Part shown: piece by piece, positions 1-64,000 of the stretch | Position numbering within the stretch: the first letter of the stretch is position 1 | Layout: every line of letters starts with the position of its first letter | Position numbers and translations under genes: made by a program | The notes under the pieces: generated by a model | Seen by the model: only the letters and a program-made list of their open reading frames with translations | Told to the model about the DNA's origin: nothing | Database searches by the model: none | Assembly (NCBI RefSeq): GCF_001647715.1 | Contig: NZ_CP015600.1 | Location: forward strand, 6,076,001 to 6,140,000 | Direction: 5' to 3' | Source of the DNA: Pseudomonas antarctica | Lineage (GTDB): Bacteria; Pseudomonadota; Gammaproteobacteria; Pseudomonadales; Pseudomonadaceae | DNA: 64,000 nt

Positions 1-783
1 CAACTGCTCAAGGATGACGTGGAAAAAGGCCAGAAAGTAATCAACGCCATCGACACCCTGCAAGCCTGGGTGATGCGCCTGGTGCGCCTGGTGATGAAGC
101 TGACGCCGTACGGCGTGCTGGCGCTGATGACCAAAGTGGTCGCCGGTTCCAACCTGCAAGACATTATCAAGCTCGGCAGTTTTGTGGTGGTGTCGTACCT
201 GGCGCTGGGCCTGATGTTTGTGGTGCACGGCCTGCTGCTGTCCCTGGCCGGGATCAACCCGCTGCGGTTCTTCCGTAAAGTGTGGCCGGTGCTGACCTTT
301 GCGTTCACCAGCCGCTCCAGTGCGGCGGCCATTCCGCTGAGCATTGAAGCGCAGACGCGCCGCCTCGGCATTCCACAATCCATCGCCGGTTTTGCCGCCT
401 CGTTTGGTGCCACCATCGGCCAGAACGGTTGCGCGGGCCTCTACCCGGCGATGTTGGCCGTGATGGTTGCGCCCACTGTCGGCATCAACCCGCTGGACCC
501 GCTGTGGATCGCGACCCTGGTGGCGATTGTGACCTTGAGTTCGGCCGGTGTGGCCGGCGTGGGTGGCGGTGCGACGTTTGCCGCGTTGATCGTGCTGCCG
601 GCGATGGGCTTGCCGGTGTCACTGGTGGCGCTGCTGATTTCCGTGGAGCCGCTGATCGACATGGGCCGCACGGCCTTGAACGTAAACGGCTCGATGACGG
701 CGGGCGCGATTACCAGCCAGGTCATGAAGCAGACGGATAAAGCGCTGTTGAATGCCGATGAGCATGTGCAGCTAGCTAGCTGA
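1..783 (+). CDS. tcyP: L-cystine / dicarboxylate-type cation symporter, C-terminal part (TcyP/YdjN-like)
   Basis: The reading frame is open from the first base, so the gene starts before the window; 260 C-terminal residues are visible. It belongs to the sodium:dicarboxylate symporter (DAACS) family. The segment with [10 protein letters not shown], then [16 protein letters not shown], then [16 protein letters not shown] and [11 protein letters not shown] is the conserved re-entrant loop and substrate-site core of that family, and the wording is closest to what I recall of the E. coli cystine importer YdjN/TcyP. It is an inner-membrane protein with several hydrophobic helices here. The gene ends in a heptamer repeat cluster that separates it from the convergent folA. 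A C4-dicarboxylate substrate is the alternative; the Gln-Asn-Gly-Cys loop favours cystine. Confidence 0.8.
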
Positions 784-785
784 GT

Positions 786-890
786 TGCAAGCTGCAAGCT
801 GCAAGCTGCAAGAAAGAGCACTTCGCTTTAACTTTCAGCTTGTGGCTTGTGGCTTGTGGCTTGTGGCTTGTGGCTTGTGGCTTGTGGCTT
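786..890. repeat. Two facing heptamer tandem arrays between tcyP and folA
   Basis: At 786-812 the unit TGCAAGC is repeated 3.9 times. At 838-890 the unit TGTGGCT is repeated seven times (841-889) with a partial copy in front. The reverse complement of the first unit (GCTTGCA) shares GCTTG with the second array (GCTTGTG), so the two arrays can pair imperfectly across a 25-base gap. They lie exactly between the convergent 3' ends of tcyP (783) and folA (895) and may act as a bidirectional terminator or barrier. Copy number is likely variable between strains. Confidence 0.85.
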
Positions 891-894
891 AAAG

Positions 895-1413
895 CTAGCA
901 GCTGCCCCTCTCCCAGACTTCGAAGTTATACGCCGGCTTATCACCTTCAGCTGGATTCTCCAGGTTTGAAACCAGCTTCCAATGCTGCTTATCAAACTCG
1001 GGAAACCACGCATCCCCTTCCGGGCTCAGCGCAACCCGGGTCAGATACAAGCGATCTGCCTGTTCCAGCCCCTGCGCATACAGCTGCGCACCGCCGATCA
1101 GCATCAGCTCGTCCACGCCCTGCGCCAGCGCCCAGGCCTCGGCCCGCTCAACCGCCGCGTCGAGAGACGGAAAAACTTCCGCACCTTCGAGCACCAAGTC
1201 GGTCTGACGGCTGACCACGATGTTCAAGCGCCCCGGCAACGGTCGGCCCAGCGAATCCCAGGTCTTGCGCCCCATGATGATCGGCTTGCCAAGCGTGGTG
1301 GCCTTGAAGTATTTGAAATCCCCCGGCAAATGCCAGGGCATGCTGTTGTCGACGCCGATCACACGGTTTTCACCGAGGGCTGCGATCAGGCTTAAAGGGA
1401 GAGTTTTTTTCAT
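895..1413 (-). CDS. folA: Dihydrofolate reductase
   Basis: Reduces dihydrofolate to tetrahydrofolate with NADPH in the cytosol, feeding one-carbon metabolism and the nearby ThyA reaction. The 172-residue product has the family layout: an N-terminal strand SLIAALGENRVIG, the Met20-loop motif MPWHLPGD with the catalytic acid Asp32, the cofactor motif IIMGRKTWDS near residue 46, and a GGAQLY motif in the C-terminal half. An ATG 30 bases further upstream (1443) is in frame, but MKKTLPLSLIAALG at 1413 matches the usual start of Pseudomonas FolA. The stop codon abuts the heptamer array. Convergent with tcyP. Confidence 0.95.
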   Translation of the reverse strand: MKKTLPLSLIAALGENRVIGVDNSMPWHLPGDFKYFKATTLGKPIIMGRKTWDSLGRPLPGRLNIVVSRQTDLVLEGAEVFPSLDAAVERAEAWALAQGVDELMLIGGAQLYAQGLEQADRLYLTRVALSPEGDAWFPEFDKQHWKLVSNLENPAEGDKPAYNFEVWERGSC

Positions 1414-1510
1414 GGCGACGAGAATACCAGAGCCCCCAGCCACGCGCAGCGTGCACTAAACAGCCCCGGAGCGGTTATGCTCCAGGCTCACGAACACAAC
1501 AGGACGGCGC

Positions 1511-2890
1511 GTGACTGCACTGAACCCCTTGCACAGACTCTGGCTGACGGAAACCGTGCGCTTGCGTGAAGAACACGCCGGCCCGCTGGAAGACCTGGAA
1601 GCCAACCGCCTGGCCCGCGCGGCCGGCGGCGACCTGCCGACGCGCATCCAACAGCGCGCCCTGCATTTGGCCGAGCGCGATGGTTTGATCGCCGCCCTCA
1701 CCCGCTGGCTGCAAGGCGCCCGTTTGGCGCTGGTGCTGCTGGCGGTGGTCGCGGTGATCAGTGGCGCCGGTCTGGCGTTTGCTGCATTGGGCAATGGTGT
1801 GACGCCGGTGAATGTGTTCTGGGCCCTGGGCAGCCTGCTCGGCTTGAATCTGATCCTGTTAATCAGTTGGGCCCTGGGCCTGCTGTTTGCCGGCGAACAC
1901 AGCGCCAGCCTCGGCCGCCTGTGGTTGTGGCTCAGCGAAAAACTCGCGCGTGATGCCAAGGCCGCGCAACTGGCGCCGGCGTTGCTGCTGTTGTTACAGC
2001 GCCGAAAACTCAATCGCTGGGCGGTCGGCATGCTGGTCAACAGCCTGTGGTTGCTGGCATTGCTCAGCGCCATGGTGATTTTGCTGACACTGCTCGCCAC
2101 CCGACGCTATGGTTTTGTGTGGGAAACCACCATCCTCGGCGCCGACACTTTTGTCGCCGTGACCCAAGCCCTTGGCAGCCTTCCCGCGCTGTTGGGCTTC
2201 AATGTGCCGACGGTCGAGATGATCCGCGCCAGCGGCGATTCCGCCCTGAACATCGAAAGCGCTCGCCAAGCCTGGGCCGCCTGGCTGGTCGGGGTGTTGC
2301 TGGTTTACGGCCTGCTGCCCAGATTGATCCTCGCGTTACTCTGCCTGTGGCGCTGGAAACGCGGGCGCGCCGCCTTGCGCCTGGACCTCAACCTGCCCGG
2401 CTACAGCCAACTGCGCGAACGCCTGATGCCCAGCAGTGAACGACTGGGCGTCAACGACGCCGCGCCCGAACAGCTGCACCACGTCACAGGAGGCGTCAGT
2501 GAACTGGAGAGCGACGGCGCGCTGCTGGTCGCCATCGAACTCGACGATCAGCACCCCTGGCCGCCCAAACTGCCGGCCAGCGTGAAAAACGCCGGCATCC
2601 TCGACACCCGCGAATCGCGCAACAAACTGCTGGAACAACTCACCCGCTTCCCGCCCGCGCGCCTGGCTATCGCTTGCGACCCACGGCGCTCGCCCGACCG
2701 TGGCAGCCTGGCGCTGATCGCCGAGCTGGCACGCAGCGCCGCCGCCACCCGTGTGTGGCTGCTGCAAGCTCCGCCCGGCCAGGCACTGGACGCCGAGCGC
2801 CTGGGCGATTGGCACGCAGCGCTGCAACAACTGGAGCTGCCCTTCGCCGACTGCGCGCCGCTGAACTGGCTGGAGACCGGTCATGACTAA
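1511..2890 (+). CDS. DUF2868 domain membrane protein
   Basis: A 459-residue protein with a GTG start. The N-terminal 60 residues are soluble and charged, followed by hydrophobic segments near residues 75-95, 105-125, 175-200 and 255-280, then a soluble C-terminal half. It matches my memory of the DUF2868 family, which is of unknown function. It overlaps the next gene by 8 bases, and DUF2868 and DUF3482 genes commonly travel together, so the two probably form a membrane protein plus GTPase unit. No catalytic motif was seen in this protein. Function unknown. Confidence 0.8.
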   Translation: MTALNPLHRLWLTETVRLREEHAGPLEDLEANRLARAAGGDLPTRIQQRALHLAERDGLIAALTRWLQGARLALVLLAVVAVISGAGLAFAALGNGVTPVNVFWALGSLLGLNLILLISWALGLLFAGEHSASLGRLWLWLSEKLARDAKAAQLAPALLLLLQRRKLNRWAVGMLVNSLWLLALLSAMVILLTLLATRRYGFVWETTILGADTFVAVTQALGSLPALLGFNVPTVEMIRASGDSALNIESARQAWAAWLVGVLLVYGLLPRLILALLCLWRWKRGRAALRLDLNLPGYSQLRERLMPSSERLGVNDAAPEQLHHVTGGVSELESDGALLVAIELDDQHPWPPKLPASVKNAGILDTRESRNKLLEQLTRFPPARLAIACDPRRSPDRGSLALIAELARSAAATRVWLLQAPPGQALDAERLGDWHAALQQLELPFADCAPLNWLETGHD

Positions 2891-4250
2891 ACCGCTGAAA
2901 CTCGCAGTGGTCGGCCACACCAATGTCGGCAAGACCTCACTGCTGCGTACGTTGACCCGCGATGTCGGCTTTGGCGAAGTCTCCCATCGGCCCAGCACCA
3001 CGCGGCATGTCGAAGGCGCACGGTTATCGGTGGATGGCGAGGCCTTGCTGGAACTATACGACACGCCCGGCCTGGAAGACGCCATCGCCCTGCTCGACTA
3101 TCTGGAACGCCTGGATCGCCCCGGCGAACGCCTTGACGGCCCGGCCCGCCTGGCGCGTTTCCTGGAAGGCAGCGAAGCGCGCCAGCGTTTCGAACAGGAA
3201 GCCAAAGTGCTGCGCCAACTGCTGGCCTCGGACGCCGGCCTGTATGTGATCGACGCCCGCGAGCCGGTGCTGGCCAAGTACCGCGACGAGCTGCAAGTGC
3301 TGGCCAGTTGCGGCAAGCCGTTGCTGCCGGTGCTCAACTTCGTCAGCAGCAGCGACCACCGCGAGCCGGACTGGCGCAAAGCCCTGGCCCGCCTTGGCCT
3401 GCATGCGCTGGTGCGTTTCGACAGTGTGGCGCCACCGGAAGATGGCGAGCGTCGTCTTTATGAAAGCCTGGCCCTGCTCCTGGAGAAGTCGCGGGGGCAG
3501 TTGGAACGGCTGATCCAGGACCAGCAAGCCCAACGCCAGGCCCGCCAGCAAAGCGCCGCACGGCTGATCGCCGAGCTGTTGATTGACTGCGCCGCGTGCC
3601 GACGCAGCGTGGTCACTGCCGATGAACAGCAAGCCATCAGTGACCTGCGCAAAGCCGTACGCCAACGCGAACAAAAATGCGTGGAAGCGCTGCTCAAACT
3701 GTTTGGTTTCCGCCCACAAGATGCCGCCGCCAGCGACTTGCCGTTGCTGGACGGCCGCTGGGGCGATGACCTGTTCAACCCGGAAACCCTCAAGCAACTC
3801 GGCGTGCGCGTCGGTGGCGGAATCGCCGCAGGTGCGGCTGCCGGGGCGGGTGTGGACCTGCTGGTCGGAGGCTTGACGCTTGGCGCCGCCGCCCTGGCCG
3901 GGGCGATTGCCGGTGGTGCCCTGCAAACCGCACGCGGCTATGGCAGCCGCCTGCTGGGCAAGATTAAGGGCCAACGCGAACTGACCGTCGACGACAGCGT
4001 GCTGCGCCTTTTGGCCTTGCGCCAACGCCAGTTGCTCAAGGCCCTGAACCTGCGCGGCCATGCGGCCATGCACAGCATCAAGGTCGATACGCCACAGGAC
4101 AAAACCTGGCGCGAAGGCAAGTTACCGGACGCGCTGCACAAGGCTCGCGCTCATCCGCAATGGTCATCCCTGAACCTTCGCCCCAAGCTGAGCCAGGCAG
4201 AGCGCCAGGAACACGTCGAAGCCCTGGCCCAGCGTCTGGATGAAACCTAA
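2883..4250 (+). CDS. DUF3482-type GTPase
   Basis: A 455-residue P-loop GTPase of the TrmE-Era-like type. The G1 motif GHTNVGKTS is at residues 11-19 and the G3 motif DTPG near residue 60. The guanine-specificity region is read as LNFVSS, not a clean NKxD. Residues about 310-350 form a glycine/alanine-rich hydrophobic stretch like a glycine zipper, which could insert into or dock on the membrane. It is translationally coupled to the DUF2868 gene (8-base overlap). Its stop codon overlaps the stop codon of the convergent phnZ-like gene, leaving no intergenic space. The cellular role is unknown to me; the pairing suggests a membrane-associated process. Confidence 0.82.
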   Translation: MTKPLKLAVVGHTNVGKTSLLRTLTRDVGFGEVSHRPSTTRHVEGARLSVDGEALLELYDTPGLEDAIALLDYLERLDRPGERLDGPARLARFLEGSEARQRFEQEAKVLRQLLASDAGLYVIDAREPVLAKYRDELQVLASCGKPLLPVLNFVSSSDHREPDWRKALARLGLHALVRFDSVAPPEDGERRLYESLALLLEKSRGQLERLIQDQQAQRQARQQSAARLIAELLIDCAACRRSVVTADEQQAISDLRKAVRQREQKCVEALLKLFGFRPQDAAASDLPLLDGRWGDDLFNPETLKQLGVRVGGGIAAGAAAGAGVDLLVGGLTLGAAALAGAIAGGALQTARGYGSRLLGKIKGQRELTVDDSVLRLLALRQRQLLKALNLRGHAAMHSIKVDTPQDKTWREGKLPDALHKARAHPQWSSLNLRPKLSQAERQEHVEALAQRLDET

Positions 4251-4804
4251 GCCGCGAGCAGTTGCCGAGCTTTGGCCTTGAGCACTTCAAGATCAAGCAC
4301 CGGTATGGATATTTGCTTGGCCTGTTCATCCCAATGGCGCATGCGCAAACTAACAGCACACAGCGGGTCCTGTTCGAAGGCCTGGGCCTCTTTGGCGCTC
4401 ATCATGCCGCCCTGGTACCCCAACGTGCGGCGACTGGCTTCGCTCAAGCGGGCGTAATAGCCCGGCTGGCTGAAGGTCAGATAGCGCTTGGCTTGCACGT
4501 GGTATTCCACCAGTTTGACCAGGCGCTCACTGAAGCCTGCGCGGCGCAAGTAATCCGCGCCCAGCCGCTCATGACTGACCACCCCATAACCGCTCATGTT
4601 TTCGCCACCCTGTCCGCACAGGTGCCCGATATCGTGGAAGAACGCCGCCAGCACCACTTCATCATCAAACCCCTCGGCCATCGCCTGTTGCGCGGCTTGG
4701 GACATATGTTCGAGCTGCGACACCGGTTCGCCGATGTAATCCGCTGTGCCGTGCTGCTCGTACACGCCAAAGACTTCGGTAATCGCCTGTTCCGGGGTCA
4801 TCAT
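4247..4804 (-). CDS. phnZ: PhnZ-like HD-domain phosphonate-cleaving oxygenase
   Basis: Predicted mixed-valence di-iron oxygenase that splits the C-P bond of a 2-amino-1-hydroxyethylphosphonate-type substrate, as PhnZ does (giving glycine and phosphate). Length 185. Counting from the ATG at 4804, all iron ligands recalled from PhnZ are present: His33, His57-Asp58 (HDIGH), His78, His102 and Asp159 (WDE). The substrate-gating Tyr23 and Glu26 of the YIGEP segment are also there. The start overlaps the stop of the upstream FAD oxidase gene as ATGA; a second ATG follows at 4801. It is the last gene of the phosphonate operon. No PhnY-type dioxygenase, its usual partner, is encoded nearby. Confidence 0.85.
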   Translation of the reverse strand: MMTPEQAITEVFGVYEQHGTADYIGEPVSQLEHMSQAAQQAMAEGFDDEVVLAAFFHDIGHLCGQGGENMSGYGVVSHERLGADYLRRAGFSERLVKLVEYHVQAKRYLTFSQPGYYARLSEASRRTLGYQGGMMSAKEAQAFEQDPLCAVSLRMRHWDEQAKQISIPVLDLEVLKAKARQLLAA

Positions 4805-5934
4805 GCCGCCCCCCACAGGGTTGTGATATTTCGCTCGGCCATCGCCGGCCCCACGCTCATGCCCACGCCGGTGTGCATCAGTGCCGCGCTCACGCCGGGT
4901 GCCGCACGCAGGAATGAAAACGGGGCGGGGCCGCGTGAGCCGTAAACACCTTGCCAGCGCTCCACTACTTGCACCTTGCAGCCCAGCGTCTGCTCGGCCA
5001 ACTCGATCAGCCAGTCATCGACCTGCTCGGCGTTGAACGGCGACGCATCGCTGCCGTAGTCATGGGAGTCGCCGATAATCAGCTCGCCATGGGGCGTCGG
5101 GCTGATCAGCAGATGAATGCCGTGTTCATGCAAGTGTGGTGCTTCACGCAGGATTTGCGCCTGCACCGGCGCGGCTTCGGGCAGGTCGGCGAAGGCGCCG
5201 TAATGCACGCAACTCAAGCCTGTGAGCAACGCGTGTTGCAGGTTGAGGTTGGCCGCAGGCCGGGCACGCAGCATTTGCAGGCGGCAGATACTCGGGTTGA
5301 GTTCGGCGATCGGTTCCGCCAGCAAGGTTTGGTAGTCATGGCCGGAACACACAATGACCTGCTCGCCACGAAAGCTGCCGGCCGTGGTGTGCACGTGGCC
5401 GGGCTCAACGTCGCGCACCAGGGTGGAGAAATGAAACTCCACGCTCAAATGCTGGCTCAGGTAGTTGATCAGTGCCGGAATCGCCTCGCGGGAATACAGC
5501 TGCTGATCGTCTTTACCATGCAGCGCTGCGCGGTGATGACGGAACTGACCGCCATATAGATCCTTCATCGCCGCGCCTTGCAGCAGCTCGACGTTGTAGC
5601 CGTGTTCCTGGGCGCGACCGGCGCGGAATGCTTCCAACAGATGCTCTTCGGCTTCGGTGCGGGCAAACAGGTACGAGCCGTTGCGCTTGAGCTGCACACC
5701 CGCCACTTGTGCCCATTGCGCCCAGATATCGCGACTTTCACGGGCCAGGTCGAGCATCGGCCCCGGTGGTTGGCCGGTGACCAGCGCCTGGCCGAAGTTA
5801 CGCACCGAAGCGCCCAACGGCGTAGCGCTGCGCTCGAACACCTTGACCTTGAGCCCGCGCCTGGCGGCCGCATAAGCGTGGGACAGGCCGAGGATGCCGG
5901 CGCCGATGATCAGCAGATCGCTGTGTTGTGTCAT
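4801..5934 (-). CDS. FAD-dependent oxidoreductase of phosphonate operons (DAO family)
   Basis: A 377-residue D-amino-acid-oxidase-like flavoprotein. The dinucleotide-binding motif IIGAGILGLSHA sits at the N terminus, followed by a long DAO-fold body and a C-terminal VYGSRG / HTGVGMSVGPAMAE segment that closes on FAD. It matches my memory of the family of FAD oxidases found in 2-aminoethylphosphonate operons (TIGR03364-type), proposed to oxidise the amine or an N-alkylated amine of the phosphonate. The start at 5934 follows the phosphonate-binding protein gene by 118 bases containing a REP pair. Its stop overlaps phnZ (ATGA). An in-frame extension upstream runs through the REP and is not coding. 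Confidence 0.8.
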   Translation of the reverse strand: MTQHSDLLIIGAGILGLSHAYAAARRGLKVKVFERSATPLGASVRNFGQALVTGQPPGPMLDLARESRDIWAQWAQVAGVQLKRNGSYLFARTEAEEHLLEAFRAGRAQEHGYNVELLQGAAMKDLYGGQFRHHRAALHGKDDQQLYSREAIPALINYLSQHLSVEFHFSTLVRDVEPGHVHTTAGSFRGEQVIVCSGHDYQTLLAEPIAELNPSICRLQMLRARPAANLNLQHALLTGLSCVHYGAFADLPEAAPVQAQILREAPHLHEHGIHLLISPTPHGELIIGDSHDYGSDASPFNAEQVDDWLIELAEQTLGCKVQVVERWQGVYGSRGPAPFSFLRAAPGVSAALMHTGVGMSVGPAMAERNITTLWGAA

Positions 5935-5960
5935 AGAGTGAAGTCCTGAATTTGGGACCG

Positions 5961-6030
5961 CTATCGCAGGCAAGCCAGCTCCCACATTGGAATGCATTCC
6001 AACTGTGGGAGTTGGCTTGCCTGCGACAGG
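5961..6030. repeat. REP pair (REPIN-like) inside the phosphonate operon
   Basis: Two inverted arms, CTATCGCAGGCAAGCCAGCT and its facing copy AGTTGGCTTGCCTGCGA, are separated by a short spacer containing an ATGCATTCCA segment. It lies between phnS2 and the FAD oxidase gene on the same strand, so the mRNA would carry a strong stem-loop at this point. Confidence 0.9.
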
Positions 6031-6052
6031 GCCATCAGCCCTAACGAAAACC

Positions 6053-7078
6053 TTACTGACCCGCCACCTTCTCCGACTTGCCGTCATAGCGCTTGCGCCA
6101 TTCGGTCAGGATGCTGTCGCGGTTTTTAGAGGCCCAGGCGAAGTCGTTCTTGATCAGGCGTTGCTCGTAGTCAGCGGGCAATTCGGTCTGCGGCTTGGCG
6201 ATACCAGGCTGGGCGAGGACAGCGAAGTTGTCTTTGTACAGGTCCATCGCCGCCGTGCTGGCGGAGAAGTCAGCGAGCTTTTTAGCCGCCTCGGCGTGAG
6301 CGGTGCCCTTGATCACGGCCGTCGCTTCAATGTCCCAGCCCAGGCCTTCTTTGGGCAGGATGATATCCAGCGGCGCGCCCTGGCGTTTCAGTTGGACGGC
6401 CGGGTATTCGAAGGAAATGCCAATCGGGAATTCACCGGAAGCCGCCAGCTTGCAAGGCTTGGACCCGGAGTGAACGTACTGGCCGATGTTCTGGTGCAGG
6501 TCGTCCATGTACTGCCAGCCCTGTTTCTCGCCAAAGGTCTGCAGCCAGGCACTCACGTCCAGGAAGCCGGTGCCGGACGACGCCGGGTTCGGCATCACGA
6601 TCTTGCCCTTGTACTCAGGCTTGGTCAGGTCTTGCCAGCTCACCGGCTTGGTCAGGCCTTGCTTCTCGGCTTCGACAGTGTTGAAGCAGATGGTCGCAGC
6701 CCACACGTCCATGCCGACCCAGGCCGGTGGGTTGGCGGCGTCGCGGTAGTGCTTACCGATCTTGTCCAAATCCTTGGGCGCGTAGTTAGCCAGCATGCCT
6801 TGCTGGTCGAGGATCGCCAGGCTCGACGCGGCCAGGCCCCACACCACGTCGGCTTGCGGGCGATCTTTCTCGGCCAGCAGCTTGGCGGTGATGATGCCGG
6901 TGGAGTCGCGTACCCATTTGATCTCGACGTCCGGGTTGGCCTTTTCGAAAGCCTGTTTATAGGTCTTCAACTGCTCGGCTTCGAGGGCCGTGTACACCGT
7001 CAACTCGGTTTTGGCGGCAAAGGCATTCAGGCTGAATGCGCTGAGTAGAGCAGCGGCCAGAGCCAGGGGCTTGAACAT
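6053..7078 (-). CDS. phnS2: 2-aminoethylphosphonate ABC transporter, substrate-binding protein
   Basis: Periplasmic binding protein (341 residues) of the iron/phosphonate-type SBP class (SBP_bac_6/11). A Sec signal peptide ends around AFA at residues 20-22. The mature protein starts with ELTVYTALEAEQ and carries the family motifs STGIITAKLLAEK, ADVVWGLAASS and MPNPASSGTGF. It delivers 2-aminoethylphosphonate to the PhnV/PhnT transporter. A near-perfect Shine-Dalgarno AAGGAGGT precedes the ATG. It sits 19 bases downstream of the permease gene, in the middle of the operon. Homologues are annotated phnS2 (TIGR03261-type); the ligand is inferred from family and context. Confidence 0.88.
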   Translation of the reverse strand: MFKPLALAAALLSAFSLNAFAAKTELTVYTALEAEQLKTYKQAFEKANPDVEIKWVRDSTGIITAKLLAEKDRPQADVVWGLAASSLAILDQQGMLANYAPKDLDKIGKHYRDAANPPAWVGMDVWAATICFNTVEAEKQGLTKPVSWQDLTKPEYKGKIVMPNPASSGTGFLDVSAWLQTFGEKQGWQYMDDLHQNIGQYVHSGSKPCKLAASGEFPIGISFEYPAVQLKRQGAPLDIILPKEGLGWDIEATAVIKGTAHAEAAKKLADFSASTAAMDLYKDNFAVLAQPGIAKPQTELPADYEQRLIKNDFAWASKNRDSILTEWRKRYDGKSEKVAGQ

Positions 7079-7097
7079 GGAACACCTCCTTCAGGGA

Positions 7098-8822
7098 TTA
7101 TTGGCCGGGCGCGGTCTGGCGCCAGGCTTGGGAACGGCGCAACGCGCCACGTGAAGCCCACGCCAGCAGCAGCGAGACGCTGCCTGAGGTGAACAGGATC
7201 AGGGTGGACATGGCCGCGGCGCCGCCTACGTTGCCGGCATCGTCCATGTTCAACACGGCGACGGCGGCAAGAAGGGTGTCGGGGCTGTAGAGGAAGATCG
7301 CGGCGGACACGGTGGTCATCGCCGACACAAACAGGTAGCGCACGATGTCCAGCAACGCCGGCAGGCAGATCGGTACGGTGACGCGCAAATAGTGGCGGTA
7401 CAGCGGCGCCTTGAGCGACAGCGCGGCGGCTTCGAACTCACTGTCCAGCTGACGCAGCGCCGTGGTCGCGGTCATCTGCGCAGTGGTCAAATAGTGCGCA
7501 ATGGTGCACACCACCAGCAGGGTCATGGTTCCGTAGAACACATGCAGCGGGTTGCCGTTGAGGTTGAAAAAGAACACGTAGCCCAGGCCGAGCACCAGGC
7601 CCGGCACGGCCATCGGCACAAAGCTGAGCATGCGCAGCGCCAGGTTCAGGCCTTTCTGGCCCTTGGTCTTTTCCATCAGGTAGGCGCCGGTGAAGATCAA
7701 CACGCTACCGATCAGCGCCGTGCAAAGGGCCATGGTCAGGCTGTTGCGATAGGCCAGCCAACCGCCACCGGCCGTGTCTTCGAATTGGTAGTGGTTGAGC
7801 GACAGCGACAGGTTGTACGGCCAGAACTTCACCAGTGAGGAATACACCGCCATGCCGAACACCAGCAGCAACACGGCGCAGATCAGCAGCACAATGGCCA
7901 GGTAGCACCCATCGCGCTGCGGCGATGGCGTTGGTTGGAACACCTGGGCACGGCCACTCATGGCGTCACCCTGCCGACGGCGCAACCAGGCGTCGACCCC
8001 AAAGCTGAACAGCGCCGGCAGCAGCAATACCATGCCGATCAAAGCACCGCGACCGAACTGCTGCTGGCCGACCACCGCTTTGTAGGCCTCCAGCGCCAGC
8101 ACCTGATAATCGCCGCCGACCACCACGGGCACGCCGAAGTCGGTGATGGTCAGGGTGAATACCAGGCAAAACGCAGCGAATACGGCCTGGCGCGTGGCCG
8201 GCCAGGTGATGCTGCGAAACGCCCGGGCAGGACTTGCGCCCATACTCGACGCCGCGTCGAACAAACGCGCATCTGCCAGCGAGAGTGCCGACAGCAGAAT
8301 CATCAAAGCGTGTGGGAAGGTGTAGATCACTTCGCCGAGAACAATGCCCCAGAAACCGTAGATATTCTCTGAAAGCAGCCCGCGCAACATGCCCTGGTTG
8401 CCGAACAGATACACCAGCGCAATCCCCGGCAGCATGGACGGCGCCATCAGCGGCAGCAGTGATATGCCACGCCAGATGGCCTTGCCGGGGATCAGCGTGC
8501 GCTGCAATGCGTAAGCAAACAGGTAGGCCAACGGTACGACGATGGCCGCCACGCTGAGGGAAACCTTCAAGCTATTGCCCAGCAGCCAGTGGAAGTTGTC
8601 ACTGGTGACCAGCTCGCGCGCCGCGACCCACCCACCGCCCTGCCCGGCTTCACTGCTGAAGCCACGCCAGAAGATCGCCAGTAATGGCATCAGTACCGCT
8701 ACGCCCAACAGGCACAACCAGAGCACTTTGCCGCCGAGCACAAAAATGCGGTCGCCCAGTTCGGCGCGGGAAACCTGACGAGCCAGGTTGTCGGGTATCG
8801 GCAGCGTCATATCAGCGGCCAT
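7098..8822 (-). CDS. phnV: 2-aminoethylphosphonate ABC transporter, fused permease
   Basis: A 574-residue inner-membrane protein made of two binding-protein-dependent transport (FbpB-type) permease halves in one chain. Each half has about six hydrophobic helices and an EAA-like loop (SMGASPARAFRSITWP in the first half, SLKAPLYRHYLRVTVP in the second). The length fits the fused phosphonate permeases of these operons. The start at 8822 (MAADMTLPIP) lies one base after the ATPase stop; an ATG at 8810 is the alternative. Works with PhnT and PhnS2. Confidence 0.86.
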   Translation of the reverse strand: MAADMTLPIPDNLARQVSRAELGDRIFVLGGKVLWLCLLGVAVLMPLLAIFWRGFSSEAGQGGGWVAARELVTSDNFHWLLGNSLKVSLSVAAIVVPLAYLFAYALQRTLIPGKAIWRGISLLPLMAPSMLPGIALVYLFGNQGMLRGLLSENIYGFWGIVLGEVIYTFPHALMILLSALSLADARLFDAASSMGASPARAFRSITWPATRQAVFAAFCLVFTLTITDFGVPVVVGGDYQVLALEAYKAVVGQQQFGRGALIGMVLLLPALFSFGVDAWLRRRQGDAMSGRAQVFQPTPSPQRDGCYLAIVLLICAVLLLVFGMAVYSSLVKFWPYNLSLSLNHYQFEDTAGGGWLAYRNSLTMALCTALIGSVLIFTGAYLMEKTKGQKGLNLALRMLSFVPMAVPGLVLGLGYVFFFNLNGNPLHVFYGTMTLLVVCTIAHYLTTAQMTATTALRQLDSEFEAAALSLKAPLYRHYLRVTVPICLPALLDIVRYLFVSAMTTVSAAIFLYSPDTLLAAVAVLNMDDAGNVGGAAAMSTLILFTSGSVSLLLAWASRGALRRSQAWRQTAPGQ

Positions 8823-8823
8823 C

Positions 8824-9888
8824 TCAGGCAAACACCTGCAGGCTGCGTGGCGGCAAGGCCACCCAGATGTCCTGGACGCCGAGGCGCGGCATGGCTTCGG
8901 GGGCCAGTTCGGCCAGCAACGGGTGGCCAGGCAATTGTTCCAGTTCAAAGCTCATGCGGCAGCGGTTACCGAGAAAGGTGATCTCGCGGACCTTCGCCGG
9001 GAACAGGTTTTCTTCATGTACCGGCGGGTTCACGCTGATGGCTTCCGGGCGACAGAACAAGCGGCCGGACTTGGCCTTGCTGGCGTTATCGTCCAGGCGC
9101 ATGTTCATGCCGCCGACCTGGGCATGGCTGTCGCTGTTGCGACTGAACGGCAGCCAGTTGCCCTGGCCGACGAACTCCGCCACGAACGGCGTGGCCGGTC
9201 GGTCGTAGATTTCCTGGGGCGTGGCGTATTGCTCGACCTTGCCGTTGTTCATCACGGCGATGCGGTCGGCCATCAACATGGCTTCGTCCTGGTTATGGGT
9301 GACCATCAGGGTGGTGATCCCCAGGCGCCGTTGCAGTTGGCGCAACTCGGTGCACAAGTGCTCGCGGACACGGGCGTCGAGCGCCGACATCGGTTCGTCC
9401 AACAGCAGCAAGGAGGGTGCTGGCGCCAGGGCACGGGCCAGGGCGACGCGTTGTTGTTGGCCGCCAGAGAGTTGGCCGGGGTATTTCTTTTCGCTGCCCA
9501 GCAGGCCAACCAGCTCGAGCATCTGGCCGACACGCTTGCGCACTTCATCGCGGCCGCTGCCGGTGAGGCCGTAGCCGATATTCGCTTCGACGGTCAGGTT
9601 GGGAAACAGCGCGTAGGACTGGAACAATATCCCGTAATCCCGCGCCTGAGGTGGCAGCAAGGAAACATCCCGTTGGCCAAGGTAAAGCTCGCCGCTGTCC
9701 TGGCGTTCCAGACCGGCGATGCAACGCAGCAAAGTGGTCTTGCCGCAACCGGACGGGCCCAGCAGGCACACCAGCTCACCGGCCGCGACGTCCAGCGACA
9801 CATTATCCAGCGCAGTAAAGGCGCCGAAGCGTTTCTGGATACCGCGCACCTTCATCGGCGCACCGGGGTTGGTCAGGGCTGTGTTCAT
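8824..9888 (-). CDS. phnT: 2-aminoethylphosphonate ABC transporter, ATP-binding subunit
   Basis: A 354-residue ABC ATPase that energises phosphonate import. Walker A is GPSGCGKTT (about residues 44-52), the signature LSGGQQQRVAL, Walker B LLLLDEP, and the H-loop MVTHNQDEA. Beyond residue 240 a C-terminal TOBE-like regulatory domain follows, as in the CUT1/FbpC-like group. It is the first structural gene of the operon; its stop is one base ahead of the permease start. The 248-base gap upstream to the LysR gene should hold the operon promoter. Substrate assigned from operon context. Confidence 0.87.
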   Translation of the reverse strand: MNTALTNPGAPMKVRGIQKRFGAFTALDNVSLDVAAGELVCLLGPSGCGKTTLLRCIAGLERQDSGELYLGQRDVSLLPPQARDYGILFQSYALFPNLTVEANIGYGLTGSGRDEVRKRVGQMLELVGLLGSEKKYPGQLSGGQQQRVALARALAPAPSLLLLDEPMSALDARVREHLCTELRQLQRRLGITTLMVTHNQDEAMLMADRIAVMNNGKVEQYATPQEIYDRPATPFVAEFVGQGNWLPFSRNSDSHAQVGGMNMRLDDNASKAKSGRLFCRPEAISVNPPVHEENLFPAKVREITFLGNRCRMSFELEQLPGHPLLAELAPEAMPRLGVQDIWVALPPRSLQVFA

Positions 9889-10023
9889 GGAGGCACCTCA
9901 TCAAACTGATGAAGGCCATGCTAGGGAGACAATGCGTCCTTGGTGTGGCAGGAAGGCAAAAGGGAGTGATAGTGGTATTGGTGGATTTGTGTAGGACTTG
10001 AGGAATGAGTTGTCTGGGAGGAC

Positions 10024-10113
10024 GCCATCGCGGGCAAGCCCGCTCCCACATTTTGACCGCATTCTCATGTTGGAACTCGGTCGAAGGTGGGAGCTGGCTA
10101 GCCTGCGATGGCG
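10024..10113. repeat. REP pair between the LysR gene and phnT
   Basis: Arms GCCATCGCGGGCAAGCCCGC and the degenerate facing arm GGTGGGAGCTGGCTAGCCTG flank a spacer. The pair fills most of the gap downstream of the LysR gene, so the promoter of the phosphonate operon must lie in the remaining bases 9889-10020. Confidence 0.85.
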
Positions 10114-10136
10114 ATCCAAAGGCCACCAAACCTATT

Positions 10137-11000
10137 TCAGAGCGGCGACATTTCCTGCGCCAACCCGAGAAACGCAGCAGGCAGGCGAGCCCCTTTTCTT
10201 TCCTTGAGGCAGTACAAATACTCAGGAATCTGCGGCGCGTTCTCGATGGTCAGCACGCGCAACTGCGGGTCATGGGGCACTTCCTGGCGGGCGATGATAC
10301 TGATACCGATGTTGCGCAGCACGGCCTCGCGAATCGACTCACGGCTGCCGATTTCCAGCAGTGGTCCGTAACTCACACCCGCGCCTTGTAACATTTCTTC
10401 GGTCAACCTGCGCGTGGTGGAACCCGCCTCACGCATCAACAGCGTGTGCCCGGCCAACGCACTGAGCGGTACATGATCGAGGGTGGCCAGAGGGTGATTG
10501 CGATGCACCGCCAGCACCAAAGGATCGGTGCCGAGTACGCGACGGATCAGACGAGGGTCTTCCAGCAGTTGCGAGGATGCGGCGACATCGACGCGGTAAT
10601 CATCCAACGCTTCGAGCACCTGCTGGGAGTTGCCGATTTCCACCGACACCTCCACGTGGGGCAGGCGCTCACGAAAGGCTTTGACCAGGTCGAGAATGTA
10701 ATACGGCGCCGTCGCGGCAATCCTCAAGGCACCCTGGACCTGGCCGCTGTTGCGCAGGAAAAACTCGATATCGGCTTCCTGCTGCAACAGCGTCTTGACC
10801 ATTGGCAGCAGCCGCGCACCTTCATCGCTGACGGTGAGGCGGCGGCCGCCTCGGTAGAACAGCTCAACGCCGTATTGGCTTTCCAGGTTACGAATCTGGG
10901 TGGTGACGGTGGGCTGGCTCAGGCCGAGTTTTTTCGCCGCCTGGGTAATGCTGCCCAGGCGGGCGACCATAAAAAACGCCTTCAACTCGGCACTCAGCAC
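10137..11000 (-). CDS. LysR-family regulator of aminoethylphosphonate catabolism
   Basis: A 287-residue LysR-type regulator. The winged helix-turn-helix is at residues 1-60 (SITQAAKKLGLSQPTVTTQI), then the linker and an inducer-binding domain of periplasmic-binding-protein fold (residues about 90-285). It is on the same strand as, and directly upstream of, the phosphonate operon, and resembles the LysR regulators of 2-aminoethylphosphonate operons (TIGR03339-type), so it likely activates phnT-phnZ. Unlike many LysR genes it is not divergent from its target. Its ATG is only 16 bases after the cadA stop, so read-through from cadA is possible. Confidence 0.83.
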   Translation of the reverse strand: MLSAELKAFFMVARLGSITQAAKKLGLSQPTVTTQIRNLESQYGVELFYRGGRRLTVSDEGARLLPMVKTLLQQEADIEFFLRNSGQVQGALRIAATAPYYILDLVKAFRERLPHVEVSVEIGNSQQVLEALDDYRVDVAASSQLLEDPRLIRRVLGTDPLVLAVHRNHPLATLDHVPLSALAGHTLLMREAGSTTRRLTEEMLQGAGVSYGPLLEIGSRESIREAVLRNIGISIIARQEVPHDPQLRVLTIENAPQIPEYLYCLKERKGARLPAAFLGLAQEMSPL

Positions 11001-11016
11001 GCCACCCTCTCATCGT

Positions 11017-13305
11017 CTATTTGCGCAACAGGCGCAGGCCATTGAACACCACCAGCAGGCTCACGCCCATGTCGGCGAACACCGCCATCCACATGGTGGC
11101 CATGCCGAGGAAAGTGACCGCGAGGAAGATCGCCTTGATCACCAACGCCAGGGCGATGTTCTGCTTGAGGATACTCGACGTTTGCCTGGAGAGCCGAATG
11201 AAAGCCGGGATCTTGCGCAAATCATCGTCCATCAGCGCCACGTCAGCGGTTTCAATCGCGGTGTCGGTGCCGGCTGCGGCCATGGCAAAACCGATCTCGG
11301 CGCGCGCCAGGGCCGGGGCGTCGTTGATCCCGTCACCGACCATGCCCACCCGGCGGCCCTGGCCGTAGAGGGTTTCGATGGCTTGCAGTTTGTCGGTGGG
11401 CAACAGGTCGCCCTGGGCCTGGTCGATGCCGACCTGAGCCGCAATCGCCTGGGCGGTATGGTTGTTGTCGCCGGTGAGCATCAAGGTCTTGATGCCCAGT
11501 TCGTGCAACTGCTGGATGGCTTCGCGGCTGCTGTCTTTGACGGTGTCGGCCACGGCGAACAGCGCCAGCGGGCCGGATTTGTCGAGCAACAGCACCACCG
11601 ACTTGCCTTGTTTTTCCAAGGCGAAGAGCTTTTCTTCCAGCTCAGGCGAGCACAGGCCCAAGTCTTCCACCAGGCGGTGGTTGCCCAGGTGGTAGGTTTC
11701 GCCGTTGATGTCGCCGCGCACACCGCGACCGGCCAGGGCCTCAAAGTTATCCACAACGTGGCTCGGCAGGTTTTTATCCACAGCTGCGTTGGCAATCGCC
11801 AGCGACACCGGGTGGTCGGAACGCCCGGCCAAGCTGGCCGCCAGCGCCGGCGCGCTGTCTGCGACATTGGGGAACATCGGCAAATAGTCGGTTTGCACCG
11901 GTTTACCGTGGGTGATGGTGCCGGTCTTGTCGAGGGCCAGGTAATCGAGCTTGTAACCGCCTTCCAGGTACACGCCACCCTTGATCAGGATGCCTTTGCG
12001 CGCCGCCGCCGCCAGGCCGCTGACGATGGTCACCGGGGTGGAGATCACCAAGGCGCAAGGGCAGGCAACCACCAGCAGGACCAGCGCGCGGTAGATCCAG
12101 TCGAACCACACGCCAGCCATGAACAGCGGTGGAATCACCGCCACGCCCAAGGCAAACAGGAACACTGCCGGGGTGTAGACCTTGGCGAAGCTGTCGACAA
12201 AACGCTGGGTCGGTGCCCGCGCGCCTTGGGCTTGCTCGACTGCGTGAATGATGCGCGCCAGGGTGGAATTGTTCGCCGCCGCGGTGACCTTGTACTCAAG
12301 GGAACCGGCTTGGTTGATGGTGCCGGCGAAGACTTTATCGCCCACAGTCTTTTCAATCGGCAGGCTTTCACCGGTGATCGGTGCCTGGTCGATGGTGGAT
12401 TGGCCGGCGGTGACTTCGCCGTCCAGGCCAATGCGCTCGCCGGGCTTTACTCGTACGATGGCGCCAAGATCGATGCTTTTGACCTCTTGTTCCAACCATG
12501 AGCCGTCAGCCTGTTGCACCGTGGCCTGTTCCGGGGTCATCTGCATCAAGCCGCTGATGGCATTGCGCGCACGGTCCAGGGACTTGGCTTCGATCAACTC
12601 GGCCACCGTAAACAGGAACATCACCATCGCCGCTTCAGGCCACTGACCGATCAGGATCGCGCCCGTCACCGCGATGCTCATCAGCGCGTTGATGTTCAAG
12701 TTAAGGTTTTTAAGCGCGATCCAGCCCTTTTTGTAGGTGGTGAGGCCGCCGCTGAGGATCGACACCAACGCCACCAAAGCAATCACCCAGGTCGGTGCGA
12801 CACCAGTGAAATGCAGCACCTCGGCACCCAACGCGCCGACACCGGAGACTGCAAGCGGCCACCAGTGTTTCTTGGCCGGCGGCGCAGCGGCCGGGGTGCC
12901 TTCTTCAATAGGATCGGCTTGCATACCGAGGGATTTGATGGCGTCGACGATCGGCGCCGTGCTCGGCAAGTCATGGGTGACGCCGAGAATGCGGTTGATC
13001 AGGTTGAATTCCAGCTGCTGCACACCGGCGAGCTTGCCCAGTTTGTTCTGGATCAGCGTCTGCTCGGTAGGGCAGTCCATGGCTTCGATGCGAAAGGTGC
13101 TCAGGCGCGAGCCGGCGGTCGGCGCTTCGCTCAGCGTCACCACGGCAGGCGCGGCCTTGCTTGCACAGCAGGAGTCGCCATGGCTGGCGTGGTCGTGCTT
13201 TTTGACGGGCGTCAGTTTGGCGCCGTGATCGTGGTCATGATCGTGCTTATGATCATGACTATGCGAGTGATCATGCTTTTTGGGGGTGTGGATGGAGTCG
13301 CTCAT
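11017..13305 (-). CDS. cadA: Cd2+/Zn2+-exporting P1B-type ATPase
   Basis: A 762-residue heavy-metal efflux pump of the inner membrane. A His/Asp-rich N terminus (HDHSHSHDHKHDHDHDHG) is followed by a heavy-metal-associated domain with the CadA-type DCPTE motif instead of CxxC. Transmembrane helices follow, with the metal-transport motif CPC in ACPCALVIS, the phosphorylation motif DKTGTITHG, the SDHPVSLA motif of the nucleotide domain and the hinge GDGINDAPALA. CPC plus a His-rich tail indicates Zn/Cd/Pb, not Cu. Transcribed divergently from cadR across a canonical CadR operator. The start at 13305 was chosen over an ATG at 13413, which would run through the operator. Confidence 0.94.
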   Translation of the reverse strand: MSDSIHTPKKHDHSHSHDHKHDHDHDHGAKLTPVKKHDHASHGDSCCASKAAPAVVTLSEAPTAGSRLSTFRIEAMDCPTEQTLIQNKLGKLAGVQQLEFNLINRILGVTHDLPSTAPIVDAIKSLGMQADPIEEGTPAAAPPAKKHWWPLAVSGVGALGAEVLHFTGVAPTWVIALVALVSILSGGLTTYKKGWIALKNLNLNINALMSIAVTGAILIGQWPEAAMVMFLFTVAELIEAKSLDRARNAISGLMQMTPEQATVQQADGSWLEQEVKSIDLGAIVRVKPGERIGLDGEVTAGQSTIDQAPITGESLPIEKTVGDKVFAGTINQAGSLEYKVTAAANNSTLARIIHAVEQAQGARAPTQRFVDSFAKVYTPAVFLFALGVAVIPPLFMAGVWFDWIYRALVLLVVACPCALVISTPVTIVSGLAAAARKGILIKGGVYLEGGYKLDYLALDKTGTITHGKPVQTDYLPMFPNVADSAPALAASLAGRSDHPVSLAIANAAVDKNLPSHVVDNFEALAGRGVRGDINGETYHLGNHRLVEDLGLCSPELEEKLFALEKQGKSVVLLLDKSGPLALFAVADTVKDSSREAIQQLHELGIKTLMLTGDNNHTAQAIAAQVGIDQAQGDLLPTDKLQAIETLYGQGRRVGMVGDGINDAPALARAEIGFAMAAAGTDTAIETADVALMDDDLRKIPAFIRLSRQTSSILKQNIALALVIKAIFLAVTFLGMATMWMAVFADMGVSLLVVFNGLRLLRK

Positions 13306-13330
13306 TTCGTCGCGTCCGTAAAGGTGCCTG

Positions 13331-13372
13331 TTGCCAAGTAAAGACCCTGTAGCCACTATAGGGTCAAGCACC
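13331..13372. promoter_or_regulatory. CadR operator and divergent cadA/cadR promoters
   Basis: At 13344-13364 there is a 21-base dyad with arms ACCCT and AGGGT around GTAGCCACTAT. Read on the minus strand this is ACCCTATAGTGGCTACAGGG followed by T, which is the well-known P. putida-type cadR operator. On that strand it follows a -35-like TTGACC (13366-13361) with an over-long spacer to a TTTACT-like -10, the geometry expected of MerR-family promoters. On the plus strand TTGCCA (13331) and ACTATA form a weaker cadR promoter, so both genes share the site. Confidence 0.88.
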
Positions 13373-13390
13373 CATTTGGAGATTGCTGCG

Positions 13391-13840
13391 ATGAAGATCG
13401 GCGAATTGGCCAAACTGACCGACTGTCAGGTGGAAACCATCCGGTATTACGAGAAAGAAGGCCTGTTGCCGCCGCCGGCGCGCACCGACGCCAATTACCG
13501 CGTGTACACCCAGGCGCACACCGAACGGCTGATCTTTATCCGCAATTGCCGCAGCCTGGACATGACGCTCGAGGAAATCCGCAGCCTGCTGGGGCTACGC
13601 GACAGCCCACGGGACCAGTGCGAAAGCGTGAATGCGTTGATTGACGAGCATATCCACCACGTAAAGGCACGGATCGATGGGCTGCTCGCATTGCAGGTGC
13701 AATTGCTGGACCTGCGCCAGCGCTGCGGCGGTGGGCCGGATCTGGATCAGTGCGGGATTTTGCAGCGGCTGGAAGTCAGCGGGAGTGTGGCGGCCAGCGA
13801 GGCTGAGCCTTCGCACGTGGGCAGGAGCCACGGGCACTGA
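13391..13840 (+). CDS. cadR: MerR-family Cd(II)/Pb(II)/Zn(II)-responsive regulator
   Basis: A 149-residue MerR regulator that represses and, when metal-bound, activates cadA by untwisting its promoter. The N-terminal helix-turn-helix (MKIGELAKLTDCQVETIRYY) and wing are followed by a dimerisation helix. Metal-binding candidates are Cys77, Cys112 and Cys121, and the C-terminal tail ends HVGRSHGH, the His-containing tail seen in CadR. The start at 13391 was chosen because the protein then begins with the standard MerR MKIGELA; the upstream in-frame ATG at 13331 would run through the operator. Separated from thyA by a REP pair. Confidence 0.92.
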   Translation: MKIGELAKLTDCQVETIRYYEKEGLLPPPARTDANYRVYTQAHTERLIFIRNCRSLDMTLEEIRSLLGLRDSPRDQCESVNALIDEHIHHVKARIDGLLALQVQLLDLRQRCGGGPDLDQCGILQRLEVSGSVAASEAEPSHVGRSHGH

Positions 13841-13865
13841 TACCTGAGGGGTGAAACCCAATCCA

Positions 13866-13957
13866 AATGTGGGAGCTGGCTTGCCTGCGATGCATGCACC
13901 TCGGTGTGTCAGTTACACCGCAGTGATGTCATCGCAGGCAAGCCAGCTCCCACATTT
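13866..13957. repeat. REP pair between cadR and thyA
   Basis: Near-perfect inverted arms AATGTGGGAGCTGGCTTGCC and the facing copy ending CTCCCACATT enclose a spacer with the CGGTGTGTCAGTTACACCG segment that recurs in other copies of this window. It lies between the convergent 3' ends of cadR and thyA. Confidence 0.93.
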
Positions 13958-13975
13958 TGTTGACCGAGACAGTAA

Positions 13976-14809
13976 TCAGATAGCCACGTCGGCCTTGATG
14001 CTCGGGTCGGCGTCGTAGCCAACAATTTCAAAGTCTTCAAACTTGTAGTCATAGATCGACGCAGGTTTGCGCTTGATCACCAGTTCCGGCAGCTTTTTCG
14101 GCGTACGTGCCAGCTGGGTGCGGATCTGTTCCATGTGGTTGCTGTAAGCATGGGTGTCGCCGGTGGTGACGATGATCTCGTGAGGGATCAAGTCGCATTG
14201 CTGGGCCAGCATGTGGGTCAGCAAGGCCAACGCGGCCGTGTTGTACGGCAGGCCGAGGAAGACGTCGGAGCTGCGGATATACAACTGCATCGACAGATGA
14301 CCGTCATGCACGAACGCCTGGTACAGCAGGTGGCACGGCGGCAAGGCTTGCTTGCCGTTGCGCGCGTTTTCCTGCGGGCTCTTGGTTTCGTCCGGCAGGT
14401 ACTCGACGTTCCAGCCATGAAACAGGATGCGGCGGCTGTTCGGGTTGGTTTTGAGGGTGTGAACCATGTAGTCGATCTGGTTGATCTTGCCGCCGTCCTT
14501 GGTCGGCCAGGCGGTCCACTGCTCGCCGTACACCGGGCCCAGGTCGCCGTCTTCGGTAGCCCACTCGTCCCAGATTTTCACGCCATTTTCGTTGAGCCAC
14601 TTGATGTTGGTGTTGCCGCTCAACATCCAGATCAACTCGTTGGCGATACTTTTGAAATGAAGCTTCTTGGTGGTCAGCAGCGGGAAGCCGTCGGCCAAGT
14701 TATGCCGATACTGACGGGCAAATACGGCTTTGGTGCCGGTGCCGGTGCGATCGCCCTTGGTCAATCCATTGGTCACGACGTCGTTCAGTAGTTCGAGATA
14801 TTGCTTCAT
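13976..14809 (-). CDS. thyA: Thymidylate synthase
   Basis: Methylates dUMP to dTMP using methylene-tetrahydrofolate, producing the dihydrofolate that FolA recycles. 277 residues, slightly longer than the 264 of E. coli because of an insertion ([12 protein letters not shown]) just before the active-site ALPPCH, where Cys159 is the nucleophile. Other family motifs are RTGTGT near residue 21, [10 protein letters not shown] and the substrate-binding HAYSNHMEQ. The start at 14809 gives the usual MKQYLELL. lgt lies upstream on the same strand with a hairpin between them, and the two are probably cotranscribed as in other pseudomonads. Confidence 0.96.
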
Positions 14810-14830
14810 GTTATTACCCGTATCGTTGAA

Positions 14831-14866
14831 GCCGAGGAGGCTCATCCTTCACGGAAGAGCCTCGGC
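14831..14866 (-). other. Intercistronic hairpin between lgt and thyA
   Basis: Arms GCCGAGG (14831-14837) and CCTCGGC (14860-14866) are perfect inverted copies, extended by an imperfect GAGGCTC/GAGCCTC pairing. There is no T-run on either side, so it is more likely an mRNA processing or stability element, or a weak attenuator, than a full terminator. Confidence 0.6.
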
Positions 14867-14874
14867 ATTCGAAT

Positions 14875-15687
14875 TTAAAGCGTGGCGTTCTTGATAGGCT
14901 GCGGACGGTTGTACGCCCACCACAGCAGGCCCAGGCCCGCCAGGATCATCGGCAAGCTGAGGATCTGGCCCATGGTCAGCCAGCCCCACGCCAGGTAGCC
15001 CAGTTGTGCATCCGGCACGCGCACGAACTCGACGATGAAACGGAAGATCCCGTAGAACAACGCGAACATCCCCGACACGGCCATGGTTGGACGTGGCTTG
15101 CGCGAGAAGATGTACAGAATGAGGAACAGTGCCACACCTTCCAGGGCGAACTGGTAGAGCTGCGACGGGTGGCGCGGCAATTGCGCCGGGTCGCTGAACG
15201 GCGGGAACACCATGGCCCACGGCACGTCGCTCGGCTTGCCCCACAACTCGGCGTTGATGAAGTTACCGATACGCCCGGCGCCCAGGCCAATCGGCACGAA
15301 CGGCGCGACGAAGTCCATCAGCTGGAAGAATGACTTGCCGTTGCGACGACCGAACCACCAGGCAGCGATCATTACGCCGACAAAGCCGCCGTGGAATGCC
15401 ATGCCGCCCTTCCACACTTCGAAAATCAGCGTCGGGTTGGCGATGTAGGCCGGCAGATCGTAGAACAGCACATACCCGAGGCGTCCGCCGACAATCACCC
15501 CCATCGACATCCAGAACACCATGTCGGAGAGTTTCTCCTTGGTCCAGGTGGGGTCGAAACGGTTCAGGCGCCGGGAAGCCAGCAGCCAGGCACCGCCGAT
15601 GCCGATCAGGTACATCAACCCGTACCAGTGGATTTTCAGCGGACCGATGGCCAAGGCCACCGGGTCGATCTGCGGGTAAGGCAGCAT
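14875..15687 (-). CDS. lgt: Phosphatidylglycerol:prolipoprotein diacylglyceryl transferase
   Basis: Inner-membrane enzyme that attaches diacylglycerol to the lipobox cysteine of prolipoproteins. The product has 270 residues and about seven hydrophobic helices. The Lgt signature [15 protein letters not shown] is complete, as are the N-terminal [10 protein letters not shown] motif and the GGLGLLWW-like C-terminal helix region. The order lgt-thyA on one strand matches other gammaproteobacteria. The start [12 protein letters not shown] is the normal Pseudomonas start. The 212-base gap upstream separates it from the divergent NRDE gene and should contain both promoters. Confidence 0.95.
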
Positions 15688-15899
15688 TGCGACTCCTCGT
15701 TAAATCATTAGTCATGGCGCACCGGACCATGCCGGTGTGCGATTAAGCCTGCGTTATAGCCGCAATTTCAAATTAAGAAGTTCGCACACACGGAACAGCC
15801 TGGCATGTTAACGGATGGAAGGCGTGCGACCCAACTTCGATACGATGGAACGCCCGCCCTTGTGTGGGTAGAGTGGGCAAAACACAAAGGAAACGCCTT

Positions 15900-16646
15900 A
15901 TGTGCCTGATCGTTTTCGCCTGGCGGCCGGGCCACGCCCAGCCGCTGATCGTCGCGGCCAACCGCGATGAATTCTACGCCCGGCCCAGTCTGCCGCTGGG
16001 CCAATGGCCCGATGCGCCTGACATCTATGCCGGCCGCGACCAGGAAGCGGGTGGCACTTGGCTTGGGGTCAACGCCGACGGGCGTTTTGCCGCCCTGACC
16101 AATATCCGCGATCCGCACCAGCCACCGGCGCGTACGTCGCGCGGAGAGTTGGTAGCACGCTTTTTAAGCAGTTCGCTGCCCATTGATCAATATTTGGCCG
16201 ACGTTAACGGCCGTTCGATTGAATATGCCGGTTTTAATCTATTGGTGGGCACACGCGATGAGCTGTGGCATTACAACGCCAATGAGACCGAACCGACGCA
16301 GTTGAAGGCGGGGGTTTATGGCTTATCCAATGCCGGGCTGGATACGCCGTGGCCGAAGTTGATCAAGGCCAAGGCGGCGCTGGGTGAGTTGCTGGAGAAC
16401 CCCGACCCGCAAGCCTTGCTGGGGATATTGAGCGACCCGCAGACCGCGCCGTTTGCCGACTTGCCGGATACCGGCGTGGGGTTGGCGACGGAGAGTTTGT
16501 TGTCGAGCGTGTTTATCGCCAGCCCCAGTTATGGGACGCGGGCAAGTACGGCGTTGATTGTGAATGCCGACGGCACGCGGCGGATGGTGGAGCGCAGTTT
16601 CGGGCCACATGGTGGCCGGCTTGGCGAGGTAGAACTCAATATCTGA
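15900..16646 (+). CDS. NRDE-family protein (TANGO2 / DUF833)
   Basis: A 248-residue protein starting MCLIVFAWRP with the family-defining ANRDEF motif at residues 20-25, followed by GGTWLGVN and FAALTNIRDP. The N-terminal Met-Cys arrangement resembles N-terminal nucleophile hydrolases, and a hydrolase role has been suggested for the family, but no bacterial function is established to my knowledge. The start was chosen at 15900 because the family begins M-C; an upstream in-frame ATG at 15864 lacks this feature. Flanked downstream by a REP pair and the convergent ptsP. Confidence 0.85.
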   Translation: MCLIVFAWRPGHAQPLIVAANRDEFYARPSLPLGQWPDAPDIYAGRDQEAGGTWLGVNADGRFAALTNIRDPHQPPARTSRGELVARFLSSSLPIDQYLADVNGRSIEYAGFNLLVGTRDELWHYNANETEPTQLKAGVYGLSNAGLDTPWPKLIKAKAALGELLENPDPQALLGILSDPQTAPFADLPDTGVGLATESLLSSVFIASPSYGTRASTALIVNADGTRRMVERSFGPHGGRLGEVELNI

Positions 16647-16662
16647 TGGCGCTTGGCGCTGA

Positions 16663-16736
16663 CGCCATCGCAGGCAAGCCAGCTCCCACAGTTGCAATGC
16701 ATTCTTCTGTGGGAGCCGGGCTTGCCCGCGATGGCC
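16663..16736. repeat. REP pair between NRDE gene and ptsP
   Basis: Arms GCCATCGCAGGCAAGCCAGC and a facing arm GTGGGAGCCGGGCTTGCCCG with a short spacer. The two arms are of different sub-types (GGCAAGCC versus GGGCTTGCCC). Located between convergent gene ends. Confidence 0.9.
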
Positions 16737-16746
16737 GTACCTCGAT

Positions 16747-19026
16747 TTAGAGCGTTTTTGCCGAGGCCGGGTTGATCATCCGCGTCAGCCCCAAATTCTT
16801 CAGCGCCAGCTGAAGCGAGCTGTGGATAACTTGCGGGTTGTCGATGGTCATCAACTCGGCCAGCAACTCCTTGGCCATGCTCAGGTTTACCTGGCGCAGC
16901 AACCACTTCACCTTCGGCAAGTTGGTGGCGTTCATCGACAGGCTGTCAAAGCCCATCGCCATCAGCAGCACCGCTGCCGCCGGGTCGCCGGCCATTTCAC
17001 CGCAAATGCTCACCGGCTTGCCTTCGGCATGGGCGTCGCGCACCACGTGCTGCAAGGCTTGCAGTACCGCCGGGTGCAGGTAGTCGTAGAGGTCGGCCAC
17101 CCGTGGGTTGTTGCGGTCCACGGCCAGCAGGTATTGGGTCAGGTCGTTGGAACCGACCGAGAGGAAGTCCACTTGCCGCGCCAGTTCTTTAGCCTGGTAC
17201 ACCGCCGCCGGGATTTCGATCATGACGCCAATCGGCGGCATCGGTACGTCGGCGCCTTCGTCGCGTACTTCGCCCCAGGCACGGTGGATCAGGTGCAGTG
17301 CTTCTTCCAGCTCATGGGTGCCGGAGATCATCGGCAACAGAATGCGCAGGTTGTTCAGGCCTTCGCTGGCCTTGAGCATGGCGCGGGTCTGGACGAGGAA
17401 AATTTCAGGGTGATCAAGGGTTACACGAATGCCGCGCCAGCCAAGGAAGGGGTTGTCTTCCTTGATCGGGAAATAGGACAGTGACTTATCGCCGCCGATG
17501 TCCAGGCTGCGCATCGTCACCGGTAACGGGTGGAAGGCGGACAGTTGCTCGCGATAGATCGCGAGCTGCTCCTTTTCACTCGGGAAACGCTGGTTGATCA
17601 TGAACGGCACTTCGGTGCGGTACAGCCCAACCCCTTCGGCGCCACGTTGTTGTGCGCGGGCCACATCGGCGAGCAGGCCGGTGTTTACCAGCAACGGCAC
17701 GCGGTGGCCGTCGAGGGTCACGCACGGCAGCTCGCGCAGCGAATCGAGGCCCAGCGCCAGCTGTTTCTCTTCTTCCACCACTTCGGCGTATTGCTTGCGC
17801 AACAGCTCGCTGGGGTTGGTAAAGACTTCACCGCGATGCCCATCGACGATCATGTCGATGCCGTCGACCTTGGAATACGGCAGGTCCACCAGGCCCATCA
17901 CCGTCGGGATGCCCATGGCCCGAGCCAGGATCGCGACGTGGGAGTTACCCGAACCCAATACCGAGACCAGGCCCACCAGTTTGCCTTCCGGCACTTCGCC
18001 GAGCATCGTGGCGGTCAGTTCTTCACTGATCAAAATGGTGTTGTCGGGGTAGACCAGGTTGGTGGTGCGGTCTTCCTGCAGGTAGGCCAGCAGACGGCGA
18101 CCCAGGTCACGCACATCCGAGGCGCGCTCGCGCAGGTAGGCGTCGTCCATCAGTTCGAAACGGTTGACGTGATCGGTGACCACCTGGCGCAACGCGCCCT
18201 GGGCCCACTGGCCGGTCTTGATCACGGTTTTGACTTCATTACCCAGCGACGCGTCGTCGAGCATCATCTGGTACACGTCGAACAGCGCGCGCTCTTCGGG
18301 GCGCAGTTGTGTAGCCAGCTTGGTCGACAGGTTGCGCATATCCGCGCGCACGCCTTCCAGGGCGGTCTTGAACAGTTTGATTTCAGCGTCAATGTCGTTG
18401 ACGGTCTTGTCCGGCACCACATCGAGGTCGGCCGGTGGCAGCATGACCACCGCCGTGCCGACGGCAGCGCCCGGAGAACCCGGTACGCCGACGAACTTGG
18501 CTTCCTGGATGCCCTTGCCCTGGCGACCCAGGCCGCGAATCGAGCCGGTGGCTTCGGCATGGGCGATAACCCCGGCCAACTGCGCACTCATGGTCACGAG
18601 GAAGGCTTCTTCACCTTCGTCGAACTGGCGGCGTTCTTTTTGCTGAATGACCAACACGCCGACAACGCGGCGGTGGTGAATGATCGGTGCGCCGAGGAAC
18701 GAGGCGTAACGCTCTTCACCGGTTTCGGCAAAGTAGCGGTAACGCGGGTGATCGGCCGCGTTTTCGAGGTTGAGGGGTTCTTCACGCGTCCCCACCAGGC
18801 CCACCAGACCTTCATTGGGCGCCATGCTGACTTTGCCGATGGAGCGCTTGTTCAAGCCCTCCGTGGCCATCAGCACAAAACGGTTGGTCTCGGGGTCCAG
18901 CAGGTAAACCGAGCAGACCTGGCTGCCCATGGCTTCCTTGACGCGCAACACAATAATCCCCAACGCCGCCTTGAGATCCTTGGCGGAGTTAACTTCCTGG
19001 ACGATCTTGCGCAGCGTATTGAGCAT
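16747..19026 (-). CDS. ptsP: Phosphoenolpyruvate-protein phosphotransferase, nitrogen PTS (EI-Ntr)
   Basis: First enzyme of the nitrogen-related phosphotransferase chain (EI-Ntr to NPr to EIIA-Ntr), a signalling relay. 759 residues: an N-terminal GAF sensory domain (about 17-160), then the PTS EI N-terminal domain, the phosphohistidine domain with LGSGNSHVAILARAMGIP (active His363) and the PEP-utilising TIM barrel with RSLDIGGDK, IMIEIPAAV-like and SICGEMAGDP motifs. The length matches PtsP of Pseudomonas. rppH lies directly upstream (22-base gap), as in E. coli and P. aeruginosa, and both are probably in one operon. Confidence 0.96.
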   Translation of the reverse strand: MLNTLRKIVQEVNSAKDLKAALGIIVLRVKEAMGSQVCSVYLLDPETNRFVLMATEGLNKRSIGKVSMAPNEGLVGLVGTREEPLNLENAADHPRYRYFAETGEERYASFLGAPIIHHRRVVGVLVIQQKERRQFDEGEEAFLVTMSAQLAGVIAHAEATGSIRGLGRQGKGIQEAKFVGVPGSPGAAVGTAVVMLPPADLDVVPDKTVNDIDAEIKLFKTALEGVRADMRNLSTKLATQLRPEERALFDVYQMMLDDASLGNEVKTVIKTGQWAQGALRQVVTDHVNRFELMDDAYLRERASDVRDLGRRLLAYLQEDRTTNLVYPDNTILISEELTATMLGEVPEGKLVGLVSVLGSGNSHVAILARAMGIPTVMGLVDLPYSKVDGIDMIVDGHRGEVFTNPSELLRKQYAEVVEEEKQLALGLDSLRELPCVTLDGHRVPLLVNTGLLADVARAQQRGAEGVGLYRTEVPFMINQRFPSEKEQLAIYREQLSAFHPLPVTMRSLDIGGDKSLSYFPIKEDNPFLGWRGIRVTLDHPEIFLVQTRAMLKASEGLNNLRILLPMISGTHELEEALHLIHRAWGEVRDEGADVPMPPIGVMIEIPAAVYQAKELARQVDFLSVGSNDLTQYLLAVDRNNPRVADLYDYLHPAVLQALQHVVRDAHAEGKPVSICGEMAGDPAAAVLLMAMGFDSLSMNATNLPKVKWLLRQVNLSMAKELLAELMTIDNPQVIHSSLQLALKNLGLTRMINPASAKTL

Positions 19027-19048
19027 GGCTCGGGGTCGAACTCCGTCG

Positions 19049-19528
19049 TCAGTCGCGCGCTAAAAGGCGCGGGGCAAGCTCTTTGAGAGCGCGACGATAA
19101 ACCTCGCGCTTGAATGTCACCACCTGGCCCAACGGGTACCAATAGCTGACCCAGCGCCAGCCATCGAACTCCGGTTTACCGGTCAAATCCATCCGCACCC
19201 GCTGCTCGTTGGAGATCAGGCGCAGGAGAAACCATTTCTGCTTCTGGCCGATGCACAGCGGTTGGCTGTGCGTACGCACCAGGCGTTGCGGCAAACGATA
19301 GCGCAACCAGCCGCGAGTACAGGCCAGAATTTGCACATCTTCGCGCTCAAGGCCGACTTCTTCATTCAACTCACGGTACAAGGCGTCTTCAGGGGTTTCG
19401 TCGGGGTTGATTCCGCCTTGAGGAAACTGCCAGGCATCTTGGTTGATTCGGCGAGCCCATAGCACCTGTCCGGCATCATTCGTAAGAATAATCCCGACAT
19501 TAGGACGGAAACCATCGGGGTCGATCAC
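19049..19528 (-). CDS. rppH: RNA pyrophosphohydrolase (Nudix)
   Basis: Removes pyrophosphate from the 5' triphosphate of transcripts, triggering RNase E decay. The 159-residue product has the Nudix box at residues 38-60 ([13 protein letters not shown]...RELNEEVGL), preceded by the [13 protein letters not shown] motif specific to RppH/YgdP. The start is a GTG at 19528 ([12 protein letters not shown]); upstream in-frame residues do not match the family. Cotranscribed with ptsP. A 143-base gap separates it from the divergent phosphatase gene. Confidence 0.93.
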
Positions 19529-19671
19529 GGCAACAACCTCGCAAACGCATGTCGCCGCATTGTTCCACAAAGGTTGATCCAGCGGCAACGAGGCTTCTTA
19601 CCTTATGTGCACTCTTGTGAAAAGACCGTATTCTGGACGCCTTTTTACAGACTTTTCAGCGAGTAACTGCA

Positions 19672-20328
19672 ATGCGCCTGGCTTTATTCGACTTGGACAA
19701 CACGCTTCTGGGCGGTGACAGCGATCACGCCTGGGGCGATTACCTCTGCGAACGCGGAATTCTCGACGCGGTGGCCTACAAGGCGCGCAACGATGAGTTT
19801 TACCAGGATTACCTGGCCGGCAAGCTGGATAACGCCGCTTACCTTAACTTCTGCCTGGAAATCCTCGGCCGCACCGAGATGGCCCAGCTGGACGAATGGC
19901 ACAACGACTATATGCGTGACTGCATCGAGCCGATCATGCTGCCGCAGGCCGTGGAACTGCTGGCCAAGCACCGTGCCGCCGGCGACAAGCTGGTGATCAT
20001 CACCGCGACCAACCGCTTCGTCACCGCACCGATTGCCGCGCGCCTGGGGGTTGAAACCCTGATCGCCACCGAGTGTGAGATGGAAAATGGCCGCTACACC
20101 GGGCGCAGCACCGATGTGCCGTGCTTTCGCGAGGGCAAGGTGACGCGCTTGAATCGTTGGCTGGAAGAAACCGGGCATAGCCTGCAAGACAGCTACTTCT
20201 ACAGCGATTCGATGAATGACTTGCCGTTGCTGGAGCAGGTGACCCACCCGGTGGCGGTGGACCCGGACCCGAATCTTCGGGCTGAGGCCCAGAAGCGTGG
20301 CTGGCCGGTGATTAGCCTGCGCGGCTGA
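19672..20328 (+). CDS. HAD-IB phosphatase, likely histidinol-phosphatase
   Basis: A 218-residue haloacid dehalogenase-like hydrolase of subfamily IB. Motif I is [11 protein letters not shown] at residues 6-16 with two catalytic aspartates, motif II ITATNR, a conserved Lys in REGKVTRL, and motif [14 protein letters not shown]. It sits at the position of PAO1 PA0335 next to rppH-ptsP; that gene has been reported as the missing histidinol-phosphate phosphatase, so this is the best guess for substrate. Phosphoserine phosphatase-like activity is the alternative. Divergent from rppH and followed by a REP pair. Confidence 0.82.
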
Positions 20329-20333
20329 TAACG

Positions 20334-20422
20334 CCTTCGCGAGCAAGCCCGCTCCCACATTGTGACCGCGCTCCCTCTGAAGGAACCGGCTCGAATGTGG
20401 GCGCAGGCTTGCTCGCGAATGA
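20334..20422. repeat. REP pair between HAD gene and DUF2269 gene
   Basis: Arms CTTCGCGAGCAAGCCCGCTC and facing GGCTTGCTCGCGAA with a spacer; the right arm has lost part of the GTGGGAGC core (GTGGGCGC). Between convergent genes. Confidence 0.85.
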
Positions 20423-20442
20423 AGTCGACTCGGTCCCAAGCC

Positions 20443-20910
20443 TTACATCGGCTTAGCCACCATCAAATAGAAAATCGCCACAAACGCCAGAAACGCCGGC
20501 CAGCCCAGGCCAAACCACCAACGCATATAGGTTGTCGCCTTGAGCGGCATCGCCGTGCCGTCGCGCAACGCCTGCTCCGCCATCTTATGCACACGAATCT
20601 GCAACCACACCACCGGCAGCCAGCAAATCCCCGCCAGGCAATACAGGCCGACGGTCCATTGCAGCCAGCTCTGCTGCATCGACCAGCCCGCCAAATGCAT
20701 CAAGCCGACCCCGCTCAAGGGCTGGAGCACCGCCGTGGTCGCGGTAAACGCCCAGTCGGCGAACACCAGGTGCTTGAAGGTCACGGCGATCACTTCAACC
20801 TTGCCGCTGCGCCAGGCGCGCAAGGCGTAGTAAGCCGAGCCTGCGCCCAACCCGAACAGAATGGTCGACGACAGGATATGCAGGGTTTTCAGCAGCAGGT
20901 AAGCGCTCAT
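20443..20910 (-). CDS. DUF2269 family membrane protein
   Basis: A 155-residue integral membrane protein with four hydrophobic helices. It shares the pattern K-x-x-H-I near the start and HLxGWxxxQxW in the middle with the DUF2269 protein at 22167-22580, so the two are paralogues. Its start overlaps the stop of the SDR-DoxX gene by 4 bases (ATGA), so it is translationally coupled. Function unknown; the family is predicted integral membrane. Last gene of a possible ilvA-led transcript. Confidence 0.8.
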   Translation of the reverse strand: MSAYLLLKTLHILSSTILFGLGAGSAYYALRAWRSGKVEVIAVTFKHLVFADWAFTATTAVLQPLSGVGLMHLAGWSMQQSWLQWTVGLYCLAGICWLPVVWLQIRVHKMAEQALRDGTAMPLKATTYMRWWFGLGWPAFLAFVAIFYLMVAKPM

Positions 20911-22157
20911 CGCCGGGGTTCAGTCCAAAGAAGCCAAAGAGTAGCCACCATGAGTACCAGGTTTTTGGCGACGGCCGCGTAGGGATCAAACCAGTAATGG
21001 GGCAGGATTATGCTGATAACCACGGTATACCCGGCCATCAACAACAATTGCAGGATCAGTGTCTGCCTGCGCCAACGCGTGACCAGTAACCCCAAGCCCA
21101 ACAGGCCATCACACACGGCCCCGGCGATCACGGCCAACGTCGCCCAAGCGCCTTGCACGCCCGCCTCGGCCAGGATGCGCAGGCCCCAGTCATAACCCGG
21201 GCCAAGGCAGACCATTGCGGTGCCCAGCCAGATCAGCACCATCACCGCCAGCATCAGCGGGCGGACAGTGCGTTGACTACTCACTGTTGCCGTCGGCCAA
21301 TCCCGCAGCCGCGAGGCCAGCGGCGCGGCTGTATAGCCGCACACCGAGGCCAGCACCTCGGGGTCGGCCACATTGTCCTGTTGCGCCAGCGCGATACTTT
21401 GTCGATTCAACGCCCGCCAACCCAGGCGGTCTCCCAGCCAACCGCCCAAACCCAGCAACGGCACTTGCACGTATCGGCCCGCGCCCCAGCCCTGGGCGGC
21501 ACGCAAGTGGTCAACGACTTCGGACAGCCGCATCGGCTCAGGGCCCACCAACGGGAGCACCATTGATTCGGCCGGCCACTGCCGCAGCAGCGCCAGCACC
21601 GCACCGACCACGTCATCGATGTGCACGGGTTGCAGGTGGGCGTTGAGGTCCAGCAACGGAATCAACGGCCAAGGCGAAAGCCCGGCCAACCACGCACTGC
21701 TGGCGCCGCCTGCGCCCACCACCAATGAAGGCCGCAGCACGACACTCGTTTTGCCCAGGCTTAGCAGATAATCATCCGCCGAGCCTTTGCTGGCCAGGAA
21801 CGGCACATCGGAGTGCGCCGAGGCCCCCAGGGCAGAAATCTGCAACACCCGCACACCGCGCCGGGCCGCCAGATCAAACAGCACGCGGGCGCCCTGATCC
21901 TGGACACGGCTCAACTGCGCTGCATCCACGCTCAGCAGGCCCGCCGCATTGATCAATAAATCAACAGATTCAGGAAAAACAAAGCACTCGGGGTCGATCG
22001 CCAACCGGCTCAAATCCAGCGACCGCCACTCTACCCCCGGCCCATTCTGACTGCGAGGCTCGCGACACGTCGCGATCACGCGGTGCCCCGCTTGCTGCAA
22101 GGCACGCAACAGGTGGCCGCCTACAAACCCTGTGGCGCCGACCAAAAGAACGTTCAT
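20907..22157 (-). CDS. NAD(P)-binding SDR fused to DoxX-like membrane domain
   Basis: A 416-residue fusion. Residues 1-285 are an atypical short-chain dehydrogenase (complex I NDUFA9-like) with the Rossmann motif GATGFVGGHLLRAL at residues 7-20. Residues about 295-416 contain four hydrophobic helices of the DoxX-like type. It lies between two DUF2269 genes on the same strand, 9 bases after the first and overlapping the second by 4 bases, so all three are one unit. A membrane-associated redox role is the natural inference. No substrate is evident. Confidence 0.83.
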   Translation of the reverse strand: MNVLLVGATGFVGGHLLRALQQAGHRVIATCREPRSQNGPGVEWRSLDLSRLAIDPECFVFPESVDLLINAAGLLSVDAAQLSRVQDQGARVLFDLAARRGVRVLQISALGASAHSDVPFLASKGSADDYLLSLGKTSVVLRPSLVVGAGGASSAWLAGLSPWPLIPLLDLNAHLQPVHIDDVVGAVLALLRQWPAESMVLPLVGPEPMRLSEVVDHLRAAQGWGAGRYVQVPLLGLGGWLGDRLGWRALNRQSIALAQQDNVADPEVLASVCGYTAAPLASRLRDWPTATVSSQRTVRPLMLAVMVLIWLGTAMVCLGPGYDWGLRILAEAGVQGAWATLAVIAGAVCDGLLGLGLLVTRWRRQTLILQLLLMAGYTVVISIILPHYWFDPYAAVAKNLVLMVATLWLLWTEPRR

Positions 22158-22166
22158 GAAGATCCT

Positions 22167-22580
22167 TTAAACCGGTTTGGCGCCCATCAAACCGGCAATT
22201 GCCACAAACCCCACCAGGCTGACTACCGCCAGCACCAGGGTGAAATTCAGGTTGCCGCCTTCGCCTTTGCGCAGGCGATTAAGCCGTGCCACCAGCCAGA
22301 ACCAGGCCAGCGCTGCCACGGTGTAGAGGATGCTGGAACCCAGAATCCAGGTTTGCCCCAGCGGCCAGCCGATCAAGTGCACCAGCCACCAGCCGGTAAA
22401 CGGCATGCTGACAAGGCTTATCCCCATCAACAACCACACGAACACCCAAGGGCGTTGCACGGTAACAGCCGGGCCGGCGCTGCGTTTACGCCAGGCCAGT
22501 ACCGCCAGGCCGAGGCCGCTGAGCAGCAGCAACACGGTGGCGGTGATGTGGATAACCTTGAGGGTGGTCAGCGTTTCCAT
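22167..22580 (-). CDS. DUF2269 family membrane protein
   Basis: A 137-residue protein with four hydrophobic helices, beginning METLTTLKVIHITATV. It is paralogous to the product at 20443-20910, sharing K-x-x-HI and WLVHLIGWPLGQTW. It starts 40 bases after ilvA on the same strand and stops 9 bases before the SDR-DoxX gene. The conserved His in helix 1 and in the HLIGW motif could ligate haem or metal, but this is speculation. Function unknown. Confidence 0.8.
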   Translation of the reverse strand: METLTTLKVIHITATVLLLLSGLGLAVLAWRKRSAGPAVTVQRPWVFVWLLMGISLVSMPFTGWWLVHLIGWPLGQTWILGSSILYTVAALAWFWLVARLNRLRKGEGGNLNFTLVLAVVSLVGFVAIAGLMGAKPV

Positions 22581-22620
22581 GGTCTCGATTCCTTATAGGC
22601 CGCTCAGTCAGCGTAGTCGC

Positions 22621-24135
22621 TCAACCGAGGAACAGCTGGTAAGCCGGGTTTTCGCTTTCATCCCAATACGGGTAGCCGATTTGTGCCAACGCGGCCGGCA
22701 CCAGGTGACGCTCGTCTGCCGGTACTTGCAGGCCTGCGACCACACGGCCGTCGGCCGCGCCGTGGTTGCGATAGTGGAACATCGAGATGTTCCAGCGCCC
22801 ACCCAATTTGTTAAGAAAGTTGAACAGCGCGCCCGGGCGCTCCGGGAATTCGAAACGAAACACCAGTTCATCGCTGACTTTAGCCGCGTGGCCGCCGACC
22901 ATATGGCGGATGTGCAACTTGGCCAGTTCGTTCTCGGTCAGGTCCAGTACCGGGAAGCCCTGGCTGGTCAGGCTGGCGATCAACGCGCTGCGCGGGTCGT
23001 TTTCGGGGTGCGTCTGCACGCCGACGAAGATGTGCGCCTCACGCCCGGAGTGGTAGCGGTAGTTGAATTCGGTGATCTGGCGCTTGCCCACCGCTTCGCA
23101 GAACGCCTTGAAGCTGCCTGGCTTCTCGGGGATGGTCACGGCGATGATGGCTTCGCGGCCTTCACCCAGCTCGGCGCGCTCGGCTACGTGACGCAGGCGG
23201 TCGAAGTTGACGTTGGCGCCGGAGTCGATGGCCACCAGGGTTTGCCCGGTCACGCCACGGGTCTCCACGTACTTCTTGATCCCCGCCACACCCAATGCAC
23301 CCGCCGGCTCAGTGATGGAGCGGGTGTCGTCGTAGATATCCTTGATCGCCGCACAGATTTCATCGGTGCTGACGGTAATCACTTCATCCACATAGTCTTT
23401 GCAGATGTCGAACGTGTGCTGGCCGATCTGCGCCACCGCCACGCCATCGGCAAAAATGCCGACGGTCGGCAAGATCACGCGCTCGCCCGCGGCCATGGCG
23501 GCTTGCAGGCAGTTGGAGTCGTCCGGCTCGACGCCGATGATCTTGATCTCCGGGCGCAGGTATTTCACGTACGCCGCGATACCGGCGATCAGCCCGCCGC
23601 CGCCCACCGGCACAAAAATCGCGTCCAGAGGCCCCGGGTGCTGGCGCAGGATTTCCATCGCCACGGTGCCCTGCCCGGCAATGGTGTGTGGATCATCGTA
23701 AGGGTGAATGTAAACGTAGCCTTTTTCGTCGACCAGTTTCAGCGAGTAGGCCAGGGCTTCCGGGAAGGAATCACCGTGCAGCACCACTTTGCCGCCACGC
23801 GAGCGCACGCCTTCGACCTTGATCTCCGGCGTGGTCTTGGGCATCACGATGGTGGCCTTGACCCCCAGCACCTTGGCCGCCAGGGCCAGGCCCTGGGCGT
23901 GGTTGCCCGCAGAAGCCGTGACCACACCGCGCGCGCGTTCTTCGGCGCTCAGTTGGGTCAGCTTGTTGTAGGCGCCGCGAATCTTGAACGAGAACACCGG
24001 CTGCAAGTCTTCACGCTTGAGCCAGACCTTGTTGCCCAGCCGCTCGGAGAGCTGGCGAGCGGTCTGCAATGGGGTTTCTACGGCAACGTCGTAAACGCGC
24101 GAGGTGAGGATCTTTTTGACGTACTGTTCAAGCAT
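22621..24135 (-). CDS. ilvA: Threonine ammonia-lyase, biosynthetic
   Basis: PLP enzyme converting L-threonine to 2-oxobutanoate, the first committed step of isoleucine synthesis. 504 residues: catalytic domain 1-320 with the PLP lysine Lys51 in SFKIRGAYN, the ASAGNHAQG phosphate-loop motif and VGGGGLIAG. Two C-terminal ACT-like regulatory domains follow (about 325-504) for isoleucine/valine feedback. The length fits the biosynthetic, feedback-sensitive form. Divergent from rpiA; a CCCGGC-TTTTG-GCCGGG hairpin (24180-24196) lies in the shared region. Confidence 0.96.
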   Translation of the reverse strand: MLEQYVKKILTSRVYDVAVETPLQTARQLSERLGNKVWLKREDLQPVFSFKIRGAYNKLTQLSAEERARGVVTASAGNHAQGLALAAKVLGVKATIVMPKTTPEIKVEGVRSRGGKVVLHGDSFPEALAYSLKLVDEKGYVYIHPYDDPHTIAGQGTVAMEILRQHPGPLDAIFVPVGGGGLIAGIAAYVKYLRPEIKIIGVEPDDSNCLQAAMAAGERVILPTVGIFADGVAVAQIGQHTFDICKDYVDEVITVSTDEICAAIKDIYDDTRSITEPAGALGVAGIKKYVETRGVTGQTLVAIDSGANVNFDRLRHVAERAELGEGREAIIAVTIPEKPGSFKAFCEAVGKRQITEFNYRYHSGREAHIFVGVQTHPENDPRSALIASLTSQGFPVLDLTENELAKLHIRHMVGGHAAKVSDELVFRFEFPERPGALFNFLNKLGGRWNISMFHYRNHGAADGRVVAGLQVPADERHLVPAALAQIGYPYWDESENPAYQLFLG

Positions 24136-24272
24136 CGGCAGGCATCACTGAGCGGGTTGGGCAGGGCCAAGGAGTCTAACCCGGCTTTTGGCCGGGCGAC
24201 CACACGAATCCCGAGGTTTTGTTGGGTTATACTCGCCGCCCTCGATAACTCCCCGCCCGTTCCGGAGCCCGC

Positions 24273-24944
24273 ATGACCCAGGATCAACTCAAACAGGCAG
24301 TGGCCCAGGCCGCCGTCGATTTAATCCTTCCTAAACTCGACGACAAAAGCATCGTCGGTGTCGGCACCGGCTCCACCGCCAACTGCTTTATCGATGCGCT
24401 GGCCCAGCACAAGGGCGCGTTCGACGGCGCCGTGGCCAGCTCCGAAGCCACCGCCGCGCGCCTCAAGGGCCATGGCATTCCAGTGTACGAGCTCAACACC
24501 GTGAGCGACCTGGAGTTCTACGTGGACGGCGCCGATGAAAGCGACGAACACCTGAACCTGATCAAAGGCGGCGGCGCAGCCCTGACCCGCGAGAAAATCG
24601 TCGCGGCCGTGGCCAAGACCTTTATCTGCATTGCCGACGCCAGCAAGCTGGTGCCGGTACTCGGCGCGTTCCCGCTGCCGGTGGAAGTCATCCCGATGGC
24701 CCGCAGCCACGTCGCCCGTGAGCTGGTGAAACTGGGCGGCGACCCGGTGTACCGCGAAGGCGTGTTGACCGACAACGGCAACATCATCATCGATGTGTAC
24801 AACATGCAGATCACCAACCCGGTGGAGCTGGAATCCCAGATCAATGCGATCGTCGGCGTGGTCACCAACGGTTTGTTCGCGGCGCGCCCGGCTGATGTGC
24901 TGCTGCTGGGTACTCCTGAAGGTGTGAAAACCCTCAAGGCCTGA
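24273..24944 (+). CDS. rpiA: Ribose-5-phosphate isomerase A
   Basis: Interconverts ribose-5-phosphate and ribulose-5-phosphate in the pentose phosphate pathway. 223 residues with the family signatures: phosphate loop [12 protein letters not shown] near residue 29, [11 protein letters not shown] near residue 82 with the catalytic acids, and [11 protein letters not shown] near residue 94 with the conserved lysine. An extended -10-like GGGTTATACT (24224-24233) precedes the gene but no clear -35 was found. Divergent from ilvA, as in P. aeruginosa (PA0330/PA0331). Confidence 0.96.
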
Positions 24945-25261
24945 CACTCACGGCTGTGCTTCCTGTGGGAGCTGGCTTGCCTGCGGTGCAAACGCCTCGG
25001 TGTATCATTAGAACCGAGGCGAGGCTATCGCAGGCAAGCCAGCTCCCACAGTTGATCCCATCGATTAAAAGATCGATGTAACAAAAACGCTCCTTTTCGC
25101 AGCATCCCCCTCCGACATCGTGCGCCATGCCACGCCATCTCCCGCCAAACGGGCTCAGTGGACAAAAGCTTTGGCCGCGCACTAGTCGGCTGCCAGTTGG
25201 TGATCATCCCGCAGCTGGGCGTCTATGCCGACCATTCGCTGTGCGTGAAATGGATTTTTGA
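24945..25261. other. 317-base intergenic region: REP pair plus unrecognised sequence
   Basis: 24963-25051 is a REP pair. The rest, 25052-25261, has no gene with a start and ribosome site. An open stretch on the plus strand (about 25110-25276) reads without stops and ends ...KWIFDQGFLNT inside the end of the next gene. It could be the relic of a lost gene, but I do not recognise it. Confidence 0.6.
24963..25051. repeat. REP pair downstream of rpiA
   Basis: Arms CTGTGGGAGCTGGCTTGCCT and the facing copy around AGGCAAGCCAGCTCCCACAG, with a spacer containing CCTCGGTGTATCATTAGAACCGAGG, itself a small inverted repeat (CCTCGGT...ACCGAGG). Confidence 0.93.
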
Positions 25262-26170
25262 TCAGGGCTTTTTGAACACGTAGAACAGGTTCGGCTCGCT
25301 GACCACATACAGCGAGCCCTCGTCATCCATGGCGATCCCTTCGGCCTGAGGCACACGCTTTTCAAGGCCATGGCGCCCGTTGAGCAAAGAAAGACTGCTC
25401 AACGGGCGACCATCAATACCCAGTTCCAGCACCAGGAACGATTCATCCGACAGCGCCAGCAGATGGCCGCTGCGCTCGTCGTATTGCAAGCTCGACAGGT
25501 CGCGCACAAACAGCCCGGCATCGCGCTTGGGGTTGTTGATCACGTGCACCGAGTAGGTTTTTTCCGGTTTGAAATGGGGAAACCCGTGGATCTCATAGAT
25601 CAGCATCGGGTCGCGCTCCTTGGCCACAAACAGACGCTTGCCCACCGAGTCGTACGCCAGGCCCTCGAAGCCGTTGTTACCACCGATGTGCACACCCAGC
25701 GTCATCTGCTCCGCATCGGCGGCGTCGAGAAATTGGGTGTCATCATTCACATGCACCTTGATCAGTCGCTGCTGGCTCTCATCGCTGATGACGTAGATGT
25801 TATCGCTGATGAACTCCACCGCCTCCGCATCGCCAAACCCCACCAGAGGAATCCGCCGCAGGATCTTGCCGTCCAGGGACAGCTCGACCAGCTCGGCGTT
25901 TTTATTGGTGACCGTAAACAGGCTTTTGCGCACCGGGTCGTAGGTGAGGGCCGAGACGTTATCGTCGAGACCGTCGATAACTTTGGCTTGCAGGCTGACG
26001 CGGTAATCACCCAGGCCAATGGAGCGCTCGTCGGCAGGTTGGCGCCATGCCTGGAAATTGAACCAGCCACGCTCAAACAAGCGAAAGTGCTGTGCGACCA
26101 CCCCGGCGGCAACCAGGGCGAGCAGCATCACGATAAAAAACGCAGGTTTGGGGCGGGCAAGTCGACGCAT
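25262..26170 (-). CDS. SdiA-regulated-type membrane-anchored beta-propeller protein (copy 2)
   Basis: A 302-residue protein with an N-terminal hydrophobic anchor (residues about 10-28, FFIVMLLALVAAGVVA) and a periplasmic domain of the SdiA-regulated (PF06977) type. The propeller-like repeats carry LTYDPVRKSLFTVTNKNAEL, GFGDAEAVEFI, NGFEGLAYD and QAEGIAMDDEG. It is a paralogue of the next gene upstream at 26291-27214 with the same motif order and the same ending VSEPNLFY. Such domains are suggested to bind calcium or small ligands; function not established. Confidence 0.8.
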   Translation of the reverse strand: MRRLARPKPAFFIVMLLALVAAGVVAQHFRLFERGWFNFQAWRQPADERSIGLGDYRVSLQAKVIDGLDDNVSALTYDPVRKSLFTVTNKNAELVELSLDGKILRRIPLVGFGDAEAVEFISDNIYVISDESQQRLIKVHVNDDTQFLDAADAEQMTLGVHIGGNNGFEGLAYDSVGKRLFVAKERDPMLIYEIHGFPHFKPEKTYSVHVINNPKRDAGLFVRDLSSLQYDERSGHLLALSDESFLVLELGIDGRPLSSLSLLNGRHGLEKRVPQAEGIAMDDEGSLYVVSEPNLFYVFKKP

Positions 26171-26290
26171 CAGGCAAGCTCAAAGACAAAAAGTGGCGAA
26201 TAAATATCACGCCCTTCTGAATTTAAACTTAAACGCTGCCGGGTGTCTGGTGAATGCCGCTTATAGAGCAGTAACCGACGCAATCGTCGG

Positions 26291-27214
26291 TTATTTTTGC
26301 TTTTCGAAGCGATAGAACAAGTTCGGCTCACTGACCATATACAGCGTGCCGTTCTCGTCCATGGTCACGCCTTCCGCCCGGGGAATGGTGTGCTTGAGGC
26401 CGTTGAAGCCGCCAAGCAGGGTGATGAAGCTGACTTGCTCGCCCTTCTCATCCAACTCCAGCAGCAGGTGGGAGTCGGCCGACAACACCAGCAAGTGCCC
26501 GGTGCGCGGGTCGACGGCCAGAGCCGAGATGTTGCGCATGTCCAGCGCGGTGCTGGCGATCTTTTGCTTGTCGCCGGTCAGGGTGCTGCCATCGCTTTTC
26601 CAGGTGAACAGCGCCGGCGGGCGCTCTTCGCCGAGTACGATTTGCTGGTTACGCTTGTCCCAGGTCACGCCTTCAAAGGCTTTGTTCTGATCCTTGGACG
26701 GGCCCAGGTCGTAAGTCTTGAAGTCGGCGAAATTCAGTTGCTGGGTGCTGGCGTCAACGTTGACCACGGTCAGGGTGTGCATGCGTTCATCGACAATGGC
26801 CATCAGGCCGTTCTCCATGACTGTCACACCTTCCGGGTTGTTCCAGCCGTTGAGCGGCATTTTGCGCAGCACATCGCCTTGCAGGCTCAGCTCAACGAGG
26901 AACGGGTTTTTGCCCATGACGGAAAACAGGGTTTTGGTCTGCGGGTTATAGGAAACGTCCGAAGCCTCGTCCTTCTCCATACCGGGCAGCAATTTGGCGT
27001 CGATAACCGCACGGTAGTCCGGCAGCCACACGCTCGCTTGTCGTTCAGCCGGCGTTTCAAAGCGCTCCGCCACCCACAGCACGCCGCGATCATCCCAATG
27101 CATCGCCCAGACAACGCCATACACAATCACCCCGGCCAGAAATAGCCAGGAATACCAGCGCAGGGCAAAACGGGAACGGGGTTTGGATTTAACGGAAGGC
27201 AGGAGCACGGCCAT
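26291..27214 (-). CDS. SdiA-regulated-type membrane-anchored beta-propeller protein (copy 1)
   Basis: A 307-residue protein with one hydrophobic anchor at residues about 17-35 and the same periplasmic SdiA-regulated domain as the downstream copy: VSYNPQTKTLFSVMGKNPFL, GWNNPEGVTVMENG, AFEGVTWD and RAEGVTMDENGTLYMVSEP. The start at 27214 was chosen because it places the basic stretch and anchor at the N terminus; upstream in-frame sequence runs through a REP pair. The two genes are 120 bases apart, tandem, and clearly duplicated. Confidence 0.82.
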   Translation of the reverse strand: MAVLLPSVKSKPRSRFALRWYSWLFLAGVIVYGVVWAMHWDDRGVLWVAERFETPAERQASVWLPDYRAVIDAKLLPGMEKDEASDVSYNPQTKTLFSVMGKNPFLVELSLQGDVLRKMPLNGWNNPEGVTVMENGLMAIVDERMHTLTVVNVDASTQQLNFADFKTYDLGPSKDQNKAFEGVTWDKRNQQIVLGEERPPALFTWKSDGSTLTGDKQKIASTALDMRNISALAVDPRTGHLLVLSADSHLLLELDEKGEQVSFITLLGGFNGLKHTIPRAEGVTMDENGTLYMVSEPNLFYRFEKQK

Positions 27215-27348
27215 TGAGCGCTTTTCCAGAAAGTCAGCTTTAGGTGATAGCACAGGATCAACGGGCCCGCGCGCACGAGGCAGGGGATTATCCGGATGGT
27301 GTGTGAAAAAAATGCAAAACCCTCCGATTCTGCTGATGTACGCAATCA

Positions 27349-27443
27349 AATGTGGGAGCGGGCTTGCTCGCGAATGCGGAGTGTCAGTCACCGAATGTTT
27401 TGACTGGTACACCGCATTCGCGAGCAAGCCCGCTCCCACATTT
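27349..27443. repeat. REP pair, nearly identical to the copy at 42417-42511
   Basis: Perfect arms AATGTGGGAGCGGGCTTGCT (with CGCGAATGCGG after it) and the facing copy to CTCCCACATT. Its spacer carries GTCAGTCACC and a GACTGG-ACACCGC stretch, as does the copy at 42417. Located between the SdiA-type gene and the FAH-family gene. Confidence 0.95.
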
Positions 27444-27465
27444 TTGACCGCGTTTGGCCTGGTTC

Positions 27466-28131
27466 TTAGCGAACGCTGCTTTCGAAGCGGCTCACGCCCG
27501 CCAGCTCCAACACCAGCTCATCGCCCACATTTAACGGGCCCACACCGGCCGGGGTACCGGTGAGAATCACGTCACCCGCCTGCAGCGAGAAGCAGCCGGC
27601 CATGTGCTGGATCATCGGGATGATCGGGTTGAGCATCTGCGAGCTGTTGCCGTCCTGGCGCACTTCGCCGTTGATGGTCAGGCGAATGCCGATGTCGGTC
27701 ACGTCCGCAAAGGTGCTGCTCACCACAAACGGAGCAATCACCGCGGCGCCGTCAAACGACTTGGCAATTTCCCACGGCAAGCCCTTGGCTTTCAGCTCGG
27801 CCTGCTTGTCGCGCAGGGTCAAATCCAGTGCCGGGGCGAAGCCGGAGATGGCGTCCAGCACTTCTTCACGGCTTGGCTTGGTCGACAAGGGTTTGCCGAT
27901 CAGCACCGCGATTTCCGCTTCGTAGTGCACCGAACCGCGCTCGGTCGGGATGGCGAAACCGCCTTCCAGTGCTACCACACAACTGCCCGGTTTGATGAAC
28001 AGCAAGGGCTCGGTCGGTACCGGGTTGTCCAGTTCCTTGGCATGTTCGGCGTAGTTACGCCCGATGCACACCACTTTACCCAGGGGAAAGTGGATGTTGG
28101 TGCCGTCGACGTACTTGTGCTGGTAGCTCAT
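27466..28131 (-). CDS. Fumarylacetoacetate hydrolase family protein
   Basis: A 221-residue FAH-fold enzyme (FAHD1-like; acylpyruvase or oxaloacetate decarboxylase class). Motifs: VCIGRNYAEHAKEL near residue 20, the metal-binding acidic cluster VHYEAEIAVLIGKP near residue 71, and the C-terminal GDVILTGTPAGVGPL. The length is typical of the short single-domain form. It starts 21 bases after the D-2-hydroxyglutarate dehydrogenase gene, so the two form an operon. The substrate is not deducible from sequence; a 2-oxo acid is likely. Confidence 0.85.
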   Translation of the reverse strand: MSYQHKYVDGTNIHFPLGKVVCIGRNYAEHAKELDNPVPTEPLLFIKPGSCVVALEGGFAIPTERGSVHYEAEIAVLIGKPLSTKPSREEVLDAISGFAPALDLTLRDKQAELKAKGLPWEIAKSFDGAAVIAPFVVSSTFADVTDIGIRLTINGEVRQDGNSSQMLNPIIPMIQHMAGCFSLQAGDVILTGTPAGVGPLNVGDELVLELAGVSRFESSVR

Positions 28132-28152
28132 GAAACGACTCCTTCAGGGCGG

Positions 28153-29547
28153 TTAAACAGCGAAGATCTTGCCAGGGTTCATGATCCCGTTAGGGTCGAA
28201 CACCGCTTTCACTGCCTTCATGTATTCGATTTCAACCGGCGAGCGGCTGTAGGTCAGGTAATCGCGCTTGGTCATGCCCACGCCGTGTTCAGCGGAGATC
28301 GAGCCGTTGTACTTCTCGACGGTCTCGAACACCCACTTGTTCACGGTGGCGCACTTGGCGAAGAACTCGTCTTTGCTCAGGTTTTCCGGCTTGAGGATGT
28401 TCAGGTGCAGGTTGCCGTCGCCAATGTGGCCGAACCAGACAATTTCGAAGTCCGGGTAATGTTCGCCGACGATCGCGTCAATTTCCTTCAAAAACGCCGG
28501 GACCTTGGAGACGGTCACCGAGATGTCGTTCTTGTACGGCGTCCAGTGGGAAATGGTCTCGGAGATGTACTCGCGCAGTTTCCACAGGTTGTGCAGCTGG
28601 GTTTCGCTCTGACTCATCACGCCGTCCAGCACCCAGCCCTGCTCGACGCAGTGCTCGAAGGTTTCCAGGGCGTGGTTGGCGACCTCTTCGGTGGTGGCTT
28701 CAAATTCCAGCAGCGCGTAGAACGGGCACTCGGTTTCGAACGGCGCCGGTACATCGCCACGGCCCATGACTTTGGCCAGCGCCTTGTCGGAGAAGAACTC
28801 GAAGGCGGTCAGGTCCAGTTTGCTCTGGAACGCGTGCAGCACTGGCATGATCGAGTCGAAGTCAGTGGTGCCGAGCACCATAGCGGTGAGGTTTTTCGGC
28901 GCACGGTCCAGGCGCATGGTGGCTTCCACCACAAAACCCAACGTACCTTCGGCGCCGATAAACAGCTGGCGCATGTCGTAACCGGTGGCGTTCTTGATCA
29001 GGTCGCGGTTCAGCTCCAGTACGTCACCTTTGCCGGTGACGACTTTCATGCCGGCGACCCAGTTGCGGGTCATGCCGTAGCGAATCACTTTGATCCCGCC
29101 GGCATTGGTGCCGATATTGCCGCCAATCTGGCTCGAACCGGACGACGCGAAGTCCACCGGGTAGTACAGGCCTTTTTCTTCGGCGACGTTCTGCAATTGC
29201 TTGGTGACCACGCCCGGCTGGCACCTGGCGGTGCGGTCGGTGAGGTTCACGTCGAGGATCTGGTTCATGTAGTCGAACGACACCACCACCTCGCCATTGG
29301 CGGCAACGGCGGCGGCCGACAAGCCAGTACGACCGCCGGACGGCACCAGTGCCACCTTGCGTTCATTGGCCCAACGGACGATGGCCTGCACCTGTTCGGT
29401 GGTCTTCGGGAAGACGATGGCGACCGGAGCCGGGGCGAAGTGCTTGGTCCAATCCTTGCCGTAAGCCTCCAGGGAGTCTGCATCGGTCAGCACTTTGCCG
29501 GGCTCAACCAGGGTCTTTAGCTCATCAATCAGGGCAGGATGGGTCAT
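28153..29547 (-). CDS. FAD-linked D-2-hydroxyglutarate dehydrogenase
   Basis: A 464-residue flavoprotein of the VAO/GlcD family. The FAD-binding domain spans about 40-220 with VPSGGRTGLSAAA and SSGSSQIGGNIGTNAGG, and the cap domain follows with the metal motif GHIGDGNLHLN and EHGVGMTKR near the C terminus. These and its position divergent from serA match D2HGDH of Pseudomonas, shown in P. stutzeri to reoxidise the D-2-hydroxyglutarate that SerA makes. Electrons probably go to the electron-transfer flavoprotein. The start at 29547 gives MTHPALIDEL; an upstream in-frame ATG at 29577 is less likely. D-lactate is the alternative substrate. Confidence 0.86.
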   Translation of the reverse strand: MTHPALIDELKTLVEPGKVLTDADSLEAYGKDWTKHFAPAPVAIVFPKTTEQVQAIVRWANERKVALVPSGGRTGLSAAAVAANGEVVVSFDYMNQILDVNLTDRTARCQPGVVTKQLQNVAEEKGLYYPVDFASSGSSQIGGNIGTNAGGIKVIRYGMTRNWVAGMKVVTGKGDVLELNRDLIKNATGYDMRQLFIGAEGTLGFVVEATMRLDRAPKNLTAMVLGTTDFDSIMPVLHAFQSKLDLTAFEFFSDKALAKVMGRGDVPAPFETECPFYALLEFEATTEEVANHALETFEHCVEQGWVLDGVMSQSETQLHNLWKLREYISETISHWTPYKNDISVTVSKVPAFLKEIDAIVGEHYPDFEIVWFGHIGDGNLHLNILKPENLSKDEFFAKCATVNKWVFETVEKYNGSISAEHGVGMTKRDYLTYSRSPVEIEYMKAVKAVFDPNGIMNPGKIFAV

Positions 29548-29614
29548 CGACAGAACTCTCGAACAATTCATGGTCATCCTGAGAACGCTTCACGTCGCAG
29601 GAATAGGTGTTTAG

Positions 29615-29643
29615 CGGGGCGCGTATGCTAGCATACCGCCCCC
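29615..29643. promoter_or_regulatory. Palindrome in the serA / D2HGDH divergent region
   Basis: GTATGCTAGCATAC at 29623-29636 is a perfect 14-base palindrome. It is extended by GGGGC on the left and GCCCC on the right with one base of asymmetry, giving an almost symmetric element of about 28 bases. It lies 68 bases from the dehydrogenase start and about 140 bases from serA and could be an operator. TATGCT could also serve as a -10. Confidence 0.5.
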
Positions 29644-29773
29644 GCAGGACAGAGCCCAAGGGCGTTTCTGCGGTGACGGCTTTCCTGCCGTCCGGGTCAG
29701 CTCTTGTGCACTGGTTCAGGGCACTAACTGCTCGATTCCCTGCCATTTTTCTCCGGGATACAGGTTTACGCAG

Positions 29774-31003
29774 ATGAGCAAGACTTCTCTCGATAAGAGC
29801 AAGATCAAGTTCCTTCTTCTGGAAGGCGTCCACCCATCGGCTGTCGACGTACTGAAAGCCGCTGGGTACTCCAGCATTGAGTACATCACCAGTTCTCTGC
29901 CGGAAGCCCAGTTAAAGGAAAAGATCGCCGACGCGCACTTTATCGGCATTCGCTCCCGCACTCAGCTGACCGAAGAGATCTTCGACCACGCCAAGAAGTT
30001 GGTGGCTGTCGGCTGTTTCTGCATCGGCACCAACCAGGTCGACCTCAACGCAGCGCGCGAGCGCGGCATCGCGGTGTTCAACGCACCGTACTCCAACACC
30101 CGTTCCGTTGCGGAGCTGGTGCTGGCCGAGGCTATCCTGCTGTTGCGCGGCATCCCTGAGAAGAACGCTTCCTGCCACCGTGGCGGCTGGATCAAGAGCG
30201 CGGCCAACTCCTTCGAAATTCGCGGCAAAAAGCTGGGTATCGTCGGTTACGGCTCGATCGGCACGCAGTTGTCGGTGCTGGCCGAAGGCCTGGGCATGCA
30301 GGTGTTCTTCTACGACACCCTGACCAAACTGCCGCTGGGCAACGCCACTCAGGTGTCGAGCCTGACTGAGCTGCTGGGTATGTCCGACATCGTCACCCTG
30401 CACGTTCCGGAAACCGCTGAGACCCAGTGGATGATCGGCGAGAAGGAAATCCGCGCGATCAAGAAAGGCGGCATCCTGATCAACGCTGCACGCGGCACCG
30501 TGGTCGAACTGGACGCCCTGGCTGACGCGATCAAGGACAAGCACCTGATCGGCGCCGCGATCGACGTGTTCCCGGTGGAGCCACGCTCCAACGACGACAT
30601 CTTCGAAAGCCCGCTGCGTGGCCTGGACAACGTGATCCTGACCCCGCACATCGGCGGCTCCACCGCTGAAGCCCAAGCCAACATCGGCCTGGAAGTGTCG
30701 GAGAAACTGGTCAAGTACAGCGACAACGGTACGTCGGTGTCCTCGGTCAACTTCCCGGAAGTGGCCCTGCCGGCTCACCCTGGCAAGCACCGTTTGCTGC
30801 ACATCCACCAGAACATCCCTGGCGTGATGATGGAGATCAACAAGGTCTTCGCGGAAAACGGCATCAACATTTCCGGTCAGTTCCTGCAGACCAACGAGAA
30901 AGTCGGCTACGTGGTAATCGACGTAGACGCCGAGTACTCGGACTTGGCGCAAGAGAAGCTGCAACACATCAACGGCACGATTCGTAGCCGCGTGTTGTTC
31001 TAA
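29774..31003 (+). CDS. serA: D-3-phosphoglycerate dehydrogenase
   Basis: NAD-dependent first enzyme of serine synthesis; it can also reduce 2-oxoglutarate to D-2-hydroxyglutarate, which links it to the divergent dehydrogenase. 409 residues: substrate domain, NAD domain with GIVGYGSIGTQLS at residues 155-167, the active-site signature ARGTVVELDAL, the PHIGGSTAEAQ His motif, and a C-terminal ACT domain (about 335-409) for serine feedback. The length equals the E. coli-type enzyme. Followed by a strong terminator. Confidence 0.96.
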   Translation: MSKTSLDKSKIKFLLLEGVHPSAVDVLKAAGYSSIEYITSSLPEAQLKEKIADAHFIGIRSRTQLTEEIFDHAKKLVAVGCFCIGTNQVDLNAARERGIAVFNAPYSNTRSVAELVLAEAILLLRGIPEKNASCHRGGWIKSAANSFEIRGKKLGIVGYGSIGTQLSVLAEGLGMQVFFYDTLTKLPLGNATQVSSLTELLGMSDIVTLHVPETAETQWMIGEKEIRAIKKGGILINAARGTVVELDALADAIKDKHLIGAAIDVFPVEPRSNDDIFESPLRGLDNVILTPHIGGSTAEAQANIGLEVSEKLVKYSDNGTSVSSVNFPEVALPAHPGKHRLLHIHQNIPGVMMEINKVFAENGINISGQFLQTNEKVGYVVIDVDAEYSDLAQEKLQHINGTIRSRVLF

Positions 31004-31020
31004 GGTTTCAACCGCAGCAC

Positions 31021-31053
31021 AAAAAAAGGGAGCCCCTCGGGGCTCCCTTTTTT
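31021..31053. terminator. Bidirectional rho-independent terminator after serA
   Basis: Stem GGGAGCCCC (31028-31036), loop TC, stem GGGGCTCCC (31039-31047), followed by six T and preceded by seven A. It serves serA on the plus strand and the convergent DUF4399 gene on the minus strand. Confidence 0.95.
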
Positions 31054-31068
31054 ACATCTGAACAAATC

Positions 31069-31509
31069 TTACTTGACGTTAACCGTGATGACTTTTGAGG
31101 CTACAGTCGGGTTGAACTGCATGTGCAGTTTGTCGCCAGCGACGAGTTGCAGCGTGTGCTTGCCCGGAGTGAGCGTCAGCTCGGTTTCAGTCTGGGCCTT
31201 GCCGTAGTGGATCACGGTGTCGGTAGCCGGGATCGGCACGCTGGCGTCCGGCAGTTCTTTTTGGTCGATCAGCAGGTGGTGGTGGCCGGTGCCCGGGTCT
31301 TGGCTGGTGGCCGGGGCCAGCTTCAGGCCTTCCATGCCGAATTTGACGGTGAAGGTTTTATCGACGGTGGCGCCATCTTTAGGCGACACGATAAAGACTT
31401 TGGCGCCTTCGGGTGGAGCACTGCGCGGAATACCGTCAGCGGCGGTCGCCAGCATCGAAGCACCCAGCAAGAGGCTAGCCAGGGTTGCACGGGACAATAG
31501 AGCTTTCAT
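31069..31509 (-). CDS. DUF4399 periplasmic protein
   Basis: A 146-residue protein with a Sec signal peptide (MKALLSRATLASLLLGASML, cleavage near ATAA-DG at residue 24-25). The mature domain is the DUF4399 type: VFIVSPKDGATV, HHHLLIDQKELPD with a His cluster, and GKHTLQLVAGDKLH, suggesting an immunoglobulin-like periplasmic fold. The three-His motif could bind a metal. The start at 31509 places the signal peptide correctly. Function unknown. Convergent with serA and divergent from the next gene. Confidence 0.83.
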   Translation of the reverse strand: MKALLSRATLASLLLGASMLATAADGIPRSAPPEGAKVFIVSPKDGATVDKTFTVKFGMEGLKLAPATSQDPGTGHHHLLIDQKELPDASVPIPATDTVIHYGKAQTETELTLTPGKHTLQLVAGDKLHMQFNPTVASKVITVNVK

Positions 31510-31643
31510 TCGCTTCTCCAGTTTTTCCAGGAAATCTGTTGGGTTATCACAACTTCGCGACAAATTGCTGTCCAAGGCACTCAACACCTTAGCAAAGCGA
31601 TGCTGAAAGGCGCCTCGCACAGACGAATTCTTTAGGAGCGACC

Positions 31644-32129
31644 ATGCGCTTTTCGCCTGGCCTTGTACTTTTGCTGCCCCTTCTGAGCCCTTTGGCTCAC
31701 GCCGAACTGATTGATGATGTGTTTGATCGCGGCGAACTGCGCATCGCCGTGGAGGCCAACACACCGCCATTCAACTTCAAGGACGGCGACAAGCTCACCG
31801 GTTTTGAAGTGGAACTCGGAGAGCAACTGGCGAAGGAAATGGACGTGCGTCCCTCGTTTATCACCACCGATGACACCGACCTGCTGTCAGGCGTTGAAAC
31901 CGGCAAGTACGACGTGGCCATCAATCATATCGCTATGACTGCCGAGCTGCGTGATCGGTTCGATTTCAGTGAGCCTTATCGCGAAAAGCCGGAACTGGCG
32001 ATTCCCTTCCAGAAGGGCAACCCGGCATTCAAGACCAGCCTGGACAAGGCATTGCAGCACGTGAAGGCCGATGGCCGCTTGAAGGCGCTGACGCAGAAGT
32101 GGTTTGAGGGCAACACAAAAGGCGAATAA
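31644..32129 (+). CDS. Truncated amino-acid-type solute-binding protein (SBP_bac_3, lobe 2 missing)
   Basis: A 161-residue protein with a signal peptide (cleavage after AHA at residue 20) and the first lobe of a family 3 periplasmic binding protein: GELRIAVEANTPPFNF, GFEVELGEQLAKEM, LLSGVETGKYDVAINHIAMTAEL, FDFSEPY. It then jumps to the final family segment, AIPFQKGNPAFKTSLDKAL and DGRLKALTQKWF. A normal member has about 80-90 residues of lobe 2 between these, so the gene looks internally deleted in frame. The reading frame and SD are intact. It may be a decayed gene or a reduced protein with a new role. No permease or ATPase is adjacent. Confidence 0.72.
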   Translation: MRFSPGLVLLLPLLSPLAHAELIDDVFDRGELRIAVEANTPPFNFKDGDKLTGFEVELGEQLAKEMDVRPSFITTDDTDLLSGVETGKYDVAINHIAMTAELRDRFDFSEPYREKPELAIPFQKGNPAFKTSLDKALQHVKADGRLKALTQKWFEGNTKGE

Positions 32130-32139
32130 ATACTCGGTC

Positions 32140-32170
32140 AATGTGGGAGCTGGCTTGCCTGCGATAGCGG
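32140..32170. repeat. Single REP arm downstream of the truncated binding-protein gene
   Basis: AATGTGGGAGCTGGCTTGCC and CTGCGATAGCGG are present, followed by GGTGTGTCAGTCACAC as in other spacers. The facing arm is degraded and merges into the end of the DUF523 gene (GCCATCGCTATCGCA at 32198-32212). Confidence 0.8.
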
Positions 32171-32178
32171 TGTGTCAG

Positions 32179-32682
32179 TCACACATCAGGTGCTGAGCCA
32201 TCGCTATCGCACAGGGCAGCTGCCGCTTCGGCCAGCTCAAGCTCACTGAACACCAGCACCCCATGGCGTTTGAGCAATGCCGCCGTCACGCCTTCGCCGC
32301 TGACCTTCACGCCGGTGAAGGTGCCGTCATAGGTCAGCAGGTTACCGCAAGACGGGCTATTGGCCTTGAGAACGGCAATCCGGATGTCATGGCGTTGCAC
32401 CAACGCCAAGGCCTGGCGGGCGCCATCGAGAAAGGCGGCGCTGAAGTCCTCTCCCTCAGCGGTCAGCACCTGAGCGCGGCCTTCCCACACATCGACACCC
32501 TGCCCGCCCGGGATCTCGGCAGAGGGCCGAGGCGTAGGCAAACCGCCCGACACTTCCGGGCAGATCGCAACCACGCGCCCTTGCGCCTGCCAGGCCGCCA
32601 ATTGATCGAACGGGCCGCTGGCACCACCGTCGTAACGCACCTTGTGCCCGAGCAGGCAGCGGCTGATCAGAATCTTTTCCAT
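32179..32682 (-). CDS. DUF523 domain protein
   Basis: A 167-residue cytosolic protein with the DUF523 signatures: ISRCLLGHKVRYDG at residues 6-19, ICPEVSGGLPTPRPSAEI near 40, and LKANSPSCG near 105. The three conserved cysteines in these motifs could bind a metal or cluster. Function unknown. The last dozen residues (CDSDGSAPDV) are encoded by sequence that resembles a REP arm, so the C terminus may have been altered by that element. The ATG lies just 2 bases downstream of the stop of the oxygenase gene, so the pair is an operon. Confidence 0.82.
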   Translation of the reverse strand: MEKILISRCLLGHKVRYDGGASGPFDQLAAWQAQGRVVAICPEVSGGLPTPRPSAEIPGGQGVDVWEGRAQVLTAEGEDFSAAFLDGARQALALVQRHDIRIAVLKANSPSCGNLLTYDGTFTGVKVSGEGVTAALLKRHGVLVFSELELAEAAAALCDSDGSAPDV

Positions 32683-32684
32683 AC

Positions 32685-33308
32685 TTAAAACGGCTCGTTA
32701 CCCCGCCGGCGAAACCAGCCGGTCAGGGACAAGCGTTCACGCGTAGCGGGCAGGACTTCATGGGGCACATCGCCGGACAGGAACACCACCAGGCTGCCGC
32801 CGGTGGGCACCACATCGTATTCCACGCCGTCCTTGAGGTACATGCGCAACTGGCCACCCTGCTCAGGCAGCCAAGCGTCATTCAAGTAAACCACCGCCGA
32901 GACCATACGCCGGTCGTCGTCGCGAAAACGGTCCACATGTTTGAGGTAAAACGCACCCGGCGGATACATCGCGAAGTGGCTTTCGAAATCCTCCAGGCCC
33001 AGGAACAGACCACGATTCATCGCCTGGCGCAGACTGTCCATCAAGCCCATGTAAGTCTCGCAGACGGCGGCATCACCCTCTTCCAGCCACTGGATATGGT
33101 CACCGCGAATCCCCTCGCGAATTTCCTGGGCCGGGCCGCGCCCTACCGCTGCGGGCGCCAATTCACCCTCGGCTGCACGTTTACGGCACTCAGCCGCCAG
33201 TTCCAGGGTCAGAGCCTGGGGCAGGAAGCCGTTCTGCTGCGACCAACCTTTTTCGGCCAGGTCGTCGACGATGCGTTGCAGCAGGGGATGATCGAGGGGT
33301 ATTTGCAT
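32685..33308 (-). CDS. 2-oxoglutarate/Fe(II)-dependent oxygenase (prolyl 4-hydroxylase type)
   Basis: A 207-residue enzyme of the double-stranded beta-helix family. The iron ligands are His and Asp in YLKHVDRF and the distal His in GDVPHEVLP, and the 2-oxoglutarate-binding Arg is in RERLSLTGWF. Three closely spaced ATGs exist (33326, 33317, 33308); I chose the last, MQIPLDHPLLQ, because family members begin about there, but no ribosome site decides it. Substrate unknown; prolyl or other protein hydroxylation is the family's usual chemistry. Operon with DUF523. Confidence 0.8.
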   Translation of the reverse strand: MQIPLDHPLLQRIVDDLAEKGWSQQNGFLPQALTLELAAECRKRAAEGELAPAAVGRGPAQEIREGIRGDHIQWLEEGDAAVCETYMGLMDSLRQAMNRGLFLGLEDFESHFAMYPPGAFYLKHVDRFRDDDRRMVSAVVYLNDAWLPEQGGQLRMYLKDGVEYDVVPTGGSLVVFLSGDVPHEVLPATRERLSLTGWFRRRGNEPF

Positions 33309-33448
33309 GGCGCGCATAGTATCCATACGCCTGTAAATCCGACAGAGCCGCCGAGCGTCTGAACACACTTTAGTCAGGTGACTGATAGGATTTCTCGACA
33401 AATCCTACGCCCGACACGGACAATAGTGGCCGACTGACAGGAGTCCCT

Positions 33449-34201
33449 ATGCGTCGTTTGTTTTTTTCCATGCTGATGTTCTGCGTTTTGCCCGCTTGGG
33501 CAGACGGCCATGACCAGTTATACAAGGTCGCCGGCTGGGCCGATCAACGTGCGCATTTCAATGACGCCCTCAGTGCAGCCCAACAGCGCTACCGCAACAG
33601 CCTGCCACCGGCGGTGTACCAGGCGTTGGTGGACAACAGCAACACACGTTTTGCGGCCCAGGCCATGGACCAGCGTGCCGAAGCGCAACTGCGCAAAAAC
33701 CTGGCGGACCCGAAACCTGCCCTGGCGTTTTTCCAATCGCCGCTGGGCCGCAAGATTGTCGCCGCCGAGTTGCTCGCCACCCGCCGCGACCAGTTGGCAA
33801 AAAATGCGCAAGGCCTGCCACACATCGAGGCCGACGCCACCCGCAGCCTGATCATCGGGCATCTGGCCCAGGCCCTGCCCGCCCGTGAAGCGGGGGCGGA
33901 AGTCAGCCTGGCGATTGCCGGGGTTGCCGCCGACAGCTTGAGCCAGATGATTCCTGGCCTGCTGGGTGGCGGCCAGGCCCAGGGCATGCTCAATGGTCAG
34001 CGCGAGCGTTTAATGCAACAGATCGGCAACGACCTGAATAACACGCTGCTGTACGTCTATCGGGATTTGTCCGACCCGGAGCTGGAAGAATTCGCCACGT
34101 TTGCGGAGTCGCCGCAAGGTAGGGCGTATTACAAGGCAGCTCTTGCAGCCATTCGCGCGGGTCTTGCCGTTGGTCAAAGCACTTCCAGCCTGGCGCAGTA
34201 A
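33449..34201 (+). CDS. DUF2059 periplasmic protein
   Basis: A 250-residue exported protein with signal peptide (MRRLFFSMLMFCVLPAWA, cleavage after residue 18). The body is almost entirely helical. A region near residues 70-110 (LRKNLADPKPALAFFQSPLGRKI) and a similar one near the end (YVYRDLSDPELEEFATFAESPQGRAYYKA) are two copies of the DUF2059-like pattern DPxLxxFxxFxxSPxGR. Function unknown. Preceded by a GACAGGAGT ribosome site and convergent with the following hydrolase gene (17 bases apart). Confidence 0.8.
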   Translation: MRRLFFSMLMFCVLPAWADGHDQLYKVAGWADQRAHFNDALSAAQQRYRNSLPPAVYQALVDNSNTRFAAQAMDQRAEAQLRKNLADPKPALAFFQSPLGRKIVAAELLATRRDQLAKNAQGLPHIEADATRSLIIGHLAQALPAREAGAEVSLAIAGVAADSLSQMIPGLLGGGQAQGMLNGQRERLMQQIGNDLNNTLLYVYRDLSDPELEEFATFAESPQGRAYYKAALAAIRAGLAVGQSTSSLAQ

Positions 34202-34217
34202 CCAATGTGGGTCCGTG

Positions 34218-35159
34218 TTACTTCAGATGGTCCGTCAAATACCGGAAGTATTCCTGGCGAATCTCGGGAATCTCATTCGCCAAGTGATGCCTGCCCCGCG
34301 GCAGCATCAGCACTTCGGGCCGATCGAACTTGCTGCGCAGCACCTGCAGGTTGTGCTGCCAATCCACCGTCATGTCTTCCTCGCCCTGCACGATCACCGG
34401 CCGCCGTGGGCTGCGCGGTGCGGCTTCGATACGTTTGATCCAACGCGCCAGCGCACCCACCCAGGCGGTAGGCAGTTGGCGTGGCTGCAGGGGGTCAGCT
34501 TCCAGGAACGGCTTGAATTTGGGGTCGTTGGTGTTCTCGCTGAACCGCCGCGCAATGCCTTTGACGAACGGCCGCAGCAGGTAATAACTGACCTGCGACC
34601 AACCCCACGCACGCGGCCGCACCAAAGGCGACAACAGAAATGTCTTGCCCTGGGCCGGGCTGTCGGCGCCGTGATTGAGCAAATGGTCCACCACCACCGC
34701 ACCGCCGGTGCTTTGCCCGAACAGGTGCCAGGGTTGCGGCAGTTGCAGCGCCTTGGCCTGGGCGAACAAAGCCTGCACCACGTCCTGATACACCGAAAAA
34801 TCATCGATGCTGGCACGTGCGCCGCTGGACAGGCCATGCCCCGGCAGGTCGCAGGCAATCACCACAAACCCTTGGTCCAGGGCCCAATCCACCGCGTTGC
34901 GGTACAGGCCCATATGGTCGTAGAAGCCGTGGAACATAAACATCGTCGCCACAGGCTGTGGCGGCCACCACACCTGGGCAACCACCTCAAAGCCATCCAC
35001 GTCGAAACGCCCTAGACGGCTCAACGCCGGCACTTTGCGCGCAGATAAATCCAGCCCATAGAAACGCTGGTAGACCCGCGCCTCGGCGCTGAGCGGTTGC
35101 GCATCCACGAGTGGTCGCAAGCTTTCGCGCAGATAATCGGGGTCAAAACTGACAGGCAT
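34218..35159 (-). CDS. Alpha/beta hydrolase (lysophospholipase-like)
   Basis: A 313-residue serine hydrolase of the serine aminopeptidase S33 / Hydrolase_4 group. It has the oxyanion motif FMFHGFYDHMGLYR, the CDLPGHGLSSG strand motif, the nucleophile elbow GQSTGG, and a C-terminal Asp/His region (QGEEDMTVDWQHN, LPRGRHHLANE). No signal peptide, so cytosolic or membrane-associated. The start at 35159 (MPVSFDPDYLRE) was preferred over 35225, which would run through the inverted repeat upstream. Probably a monoacylglycerol lipase or lysophospholipase; substrate not proven. Confidence 0.82.
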   Translation of the reverse strand: MPVSFDPDYLRESLRPLVDAQPLSAEARVYQRFYGLDLSARKVPALSRLGRFDVDGFEVVAQVWWPPQPVATMFMFHGFYDHMGLYRNAVDWALDQGFVVIACDLPGHGLSSGARASIDDFSVYQDVVQALFAQAKALQLPQPWHLFGQSTGGAVVVDHLLNHGADSPAQGKTFLLSPLVRPRAWGWSQVSYYLLRPFVKGIARRFSENTNDPKFKPFLEADPLQPRQLPTAWVGALARWIKRIEAAPRSPRRPVIVQGEEDMTVDWQHNLQVLRSKFDRPEVLMLPRGRHHLANEIPEIRQEYFRYLTDHLK

Positions 35160-35182
35160 AAAGGGTTCCAGACTGACGGTGA

Positions 35183-35211
35183 AGATGAATATCGAGCAGC
35201 GATATTCATCT
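35183..35211. promoter_or_regulatory. Perfect 12-bp inverted repeat between divergent genes
   Basis: AGATGAATATCG (35183-35194), loop AGCAG, CGATATTCATCT (35200-35211). No T-run follows on either strand. Its place 24 bases upstream of the hydrolase start and 48 bases upstream of the DUF6436 start fits a shared operator better than a terminator. Confidence 0.75.
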
Positions 35212-35258
35212 GTCAGGGCAAGCATGGCAAGCTACGCGACCTTCGAGGATAGTTCTGA

Positions 35259-35837
35259 ATGCGACAGCCCTACCGTTCCGCCCTGTTCGCCAGCCTGATC
35301 CTGATCATCTGCACCGGCGTGCTGTGGGCGGCGTATGACTGGTTCCAGGGCCGCTACCTGCGCGCGTTCAGCGAACACACGGCCGTGTTCTCCGGCGACG
35401 CCCTGCGCCTGCCCGCCGAACTCGCAGGCCCAGGCCCGATTCGCCTGGTGCACTTCTGGGACCCGGCCTGCCCGTGCAACGTCGGCAACCAGCAACACCT
35501 GGGCGAGCTCATCGAGCAATACGCGCCCCAAGGCGTCGAGTTCTATGCCCTGCAAAAAGCCGGCAGCCACGGCCAACTGCCCGACAACCTGCGCAAGATG
35601 AAAACCCTCAATAACCTGGCCGGCGCCGATCAGGTGCCCGCCACCCCGGCTGTCGGGATTTGGGATCGCACTGGCAAGCTCGCGTATTTCGGACCGTACA
35701 GCGAAGGGCTGACGTGTAATTCCAGCAACAGCTTTATCGAGCCGATTTTGAAAGCCCTTGAGGCCGGGCGCGAAGTCGATGCGACCCATACTCTGGCGGT
35801 AGGCTGCTATTGCGAGTGGAGCAAGGCATCAAACTGA
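35259..35837 (+). CDS. DUF6436 thioredoxin-fold membrane-anchored protein
   Basis: A 192-residue protein with an N-terminal hydrophobic anchor (residues about 8-25), then a thioredoxin-like domain with HFWDPACPCN (Cys71, Cys73) in place of the classic CxxC and a TPAVGIWD segment at the cis-proline position. The C-terminal GCYCEW carries two more cysteines. It should face the periplasm. A CPC redox site is unusual; it may act as an oxidoreductase or a metal-binding protein. Divergent from the hydrolase; 90 bases ahead of the EamA pair. Confidence 0.78.
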   Translation: MRQPYRSALFASLILIICTGVLWAAYDWFQGRYLRAFSEHTAVFSGDALRLPAELAGPGPIRLVHFWDPACPCNVGNQQHLGELIEQYAPQGVEFYALQKAGSHGQLPDNLRKMKTLNNLAGADQVPATPAVGIWDRTGKLAYFGPYSEGLTCNSSNSFIEPILKALEAGREVDATHTLAVGCYCEWSKASN

Positions 35838-35927
35838 ACGGAGGCTGTTCGACCGGCAAACTCCAATCACCCGAGCGGCAGGCTGCTGTATCGTACGTTT
35901 TCGGTGAGATTGTAAGCATAGGAACAC

Positions 35928-36284
35928 ATGAGCCAGCTAACCATCATCCTCTGGATGCTCAACGTTATCGTGGATACGTCCGGCCAGTTGGCTTTCAAAG
36001 CCGCCGCCTCTGCCAGCGCCGAGCATGACGGCATGGCCCACTGGAAGCACATGCTCAAGCGCCCCTGGATCTGGCTTGGCGTGATCTGCTACGTCTTCGA
36101 ATTCGTGTTGTGGCTGGCGTTTCTCACGCTGGTGCCGTTGTCGGTCGGCGTGATGCTAGGCTCGATCAATATTGTGGTGATCATGATTGCCGGGCGTTTC
36201 CTGTTCAAGGAAAGCCTGACCAAATGGCGGTTGATCGGCATCATGCTGATCGCCTGTGGCGTGACCGTTGTGGGGTTTGAATAA
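35928..36284 (+). CDS. Small EamA/SMR-like membrane protein (ArnE-like), subunit 1
   Basis: A 118-residue protein with four hydrophobic helices, half the size of normal EamA/DMT carriers. The segment VDTSGQLAFKAA in helix 1 corresponds to the xxGQLxxK motif of ArnE, and GVMLGSINIVVIMIAGRFLFKE matches the second EamA half. Its stop overlaps the start of the next small EamA gene by one base (TAATG), so the two are likely subunits of one heteromer, like ArnE/ArnF. Probably flips or exports a small lipid-linked or polar molecule. Confidence 0.82.
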   Translation: MSQLTIILWMLNVIVDTSGQLAFKAAASASAEHDGMAHWKHMLKRPWIWLGVICYVFEFVLWLAFLTLVPLSVGVMLGSINIVVIMIAGRFLFKESLTKWRLIGIMLIACGVTVVGFE

Positions 36285-36697
36285 TGAAACGGTTCTATAT
36301 CCTGGGCTTTCTGGCGCTGATCATTTTTGACACGTTGGCGCAGGTCAGTTTCAAATTCGCCTCGGTGCATGCCGAACCACTGACGATGGATACCGCCTGG
36401 TTGGTGCGCGTGTTTGGCGCACCTTGGATCTACGGCGCCTTCGTGGGCTACATCGGCGCGTTCTTCACCTGGATGACGTTGCTTAAGTACGCACCGGTGG
36501 GGCCCGCGTTTGCGGCGTCCCATTTGGAGTTGATCAGCGTGACGCTGATCTCTGTCTGGTTATTCGATGACACCCTGACCTGGCCAAAAATCATCGGCGG
36601 CGCATTGATCATCGCAGGCATTCTCTGTCTCGCACGCAGTGAAGACAAAGAGAGCAAAACTGTCGAGGCCGAACCTTCGCAGCCACTGGCGTCATGA
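36284..36697 (+). CDS. Small EamA/SMR-like membrane protein (ArnF-like), subunit 2
   Basis: A 137-residue partner of the preceding protein with four hydrophobic helices. Helix 1 carries IFDTLAQVSFKFAS, the mirror of the LAQxxFK motif of ArnF, and the fourth helix ends in a charged cytosolic tail. It overlaps the preceding gene by one base and the following aminotransferase by four bases (ATGA), so all three are translationally coupled. Confidence 0.82.
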   Translation: MKRFYILGFLALIIFDTLAQVSFKFASVHAEPLTMDTAWLVRVFGAPWIYGAFVGYIGAFFTWMTLLKYAPVGPAFAASHLELISVTLISVWLFDDTLTWPKIIGGALIIAGILCLARSEDKESKTVEAEPSQPLAS

Positions 36698-37911
36698 CCA
36701 GGGAAATCCCGCCCACCGCTGGCCTGCCCTTAAGCTGGCGGGATTTGCTGAACCTTTCGGGCGACTTGGCCCAGTCTCTGGCCCGCCAGTTCTCGATTCC
36801 ACTGCCGGCGCTGCCCTGCTCCGGCACCGCCGCCCTGATCATCGCCCTGCGGGTCTTGCAGCAACGCATGCCCGGCCGCACCCGGCTGATCGTGCCGGCC
36901 TACACCTGCCCGCTGGTGGCGTTGGCCGCCCATTACTGCCCGCCGTTGCGCGTCGTACCCTGCGATTTGCAGCCAGGCAGCATTGACCTGGACGAACAGC
37001 AACTGAAACACCTGTGTGACGACAGCACGCTGGCCGTGGTGGTCACCCATCTGGCCGGGCGCGTCGCGGACGTCGATACCGCCAAGCGTATTGCCGATTC
37101 TGTCGGCGCTGTGGTCATCGAAGACGCGGCCCAAGCCATGGGCGCACTCGACGACGGCCGCAGCGTCGGGCTCAAAGGTGATGTGGGATTTTTCAGCATG
37201 GCGCTGGGCAAAGGGCTGACGACGGCCGAAGGCGGCGTGCTGTTCAGCCGCGACCCGGTGTTGCATCAGGCGCTGCACCGCCAATGCGCACAGGACCTGC
37301 CTTTCAGCCTGCGCTGGGAGCTGCAACGCAGCGCCGAGTTGTGGGGTTACGCGCTGCTTTACCAACCGCGCGGCTTGCACTATGTGTATGGCAAGCCGTT
37401 GCGCAAAGCGCTGGAACAGGGCGATGAAGTGAGTGCCGTGGGCGACGACTTTTCGGTGAATGACATCCCGTTGCACCGCCTGGGCGGCTATCGCCAGAAG
37501 GTCGGCGCCGCCGCACTGGCTCGCCTGCCCGATTACTTGCAGCAAGGCCGCGCCCGGGCCTTGCGCCGTGCAGCTCGCTTGAATGCCTTGCCCGGCGTCT
37601 CGGTCGTTATGGACAGACCAGGCCAACAAGGCACCTGGCCCTTTCTGATGGTGATGATGCCGTCTGCACAGGCCCGGGATGCGGCGATGGCGCAGTTGTG
37701 GACCTCGGGGCTGGGCGTGACCCGCCTGTTTATCCACACATTGCCGGACTACCCCGACGTGGCCCCGCTGCTGCAGCCTGGCGGCGATATCAGCCAAGCC
37801 CAGGCGTTCGCGACCCGCACACTGTCGATCAGTAACAGCCATTGGCTGACGGACGAACACTTCGAACAGATACTCAAGCAACTCAAGGCTATCGTCGCCA
37901 GCCTTCGTTGA
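36694..37911 (+). CDS. DegT/DnrJ/EryC1/StrS-family PLP aminotransferase
   Basis: A 405-residue sugar-aminotransferase-fold protein. The PLP phosphate-binding motif CSGTAALIIAL starts at residue 42, the PLP-ring aspartate is Asp144 in VIEDAAQAMGA, and the Schiff-base lysine is Lys173 in ALGKGLTTAEGG. The active site is therefore complete. ArnB and similar enzymes make amino sugars for envelope glycans. Third gene of the EamA-EamA-DegT operon. The 3' end overlaps the convergent arginase-fold gene by 23 bases. Substrate unknown; no sugar biosynthesis genes are adjacent. Confidence 0.85.
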   Translation: MTREIPPTAGLPLSWRDLLNLSGDLAQSLARQFSIPLPALPCSGTAALIIALRVLQQRMPGRTRLIVPAYTCPLVALAAHYCPPLRVVPCDLQPGSIDLDEQQLKHLCDDSTLAVVVTHLAGRVADVDTAKRIADSVGAVVIEDAAQAMGALDDGRSVGLKGDVGFFSMALGKGLTTAEGGVLFSRDPVLHQALHRQCAQDLPFSLRWELQRSAELWGYALLYQPRGLHYVYGKPLRKALEQGDEVSAVGDDFSVNDIPLHRLGGYRQKVGAAALARLPDYLQQGRARALRRAARLNALPGVSVVMDRPGQQGTWPFLMVMMPSAQARDAAMAQLWTSGLGVTRLFIHTLPDYPDVAPLLQPGGDISQAQAFATRTLSISNSHWLTDEHFEQILKQLKAIVASLR

Positions 37912-38767
37912 TACGCGCCACCAGGCGGCTGTTCAGCTCGTTCTGCTGCTGTTGCCAGATCTGCACCTGGGCCTCAGGCAGTTCTTCCTGGCCATCGGAG
38001 GCACTCAACCAACGTTTGAACTTGCTTTCATAGTGGTAGGCCGACACATCGCCAGTGATGTCCGCGCCAATGATCTGGCCCTGGCAGGCACTGATCAGGT
38101 CGTTCAGATGCTGCTCCAGGAATTCGCCCTGATCCCAGTTGGTGTTCACCACTTCCGGGCTCAGCACATCTTTATCGATGGACAGGTACACCGGCAGTGA
38201 ACGGTCAAACTGTGCCAGGAACGCGCGCATCAGCGCATCTGCATTGCTGAAGGCACGATTACTGCGCCCGGCGCCGATCCAGTTCATCCAGCGCGTGTCG
38301 ACGTTGACGTTCCAGTAGGTCAACTTGCGCTTGAGCAGCGGCGACCAGTGATTCTCCCACGCGTGGCCCAGGCCAATATCCTGCGAACCGATGCCCAACA
38401 CATGCACATGCTCGACCTGCGGCAAGCGGCTGGCCCAGTAGACCCAGGAGCCGCAGTGGATGCCGAACGGGTAGCGCATGTTATCGGGATGGTTGTCGCA
38501 GATGATCAGCTGGAACTTCTGCTGCGTCGGCAGGCGATTCAACAACAGCTGGCTGAGGTGGTGATAATCACCGCTGCCGGTAAATACACAGCCGTAATCG
38601 CTGGGCATTTGTGCGTGCAGGGCGGTTTCCAGCTCTTTGAATTGTGCCCAGCGGCAGCCGAAACGGATTTTTTCCTGCCAGGCCTGCAACGGCAACGTAA
38701 TCGCGCCGGGAATGTCACTGACGGCACTGTCGAAATCGAGAATCAGCGGCGGTCGGGCCTGGCTCAT
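37889..38767 (-). CDS. Arginase/ureohydrolase-fold protein of unknown substrate
   Basis: A 292-residue protein resembling the arginase-deacetylase fold. All the binuclear-metal ligand motifs can be placed: a His in GSGDYHH (residues 65-70), the DxHxD motif CDNHPDN (Asp91, His93, Asp95) and SxDxD in YLSIDKDVLSPE (Asp198, Asp200). The spacing and surrounding sequence differ strongly from agmatinase and arginase, so the substrate may be another amidine, amide or N-acyl compound. The start at 38767 overlaps the stop of the upstream acyltransferase gene (ATGA). It overlaps the DegT gene end to end. Confidence 0.72.
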   Translation of the reverse strand: MSQARPPLILDFDSAVSDIPGAITLPLQAWQEKIRFGCRWAQFKELETALHAQMPSDYGCVFTGSGDYHHLSQLLLNRLPTQQKFQLIICDNHPDNMRYPFGIHCGSWVYWASRLPQVEHVHVLGIGSQDIGLGHAWENHWSPLLKRKLTYWNVNVDTRWMNWIGAGRSNRAFSNADALMRAFLAQFDRSLPVYLSIDKDVLSPEVVNTNWDQGEFLEQHLNDLISACQGQIIGADITGDVSAYHYESKFKRWLSASDGQEELPEAQVQIWQQQQNELNSRLVARINEGWRR

Positions 38768-39870
38768 GAGGTGTGCTCCTGATGCCACTGGGTATCACTT
38801 TCAAAGTGATGACGGAACCGGTTGCCCAGCTTGCGCAACAGCGGGTTACGCACCCAGACCAGATGGCGGGTAAAGGTAAAGTCGGCGCCCAGGCTGGCCT
38901 TGACCTGCGGGTCGGTCCAACCCGCCACATAAAATTTCAGCCCATTGGCCAGCGCATATTCAAGGTTCACAAACCAACTGACGACATACAGGTTGAACTC
39001 CAGCGCCAGCGGGTAGCTAAGGCCGATGTACTTGTCGAGCAGCTTGTCGCCCTCCACGTAGCACAGGTTGTAGCCGATCAGCTCGTCGCAGTGCCAATAG
39101 CAGAACACGCGCCCGTTACTGCAGGCGTCCCGCAGAAGGCTGCTGAAAAATTCAGGGGTGAGCAGGTCAAAATGGATCTCGCTCTGGTCGTACACCGCCT
39201 TGTACAACCCGTACAACTGCGTGAGCCAGGCGTCATCGTTGAAGCGCGCATCACCGGTGTCCAGGACTTCCACCCGCAACGCCTCACGGCTGCGCAGTTT
39301 GCGTCGGATATTGCGGCGACGGCTGTGGGACAAGCGCGCCAGGTACTCATCAACCGTGGCAAAGTTGATCGGCACGTAGGCCAGCGCCTGCCCCTCGAGG
39401 CTGATGAAACCGCGCCGGGTGCACTCATCGATCAAGGCTTGCGCGTAGCGGTTATCCGCCTCGCTGAGCAGCGGAGAGTCGCACGGCACGTCTTTGACGA
39501 TGGTGAGCTTGCGCTGCGGCGCGCACGCCTCTTGCAACCACTGCGCGAGGTCCTGAGGCGACACGTCTTGGGGCAGTGGTGAATATTCACTGACCGTGGT
39601 CCCCACAAAACAACTGTCGACACGCAGCCAGGCATTCCAGAAACGATACCCGGGCCAGCTGCGAACACGCTTTTCGAACGCATCGTCGGCGGTGGTCAAC
39701 AGGTCGAAGGGCGTAAAGAAATACGGCAGGCCCTGGTCGGACAGACGAGCATCGAAGCCCACTGGCGGGTGCTGCAAAAAGCGGCTGATCAGCGACTGCG
39801 CTTCCAGGCAGCACGCATAGGCAACCTCGGAGCGGCTGGAGTCTGGAATGGGTTGCGGGGCGCAAGTCAT
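38764..39870 (-). CDS. FemAB-like / GNAT-fold acyltransferase
   Basis: A 368-residue protein whose C-terminal half (about 180-330) resembles the Acetyltransf_6 / peptidoglycan-aminoacyltransferase (FemAB) type of GNAT fold: INFATVDEYLARLSHSRRRNIRRK, then GRVFCYWHCDELIGYNLCYVEG, then SYPLALEFNLYVVSWFVNLEYAL and KFYVAGWTDPQVKASLGA. Basic RRRNIRRK is typical of this group. No signal peptide. Translationally coupled to the arginase-fold gene. It probably transfers an acyl or aminoacyl group; donor and acceptor unknown. The start at 39870 is chosen after the S-rich noncoding upstream region; 39972 is the alternative. Confidence 0.75.
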   Translation of the reverse strand: MTCAPQPIPDSSRSEVAYACCLEAQSLISRFLQHPPVGFDARLSDQGLPYFFTPFDLLTTADDAFEKRVRSWPGYRFWNAWLRVDSCFVGTTVSEYSPLPQDVSPQDLAQWLQEACAPQRKLTIVKDVPCDSPLLSEADNRYAQALIDECTRRGFISLEGQALAYVPINFATVDEYLARLSHSRRRNIRRKLRSREALRVEVLDTGDARFNDDAWLTQLYGLYKAVYDQSEIHFDLLTPEFFSSLLRDACSNGRVFCYWHCDELIGYNLCYVEGDKLLDKYIGLSYPLALEFNLYVVSWFVNLEYALANGLKFYVAGWTDPQVKASLGADFTFTRHLVWVRNPLLRKLGNRFRHHFESDTQWHQEHTS

Positions 39871-40040
39871 GGAAAAAAGCTCAAAGATGACGGGCGCAAT
39901 AGTAGCGTATTCAGGGTGCTCAACACTTGAACCTCGGCTGTCACAGCGGCGCATCGTGCGCGATATCAGCATTTCCCTCAGCCCTCGCCAAACCTATTAG
40001 ACTCCGTTGACCTTCAAGGTGAATGACTCAAGGACCGTCC

Positions 40041-42398
40041 ATGAAACGCAGCCTGACCGTGCTCGCTATCCTGATTGCCGCCCTCATGGCCGGCGCCGGC
40101 TGGTATGTCTACAGCAAGCAACCCACCCGCCAGGGCACCGAAACACTCGCCAACCTGCAAGGCGCGGTCACCGTGCGCTATGACGACCGGGGCGTGCCGC
40201 ACCTGCGGGCCGAGAACGAGACCGACCTGTACCGCGCCCTCGGCTATGTGCATGCACAGGACCGGCTGTTCCAGATGGAGATCATGCGGCGCCTGGCCCG
40301 TGGCGAACTGGCCGAGATACTGGGCCCGAAGATGCTCGAGACCGACAAGCTGTTCCGCAGCCTGCGCATTCGCGAACGCGCCTTGAGTTACGTGGAACAC
40401 ATGGACCACGATTCGCCGGCCTGGAAGGCCTTGCAAGCCTACCTGGACGGGATCAACCAATTTCAGGACAGCCACGCCAGCCCAATGGAGTTTGACGTAC
40501 TGGGCATCCCCAAGCGGCGGTTTACCGCTGAGGACACCATCAGCGTCGCCGGGTACATGGCCTACAGCTTTGCCGCCGCGTTTCGTACCGAGCCGCTGCT
40601 GACTTACGTACGCGACCAATTGGGCGGCGACTACCTGAAAGTCTTCGACCTCGACTGGCAGCCCAAAGGCGCGCTTAACCTGGCCGCCCGTGATTGGCAG
40701 ACGCTCGGCGCGCTTGCCTCCTTGAGCGACAGGGCCTTGGCCGAGAATGGCTTGCCGCAGTTCGAAGGCAGCAACGCCTGGGCCATCAGCGGCAGCCGCA
40801 CCAAGAGCGGCAAGCCCTTGCTGGCGGGCGACCCGCATATCCGTTTCTCGGTACCGTCGGTGTGGTACGAAGCGCAGCTCTCCGCACCCGGCTTTGAGCT
40901 CTACGGCTATCACAACGCGCTGGTGCCGGTGGCGTTCCTGGGGCACAACCTGGATTTCGGCTGGAGCCTGACCATGTTCCAGAACGATGACCTCGACCTG
41001 ATCGCCGAAAAGGTCAACCCCGACAACCCCAACCAGGTCTGGTACCACGGCCAATGGGTCAACATGACCAGCAGCGAGCAACAGATCGCGGTGAAGGGCC
41101 AGGCACCGGTGACCCTCACTCTGCGCCAGTCGCCCCACGGCCCGATCATCAATGATGTACTCGGCGAGAATGCCGGCAACACGCCGATTGCCATGTGGTG
41201 GGCATTCCTCGATACCGAGAATCCGATCCTCGAAGGTTTCTACCAGCTCAACCGCGCCGATACCCTGGCCAAGGTGCGCGCCGCGGCGGCCAAGGTTTCT
41301 GCACCGGGCCTGAATATCGTATGGGCAAATGCCAAGGGTGATATCGGCTGGTGGGCGGCGGCGCAATTGCCGATCCGCCCGGCCGGGGTCAACCCGGCGT
41401 TCATTCTCGACGGCAGCACCGCCCAGGCCGACAAGCTGGGTTTCTACCCTTTCAGCGCCAACCCCCAGGAAGAAAACCCGGCGCGGGGTTACGTGGTGTC
41501 GGCCAATGCCCAGCCGGCCTCACCCACCGGCATGGAAATCCCCGGTTACTACAACCTGGCCGACCGTGGCCAGCAATTGAACACGCAGTTGAGCGACAAA
41601 AGCGTGAAGTGGGACGTGAACAACAGCCAAGCCTTGCAACTGGGCACGACCACCGCCTACGGCCCACGCTTGCTGGCACCGCTGTTGCCGGTGCTGCGTG
41701 ACGTGGTCAAGGACCCGGCGCAGTTGAAACTGGTAGAACAATTGGCCGCCTGGAAAGGCGACTATCCGCTGGACTCCACCAGCGCCACACTCTTCAATCA
41801 GTTCCTGTTTAACCTCACCGACGCGGCCTTCCACCCAAAACTGGGCGACGCCCTGTTTAAAACCCTGCTCGGTACTCGGGTGATCGACGCCGCGCTGCCA
41901 CGCCTGGCCGCCTCGCCGGACTCGCCCTGGTGGAACGGCAAGCGCGCCGACACCGTCAAGCTCGCCTGGGACAACAGCCTGGCTCACCTCAAAGCCACCT
42001 TCGGCGATGACCCGACGCAATGGCAGTGGGGCAAGGCCCACACCCTGACCCACGGCCACCCGTTAGGCATGCAGAAGCCACTGGACAAGGTCTTCAATGT
42101 GGGCCCGTTCCCGGCGCCCGGCACCCACGAAGTGCCAAACAACCAGTCGGCGATGATCGGCCCCGCGCCCTGGCCGGTCACTTATGGCCCATCGACCCGT
42201 CGATTGATCGACTTCGCCGACCCGGCCCACGCCCTGACCATCAACCCGGTAGGGCAAAGCGGTGTGCCGTTTGACCGGCACTATGGCGACCAGGCCGAAA
42301 CCTACATTGAAGGCGGGTACGAACAGGCGCATTTCAGTGATGAGGAAGTGACGGCGAATACGCGGGGCACGCTGAAGCTGTTGCCTGCGAGAAAATAG
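40041..42398 (+). CDS. hacB: N-acyl-homoserine-lactone acylase / penicillin acylase-family enzyme
   Basis: A 785-residue Ntn-hydrolase precursor. An N-terminal signal or anchor (residues 5-25) exports it to the periplasm, where it self-cleaves between Gly243 and Ser244 in FEGSNAWAISG, making Ser244 the catalytic beta-chain N terminus. Other family motifs: VHAQDRLFQMEIMRRLARGE in the alpha chain and NNQSAMIGP near the C terminus. It corresponds by position (just beyond spuH on the opposite strand side) to PAO1 PA0305 HacB, which degrades long-chain acyl-homoserine lactones. Whether this one prefers AHL or another N-acyl substrate is not known. The ATG at 40041 gives MKRSLTVLAI. Confidence 0.87.
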   Translation: MKRSLTVLAILIAALMAGAGWYVYSKQPTRQGTETLANLQGAVTVRYDDRGVPHLRAENETDLYRALGYVHAQDRLFQMEIMRRLARGELAEILGPKMLETDKLFRSLRIRERALSYVEHMDHDSPAWKALQAYLDGINQFQDSHASPMEFDVLGIPKRRFTAEDTISVAGYMAYSFAAAFRTEPLLTYVRDQLGGDYLKVFDLDWQPKGALNLAARDWQTLGALASLSDRALAENGLPQFEGSNAWAISGSRTKSGKPLLAGDPHIRFSVPSVWYEAQLSAPGFELYGYHNALVPVAFLGHNLDFGWSLTMFQNDDLDLIAEKVNPDNPNQVWYHGQWVNMTSSEQQIAVKGQAPVTLTLRQSPHGPIINDVLGENAGNTPIAMWWAFLDTENPILEGFYQLNRADTLAKVRAAAAKVSAPGLNIVWANAKGDIGWWAAAQLPIRPAGVNPAFILDGSTAQADKLGFYPFSANPQEENPARGYVVSANAQPASPTGMEIPGYYNLADRGQQLNTQLSDKSVKWDVNNSQALQLGTTTAYGPRLLAPLLPVLRDVVKDPAQLKLVEQLAAWKGDYPLDSTSATLFNQFLFNLTDAAFHPKLGDALFKTLLGTRVIDAALPRLAASPDSPWWNGKRADTVKLAWDNSLAHLKATFGDDPTQWQWGKAHTLTHGHPLGMQKPLDKVFNVGPFPAPGTHEVPNNQSAMIGPAPWPVTYGPSTRRLIDFADPAHALTINPVGQSGVPFDRHYGDQAETYIEGGYEQAHFSDEEVTANTRGTLKLLPARK

Positions 42399-42416
42399 TG
42401 CTGGAAGAATGCGGTC

Positions 42417-42511
42417 AATGTGGGAGCGGGCTTGCTCGCGAATGCGGAGTATCAGTCACCAGATGTATCGACTGGCACACCGCATTCGCGAGCAAGCCCG
42501 CTCCCACATTT
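42417..42511. repeat. REP pair, nearly identical to the copy at 27349-27443
   Basis: Same arms and closely similar spacer as the other copy, 15 kb apart. It lies between the convergent ends of hacB and the AraC regulator. Confidence 0.95.
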
Positions 42512-42528
42512 GCTTTGTGTTGTAGCGA

Positions 42529-43431
42529 CTAACGAGCCCGCATCCGCCCCGGCGCCTCGCCGTAGGTTTCCTTGAACTTCTTGCTGAACGCAGCCTGCGA
42601 CTGGTAACCCACCTGGGCGGCGATATCCATCAGGCTCAGGCGTGACTGGCGCAGCAGATTGAACGCCAACTCCATACGCAACTGGGTCAGCAGCACCCAC
42701 GGGGATACACCCGCCACCTTCACAAAGGCACGCATGAAGGTCGCTCGCGACATCGTCGCAACCAAGGCCAGGCTGTCGATGGTCCACTCATGGCCGGGCT
42801 CGGCCAGCATCGCCTGCCAGGCCTTGCTCAGGCGTTTGTCGGCGAGCAAGGCGAAGGTGCCGGCCACCGGCGCCTGAAGGGTCAGCCAGGTGCGCAGGAT
42901 CAGGGTGAACAAGGCCGACGACAGTGCATCGATAAACGAGCGGGCGCCCAGTTGCTGCCCATCCGCTTCGCTGCGCAACAAAGCAATCAACGCAGCCAAT
43001 TGCCCATCGCCCTGCCACTGCCGACTGGACACCACCAGATACTCCGGCAACGCGGCAAACAACAACGACTGCCGGTTGTAGTGAAAGCTGCCGCAGAGCA
43101 TGTCCAAGTCCACCCGTTCGCCACCCAGGCGATGGACCGGAAGTAAACCGCCCTCAATCACCCTCGGAGGCATCGGCTGAATGCGTGAACCTGGACTGCG
43201 CAACAAATGGGTGGCGCCACCGGGCATCAGCAGGATATCGCCCTCCCCCAGCGTTACGTGCTGCCCGCCCGTCAACTCGGCGCGGCAGGTGCCGCTGAGC
43301 ACAATGTGATACGGCGCCACGCCCAAATTCTCCGGCGCGTGATCCAGCGCCCAGTCGCCCTGGAACTGGCAACGCAAATCCAGGCTGCCGCGCAGGTTGG
43401 CCAGCGTGATAAGGGTGTCGATCGAATTCAT
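42529..43431 (-). CDS. AraC-family regulator with cupin sensor domain
   Basis: A 300-residue regulator. The N-terminal half is a cupin-type (AraC_binding_2/Cupin_6) ligand domain with VLSGTCRAEL and GEGDILLMPGGATH. The C-terminal about 100 residues hold the two helix-turn-helix motifs (WTIDSLALVATMSRATFMRAF and SLMDIAAQVGYQSQAAFSKKF). Divergent from the AhpD-like gene at 43531, 99 bases away, so it most likely controls it. The start at 43431 is preferred because the upstream extension runs over the divergent promoter. Confidence 0.86.
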   Translation of the reverse strand: MNSIDTLITLANLRGSLDLRCQFQGDWALDHAPENLGVAPYHIVLSGTCRAELTGGQHVTLGEGDILLMPGGATHLLRSPGSRIQPMPPRVIEGGLLPVHRLGGERVDLDMLCGSFHYNRQSLLFAALPEYLVVSSRQWQGDGQLAALIALLRSEADGQQLGARSFIDALSSALFTLILRTWLTLQAPVAGTFALLADKRLSKAWQAMLAEPGHEWTIDSLALVATMSRATFMRAFVKVAGVSPWVLLTQLRMELAFNLLRQSRLSLMDIAAQVGYQSQAAFSKKFKETYGEAPGRMRAR

Positions 43432-43530
43432 TTGCGAACATCGGTCAAAAAGATGAGCGGATTGAACAATGCCCCCAACCCCGAACAGCACAGACTAGCT
43501 TCACACCCAACCTGTTCAGGAGTTACCGCA

Positions 43531-43884
43531 ATGTTCAATAACTGGTCCGACTTGCTGCCTACCGTAAAGAAAGCCTTTGGCGCGCTGGGCAAGAGCAACC
43601 CGAAGATGGTCAAAGCGTACATGGCGTTGGGCGAGGCTGCCGAGGAAAACAACGTGCTCGACGCCAAGACCCGTGAGCTGATTTCCATCGCCGTGGCCAT
43701 CACCACGCGCTGTGACGGCTGCATCGGCGTGCATGCGGATGCGGCGATCAAAGCCGGCGCGACCCGCGAAGAAGTGGCCGCGACCCTGGCCACCGCAATT
43801 TCCCTGAACGCGGGCGCGGCATATATCTACTCACTGCGCGCCCTGGAAGCCTACGACACACTCAAACCGGTGCCGCAAAGTTGA
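43531..43884 (+). CDS. AhpD/carboxymuconolactone decarboxylase-like alkylhydroperoxidase
   Basis: A 117-residue AhpD-fold protein. The redox motif is TTRCDGCIGVHADAA (Cys61, Cys64, His68), the CxxC-x3-H signature of alkylhydroperoxidase-type members, so peroxidase or thiol-disulfide activity is likely rather than lactone decarboxylation. A CAGGAG ribosome site precedes the ATG. The AraC regulator is divergent. The 3' end overlaps the convergent GlxA-family gene by 23 bases. Confidence 0.88.
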   Translation: MFNNWSDLLPTVKKAFGALGKSNPKMVKAYMALGEAAEENNVLDAKTRELISIAVAITTRCDGCIGVHADAAIKAGATREEVAATLATAISLNAGAAYIYSLRALEAYDTLKPVPQS

Positions 43885-44827
43885 GCCTGAATTGTTGCGG
43901 CGTTACGCCCAGCCGGCGGTTGAAGACACTGCGCATGTGCTGGGCATCGCGAAACCCGCATTGATAGGCCACGGTCTTGAGCGGCGCAGGGCTGCTTTCG
44001 AGCATCACCCGCGCCGCATCCACCCGCGCCCGCTCGACAAACTCCGCCGGGGTTATGCGTGCTTCACGGGCAAACACCCGGGAGAAATTGCGCGCGCTCA
44101 TATTGGCCGCCTTGGCCAGGTCGGCAATGGTCAAATCCCCGGTCAGATTCGCCAGCACATACAACTGCACCAACGCCACCGCCGAGGTGGACTCTGCATG
44201 AGGTGTGAGGAACGGGCTGAACTGTGACTGCCCGCCCGAACGCTGGGTGAATACCACCAGGCGCTTGGCCACGCTCAACGCTACTTCCGGGCCATGGTCC
44301 TGGGCCAGGAGGTACAGCGACAAATCGATACCTGCCGTCACCCCGGCCGAGGTGTAGAGGTTGCCGTCCTGCACGTAGAGGCGGTCAGCATCTACCTGGG
44401 CCGAGGGGCACAGACGCGCCAGATCAGCGGCATCGTTCCAATGAGTGGTGACGGTTTTTCCATCGAGTAAGCCGGCGCGCGCCAGCATGAAAGCGCCGTT
44501 GCAGATCGAACCGAAGCGTTGGGCTCTTTCGGCTGCACCGCGCAGCCAATCATCAAACGGGGCACCGAAATCTTCGAAGGGCAATTGCGGGCCTCCGGCG
44601 ACCAGCAACAGATCGTAGGCGCTCAAGGCTTCGCTGTAATGCCGGTGGGCCTGCAACGACAAACCGTTGGAAGCGGCCATCGTGCCGTGGCCCAGGCCGA
44701 TCACTTCAAGCTGGTAGTGGTCTTCGGTCGGTAGAAAACGGTTGGCCTCGCAGAACACATCCATGGGGCCGGTCACGTCCAGTGACTGGACACCGGGGAA
44801 GATCAGGATGGCGATGGTTCTATGCAT
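43862..44827 (-). CDS. GlxA-family AraC/DJ-1-type regulator
   Basis: A 321-residue regulator made of an N-terminal DJ-1/PfpI domain (residues 1-180; IAILIFPGVQSLDVTGPMDVF, GSICNGAFMLARAGLL with the nucleophile-elbow Cys) and a C-terminal AraC DNA-binding domain (about 215-320; SARNFSRVFAREARITP, VAYQCGFRDAQHMRSVF). Such proteins sense metabolites and activate adjacent genes. Divergent from the HD-domain gene, with a REP pair in between. FtrA-type. Target inferred to be the HD gene. Confidence 0.85.
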   Translation of the reverse strand: MHRTIAILIFPGVQSLDVTGPMDVFCEANRFLPTEDHYQLEVIGLGHGTMAASNGLSLQAHRHYSEALSAYDLLLVAGGPQLPFEDFGAPFDDWLRGAAERAQRFGSICNGAFMLARAGLLDGKTVTTHWNDAADLARLCPSAQVDADRLYVQDGNLYTSAGVTAGIDLSLYLLAQDHGPEVALSVAKRLVVFTQRSGGQSQFSPFLTPHAESTSAVALVQLYVLANLTGDLTIADLAKAANMSARNFSRVFAREARITPAEFVERARVDAARVMLESSPAPLKTVAYQCGFRDAQHMRSVFNRRLGVTPQQFRLNFAAPV

Positions 44828-44859
44828 GGCGAAACCTTATATCTGGCGAACACGAAACC

Positions 44860-44949
44860 CTGTGGGAGCTGGCTTGCCTGCGATGCAGACACTGCGGTGT
44901 ATCAGGTATACCGAGGTGATGCTATCGCAGGCAAGCCAGCTCCCACATT
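44860..44949. repeat. REP pair between glxA-family gene and HD gene
   Basis: Arms CTGTGGGAGCTGGCTTGCCT and the facing copy to CTCCCACA, with the recurrent CGGTGTATCAGGTATACCGAGG spacer. It occupies the divergent promoter region of two genes, which is unusual for REP elements. Confidence 0.93.
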
Positions 44950-45086
44950 TGCCCGAGTACACCCATGGCACGATGTGGCGGCACATTGGCCGGGATCGCA
45001 CCCTCGCTGCGATGGCCCCGTCGCGGGCGCGCGACCAGACTGGACTCATCGGCGCCACCCCCGGCGCTTTGTTGAGGAGAACGACC

Positions 45087-45728
45087 ATGAGTACCCCCAT
45101 CGCCGGCATCCAGATCCCGGACAGCGCCCTGGCCAAGGCCACCACCGAATACATCCGCGACGTCGAGTCCGACCTGCTCTACCACCACTCCCGCCGGGTG
45201 TTCCTGTTCGGTGCCTTGAGCGGTGATCGCAAGCAACTGGCCTACAACCCGGAGCTGCTTTACGTCGGCGCAATGTTCCATGATCTGGGCCTGGTGCAAG
45301 GCCACCGCAGCGACAACGAGCGTTTCGAAGTGGACGGCGCCAACGCCGCCGCCGACTTCCTCAAGCCTTACGGCCTGAGCGATGACGACATCGAGCAAGT
45401 GTGGCTGTCCATCGCCCTGCACACCACGCCGGGCGTGCCGCAGCATCTGCGCCCGACCGTGGCGCTGGTAACTGCTGGTGTCGAGATGGACGTGCTGGGC
45501 ATGGACTACGCCGCGTTTACCCACGAGCAGCGCGAAGCCGTGGTGCATGCACACCCACGCGGTGAAGGATTCAAGGAGTGCATCATCTGCGCGTTTGCCG
45601 ACGGCTTGCGCCATCGCCCGCAGACCACGTTTGGCAACGTGAAGACCGACGTGCTGGTGGATCAGGAGCCGGGGTTCAAGCCGATGAATTTTGTGGAGGT
45701 GATTCGCAAGTCGCCGTGGGCTGCCTGA
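45087..45728 (+). CDS. HD-domain hydrolase (cyanamide hydratase-like family)
   Basis: A 213-residue metal-dependent HD protein. Conserved elements: HHSRRVFLFG near residue 34 and the catalytic MFHDLGLV (His-Asp) near residue 62, with further His in ALHTTPG and AHPRGEGF. It resembles fungal and bacterial cyanamide-hydratase-like proteins, though no activity can be claimed. A strong ribosome site GAGGAGA precedes the ATG. The DJ-1/AraC regulator is divergent and probably controls it. Confidence 0.82.
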   Translation: MSTPIAGIQIPDSALAKATTEYIRDVESDLLYHHSRRVFLFGALSGDRKQLAYNPELLYVGAMFHDLGLVQGHRSDNERFEVDGANAAADFLKPYGLSDDDIEQVWLSIALHTTPGVPQHLRPTVALVTAGVEMDVLGMDYAAFTHEQREAVVHAHPRGEGFKECIICAFADGLRHRPQTTFGNVKTDVLVDQEPGFKPMNFVEVIRKSPWAA

Positions 45729-45757
45729 AACCCAATTTTACAAACACTGCAAAACGA

Positions 45758-45851
45758 CTGTGGGAGCTGGCTTGCCTGCGATGAGGCCATGTCAATCGAC
45801 TTATCTGTCGACTGACACACCGCCATCGCAGGCAAGCCAGCTCCCACATTT
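45758..45851. repeat. REP pair between HD gene and spuH
   Basis: Arms GACTGTGGGAGCTGGCTTGC and the facing copy to CTCCCACATT, with spacer CAATCGACTTATCTGTCGACTG, itself a small inverted repeat. Between convergent gene ends. Confidence 0.93.
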
Positions 45852-45868
45852 TTAACCCACTCCGGCAG

Positions 45869-46753
45869 TTAGACCGGTGCAGGCGCCCGGCGCTTGTCCG
45901 GCTGCTGCCAGCCATCCGCCGCGGCTTCTTCAATCGCTTGCTGGATAGCTTTCTTGCGATGCTCTTCAGCACGGCGGCTGAAGAACCACACCAGGAAGGT
46001 CACCAGCGACACCGCCAGCAGAATCAGGCTGGCCACGGCGTTGATCTCGGGTTTAACCCCAAGACGTACCGCCGAGAACACTTCCATCGGCAAGGTGGTT
46101 GAACCCGGGCCCGACACGAAGCTGGCAAGTACCAGGTCATCCAGGGACAGCGCGAACGACATCATGCCGCCCGCCGCCAACGACGGCGCGATCATCGGGA
46201 TAGTGATCAGGAAGAACACCTTCCACGGCCGCGCGCCCAGGTCCATGGCCGCTTCTTCAATCGACAGGTCCAGCTCACGCAAGCGCGCCGACACCACCAC
46301 TGCCACATACGCGGCACAGAACGTGGTGTGGGCGATCCAGATGGTGACGATGCCACGTTCCTGGGGCCAGCCGATCATCTGCGCCATGGCCACGAACAGC
46401 AGCAACAGCGACAGACCGGTGATCACTTCGGGCATCACCAACGGCGCCGTCACCAGGCCGCCGAACAGCGTGCGGCCCTTGAACTGGCTGATGCGCGTCA
46501 GCACGAAAGCTGCCAGTGTACCCAGCGCCACCGCAGCCACCGCCGTGTAGCAGGCGATTTCCAGGGAGCGCGCCACCGAGCCCATCAACTGGGTGTTGTC
46601 CAGCAGGCCCACGTACCACTTGATCGACCAACCGCCCCACACCGTCACCAGTTTGGATTCGTTGAACGAGTAGATCACCAGGATCAGCATCGGCAGGTAG
46701 ATGAACAACAACCCCGCCACCAGCATGAAGCTTGAGAAACTGACGCGCTTCAT
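45869..46753 (-). CDS. spuH: Polyamine ABC transporter permease (PotC-like)
   Basis: A 294-residue inner-membrane permease with about six helices and the EAA loop MDLGARPWKVFFLITIPMI. Last gene of the spu transporter block (SpuD/E binding proteins, SpuF ATPase, SpuG/H permeases) that imports putrescine and spermidine. It overlaps spuG by four bases (ATGA). A long charged C-terminal tail (RRAEEHRKKAIQQAIEEAA) is cytosolic. Confidence 0.9.
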   Translation of the reverse strand: MKRVSFSSFMLVAGLLFIYLPMLILVIYSFNESKLVTVWGGWSIKWYVGLLDNTQLMGSVARSLEIACYTAVAAVALGTLAAFVLTRISQFKGRTLFGGLVTAPLVMPEVITGLSLLLLFVAMAQMIGWPQERGIVTIWIAHTTFCAAYVAVVVSARLRELDLSIEEAAMDLGARPWKVFFLITIPMIAPSLAAGGMMSFALSLDDLVLASFVSGPGSTTLPMEVFSAVRLGVKPEINAVASLILLAVSLVTFLVWFFSRRAEEHRKKAIQQAIEEAAADGWQQPDKRRAPAPV

Positions 46754-47670
46754 ATCTTGCCCTCCATCTCTTTGGCTTGGCTGCGGTTGAACAGGATGAT
46801 CGGCACGATCAGGATCGCCAGCATCACCACCGCCAGGGCAGAGGCCACAGGCCAGTCACGGTTGTTGAAGAATTCTTGCCACAACACTTTACCGATCATC
46901 AGGGTTTCCGGACCGCCGAGCAGTTCCGGGATCACGAACTCGCCCACTACCGGAATGAACACCAGCATGCAGCCGGCGATGATGCCGTTCTTGGACAGCG
47001 GCACAGTGATTTTCCAGAAGCTGTTGAAGGTGCTCGAGCCCAGGTCGGACGCGGCTTCCAGCAGGCTCTGGTCGTGTTTGACCAGGTTGGCGTACAGCGG
47101 CAGGATCATGAACGGCAGGTACGAATAGACCACGCCGATGTACACCGCGATATTGGTGTTGAGGATCTGCAGCGGCTCGTTGATCAAGCCGATGGACATC
47201 AGGAAGCTATTGAGCAACCCGTTGTTGCTGAGGATGCCCATCCACGCATACACGCGGATCAGGATCGCGGTCCAGGTCGGCATCATGATCAGCAGCACCA
47301 GCACGGTCTGCATTTCTTTGCGCGCGCTGGCAATGGCATAGGCCATCGGGTAGCCGATCAACAGGCACAGAATCGTGCTGAAAAACGCCATCTTCAGCGA
47401 GCCCAGGTACGCGGCGATGTACAACTCGTCGTCGCCGAGCATCGCGTAGTTGCCCAGGTTGAGCACCAATTGCAGCTTTTGCTCAACGAAGGTGTAGATC
47501 TCGGTGTAAGGCGGGATCGCCACGTCGGCTTCGGCAAAGCTGATCTTCAAGACGATGAAGAACGGCAGTGCGAAAAACAGGAACAGCCAGAGGAAAGGGA
47601 TCCCGATGACCACATGCCGGCCACCGGGTGTTATTCGTTGCAGCTGGCGTTTGAACTTCTTCATGTTCAT
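46750..47670 (-). CDS. spuG: Polyamine ABC transporter permease (PotB-like)
   Basis: A 306-residue permease with about six helices and an EAA loop (DLGSSTFNSFWKITVPLSKN). The start at 47670 overlaps the spuF stop as ATGA; a second ATG lies 6 bases on (MNMKKFKRQ). Partner of SpuH in the membrane channel of the polyamine importer. Confidence 0.9.
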   Translation of the reverse strand: MNMKKFKRQLQRITPGGRHVVIGIPFLWLFLFFALPFFIVLKISFAEADVAIPPYTEIYTFVEQKLQLVLNLGNYAMLGDDELYIAAYLGSLKMAFFSTILCLLIGYPMAYAIASARKEMQTVLVLLIMMPTWTAILIRVYAWMGILSNNGLLNSFLMSIGLINEPLQILNTNIAVYIGVVYSYLPFMILPLYANLVKHDQSLLEAASDLGSSTFNSFWKITVPLSKNGIIAGCMLVFIPVVGEFVIPELLGGPETLMIGKVLWQEFFNNRDWPVASALAVVMLAILIVPIILFNRSQAKEMEGKI

Positions 47671-48809
47671 GAGCGAAGTACCACGCCGCTGTCGTCTTCC
47701 CACCACACGTACACCTGGTCACCCCAGGTTGGGCGCTGGCCACGGCGTTCGGCGTTGGCGACGAAGGACTGCACCAGCTTGCCGCTCGGCAGTTCCACAT
47801 AGAACACCGAGTGGCCGCCCAGGTAGGCGATGTCATGCACCTTGCCGCTGGACCAGTTGTGCTCGCAGGTCGGCATTTCGGTGGTAACCAACAGCTTTTC
47901 CGGGCGGATGGCGTAGGTCACCGACTTGTCTTCCACCGAGGTGGCGATGCCATAGCCCACGTAGATGTCACGGTCCAGGTCCGGGCACTTGAGCACCGCG
48001 TGGCCTTCGGCGTCGTCCACCACCTGGGTGTCGAAAATGTTCACGTTGCCGATGAACTCGCACACCAGACGGCTGGTAGGCGTTTCGTAGATGTCGATCG
48101 GGCTGCCGATCTGGGCGATCCAGCCCAGGTGCATGATCGCGATACGCTCGGCCATGGTCATGGCTTCTTCCTGGTCGTGGGTCACCATCACGCAGGTCAC
48201 GCCCACGCGCTCGATGATCTCTACCAGTTCCAGTTGCATCTGCGAACGCAGCTTCTTGTCGAGTGCGCCCATCGGCTCGTCGAGCAGCAGCAGTTTCGGG
48301 CGCTTGGCCAGGGAACGCGCCAAGGCCACACGCTGACGCTGACCACCGGACAACTGGTGCGGCTTGCGCTTGGCGTACTGGCTCATCTGCACCAGCTTGA
48401 GCATCTCGGCCACGCGGGCGTCGACTTCAGCCTTGGGGATCTTGTCCTGTTGCAGGCCGAACGCAATGTTCTGCGCCACGGTCATGTGCGGGAACAAGGC
48501 GTAGGACTGGAACATCATGTTGATCGGCCGCTCGTAGGGCGGCATATCGGTAATGTCCACACCATCGAGGTAAATGCGACCTTCCGTTGGGCGCTCGAAG
48601 CCTGCGAGCATGCGCAGCAAGGTGGATTTGCCCGAACCTGATCCGCCGAGCAAGGCGAAGATCTCGCCTTTCTTGATTTCCAGGGACACATCGTCCACGG
48701 CGATCGTCTCGTCGAACTTCTTCGTGACCCGGTCGATTTTGACCAGCACCTTTTTCGGTGTCTGGTCGCCCTCGAGGGCTTTCTTATAGGCGCCGGAGGC
48801 AACTGCCAT
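47667..48809 (-). CDS. spuF: Polyamine ABC transporter ATPase (PotA-like)
   Basis: A 380-residue ABC ATPase. Walker A is GGSGSGKST, signature LSGGQRQRVALARSLAK, Walker B LLLLDEPMGALD, H-loop MVTHDQEEA; residues from about 260 form the TOBE domain. The N-terminal extension (MAVASGAYKKALEGDQTPKK) is longer than in E. coli PotA and looks like the Pseudomonas form. Follows spuE by 72 bases that include a hairpin. Confidence 0.92.
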   Translation of the reverse strand: MAVASGAYKKALEGDQTPKKVLVKIDRVTKKFDETIAVDDVSLEIKKGEIFALLGGSGSGKSTLLRMLAGFERPTEGRIYLDGVDITDMPPYERPINMMFQSYALFPHMTVAQNIAFGLQQDKIPKAEVDARVAEMLKLVQMSQYAKRKPHQLSGGQRQRVALARSLAKRPKLLLLDEPMGALDKKLRSQMQLELVEIIERVGVTCVMVTHDQEEAMTMAERIAIMHLGWIAQIGSPIDIYETPTSRLVCEFIGNVNIFDTQVVDDAEGHAVLKCPDLDRDIYVGYGIATSVEDKSVTYAIRPEKLLVTTEMPTCEHNWSSGKVHDIAYLGGHSVFYVELPSGKLVQSFVANAERRGQRPTWGDQVYVWWEDDSGVVLRS

Positions 48810-48834
48810 TTACGAAACTCCCAACAAAATTTGA

Positions 48835-48858
48835 GGTTCGCCCAATACGGGCGAAACC
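48835..48858 (-). other. Intercistronic hairpin spuE-spuF
   Basis: GGTTCGCCC (48835-48843), loop AATAC, GGGCGAAACC (48849-48858): an imperfect stem with one bulged base. No T-run follows. It may reduce spuF expression relative to spuE or stabilise the upstream mRNA. Confidence 0.6.
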
Positions 48859-48881
48859 TTGGATAGTTTGAGCTTTAAGCC

Positions 48882-49988
<1,107 letters not shown>

Positions 49989-50084
49989 TTAAATAGTTGG
50001 GCCCGAAGTTGTTGCCCGGCAACAAAACCGGCGCGCAACTTACCCTCGATAAACCGATCCGGCAAAGCTTTCTGTCATTTAATT

Positions 50085-50112
50085 TGTGGGAGCGGCGGTT
50101 CGCCGCCCCCAC
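50085..50112 (-). repeat. Intercistronic hairpin spuD-spuE (REP-like)
   Basis: GTGGGAGCGGCGG / CCGCCCCCAC with loop TTCG-like GTTCG forms a very stable stem. The GTGGGAGC half matches the REP core of this window, but the second half is a compact mirror instead of the usual GGCTTGC arm. Confidence 0.75.
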
Positions 50113-50123
50113 GGTTCAAAGGC

Positions 50124-51233
50124 TTATTTGCCCGATTTGATTTTGGTCCAGCTGCGCGTCATTTCACGCTGAGTCGCAGCCGGCAAGTCAGCAATGGCGT
50201 AGAGCTTGGCCTGCACATCCGCTGGCGGGTAAATGCCCGGGTCGCTGGTGATGTCTTTGTCGACCAGTGCGGTGGCTTTCTCGTTACCGTTCGGGAAGCG
50301 GACGCTGTTGGTGATAGCGGCCATGACTTCCGGCTTGAGCAGGTAGTTCATGAACTTGTAGGCAGCATCGACGTTTTCGGCATCTTTAGGGATGGCGACC
50401 ATGTCATAGAAGCTACCGGCGCCTTCTTTCGGAATGTCGTAGGCAACCTTGACCTTGCCACCGGCTTCAGCCGCGCGGGACTTGGCTTGCTGGATGTCCC
50501 CGGAGTAGCCCACGGCCACGCAGATGTTGCCGTTGGCCAGGTCCGAGATGTACTTGGACGAGTGGAAATAGCCGATCGATGGGCGCAGCTTGAGGAACAG
50601 GTCCTCGGCTTGCTTGAGGTCAGCTTTTTTCTGGGTGTCGGTCGGCAGGCCCAGGTAATGCAGCGCCACCGGCAGCATTTCGGTTGGCGAGTCGAGGAAG
50701 CTCACGCCGCAGCTTTTCAGCTTGGCGATGTTTTCCGGCTTCATCAGCACGTCCCACGAGTCGATCTTGTCCACGCCCAGCGCAGCCTTGACCTTCTCCG
50801 GGTTGTAACCGATGCCGATCGAGCCCCACATGTACGGGAAAGCGTGCTTGTTGTCCGGGTCGCTGACCGACACGGCTTTAAGCAGGGATTTGTTCAGGTT
50901 GGCGTAGTTGGACAGCTTGGACTTGTCCAGCTCCTGATAGACACCGGCCTTGATCTGCTTGGCGAGGAAGTTGTTCGACGGAACGACGATGTCGTAACCG
51001 GACTTGCCTGCCAGCAACTTGGCTTCCAGGGTCTCGTTGCTGTCAAAAACGTCGTACACCACTTTAATGCCCGACTCTTTTTCAAAGTTGGCGATGGTGT
51101 CCGGTGCAATGTAGTCGGACCAGTTGTAGACGTGCAGCACTTTATCGTCTGCCTGGGCCGCGCCCGCCATTGCGCCCATCAGGGACAACGCAAGGAGGGT
51201 CTTGCCAGCGTTCTTCAAACCTAATGCCTTCAT
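50124..51233 (-). CDS. spuD: Putrescine-preferring periplasmic binding protein
   Basis: A 369-residue binding protein with a signal peptide ([20 protein letters not shown], cleavage near AQA at 26-28) and start [20 protein letters not shown]. Paralogous with SpuE over its entire length. The start at 51233 was chosen since GGAG lies 9 bases upstream; 51248 is the alternative. The 193-base gap to spuC contains a GGGGccGGCTTT-caacc-AAAGCCCCC hairpin (51334-51359), suggesting separate regulation of the transporter half. Confidence 0.89.
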
Positions 51234-51426
51234 TTGGTGATGCTCCAATTTTTTCTTTTTTGGGCCACGTTCTTTAGTCGTCTCACGACCCTTCCAAAGG
51301 GCAACAAAACACGGCGACAGTCTGGCAAGTTCAGGGGCCGGCTTTCAACCAAAGCCCCCTTTATTACTGCGTTTTTGTAACTGCCCGGACGCAGCGCCCG
51401 AAGCCGCAGCGCACTGAGCCTAGCAC

Positions 51427-52791
51427 TTAGCCTTGCAATGCCGCCAAAGTCAGGTCCAGGCACTGGCGAGCCTTGGTCACCAGCTCGTCGATTTCCGCCT
51501 TGCTGATCACCAGCGGAGGCGAAATGATCATGGTGTCGCCCACGGCGCGCATGATCAGGCCATTCTCGAAGCAGAACGTGCGGCAGATCATGCCCACACC
51601 ACGGCCTTCGTAACGTTTGCGCGTGGCCTTGTCCTGCACCAGCTCAATCGCCCCGAGCATGCCGACACCGCGAACTTCACCCACCAACGGGTGATCAGCC
51701 AGTTCCCTCAGACGTTTCTGCAAATACGGTGCCGTTTCTTCGTGCACACGGTTAACGATTTTTTCATCGCGCAGAATCCGGATGTTTTCCAGGGCTACCG
51801 CTGCCGCCACCGGGTGACCGGAATAGGTGAAGCCGTGGTTGAAATCACCGCCTTCATTGAGCACGGCAACCACGTCGTCGTGCACGATCAGGCCACCCAT
51901 AGGGATGTAACCCGAGGTCAGGCCCTTGGCGATGGTCATCATGTGTGGCTTGAGGCCGTAGAAGTCGCTGCCGAACCATTCACCGGTACGGCCGAAACCG
52001 CAGATCACTTCATCGGCGACGAATAGGATGTCGTACTTGGCGAGGATTTCCTTGATGCGCGGCCAGTAGGTCTCTGGCGGCACGATCACGCCACCGGCAC
52101 CCTGGATCGGCTCGGCAATAAAGGCACCGACATTGTCCACGCCCAGTTCCAGGATCTTCTCTTCAAGCTGGTTGGCGGCCCATACCCCGAACTCTTCCGG
52201 GCTCATGTCGCCGCCTTCGCCATACCAGTACGGCTGGGCGATATGGGTGATGCCCGGGATCGGCAAGTCGCCCTGTTCATGCATGTACGTCATGCCGCCC
52301 AGGCTGGCGCCGGCCACGGTGGAGCCGTGATAGCCATTCTTGCGGCTGATGATGATCTTCTTGTTCGGCTGGCCCTTGATCGCCCAGTAGTGGCGGACCA
52401 TGCGCAACATGGTGTCGTTGCCTTCCGAGCCTGAGCCGGTGAAGAACACGTGGTTCATGCCGGCCGGTGCGATCTCGGAAATCACCTTGGCCAGTTCCAG
52501 CACCGGTGGGTGAGCGGTCTGGAAGAACAGGTTGTAGTACGGCAGCTCTTTCATCTGCTTGGCGGCGGCGTCAGCCAGTTCGTCGCGACCGTAACCGATC
52601 GCCACGCACCACAGGCCGGCCATGCCGTCGAGGATCTTGTTGCCTTCGCTGTCCCACAGGTAAACGCCGTGGGCTTTGGTGATAATCCGTGGGCCTTTCA
52701 CTTTCAATTGCTTGAAGTCGCTGAACGGCGCCAGGTGGTGATCATTGCTCAAGGCTTGCCATTCACGGGTTTGCGGGTTGTTGCTGGACAT
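51427..52791 (-). CDS. spuC: Putrescine/polyamine:pyruvate aminotransferase
   Basis: A 454-residue class III PLP aminotransferase (omega-transaminase type). The Schiff-base region is MTIAKGLTSGYIPMGGL, with VADEVICGFGRTGEWFGS for the PLP aspartate and HGSTVAGASLGG earlier. It transfers the amino group of putrescine (or other monoamines/polyamines) to pyruvate in polyamine catabolism. Located between spuB and spuD in the order spuA-spuB-spuC-spuD-E. Confidence 0.9.
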   Translation of the reverse strand: MSSNNPQTREWQALSNDHHLAPFSDFKQLKVKGPRIITKAHGVYLWDSEGNKILDGMAGLWCVAIGYGRDELADAAAKQMKELPYYNLFFQTAHPPVLELAKVISEIAPAGMNHVFFTGSGSEGNDTMLRMVRHYWAIKGQPNKKIIISRKNGYHGSTVAGASLGGMTYMHEQGDLPIPGITHIAQPYWYGEGGDMSPEEFGVWAANQLEEKILELGVDNVGAFIAEPIQGAGGVIVPPETYWPRIKEILAKYDILFVADEVICGFGRTGEWFGSDFYGLKPHMMTIAKGLTSGYIPMGGLIVHDDVVAVLNEGGDFNHGFTYSGHPVAAAVALENIRILRDEKIVNRVHEETAPYLQKRLRELADHPLVGEVRGVGMLGAIELVQDKATRKRYEGRGVGMICRTFCFENGLIMRAVGDTMIISPPLVISKAEIDELVTKARQCLDLTLAALQG

Positions 52792-52849
52792 ACCAATCTC
52801 CTAGACTTTTCAGGTGTGGGCGCGCCAATCCCAAGGCGCGCCCGACGCA

Positions 52850-54208
52850 TCAGACGGCGAAGAGCAGGAATTCCCGCTCCCACGAACTGATCACGCGCTT
52901 GAAGTTTTCATGCTCGGCCCGCTTGACCGCGACGTAGCCTGTGATGAATTTTTGACCCAAATATTTTTCGATGGTCTTGCTGTTTTCCATACGCTCCAGG
53001 GCGTCTTCGATGGTCAACGGCAGGCGCAGGTTGCGGCGCTCGTAACCTCGGCCCACCACCGGCGCGCTCGGGTTATGGCCTTCGACCATACCGATGTAGC
53101 CGCACAGCAAGCTGGCGGCAATCGCCAGGTACGGATTGGCGTCGGCGCCCGGCAGGCGGTTTTCCACGCGACGGTTCTGCGGGCCGGCATCCGGTACGCG
53201 CAGGCCGACGGTGCGGTTTTCTTCGCCCCACTCCACGTTCACCGGCGCCGAGGTGTCGGGCAGGAAGCGGCGGAACGAGTTCACGTTCGGCGCAAACAGC
53301 GGCAGCAATTCAGGGATGAATTTCTGCAGGCCGCCAATGTGATTGAGGAACAGCTGGCTCATGGTCCCGTCTTCATTAGAGAAGACGTTCTTGCCGGTGG
53401 CGATGTCGATGATGCTCTGGTGCAAGTGCATCGCGCTGCCGGGCTCGCCGGTCATGGGCTTGGCCATGAAGGTGGCGGCTACGTTGTGCTTGAGCGCGGC
53501 CTCACGCATGGTGCGCTTGAACACCAGGATCTGGTCGGCCAGGGACAGCGCATCGCCATGACGGAAGTTGATTTCCATCTGCGCGGTGCCGTCCTCGTGG
53601 ATCAGGGTGTCGAGGTCAAGCTCCTGGAGTTCACACCAGTCGTAGACGTCTTCGAACAACGGGTCGAACTCGTTGGCCGCTTCTATAGAGAAGGACTGGC
53701 GACCGGTCTCCGGGCGCCCGGAACGGCCGATCGGCGGTTGCAGCGGGAAGTCCGGGTCTTCGCAGCGTTTGGTCAGGTAGAACTCCATTTCCGGCGCCAC
53801 GATCGGCTGCCAGCCTCGGTTGGCGTAGAGCTGGAGGACTTTCTTGAGCACATTGCGCGGCGACAGCTCGATCGGGTTGCCTTGCTTGTCGTAGGTGTCG
53901 TGAATCACCTGGGCGGTAGGCTCGATGGCCCAGGGCACCAGGAATACGGCGTTCTGGTCGGGACGGCAGATCATGTCGATGTCGGCCGGGTCGAGCAATT
54001 CGTAATAGATGTCGTCTTCGACATAGTCGCCGGTCACGGTCTGCAACAGAACGCTCTCGGGCAGGCGCATGCCTTTTTCGGCGATGAACTTGTTGGTCGG
54101 CGAGATCTTGCCCCGGGTGATGCCGGTGAGGTCGCCAATCATGCATTCGACTTCTGTGATCTTGTGGTCTTTCAACCAATCGGTGAGCTGGTCGAGGTTG
54201 TTACTCAT
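52850..54208 (-). CDS. spuB: Gamma-glutamylpolyamine synthetase, glutamine synthetase family
   Basis: A 452-residue GlnA-like enzyme that ligates glutamate to a polyamine with ATP (PuuA-like). Motifs of the glutamine-synthetase fold: APEMEFYL, DGTAQMEINFRHGD, GSAMHLHQSI, APNVNSFRRF and NRLPGADANPYLA. The start at 54208 has an AGAGG ribosome site 6 bases upstream. SpuI is a second enzyme of the same type on the other side of spuA. Confidence 0.9.
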   Translation of the reverse strand: MSNNLDQLTDWLKDHKITEVECMIGDLTGITRGKISPTNKFIAEKGMRLPESVLLQTVTGDYVEDDIYYELLDPADIDMICRPDQNAVFLVPWAIEPTAQVIHDTYDKQGNPIELSPRNVLKKVLQLYANRGWQPIVAPEMEFYLTKRCEDPDFPLQPPIGRSGRPETGRQSFSIEAANEFDPLFEDVYDWCELQELDLDTLIHEDGTAQMEINFRHGDALSLADQILVFKRTMREAALKHNVAATFMAKPMTGEPGSAMHLHQSIIDIATGKNVFSNEDGTMSQLFLNHIGGLQKFIPELLPLFAPNVNSFRRFLPDTSAPVNVEWGEENRTVGLRVPDAGPQNRRVENRLPGADANPYLAIAASLLCGYIGMVEGHNPSAPVVGRGYERRNLRLPLTIEDALERMENSKTIEKYLGQKFITGYVAVKRAEHENFKRVISSWEREFLLFAV

Positions 54209-54247
54209 AAATGCCTCTGGGCTGTGTTTCCTGACATCCATTAAAGG

Positions 54248-55027
54248 TCAGGCGTTGTTTGACGCAGCATCCGCGTCGCGTTGCATCGCCCGCGTTCGAC
54301 AGGCCGAGCCAAAGGCCTGGAAGATCGCGAGATAGTGCGGGTTAGAGCTTACCTGCCATTCGGGGTGCCATTGCACTCCTAAAGCAAAAGCCTTGCCCGC
54401 AGTGTAAGAAAAAGCTTCGATCAACCCATCCGGCGCAGTGGCTTCGACCTGCAGCCCCGGCGCCAGGCGATCAACGCCCTGGCCGTGAATCGAGTTGACC
54501 TGAATGGTCTGCGGCAACCCCAGGCTTGCCAGGACGCCATGCGGGGCGATCGCCACGGCGTGCGCCGGGCCGTACTGAATCTCCAGCGGCTGGGTGTCGT
54601 CTTCGCGGTGATCCATCATGCCCGGCACTTCATGAACCTTCTGGTGCAGGCTGCCACCCAACGCCACGTTCATTTCCTGGAACCCACGGCAGATGCCCAG
54701 CACCGGCACGCCTGCCGCAATCGCGGCACGCAGCAACGGCAGCGTGGTCTGGTCCCGTGCAGAATCATGAGCAGTCCCGGGCGCGCTGGCCGGACCGTCG
54801 TAGAGAAAGGGTTCGATATTGGAGGGGGAGCCGGTAAATAGAATGCCATCCAGACCGTCAAGAATATTGGCCGGGTCGAGCAAATCGCCCAAGGATGGAA
54901 TGATCAATGGCAAGCCCTTGGCAGCGATGGCCACTGCACGGACGTATTTGTCGCCACTGATGTGATAAGCATGCAGACCGACCTGTTTGGAGCAGGCGGT
55001 GACGCCGATTAACGGCAGGCGAGACAT
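54248..55027 (-). CDS. spuA: Gamma-glutamyl-polyamine/gamma-glutamyl-GABA hydrolase
   Basis: A 259-residue class I glutamine amidotransferase-like hydrolase (PuuD-like) that removes the gamma-glutamyl group. The nucleophile Cys is in LGICRGFQEMN, the oxyanion region in GSPSNIEPFL, and the catalytic His-Glu in GVQWHPEW near residue 215. First gene of the spuA-to-spuH minus-strand cluster. Divergent from spuI across a 278-base region. Confidence 0.9.
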   Translation of the reverse strand: MSRLPLIGVTACSKQVGLHAYHISGDKYVRAVAIAAKGLPLIIPSLGDLLDPANILDGLDGILFTGSPSNIEPFLYDGPASAPGTAHDSARDQTTLPLLRAAIAAGVPVLGICRGFQEMNVALGGSLHQKVHEVPGMMDHREDDTQPLEIQYGPAHAVAIAPHGVLASLGLPQTIQVNSIHGQGVDRLAPGLQVEATAPDGLIEAFSYTAGKAFALGVQWHPEWQVSSNPHYLAIFQAFGSACRTRAMQRDADAASNNA

Positions 55028-55156
55028 GAAGCACCCCGGTATTATTGCTGTTATGGGTTTGAATCGAGCTTAGCCTTGTTCATTTTTTTACACAACACCC
55101 CCGTAAAAAATACAACACGGCCCGCTCAAGCCTGCTAGTCCCAAGGCCTTCAAACC

Positions 55157-55222
55157 CAAAAAAACGCCCCAAAAAGCCCCAAAAAAGGCCTCAAGGCGCT
55201 TTTTTAGGGCAAAAAAGGCCTC
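55157..55222. other. A-tract/hairpin element in the spuA-spuI divergent region
   Basis: Runs of A alternate with GCCCC/GGCC blocks. AAAAAAGGCCTC occurs twice (55181-55192 and 55211-55222), 30 bases apart. GCCCCAAAAAAGGCC (55176-55190) faces GGCGCTTTTTTAGGGC (55195-55210) as a long imperfect hairpin with A and T runs inside the stem. It lies midway between two divergent promoters. Possibly an insulator, bent-DNA site or terminator acting in both directions. Confidence 0.55.
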
Positions 55223-55305
55223 GCTTGACTTCGGCAAGCCGTTCGGGTTGACTGAAACCAGAAAAGATCAATGATTGATATTTTTAACAACAAAGGTGTT
55301 GCATC

Positions 55306-56682
55306 ATGTCGGTACCCCCGCGTGCCGTTCAGCTTAACGAAGCGAACGCGTTCCTTAAGGATCATCCTGAGGTTCTGTACGTAGACCTTCTAATTGCGGA
55401 TATGAATGGTGTGGTGCGCGGCAAGCGCATCGAACGCACCAGCCTCCACAAGGTTTACGAGAAGGGCATTAACCTGCCTGCCTCTTTATTTGCCCTGGAT
55501 ATCAATGGCTCGACAGTGGAAAGCACTGGCCTGGGTCTGGACATCGGTGATGCTGACCGAATCTGTTATCCGATCCCTGACACCCTGTGCAATGAGCCGT
55601 GGCAAAAGCGCCCAACCGCGCAACTGCTGATGACCATGCACGAACTTGAAGGTGAACCTTTCTTCGCCGATCCTCGCGAAGTGCTCCGCCAAGTTGTCAG
55701 CAAGTTTGACGACCTCGGTCTGACCATCTGTGCTGCCTTCGAGCTTGAGTTCTACCTGATCGACCAGGAGAACGTGAACGGCCGCCCACAACCGCCCCGC
55801 TCGCCGATCTCCGGCAAACGCCCGCACTCGACACAGGTCTACCTGATCGACGACCTCGACGAATACGTCGACTGCCTCCAGGACATCCTGGAAGGTGCCA
55901 AAGAGCAAGGCATCCCGGCTGACGCCATCGTCAAGGAAAGTGCCCCGGCGCAGTTCGAAGTGAACCTGCACCACGTGGCCGACCCGATCAAGGCTTGCGA
56001 TTACGCCGTACTGCTCAAGCGCCTGATCAAGAACATCGCCTACGACCATGAGATGGACACCACCTTCATGGCCAAGCCTTACCCAGGCCAGGCAGGCAAT
56101 GGTTTGCACGTACACATTTCGATCCTGGACAAGGACGGCAAGAACATCTTTGCCAGCGAGGATCCCGAGCAGAACGCCGCATTGCGTCACGCGATCGGCG
56201 GTGTGCTCGAGACCCTACCCGCCCAAATGGCGTTCCTGTGCCCCAACGTCAACTCCTACCGTCGTTTCGGCGCACAGTTCTACGTGCCGAACTCGCCGTG
56301 CTGGGGCCTGGACAACCGCACTGTGGCGATTCGCGTACCCACGGGCTCCTCGGATGCCGTACGTATCGAACACCGTGTGGCCGGCGCCGACGCCAACCCT
56401 TACCTGCTGATGGCTTCGGTCCTGGCAGGCGTGCACCACGGTCTGACCAACAAGATCGAGCCTGGCGCTCCAGTGGAAGGCAACAGCTACGAGCAGAACG
56501 AACAGAGCCTGCCGAACAACCTGCGCGATGCCCTGCGCGAGTTGGACGACAGCGAGGTGATGGCCAAGTACATCGATCCTAAATACATCGATATCTTCGT
56601 CGCCTGTAAGGAAAGTGAGCTGGAAGAGTTCGAACACTCCATCTCCGACCTTGAGTACAACTGGTACCTGCATACCGTGTAA
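55306..56682 (+). CDS. spuI: Gamma-glutamylpolyamine synthetase, glutamine synthetase family
   Basis: A 458-residue GlnA-family enzyme related to SpuB: AAFELEFYLI, AQFEVNLHHV, GNGLHVHISIL, CPNVNSYRRF and EHRVAGADANPYLLM. An AAAGGTG ribosome site lies at 55292-55298. In PAO1 its orthologue glutamylates diverse polyamines, apparently with substrates that differ from SpuB. TTGACT at 55248 could be a -35 but no convincing -10 follows. Followed by a terminator. Confidence 0.92.
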   Translation: MSVPPRAVQLNEANAFLKDHPEVLYVDLLIADMNGVVRGKRIERTSLHKVYEKGINLPASLFALDINGSTVESTGLGLDIGDADRICYPIPDTLCNEPWQKRPTAQLLMTMHELEGEPFFADPREVLRQVVSKFDDLGLTICAAFELEFYLIDQENVNGRPQPPRSPISGKRPHSTQVYLIDDLDEYVDCLQDILEGAKEQGIPADAIVKESAPAQFEVNLHHVADPIKACDYAVLLKRLIKNIAYDHEMDTTFMAKPYPGQAGNGLHVHISILDKDGKNIFASEDPEQNAALRHAIGGVLETLPAQMAFLCPNVNSYRRFGAQFYVPNSPCWGLDNRTVAIRVPTGSSDAVRIEHRVAGADANPYLLMASVLAGVHHGLTNKIEPGAPVEGNSYEQNEQSLPNNLRDALRELDDSEVMAKYIDPKYIDIFVACKESELEEFEHSISDLEYNWYLHTV

Positions 56683-56697
56683 GCAGTGGTTGTACTG

Positions 56698-56735
56698 AAA
56701 AACGCCTCCGGCCTTTGGTCTGTGGCGTTTTTTTA
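56698..56735 (+). terminator. Rho-independent terminator of spuI
   Basis: Stem AACGCC (56701-56706) with GGCGTT (56724-56729), loop region with a second small pairing (CCGGCC / TGG), followed by a run of seven T (56728-56734). Confidence 0.85.
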
Positions 56736-56765
56736 TGGGTTTCTTCCGGTTGACCGAGTCGGCCT

Positions 56766-56849
56766 CATCGGGAGCAAGCCCCCTCCCACACTTGACTGCT
56801 TTTCAAGGTTGGAACTCAGTCAACTGTGGGAGGGGCTTGCTCCCGATGG
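56766..56849. repeat. REP pair (GGGGCTTGCTCCC sub-type)
   Basis: Arms CATCGGGAGCAAGCCCCCTC and the facing GTGGGAGGGGCTTGCTCCCG; a different sub-type from the GGCTTGCCTGC copies. Between spuI and the TetR gene. Confidence 0.93.
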
Positions 56850-56911
56850 CGCCTTGGCAGACAACACCGGTTCCTGCTCATACAATGCCCGCTGCCTTGT
56901 AGGAGACTTCC

Positions 56912-57553
56912 ATGACCACCCGCCCTGCCGCCCCTCGCAAACCCCGCGCCCGCAGCCAGGCCAGGATCGATGCGATCCTTGATGCCGCCCGCACGTTGCT
57001 GGCGACCGAAGGCGTGGCCAGTTTGTCGATCTACAGCGTGGCGGAACGGGCACAGATTCCACCGTCGTCGGTGTATCACTTTTTCGCCAGCGTGCCGGCG
57101 CTACTGGAAGCGTTGACCGCCGATGTGCATGCGGCATTCCGCGCAGCCATCCAGACGCCTATCGAGCATGCTGCACTCAAGCACTGGCGCGATCTGTCCT
57201 GCATCGTCGAACAGCGCATGCTCACGGTCTACGAGCACGACGCCGCCGCCCGCCAGTTGATCCTGGCTCAGCATGGGCTCACCGAAGTGACCCAGGCCGA
57301 CCGCCAGCATGATCTGGAGTTGGGGGATTTGATGCTGGCCGTGTTCAACCGCCACTTCGAAGTGCCGACGCTGCCTGAGGATGTGGATGTGTTCGCCTTG
57401 GCGCTGGAACTGAGCGACCGCGTCTATGCGCGCTCGGTGCATCAGCATGGGCAGATTACGCCGCGCATGGCGGAAGAAGGGATGCGGGTGTTTGATGCGT
57501 ATGTGGGGCTTTATTTGCCGGCGTACTTGCCAAAGCGGGCGGTGACTGGCTGA
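56912..57553 (+). CDS. TetR-family regulator
   Basis: A 213-residue TetR protein. The N-terminal HTH covers residues 14-60 (IDAILDAARTLLATEGVASL, then IYSVAERAQIPPSSVYHFF); the ligand domain is helical. TAGGAG precedes the ATG. It follows spuI on the same strand with its own REP and terminator in between, and may govern polyamine genes; in PAO1 a TetR (AguR, PA0294) lies near this place, but orthology is not shown here. Convergent with ssuF. Confidence 0.8.
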   Translation: MTTRPAAPRKPRARSQARIDAILDAARTLLATEGVASLSIYSVAERAQIPPSSVYHFFASVPALLEALTADVHAAFRAAIQTPIEHAALKHWRDLSCIVEQRMLTVYEHDAAARQLILAQHGLTEVTQADRQHDLELGDLMLAVFNRHFEVPTLPEDVDVFALALELSDRVYARSVHQHGQITPRMAEEGMRVFDAYVGLYLPAYLPKRAVTG

Positions 57554-57575
57554 TTGATGCATTGCCTGGGCAGGC

Positions 57576-57603
57576 GCCATCGCGGGCTTGCTCGCGAAAG
57601 CGG
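57576..57603. repeat. Degenerate single REP arm
   Basis: GCCATCGCGGGCTTGCTCGCGAAAGCG resembles half a REP unit with mixed arm elements; the facing arm is absent. Confidence 0.5.
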
Positions 57604-57627
57604 CCTTAAAAGCACCGCAAATCCCGA

Positions 57628-57843
57628 TCACAACTTGGCGATCGACACCTCGGTGGACTTAACGAAGGCAATCACTTCGCTGCCAATCACCAACTCCAGC
57701 TCTTTGACCGAGCGGGTGGTGATGACAGACGTCACGATACCGGACGCCGTCTGCACGTCGATTTCCGACAGCACGTCACCTTCTACGATTTCCTTGATAG
57801 TGCCTTTGAACTGGTTACGCACGTTGATGGCTTTAATAGTCAT
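57628..57843 (-). CDS. ssuF: SsuF-type molybdopterin-binding (TOBE/Mop) protein
   Basis: A 71-residue single Mop/TOBE domain protein (MTIKAINVRNQFKGTIKEI, SGIVTSVITTRSVKELEL, GSEVIAFVKSTEVSI). Such a protein is the last gene of the P. putida ssuEADCBF operon. It begins 28 bases after ssuB. It may bind oxyanions such as molybdate or sulfate-like ligands; the role in sulfonate use is unclear. Confidence 0.87.
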   Translation of the reverse strand: MTIKAINVRNQFKGTIKEIVEGDVLSEIDVQTASGIVTSVITTRSVKELELVIGSEVIAFVKSTEVSIAKL

Positions 57844-57871
57844 GGTGTTCTTCCTTCGAGGGACAAGTGAG

Positions 57872-58678
57872 TTATTGCGCCCAACGCAATTGCGTCGGCA
57901 GCGGTGAAACAGGTTCGGGTTCCGGCGGCGTGCCGGGCAGCGACAGCACACGGTTAAGCACTTCGGCCTCCAGCGCTGCCAGGCGATGCGACCCACGGGC
58001 GCGGGGTCGCGGCAGATCGACAATCAGGTCGAGGCCGACTTCACCGTCTTCGATCAGGATTACCCGGTCGGCAATCGCCACGGCCTCGCTGACATCGTGG
58101 GTCACCAGCAACACGGTGAAGCCGTGCTTCTGCCACAGGTTTTCGATCAGTTGCTGCATCTCGATGCGCGTCAGGGCGTCCAACGCTCCCAAAGGCTCAT
58201 CCAGCAGCAGCAGGCGCGGTTGGTGAATCAGCGCACGCGCCAAGGCCACCCGCTGCTTCTGGCCACCGGACAACGCCGCCGGCCACTCATTCGCACGCTC
58301 GGCCAGGCCGACCGCCTCCAGCGCATCCAGCGCTTTGGGGCGCCAGTTACCTTTGAGGCCCAGGCCCACGTTGTCGATGATCTTTTTCCACGGCAGCAGG
58401 CGGGCTTCCTGGAACATCAACCGCGTGTCCTCAATCGCTTCGCTCAGCGGTGCGGAGCCGGCCAACAGTTCGCCGCCGCTGGCTTTGTCCAGCCCGGCCA
58501 GCAGGCGCAGCAAGGTACTTTTGCCACACCCACTGCGACCGACCACGGCCACAAACTGCCCAGCGGGGATGTGCAGGTCGATGTCCTTGAGCACTTCCCG
58601 CGCACCAAAGGCCTTGCGCAATTTGCGCACCGCCAGCGGGATACCCTTGAGCAGGCGTGGAGGTTGTTGAGCGGTCAT
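57872..58678 (-). CDS. ssuB: Sulfonate ABC transporter ATPase
   Basis: A 268-residue ABC ATPase. Walker A is GRSGCGKST, signature [15 protein letters not shown], Walker [14 protein letters not shown]-loop [10 protein letters not shown]. Energises alkanesulfonate import through SsuC. Start overlaps the ssuC stop by four bases. Confidence 0.93.
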
Positions 58679-59463
58679 GCCGCACCTCCTTTATTCACTT
58701 GGTAAGCCGGATGCCAGCGCAGCCACACACGTTCCAGGCCGCGAGCAGCCAGGTCGGCGAGCTTGCCGAGGATGGCGTACATGACGATGGCCAATACCAC
58801 CACGTCGGTTTGCAGGAATTCACGGGCGTTCATCGCCAGGTAACCAATGCCGGAGCTGGCCGAGATGGTTTCCGCCACGATCAGCGTCAACCACATAAAG
58901 CCCAGCGCAAAACGCACGCCCACCAGAATCGAAGGCAATGCGCCCGGCAGGATCACCTGACGGAACAAGCTGAAGCCGGACAAGCCGTAGCTGCGCGCCA
59001 TTTCCACCAGCGCCGGGTCGACGTTGCGAATGCCGTGATACGTGTTCAGGTAGATCGGGAACAGCGTGCCGAGGGCGACCAGGAAAATCTTCGCGGTCTC
59101 GTCAATGCCGAACCACAGGATCACCAGCGGAATCAGCGCCAGGTGTGGCACGTTGCGGATCATCTGCACCGAGCTGTCCAACAGGCGTTCGCCCCATTTC
59201 GACAGGCCGGTGATAAAGCCCAGGGCCAGGCCGATGCTGCCACCGATCACAAAGCCCAGGCCGGCACGCCAGCCGCTGATGGCCAGGTGCGTCCAGATTT
59301 CGCCGCTGCGCACCAGGTTAACCCCGGCTTCGATCACCGCACTCGGCGCCGGCAGAATGCGTGTCGACAACCAACCCGCCGACACCGACAACTGCCACAC
59401 CGCCAGCAACAAGATCGGCAGCACCCAGGGCGCGACGCGATGGCTTAGTTTTTCAACGTTCAT
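58675..59463 (-). CDS. ssuC: Sulfonate ABC transporter permease
   Basis: A 262-residue inner-membrane permease with about six helices and the SsuC/TauC-type EAA loop [25 protein letters not shown] region. Starts 9 bases after ssuD and overlaps ssuB. Confidence 0.93.
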
Positions 59464-59472
59464 GACGGCGCC

Positions 59473-60621
59473 TCAGCTCTGCGACGCAGCTTTGGGAAGG
59501 ATGTCGTTGGCGACCATCTCGCCGAACGGGCTGACGTAACCGGCGCTTTTCGGCAACTCGGGACGTTCGATGTCCAGGTGCGGGAACAACAGCTCAGCCA
59601 CGCGGTACGACTCTTCCAGGTGTGGATAACCGGAGAAGATGAAGGTATCGATGCCCAGCGCAGCGTATTCATTGACACGTGCCGCAACGGTTGGGCCATC
59701 ACCCACCAGCGCAGTACCCGCACCACCGCGTACCAGGCCGACACCGGCCCACAGGTTGGGGCTGACTTCGAGGTTGTCACGGTTACCGCCGTGTAAGGCC
59801 GCCATGCGTTGCTGGCCGACGGAATCGAAGCGCGCGAGGGAGGCCTGGGCACGGGCGATGGTCTCGTCGTCCAAGTGGGAGATCAGTTTGTCCGCAGCTT
59901 TCCACGCCTCATCGTTGGTTTCACGCACGATCACATGCAGGCGAATACCGAAGCGCACCGTGCGCCCAAGTTTCGCGGCCTTGGCCCGCACCTGTTCGAT
60001 TTTTTCAGCGACAGCGGCCGGAGGCTCGCCCCAGGTCAGCACCATTTCCACTTGTTCAGCGGCCAGGTCCTGGGCGGCTTCGGAGGAGCCGCCGAAGTAC
60101 AGCGGCGGACGCGGCTGCTGGATCGGCGGGTAGAGCAATTTGGCGCCTTTGACGCTGATGTGTTCACCGTCGTAATCCACGGTTTCACCTTCCAGCACGC
60201 GACGCCAGATGCGGGTGAATTCCACGGAGGCCTGATAGCGCTCTTCGTGGCTGAGGAACAAACCGTCGCCGGCCAGCTCTTCCGGATCACCACCGGTCAC
60301 CAGGTTAAACAGCGCACGGCCACCGGACAGGCGGTCCAGGGTCGCCGCCTGACGCGCAGCCACCGTCGGGGAAATGATCCCGGGGCGCAGGGCGACAAGG
60401 AATTTCAGACGCTGGGTCACCGGGATCAGCGAGGCGGCCACCAGCCACGAGTCTTCGCAGGAGCGGCCGGTCGGGATCAACACCCCGCCGAAACCCAGGC
60501 GGTCGGCCGCCTGTGCCACTTGTTGCAGGTAACCATGGTCGACGGCGCGAGCGCCTTCGGCGGTACCCAGGTAATGGCCGTCGCCGTGGGTAGGCAGGAA
60601 CCAGAAAATATTGAGGCTCAT
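59473..60621 (-). CDS. ssuD: FMNH2-dependent alkanesulfonate monooxygenase
   Basis: A 382-residue bacterial-luciferase-like monooxygenase that uses reduced FMN from SsuE to convert alkanesulfonates to aldehyde plus sulfite. Motifs: [20 protein letters not shown] at the start, [10 protein letters not shown] with the conserved Cys55, and [12 protein letters not shown] with the conserved Arg and His. The length equals E. coli SsuD (381). The start at 60621 has CAGGAGACAACTCC upstream. Confidence 0.95.
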
Positions 60622-60646
60622 GGAGTTGTCTCCTGAAGAAGTCGAA

Positions 60647-61615
60647 TTACGGCGCTTTGGCAACGGCGGCGGGTGGCGTCCAGATCACGTCCTTGATGCT
60701 CAAGGGTTTGGGGATCAATTTGAGCTGGTAGAAGCTGTCGGCGATTTTCTGCTGGGCGGCGACCACTTCCGGGGTCAGGAACAATGCGCCGTAGCCTTGG
60801 CGTTTCACCGAGGTCAGGGTGATGTCAGCGGGCAGGCCGAGCAGCGGTGCGACTTGTTCCGTGACTTCCTGCGGGTTGGCTTTGGACCACTCGCCTACCG
60901 CACGCACTTCTTCCACCAGCGCCTTGATCACATCCGGGTGCTGTGTGGCGTAAGGTTTGGTGGCCAGGTAGAACTGGTGGTTGTCGGCGATGCCGGTGCC
61001 GTCACGCAGGGTGCGCGCTTGCAGTTGTTTCTCGGCGGCGGCCTGGTACGGGTCCCAGATCACCCAGGCGTCTACGCTGCCTCGCTCGAACGCGGCGCGG
61101 GCATCGGCGGGCGGCAGGAACACGGTGTGCACGTCGGTGTATTTCAGGCCGGCATCCTCCAGGGCGCGTACCAGCAGGTAGTGCACGTTGGAGCCTTTGT
61201 TGAGCACGATTTTCTTGCCCTTGAGCTCGGCCACGGACTTGATCGTCGAGTCTTTGGGCACCAGGATCGCTTCACTGGTCGGTGCTGGCGGTTCGTAGGC
61301 GACATAAAGCAGATCGGCGCCGGCGGCCTGGGCGAATACCGGCGGGGTTTCGCCGGTGACGCCGAAGTCGATGGAACCGACGTTCAGGCCTTCGAGCAGT
61401 TGCGGGCCACCGGGGAATTCCGTCCACTGCACCTGCACGCCCTGGGCGGCCAGGCGTTTTTCCAGGGTGCCCTTGGCCTTGAGCAACACGAGGGTGCCGT
61501 ACTTCTGATAACCGATCCGCAGGGTTTCGGCGGCGTGGGCTTGAACCATGGCGCCGAAGGACACAGCCGCAGCAAACAGTGCGACCAGACCACGACGCAA
61601 GATGACAGTGCGCAT
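60647..61615 (-). CDS. ssuA: Sulfonate ABC transporter substrate-binding protein
   Basis: A 322-residue periplasmic binding protein of the TauA/SsuA type. The signal peptide ([20 protein letters not shown]) is cleaved near AHA at 26-28. Family motifs: [70 protein letters not shown]. It binds aliphatic sulfonates. Follows ssuE by 94 bases and precedes ssuD by 25. Confidence 0.93.
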
Positions 61616-61709
61616 GGCGCTCTCTCCAAAAAATGCGATTAGGGGGTTGGCTGCACCTGCTTGGCCGTTGGCGGCTGAGTAAGGTGAGTACTACACAATC
61701 CGGTAAGAC

Positions 61710-62303
61710 TTAAATGCTCCAGCGAGCACTCAATAAACGGTCATTCAACACATTGGGATCAAGGGGTTTTGGGCGACGGGCCATGGCGCTATAGAGCGTC
61801 TCCAGGGCCTCGTGCAAACGCTGTTCAAGCACCGGCACCAGTTGCGCCTGGGCACTGCCTTCGCCGTAAGCGATCTGGCTGTCTTCGGCAAAGATGCCGT
61901 GGAGCAACTCTTGGGCTTTGAGGGCCGACAACACCGGCTTCAAGGCGTAGTCCACCGCCAGCATGTGGGCGATGCTGCCGCCGGTGGCCATCGGTAAGAC
62001 GATCTTGTGAGCCAGGGCGCGCTCAGGCAGCAGATCGAGCACGGTTTTCAGCGCGCCCGAGAACGAGGCCTTGTACACCGGCGTGGCGATGACCAGGCCG
62101 TCGGCGTTGGCGACTTGCTGCAACAGATCGATAACTTTGGGGCTGTCGAAGCGGGCGTGCAGCAAGTCTTCGGCCGGGAAGTCCCGTATCTGATAACTCA
62201 CGACTTCCACGCCTTTGTCTTGCAGCCACTGACGGGTTTTTTCCAGCAAGACCCCGGAGCGGGAACGCTGGCTGGGACTGCCTCCAAGTGTTACGACCAA
62301 CAT
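61710..62303 (-). CDS. ssuE: NADPH-dependent FMN reductase (SsuE)
   Basis: A 197-residue flavodoxin-like reductase that supplies FMNH2 to SsuD. FMN-binding elements: [17 protein letters not shown] near the N terminus, [14 protein letters not shown] in the middle, and [20 protein letters not shown]. First gene of the ssu operon. The upstream region up to lsfA is AT-rich and likely contains the sulfur-starvation promoter. Confidence 0.94.
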
Positions 62304-62454
62304 GCAGGTATTCCTTGAGCAAGTGTCGGCGGTTCGCTGTGTGCGGTGGCGCCAAGATGGGACAGACCATATCAGCTGATTTATATATCTATAAATCTTA
62401 TTTTTTCATTTGTTTATTCCCTAAAAATATATGAGATTTATGAATCTTCAGACG

Positions 62455-62479
62455 AAAAAAAAGGCCGTCGAAACGGCCT
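62455..62479 (-). terminator. Terminator of lsfA
   Basis: Read on the minus strand: AGGCCGT-TTCG-ACGGCCT (62479-62462) followed by seven T (62461-62455). Confidence 0.9.
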
Positions 62480-62537
62480 GAAAACCCCTGCTGTGTGAGA
62501 CGGTCTACAACTTGAAACCTGTGTCCATTTGAAGTCT

Positions 62538-62610
62538 GCTATCGCGGGCAAGCCCGGCTCCCACAGTTGACCGCATTCCCCTGTGGGAGCGGGCTTGCCC
62601 GCGATAGCGG
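62538..62610. repeat. REP pair downstream of lsfA
   Basis: Arms GCTATCGCGGGCAAGCCCGG and facing GGGCTTGCCCGCGATAGC with GTGGGAGC cores and a short spacer. Confidence 0.93.
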
Positions 62611-62618
62611 TTTCAGCC

Positions 62619-63257
62619 TCAGCGATTCGGCTGTGGGGTAAGCCGCAGATACGGCTTCACCGCGCGATAACCTTTCGGAAAGCGTTGCTTGATCTCTTCC
62701 TCGTCCTTGAGCGACGGCACGATCACCACTTCATCGCCGTCCTGCCAGTTGGCGGGCGTGGCGACCTTGTGGCTGTCGGTCAGCTGCAGCGAGTCGATAA
62801 CCCGCAGGATTTCGTGGAAGTTGCGGCCAGTGCTGGCCGGGTAGGTAATCGTCAGGCGAACCTTCTTGTTCGGGTCGATCACGAACAAGGAGCGCACGGT
62901 GAGGGTGTCACTGGCGTTCGGGTGGATCAGGTCGTACAGGTCCGACACCTTGCGATCGGCATCCGCCAGGATCGGGAAGTTAACGACCGTGTTCTGGGTT
63001 TCGTTGATGTCTTCAATCCACTTGTGGTGCGAGTCCACCGGGTCTACCGACAGCGCGATAGCCTTGACGCCGCGCTTGGCGAATTCGTCCTTGAGCTTGG
63101 CGGTAAAGCCCAACTCGGTGGTGCACACCGGAGTGAAGTCCGCCGGATGGGAAAACAGCACGCCCCAGCTATCGCCCAGCCACTCATGGAAACGAATCTT
63201 GCCGGCGCTGGAATCCTGTTCGAAGTCGGGGGCGATGTCGCCCAATCTTAGGCTCAT
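62619..63257 (-). CDS. lsfA: 1-Cys peroxiredoxin (LsfA-type)
   Basis: A 212-residue Prx6-type peroxiredoxin. The only cysteine is the peroxidatic Cys45 in ADFTPVCTTELG, so it is a true 1-Cys enzyme. In P. putida LsfA is induced in sulfate starvation and lies beside ssu genes, as here. It reduces peroxides that form during sulfonate use. The long C-terminal dimerisation region after residue 160 is typical of the Prx6 type. Confidence 0.93.
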   Translation of the reverse strand: MSLRLGDIAPDFEQDSSAGKIRFHEWLGDSWGVLFSHPADFTPVCTTELGFTAKLKDEFAKRGVKAIALSVDPVDSHHKWIEDINETQNTVVNFPILADADRKVSDLYDLIHPNASDTLTVRSLFVIDPNKKVRLTITYPASTGRNFHEILRVIDSLQLTDSHKVATPANWQDGDEVVIVPSLKDEEEIKQRFPKGYRAVKPYLRLTPQPNR

Positions 63258-63499
63258 GGTGTAGCTCCTGGTGAGTGCTTATGGAGCCTACTGTGCATGG
63301 GTTAGAGATTATTTAAAAAGAATAAATATCGCTTTATCTAGACGATAAAAGAATATTAAAAATCTGTTCATTGGACTTGGCAACGGGCAAGGATCAACAT
63401 CCGTTTCAAGGTTCGAGAAGGCCTTGAGACGCTGTAAAGAGAGGGGATTCAGGAAGGGCTTGCGGGGGTTGAGCCCGACTTGAACAGTAAAAGTACCCT

Positions 63500-63518
63500 G
63501 CCCGGCATTGCGCCGGGC
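63500..63518 (-). terminator. Putative terminator hairpin of the OprD-type gene
   Basis: GCCCGGC (63500-63506), loop ATTGC, GCCGGGC (63512-63518). On the minus strand it is followed by AGGGTACTTTTAC, a poor T-run, so termination is probable but not certain. Confidence 0.6.
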
Positions 63519-63532
63519 AAGGTTTTACACGC

Positions 63533-64000
63533 TTACAACAGCGGGATCGAGTAGCTGACGATCAGACGGTTTTCGTCTTGATCGCGGGTAGCAACGTCGG
63601 TACGCCACATTGCGTTCTTCCAAGCCACGCCAAGGTTTTTCAGCGGGCCTTGTGGAACAACGTAGGCCAGGGTGATATCGCGTTCCCACTCAGACTTGTC
63701 GCCAGCGGTGGTCTGGATATTGGTACCTTTGAGGTAAACAATACCAGCGGTCAGGCCAGGCACGCCGATTTTGGCGAAGTCATACGCGTAACGAGCTTGC
63801 CAGGTGCGCTCGCCGGCACGGGCGAACTTCTGGATTTGCATGTCGGTCGTGGTGCTGTTCGACGAACCGTCGCCTTGGTTCAGCCAAGGGAAGTCACTGT
63901 CGCCATTGGTGTACTGATAACCGCCACCAAAGGTGTGGCCATTAATCGAGTACAGACCCAGGTAGCTGTAGAGGTCGTTGTCAACCTTGCCAGCGGTAAC
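63533..64000 (-). CDS. OprD-family outer-membrane porin, C-terminal part
   Basis: The frame is open to the last base of the window; the C-terminal 155 residues are visible. Amphipathic beta-strand pattern and the motifs RAGERTWQARYAYDFAKIGVPGLTAG and NRLIVSYSIPLL with a terminal strand fit the OprD/Occ porin family of Pseudomonas. Such porins carry specific small solutes across the outer membrane. The proximity to the ssu genes suggests a sulfonate-linked substrate, but this is only a guess. Confidence 0.85.
   Translation of the reverse strand, partial: VTAGKVDNDLYSYLGLYSINGHTFGGGYQYTNGDSDFPWLNQGDGSSNSTTTDMQIQKFARAGERTWQARYAYDFAKIGVPGLTAGIVYLKGTNIQTTAGDKSEWERDITLAYVVPQGPLKNLGVAWKNAMWRTDVATRDQDENRLIVSYSIPLL

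Follow-up and report, generated by a model that had tools for sequence, protein, structure and literature searches.

Genes and predicted proteins of the locus

The window, a stretch of 64,000 nucleotides from Pseudomonas antarctica (contig NZ_CP015600.1), carries two short operons that converge on each other between a DUF6436 gene and a penicillin-amidase-family gene. The genes of the block and of its borders are as follows.

35259..35837, plus strand: DUF6436 gene that borders the inserted block on the left, outside the system
35928..36284, plus strand: EamA1, small EamA/SMR-like membrane protein of 118 aa, first half of a transporter pair (PF00892, 39.5 bits; cut-off 28.2)
36284..36697, plus strand: EamA2, 137 aa, second half of the transporter pair (PF00892, 30.6 bits; cut-off 28.2)
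36694..37911, plus strand: DegT, DegT-family PLP aminotransferase of 405 aa, accessory member (PF01041, 135.1 bits; cut-off 19.8)
37889..38767, minus strand: ARG, enzyme with a predicted arginase/ureohydrolase fold and His and Asp metal motifs
38764..39873, minus strand: FEM1, FemAB-like tandem-GNAT transferase of 369 aa, probable aminoacyltransferase (PF04339 FemAB_like, 52.3 bits; cut-off 27)
40023..42398, plus strand: penicillin-amidase-family gene that borders the inserted block on the right, outside the system

All five open reading frames and their overlapping starts are present in the ORF list of the window at the positions given by the initial annotation, and the 3' ends of DegT and ARG share the 23 bases that it had reported (37889–37911). 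For ARG we chose the start at ATG 38767, which overlaps the FEM1 stop, and for FEM1 the ATG at 39873; the ORF list offers a longer form of each. Elsewhere in the window, a 161-aa ORF (31644–32129) encodes an amino-acid-type periplasmic binding protein; it is below the usual size for this family and is possibly a shortened copy.

DegT belongs to the DegT/DnrJ/EryC1/StrS family by its PF01041 score of 135.1 bits and by its PLP lysine Lys173, which is intact, as had been noted, lies within GKGLTTAEGG, and is kept in at least 97% of 48 aligned DegT rows.

The Pfam arginase model PF00491 scores 20.8 bits on the window ARG against a cut-off of 22, and 29.6 and 26.2 bits on its relatives from loci L153 and L035, respectively. 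The binuclear metal motifs of ureohydrolases (the His of GGDH, DxHxD, and DxD, as defined in PMC10028609) are present and intact in ARG, with H69/H70, D91-x-H93-x-D95, and D198-x-D200 invariant in 69 sequences. The predicted fold is that of ureohydrolases: the AlphaFold2 model (pLDDT 94.8) is an arginase fold, nearest to agmatinase, arginase, proclavaminate amidinohydrolase, and guanidinopropionase. A deacetylase of the same wide fold was rejected, as the fold matches listed were all ureohydrolases, and an OspR-type peptide arginase was ruled out, as PF12640 gave no match at E up to 0.1 with the window ARG and two relatives.

The only Pfam families matched by FEM1 are PF04339 and PF13480 (Acetyltransf_6). 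NCBIfam models gave no match, not even a weak one, with ARG or FEM, and a sequence search for PDB relatives of the two proteins yielded nothing useful. The predicted structure of FEM1 (pLDDT 91.4) has a tandem-GNAT fold. Its best structural matches are aminoacyl-tRNA-dependent transferases, which score above acyl-CoA enzymes, and the closest folds are the streptothricin-type aminoacyl-tRNA-dependent peptide synthases Sbb17/Sba18 at 14–16% identity. This modelled fold suggests aminoacylation rather than the acylation or deacylation proposed initially, with some chance left for acylation.

The block in Pseudomonas and its second locus

ARG matches in 398 Pseudomonas genomes, one per genome, comprise 16 orthologues with 82–100% identity (the window type) and 74 distant relatives with 34–40% identity. 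No genome carries both types (P 0.035 over the 398 genomes, uncorrected for relatedness). EamA2, ARG, FEM, and the penicillin-amidase gene occur together in all 16 window-type loci, EamA2 being only partly inside the stretch examined in 14 of them. EamA1 is present wherever wider sequence was examined, that is, in four window-type loci and 16 named Pseudomonas loci; in all of the latter it adjoins EamA2, and 13 of these have DegT. Fourteen of the 16 window-type loci have DegT, the exceptions being G031 and G172. In P. kitaguniensis (L056, 10661–12951), no DegT was seen, and approximately 2.3 kb of extra sequence lies between EamA1 and DUF6436.

The DUF6436 and penicillin-amidase genes are adjacent in all eight block-free genomes examined (14 genomes searched, yielding ten loci, two of them block-bearing). 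Therefore, the block is an insertion. We rooted a tree of 83 ARG sequences (the window, 72 of the 80 loci described below that passed a filter, and ten distant sequences) at its midpoint; in it, the window type nests with sequences from Acinetobacter and Enterobacterales (support 0.985), and distant Pseudomonas, rhizobial, and Roseomonas sequences lie outside. The composition of the block is not foreign-looking, with 60.5% GC vs. 60.6% for the window.

The window's genome contains a second cluster on the same contig, 4.8 Mb away (G000:C1:1307666-1310572), with genes for a HAD phosphatase, a class III aminotransferase (AT3), and an alpha/beta hydrolase (ABH). The gene order in this second locus (L144, G000:C1:1299500-1319000) is MipA, HAD, AT3, ABH, FEM2 (a further FemAB-like gene), a HAMP histidine kinase, and a sigma-54 response regulator, and the locus adjoins a GlpM gene. 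The kinase and the regulator, directly downstream of FEM2 (L144 12252–15417), look like a switch of the core locus.

The two loci occur together. Among 33 selected Pseudomonas genomes, AT3, ABH, and HAD matches were found in 16/16 window-type carriers, 7/7 distant-type carriers, and 1/10 non-carriers (G006); among the carriers, AT3 is broken in G176, and ABH is interrupted by a contig end in G241. In the 398 genomes, AT3 (E up to 1e-150) is present in 88 of the 90 ARG carriers vs. 24 of the 308 non-carriers (Fisher P 6e-63, without correction for relatedness). Both AT3-less carriers are explained, by a stop interrupting AT3 in G176 and by a contig ending inside HAD in G271. G176 has kept its window-type block, and its AT3 (G176:C32:30287-31653) has both a stop and a frame change, which may be a sequencing error or early decay. 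That the window block and the distant locus form a single pathway is well supported. The five window genes are half of a widespread bacterial pathway with the other half elsewhere in the same genome; what had been called a five-gene cluster is instead part of a larger gene set.

The content of this set is nested. FEM2 was found in all ten ARG carriers tested and in six of 24 AT3-only genomes, and among nine further non-carriers only G003 had it, as a weak relative (26% identity). Fifteen of the 24 AT3-only loci were examined; the EamA pair is there in ten and FEM2 in three, all three with EamA. The core of HAD, AT3, ABH, and the kinase can therefore stand alone, EamA, FEM, ARG, and DegT being added as successive layers. 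This layered order suggests that ARG works on the product of FEM. G006 lacks ARG at the place where it would lie between the regulator gene and EamA (L146, about 6275–6528), and keeps the other layers except DegT.

Matching 9 or 10 of 11 positions, with GG and GC mandatory, a sigma-54-type motif precedes HAD in 27/27 Pseudomonas loci and ARG or EamA in 17/18, these loci being related and not independent. In single-base shuffles of the same stretches, nine matches were reached in 0 to 4.5%. No such motif was found near the starts of the window's two operons, so the block may be regulated differently from the related loci.

The gene set outside Pseudomonas

From a scan of named genomes, we kept the best 80 of 366 ARG relatives, 64 from outside Pseudomonas and 16 from Pseudomonas; the loci span three classes of Proteobacteria. 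Each of these best 80 loci has FEM on the strand of ARG and upstream of it, the intergenic distance being −3 to 277 bases, and ORF clustering by BLAST placed EamA in 68 loci and DegT in 56. Outside Pseudomonas (64 loci, some of them truncated by contig ends), the enzymes are ABH (53 loci), AT3 (52), HAD phosphatase (47), DegT (43), and a FabF-type ketosynthase (17), accompanied by EamA (52), MipA (24), a sensor kinase (18), and a response regulator (13). The partner families were assigned from single examples via Pfam and NCBIfam: AT3 belongs to PF00202 and MipA to PF06629, and HAD is MtnX-like with a score exceeding the cut-off of TIGR01489. Some loci, among them L088, L089, and L095, have only FEM and ARG of the set in the stretch, L089 with an additional SDR. 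DegT is accessory and not core, because it is absent in 2/16 window-type genomes and was not found in 21/64 non-Pseudomonas loci, some interrupted by contig ends.

The gene order is variable, convergent in Enterobacterales, Rhodanobacteraceae, and some Acinetobacter and divergent in other Acinetobacter. In Bartonella, a two-component system splits the gene set. Agrobacterium and Rhizobium have one operon of HAD, AT3, ARG, EamA, a desaturase, ABH, FEM, EamA, and a CMAS-family enzyme (desaturase and CMAS by Pfam), with a two-component system before it and MipA facing it. Roseomonas has DegT, the EamA pair, HAD, ARG, ABH, FEM, a kinase, and a sigma-54 regulator, and its AT3-like gene is distant (25%). 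A search of plasmid proteins returned 47 records, eight covering most of the query, and five were examined. On a bat Bartonella plasmid, only AT3, FEM, and ARG of the set were seen. An Agrobacterium plasmid typed as conjugative carries genes for a PEtN-lipid A transferase and a diacylglycerol kinase after the pathway operon (L152 18742–20777).

In several Rhodanobacteraceae loci (L100, L107, L120), genes for an ACP and a FabF-like ketosynthase are beside FEM, and the Xanthomonas sacchari locus has additional ACP, ketosynthase, and HlyD/ABC/TolC genes. We rejected the ketosynthase and ACP as core parts, as only a subset of loci carry them; the ACP cluster (30 loci) is contaminated by antisense ORFs, and its count was not used.

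The initial annotation had read the two converging operons as one system, and this reading holds: they travel together in distant families and sit in one inserted block. The neighbourhood survey, set beforehand as a refutation test, brought no refutation, and the 14 of 398 Pseudomonas genomes with a DegT orthologue are all among the 16 block carriers. The convergent orientation and lack of a shared promoter would fit two unrelated operons that became neighbours by chance. However, FEM and ARG are adjacent in all of the best 80 of 366 loci, EamA accompanies them in 52 of the 64 non-Pseudomonas ones, and the association persists in several gene orders and as one insertion unit. We therefore rejected a chance neighbourhood on its conservation across loci and the single insertion, and give it practically no weight. 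An anti-phage defence role was also rejected, as PADLOC had no match with the five window proteins at E up to 0.001.

The conserved set comprises about 8–10 genes in Pseudomonas, Acinetobacter, Enterobacterales, Rhodanobacteraceae, Bartonella, and rhizobia. Its proteins are annotated as, e.g., hypothetical protein or arginase. We found no description of the cluster in the open-licence literature. According to PMC9373382, the Pectobacterium element ICEPca4 encodes a MipA/OmpV protein and an arginase family protein, and PMC5817063 lists, for a region of Pantoea, an 880-base EamA gene close to an agmatinase. The enzyme families and the amine modification of envelopes are known; the assembled system is apparently undescribed.

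Candidate pathway and known systems

Our best explanation, which we offer tentatively and at somewhat less than an even chance, is a modular pathway making and exporting a cell-envelope compound that is amine-rich and probably lipid-linked, with the block, inserted as a unit, as its horizontally acquired second half. We infer the chemistry as follows. HAD, AT3, and ABH, encoded here in the second locus, would make an amine-bearing acceptor, the acyl chains of which would in some taxa come from the dedicated ketosynthase and ACP. In the simplest reading, DegT would share with AT3 in making the amine. FEM would load the acceptor amine with a tRNA-borne amino acid, most likely arginine, and ARG would hydrolyse the guanidino group of this residue in its bound state, so that urea is released and ornithine remains. 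DegT, or elsewhere a desaturase or a cyclopropane-synthase-like enzyme, would tailor the product, and the EamA pair would flip this cationic molecule into the outer leaflet, a task of the MprF membrane domain and of ArnE/F in their own systems. Two-component systems would switch the core on.

Arginine as the substrate is a guess, made because ARG depends on FEM and has a ureohydrolase fold; to our knowledge, no tRNA for ornithine exists. The lipid link is suggested by the desaturase, CMAS, ACP, and ketosynthase among the partners. The more specific proposal, that stand-alone tRNA-dependent loading of arginine onto the AT3-made amine, conversion to bound ornithine by ARG, and export by EamA constitute a dispersed analogue of MprF and a new envelope modification, is possible but on the unlikely side. 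If this mechanism is true, it would provide a tRNA route to bacterial ornithine attachment and a function for one branch of the PF04339 FemAB_like family, and would tie the EamA pair to export of cationic products beside envelope regulators. If the envelope-modification reading is true, the pathway would be assembled from interchangeable modules across three Proteobacteria classes. The two-locus split and the nested content provide a ready order for genetic dissection.

The main rival is the use of acyl-ACP by FEM. FEM would then be an N-acyltransferase with acyl-ACP or acyl-CoA as the donor, ARG would act on a small guanidino or formimino precursor, and the product would be an N-acylated aminolipid formed with no tRNA step. 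The ACP and FabF-like ketosynthase genes adjoining FEM in several Rhodanobacteraceae loci and in Xanthomonas sacchari, the PF13480 match of FEM, and the desaturase and CMAS genes within the rhizobial operons are consistent with this; on the other hand, aminoacyl-tRNA-dependent enzymes outrank acyl-CoA enzymes among the structural matches of FEM, and the ketosynthase was not found in 47/64 non-Pseudomonas loci. We consider N-acylation doubtful. It is less likely still that the product is not an envelope component but a secreted small molecule such as an antibiotic, a signal, or a metal binder. The distribution is patchy with plasmid copies, FEM folds are nearest to streptothricin-type peptide synthases, and an antibiotic enzyme, proclavaminate amidinohydrolase, is among the nearest ARG folds; still, an envelope product is favoured by MipA, the nearby PEtN-lipid A transferase and diacylglycerol kinase, the desaturases, and the small EamA pair.

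Similar to the peptide arginases discussed in PMC10028609, ARG has a ureohydrolase fold with the DXHXD motif in a biosynthetic cluster. There, both OspR (pfam12640) and enteropeptin-type (pfam00491) enzymes can act on bound residues; for ARG, conversion of a bound arginine to ornithine is only proposed, and, unlike the OspR type, the window ARG has no PF12640 match. The streptothricin-type synthases Sbb17/Sba18 differ from FEM in all but 14–16% of positions.

Like the Arn system (ArnB, ArnE/ArnF), the block encodes two small EamA proteins alongside an aminotransferase of the DegT family. An Arn-like role, in which DegT would aminate a nucleotide sugar and the EamA pair would flip a lipid-linked amino sugar destined for LPS, would agree with the PDB relatives of DegT, which are sugar and cyclitol aminotransferases including ArnB, and with ArnE and ArnF being the best-scoring named models for EamA1 and EamA2. 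However, EamA1 scores 35.8 bits with the ArnE NCBIfam equivalog (cut-off 92), EamA2 32.2 bits with that of ArnF (cut-off 99), and DegT 54.6 bits with that of ArnB (NF008658, cut-off 631). With every Arn model far below its cut-off, we rejected Arn membership; moreover, DegT is optional and missing from many copies, and no glycosyltransferase was recognised by eye among the 45 largest neighbour families. The Arn-like role is hence very improbable, and of the parallel drawn initially, the pairing of families stands, but at the level of model scores it is weak.

For the envelope pathway that we tentatively favour, the other comparison is MprF, or aminoacyl-phosphatidylglycerol synthase, which shares with FEM the predicted tandem-GNAT aminoacyltransferase fold. 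MprF carries its own flippase membrane domain fused to the synthase, whereas FEM, with 369 aa, matches only PF04339 and PF13480, and the transporter genes are separate. Also unlike MprF, the system described here adds aminotransferases, an arginase-like enzyme, a phosphatase, and a hydrolase.
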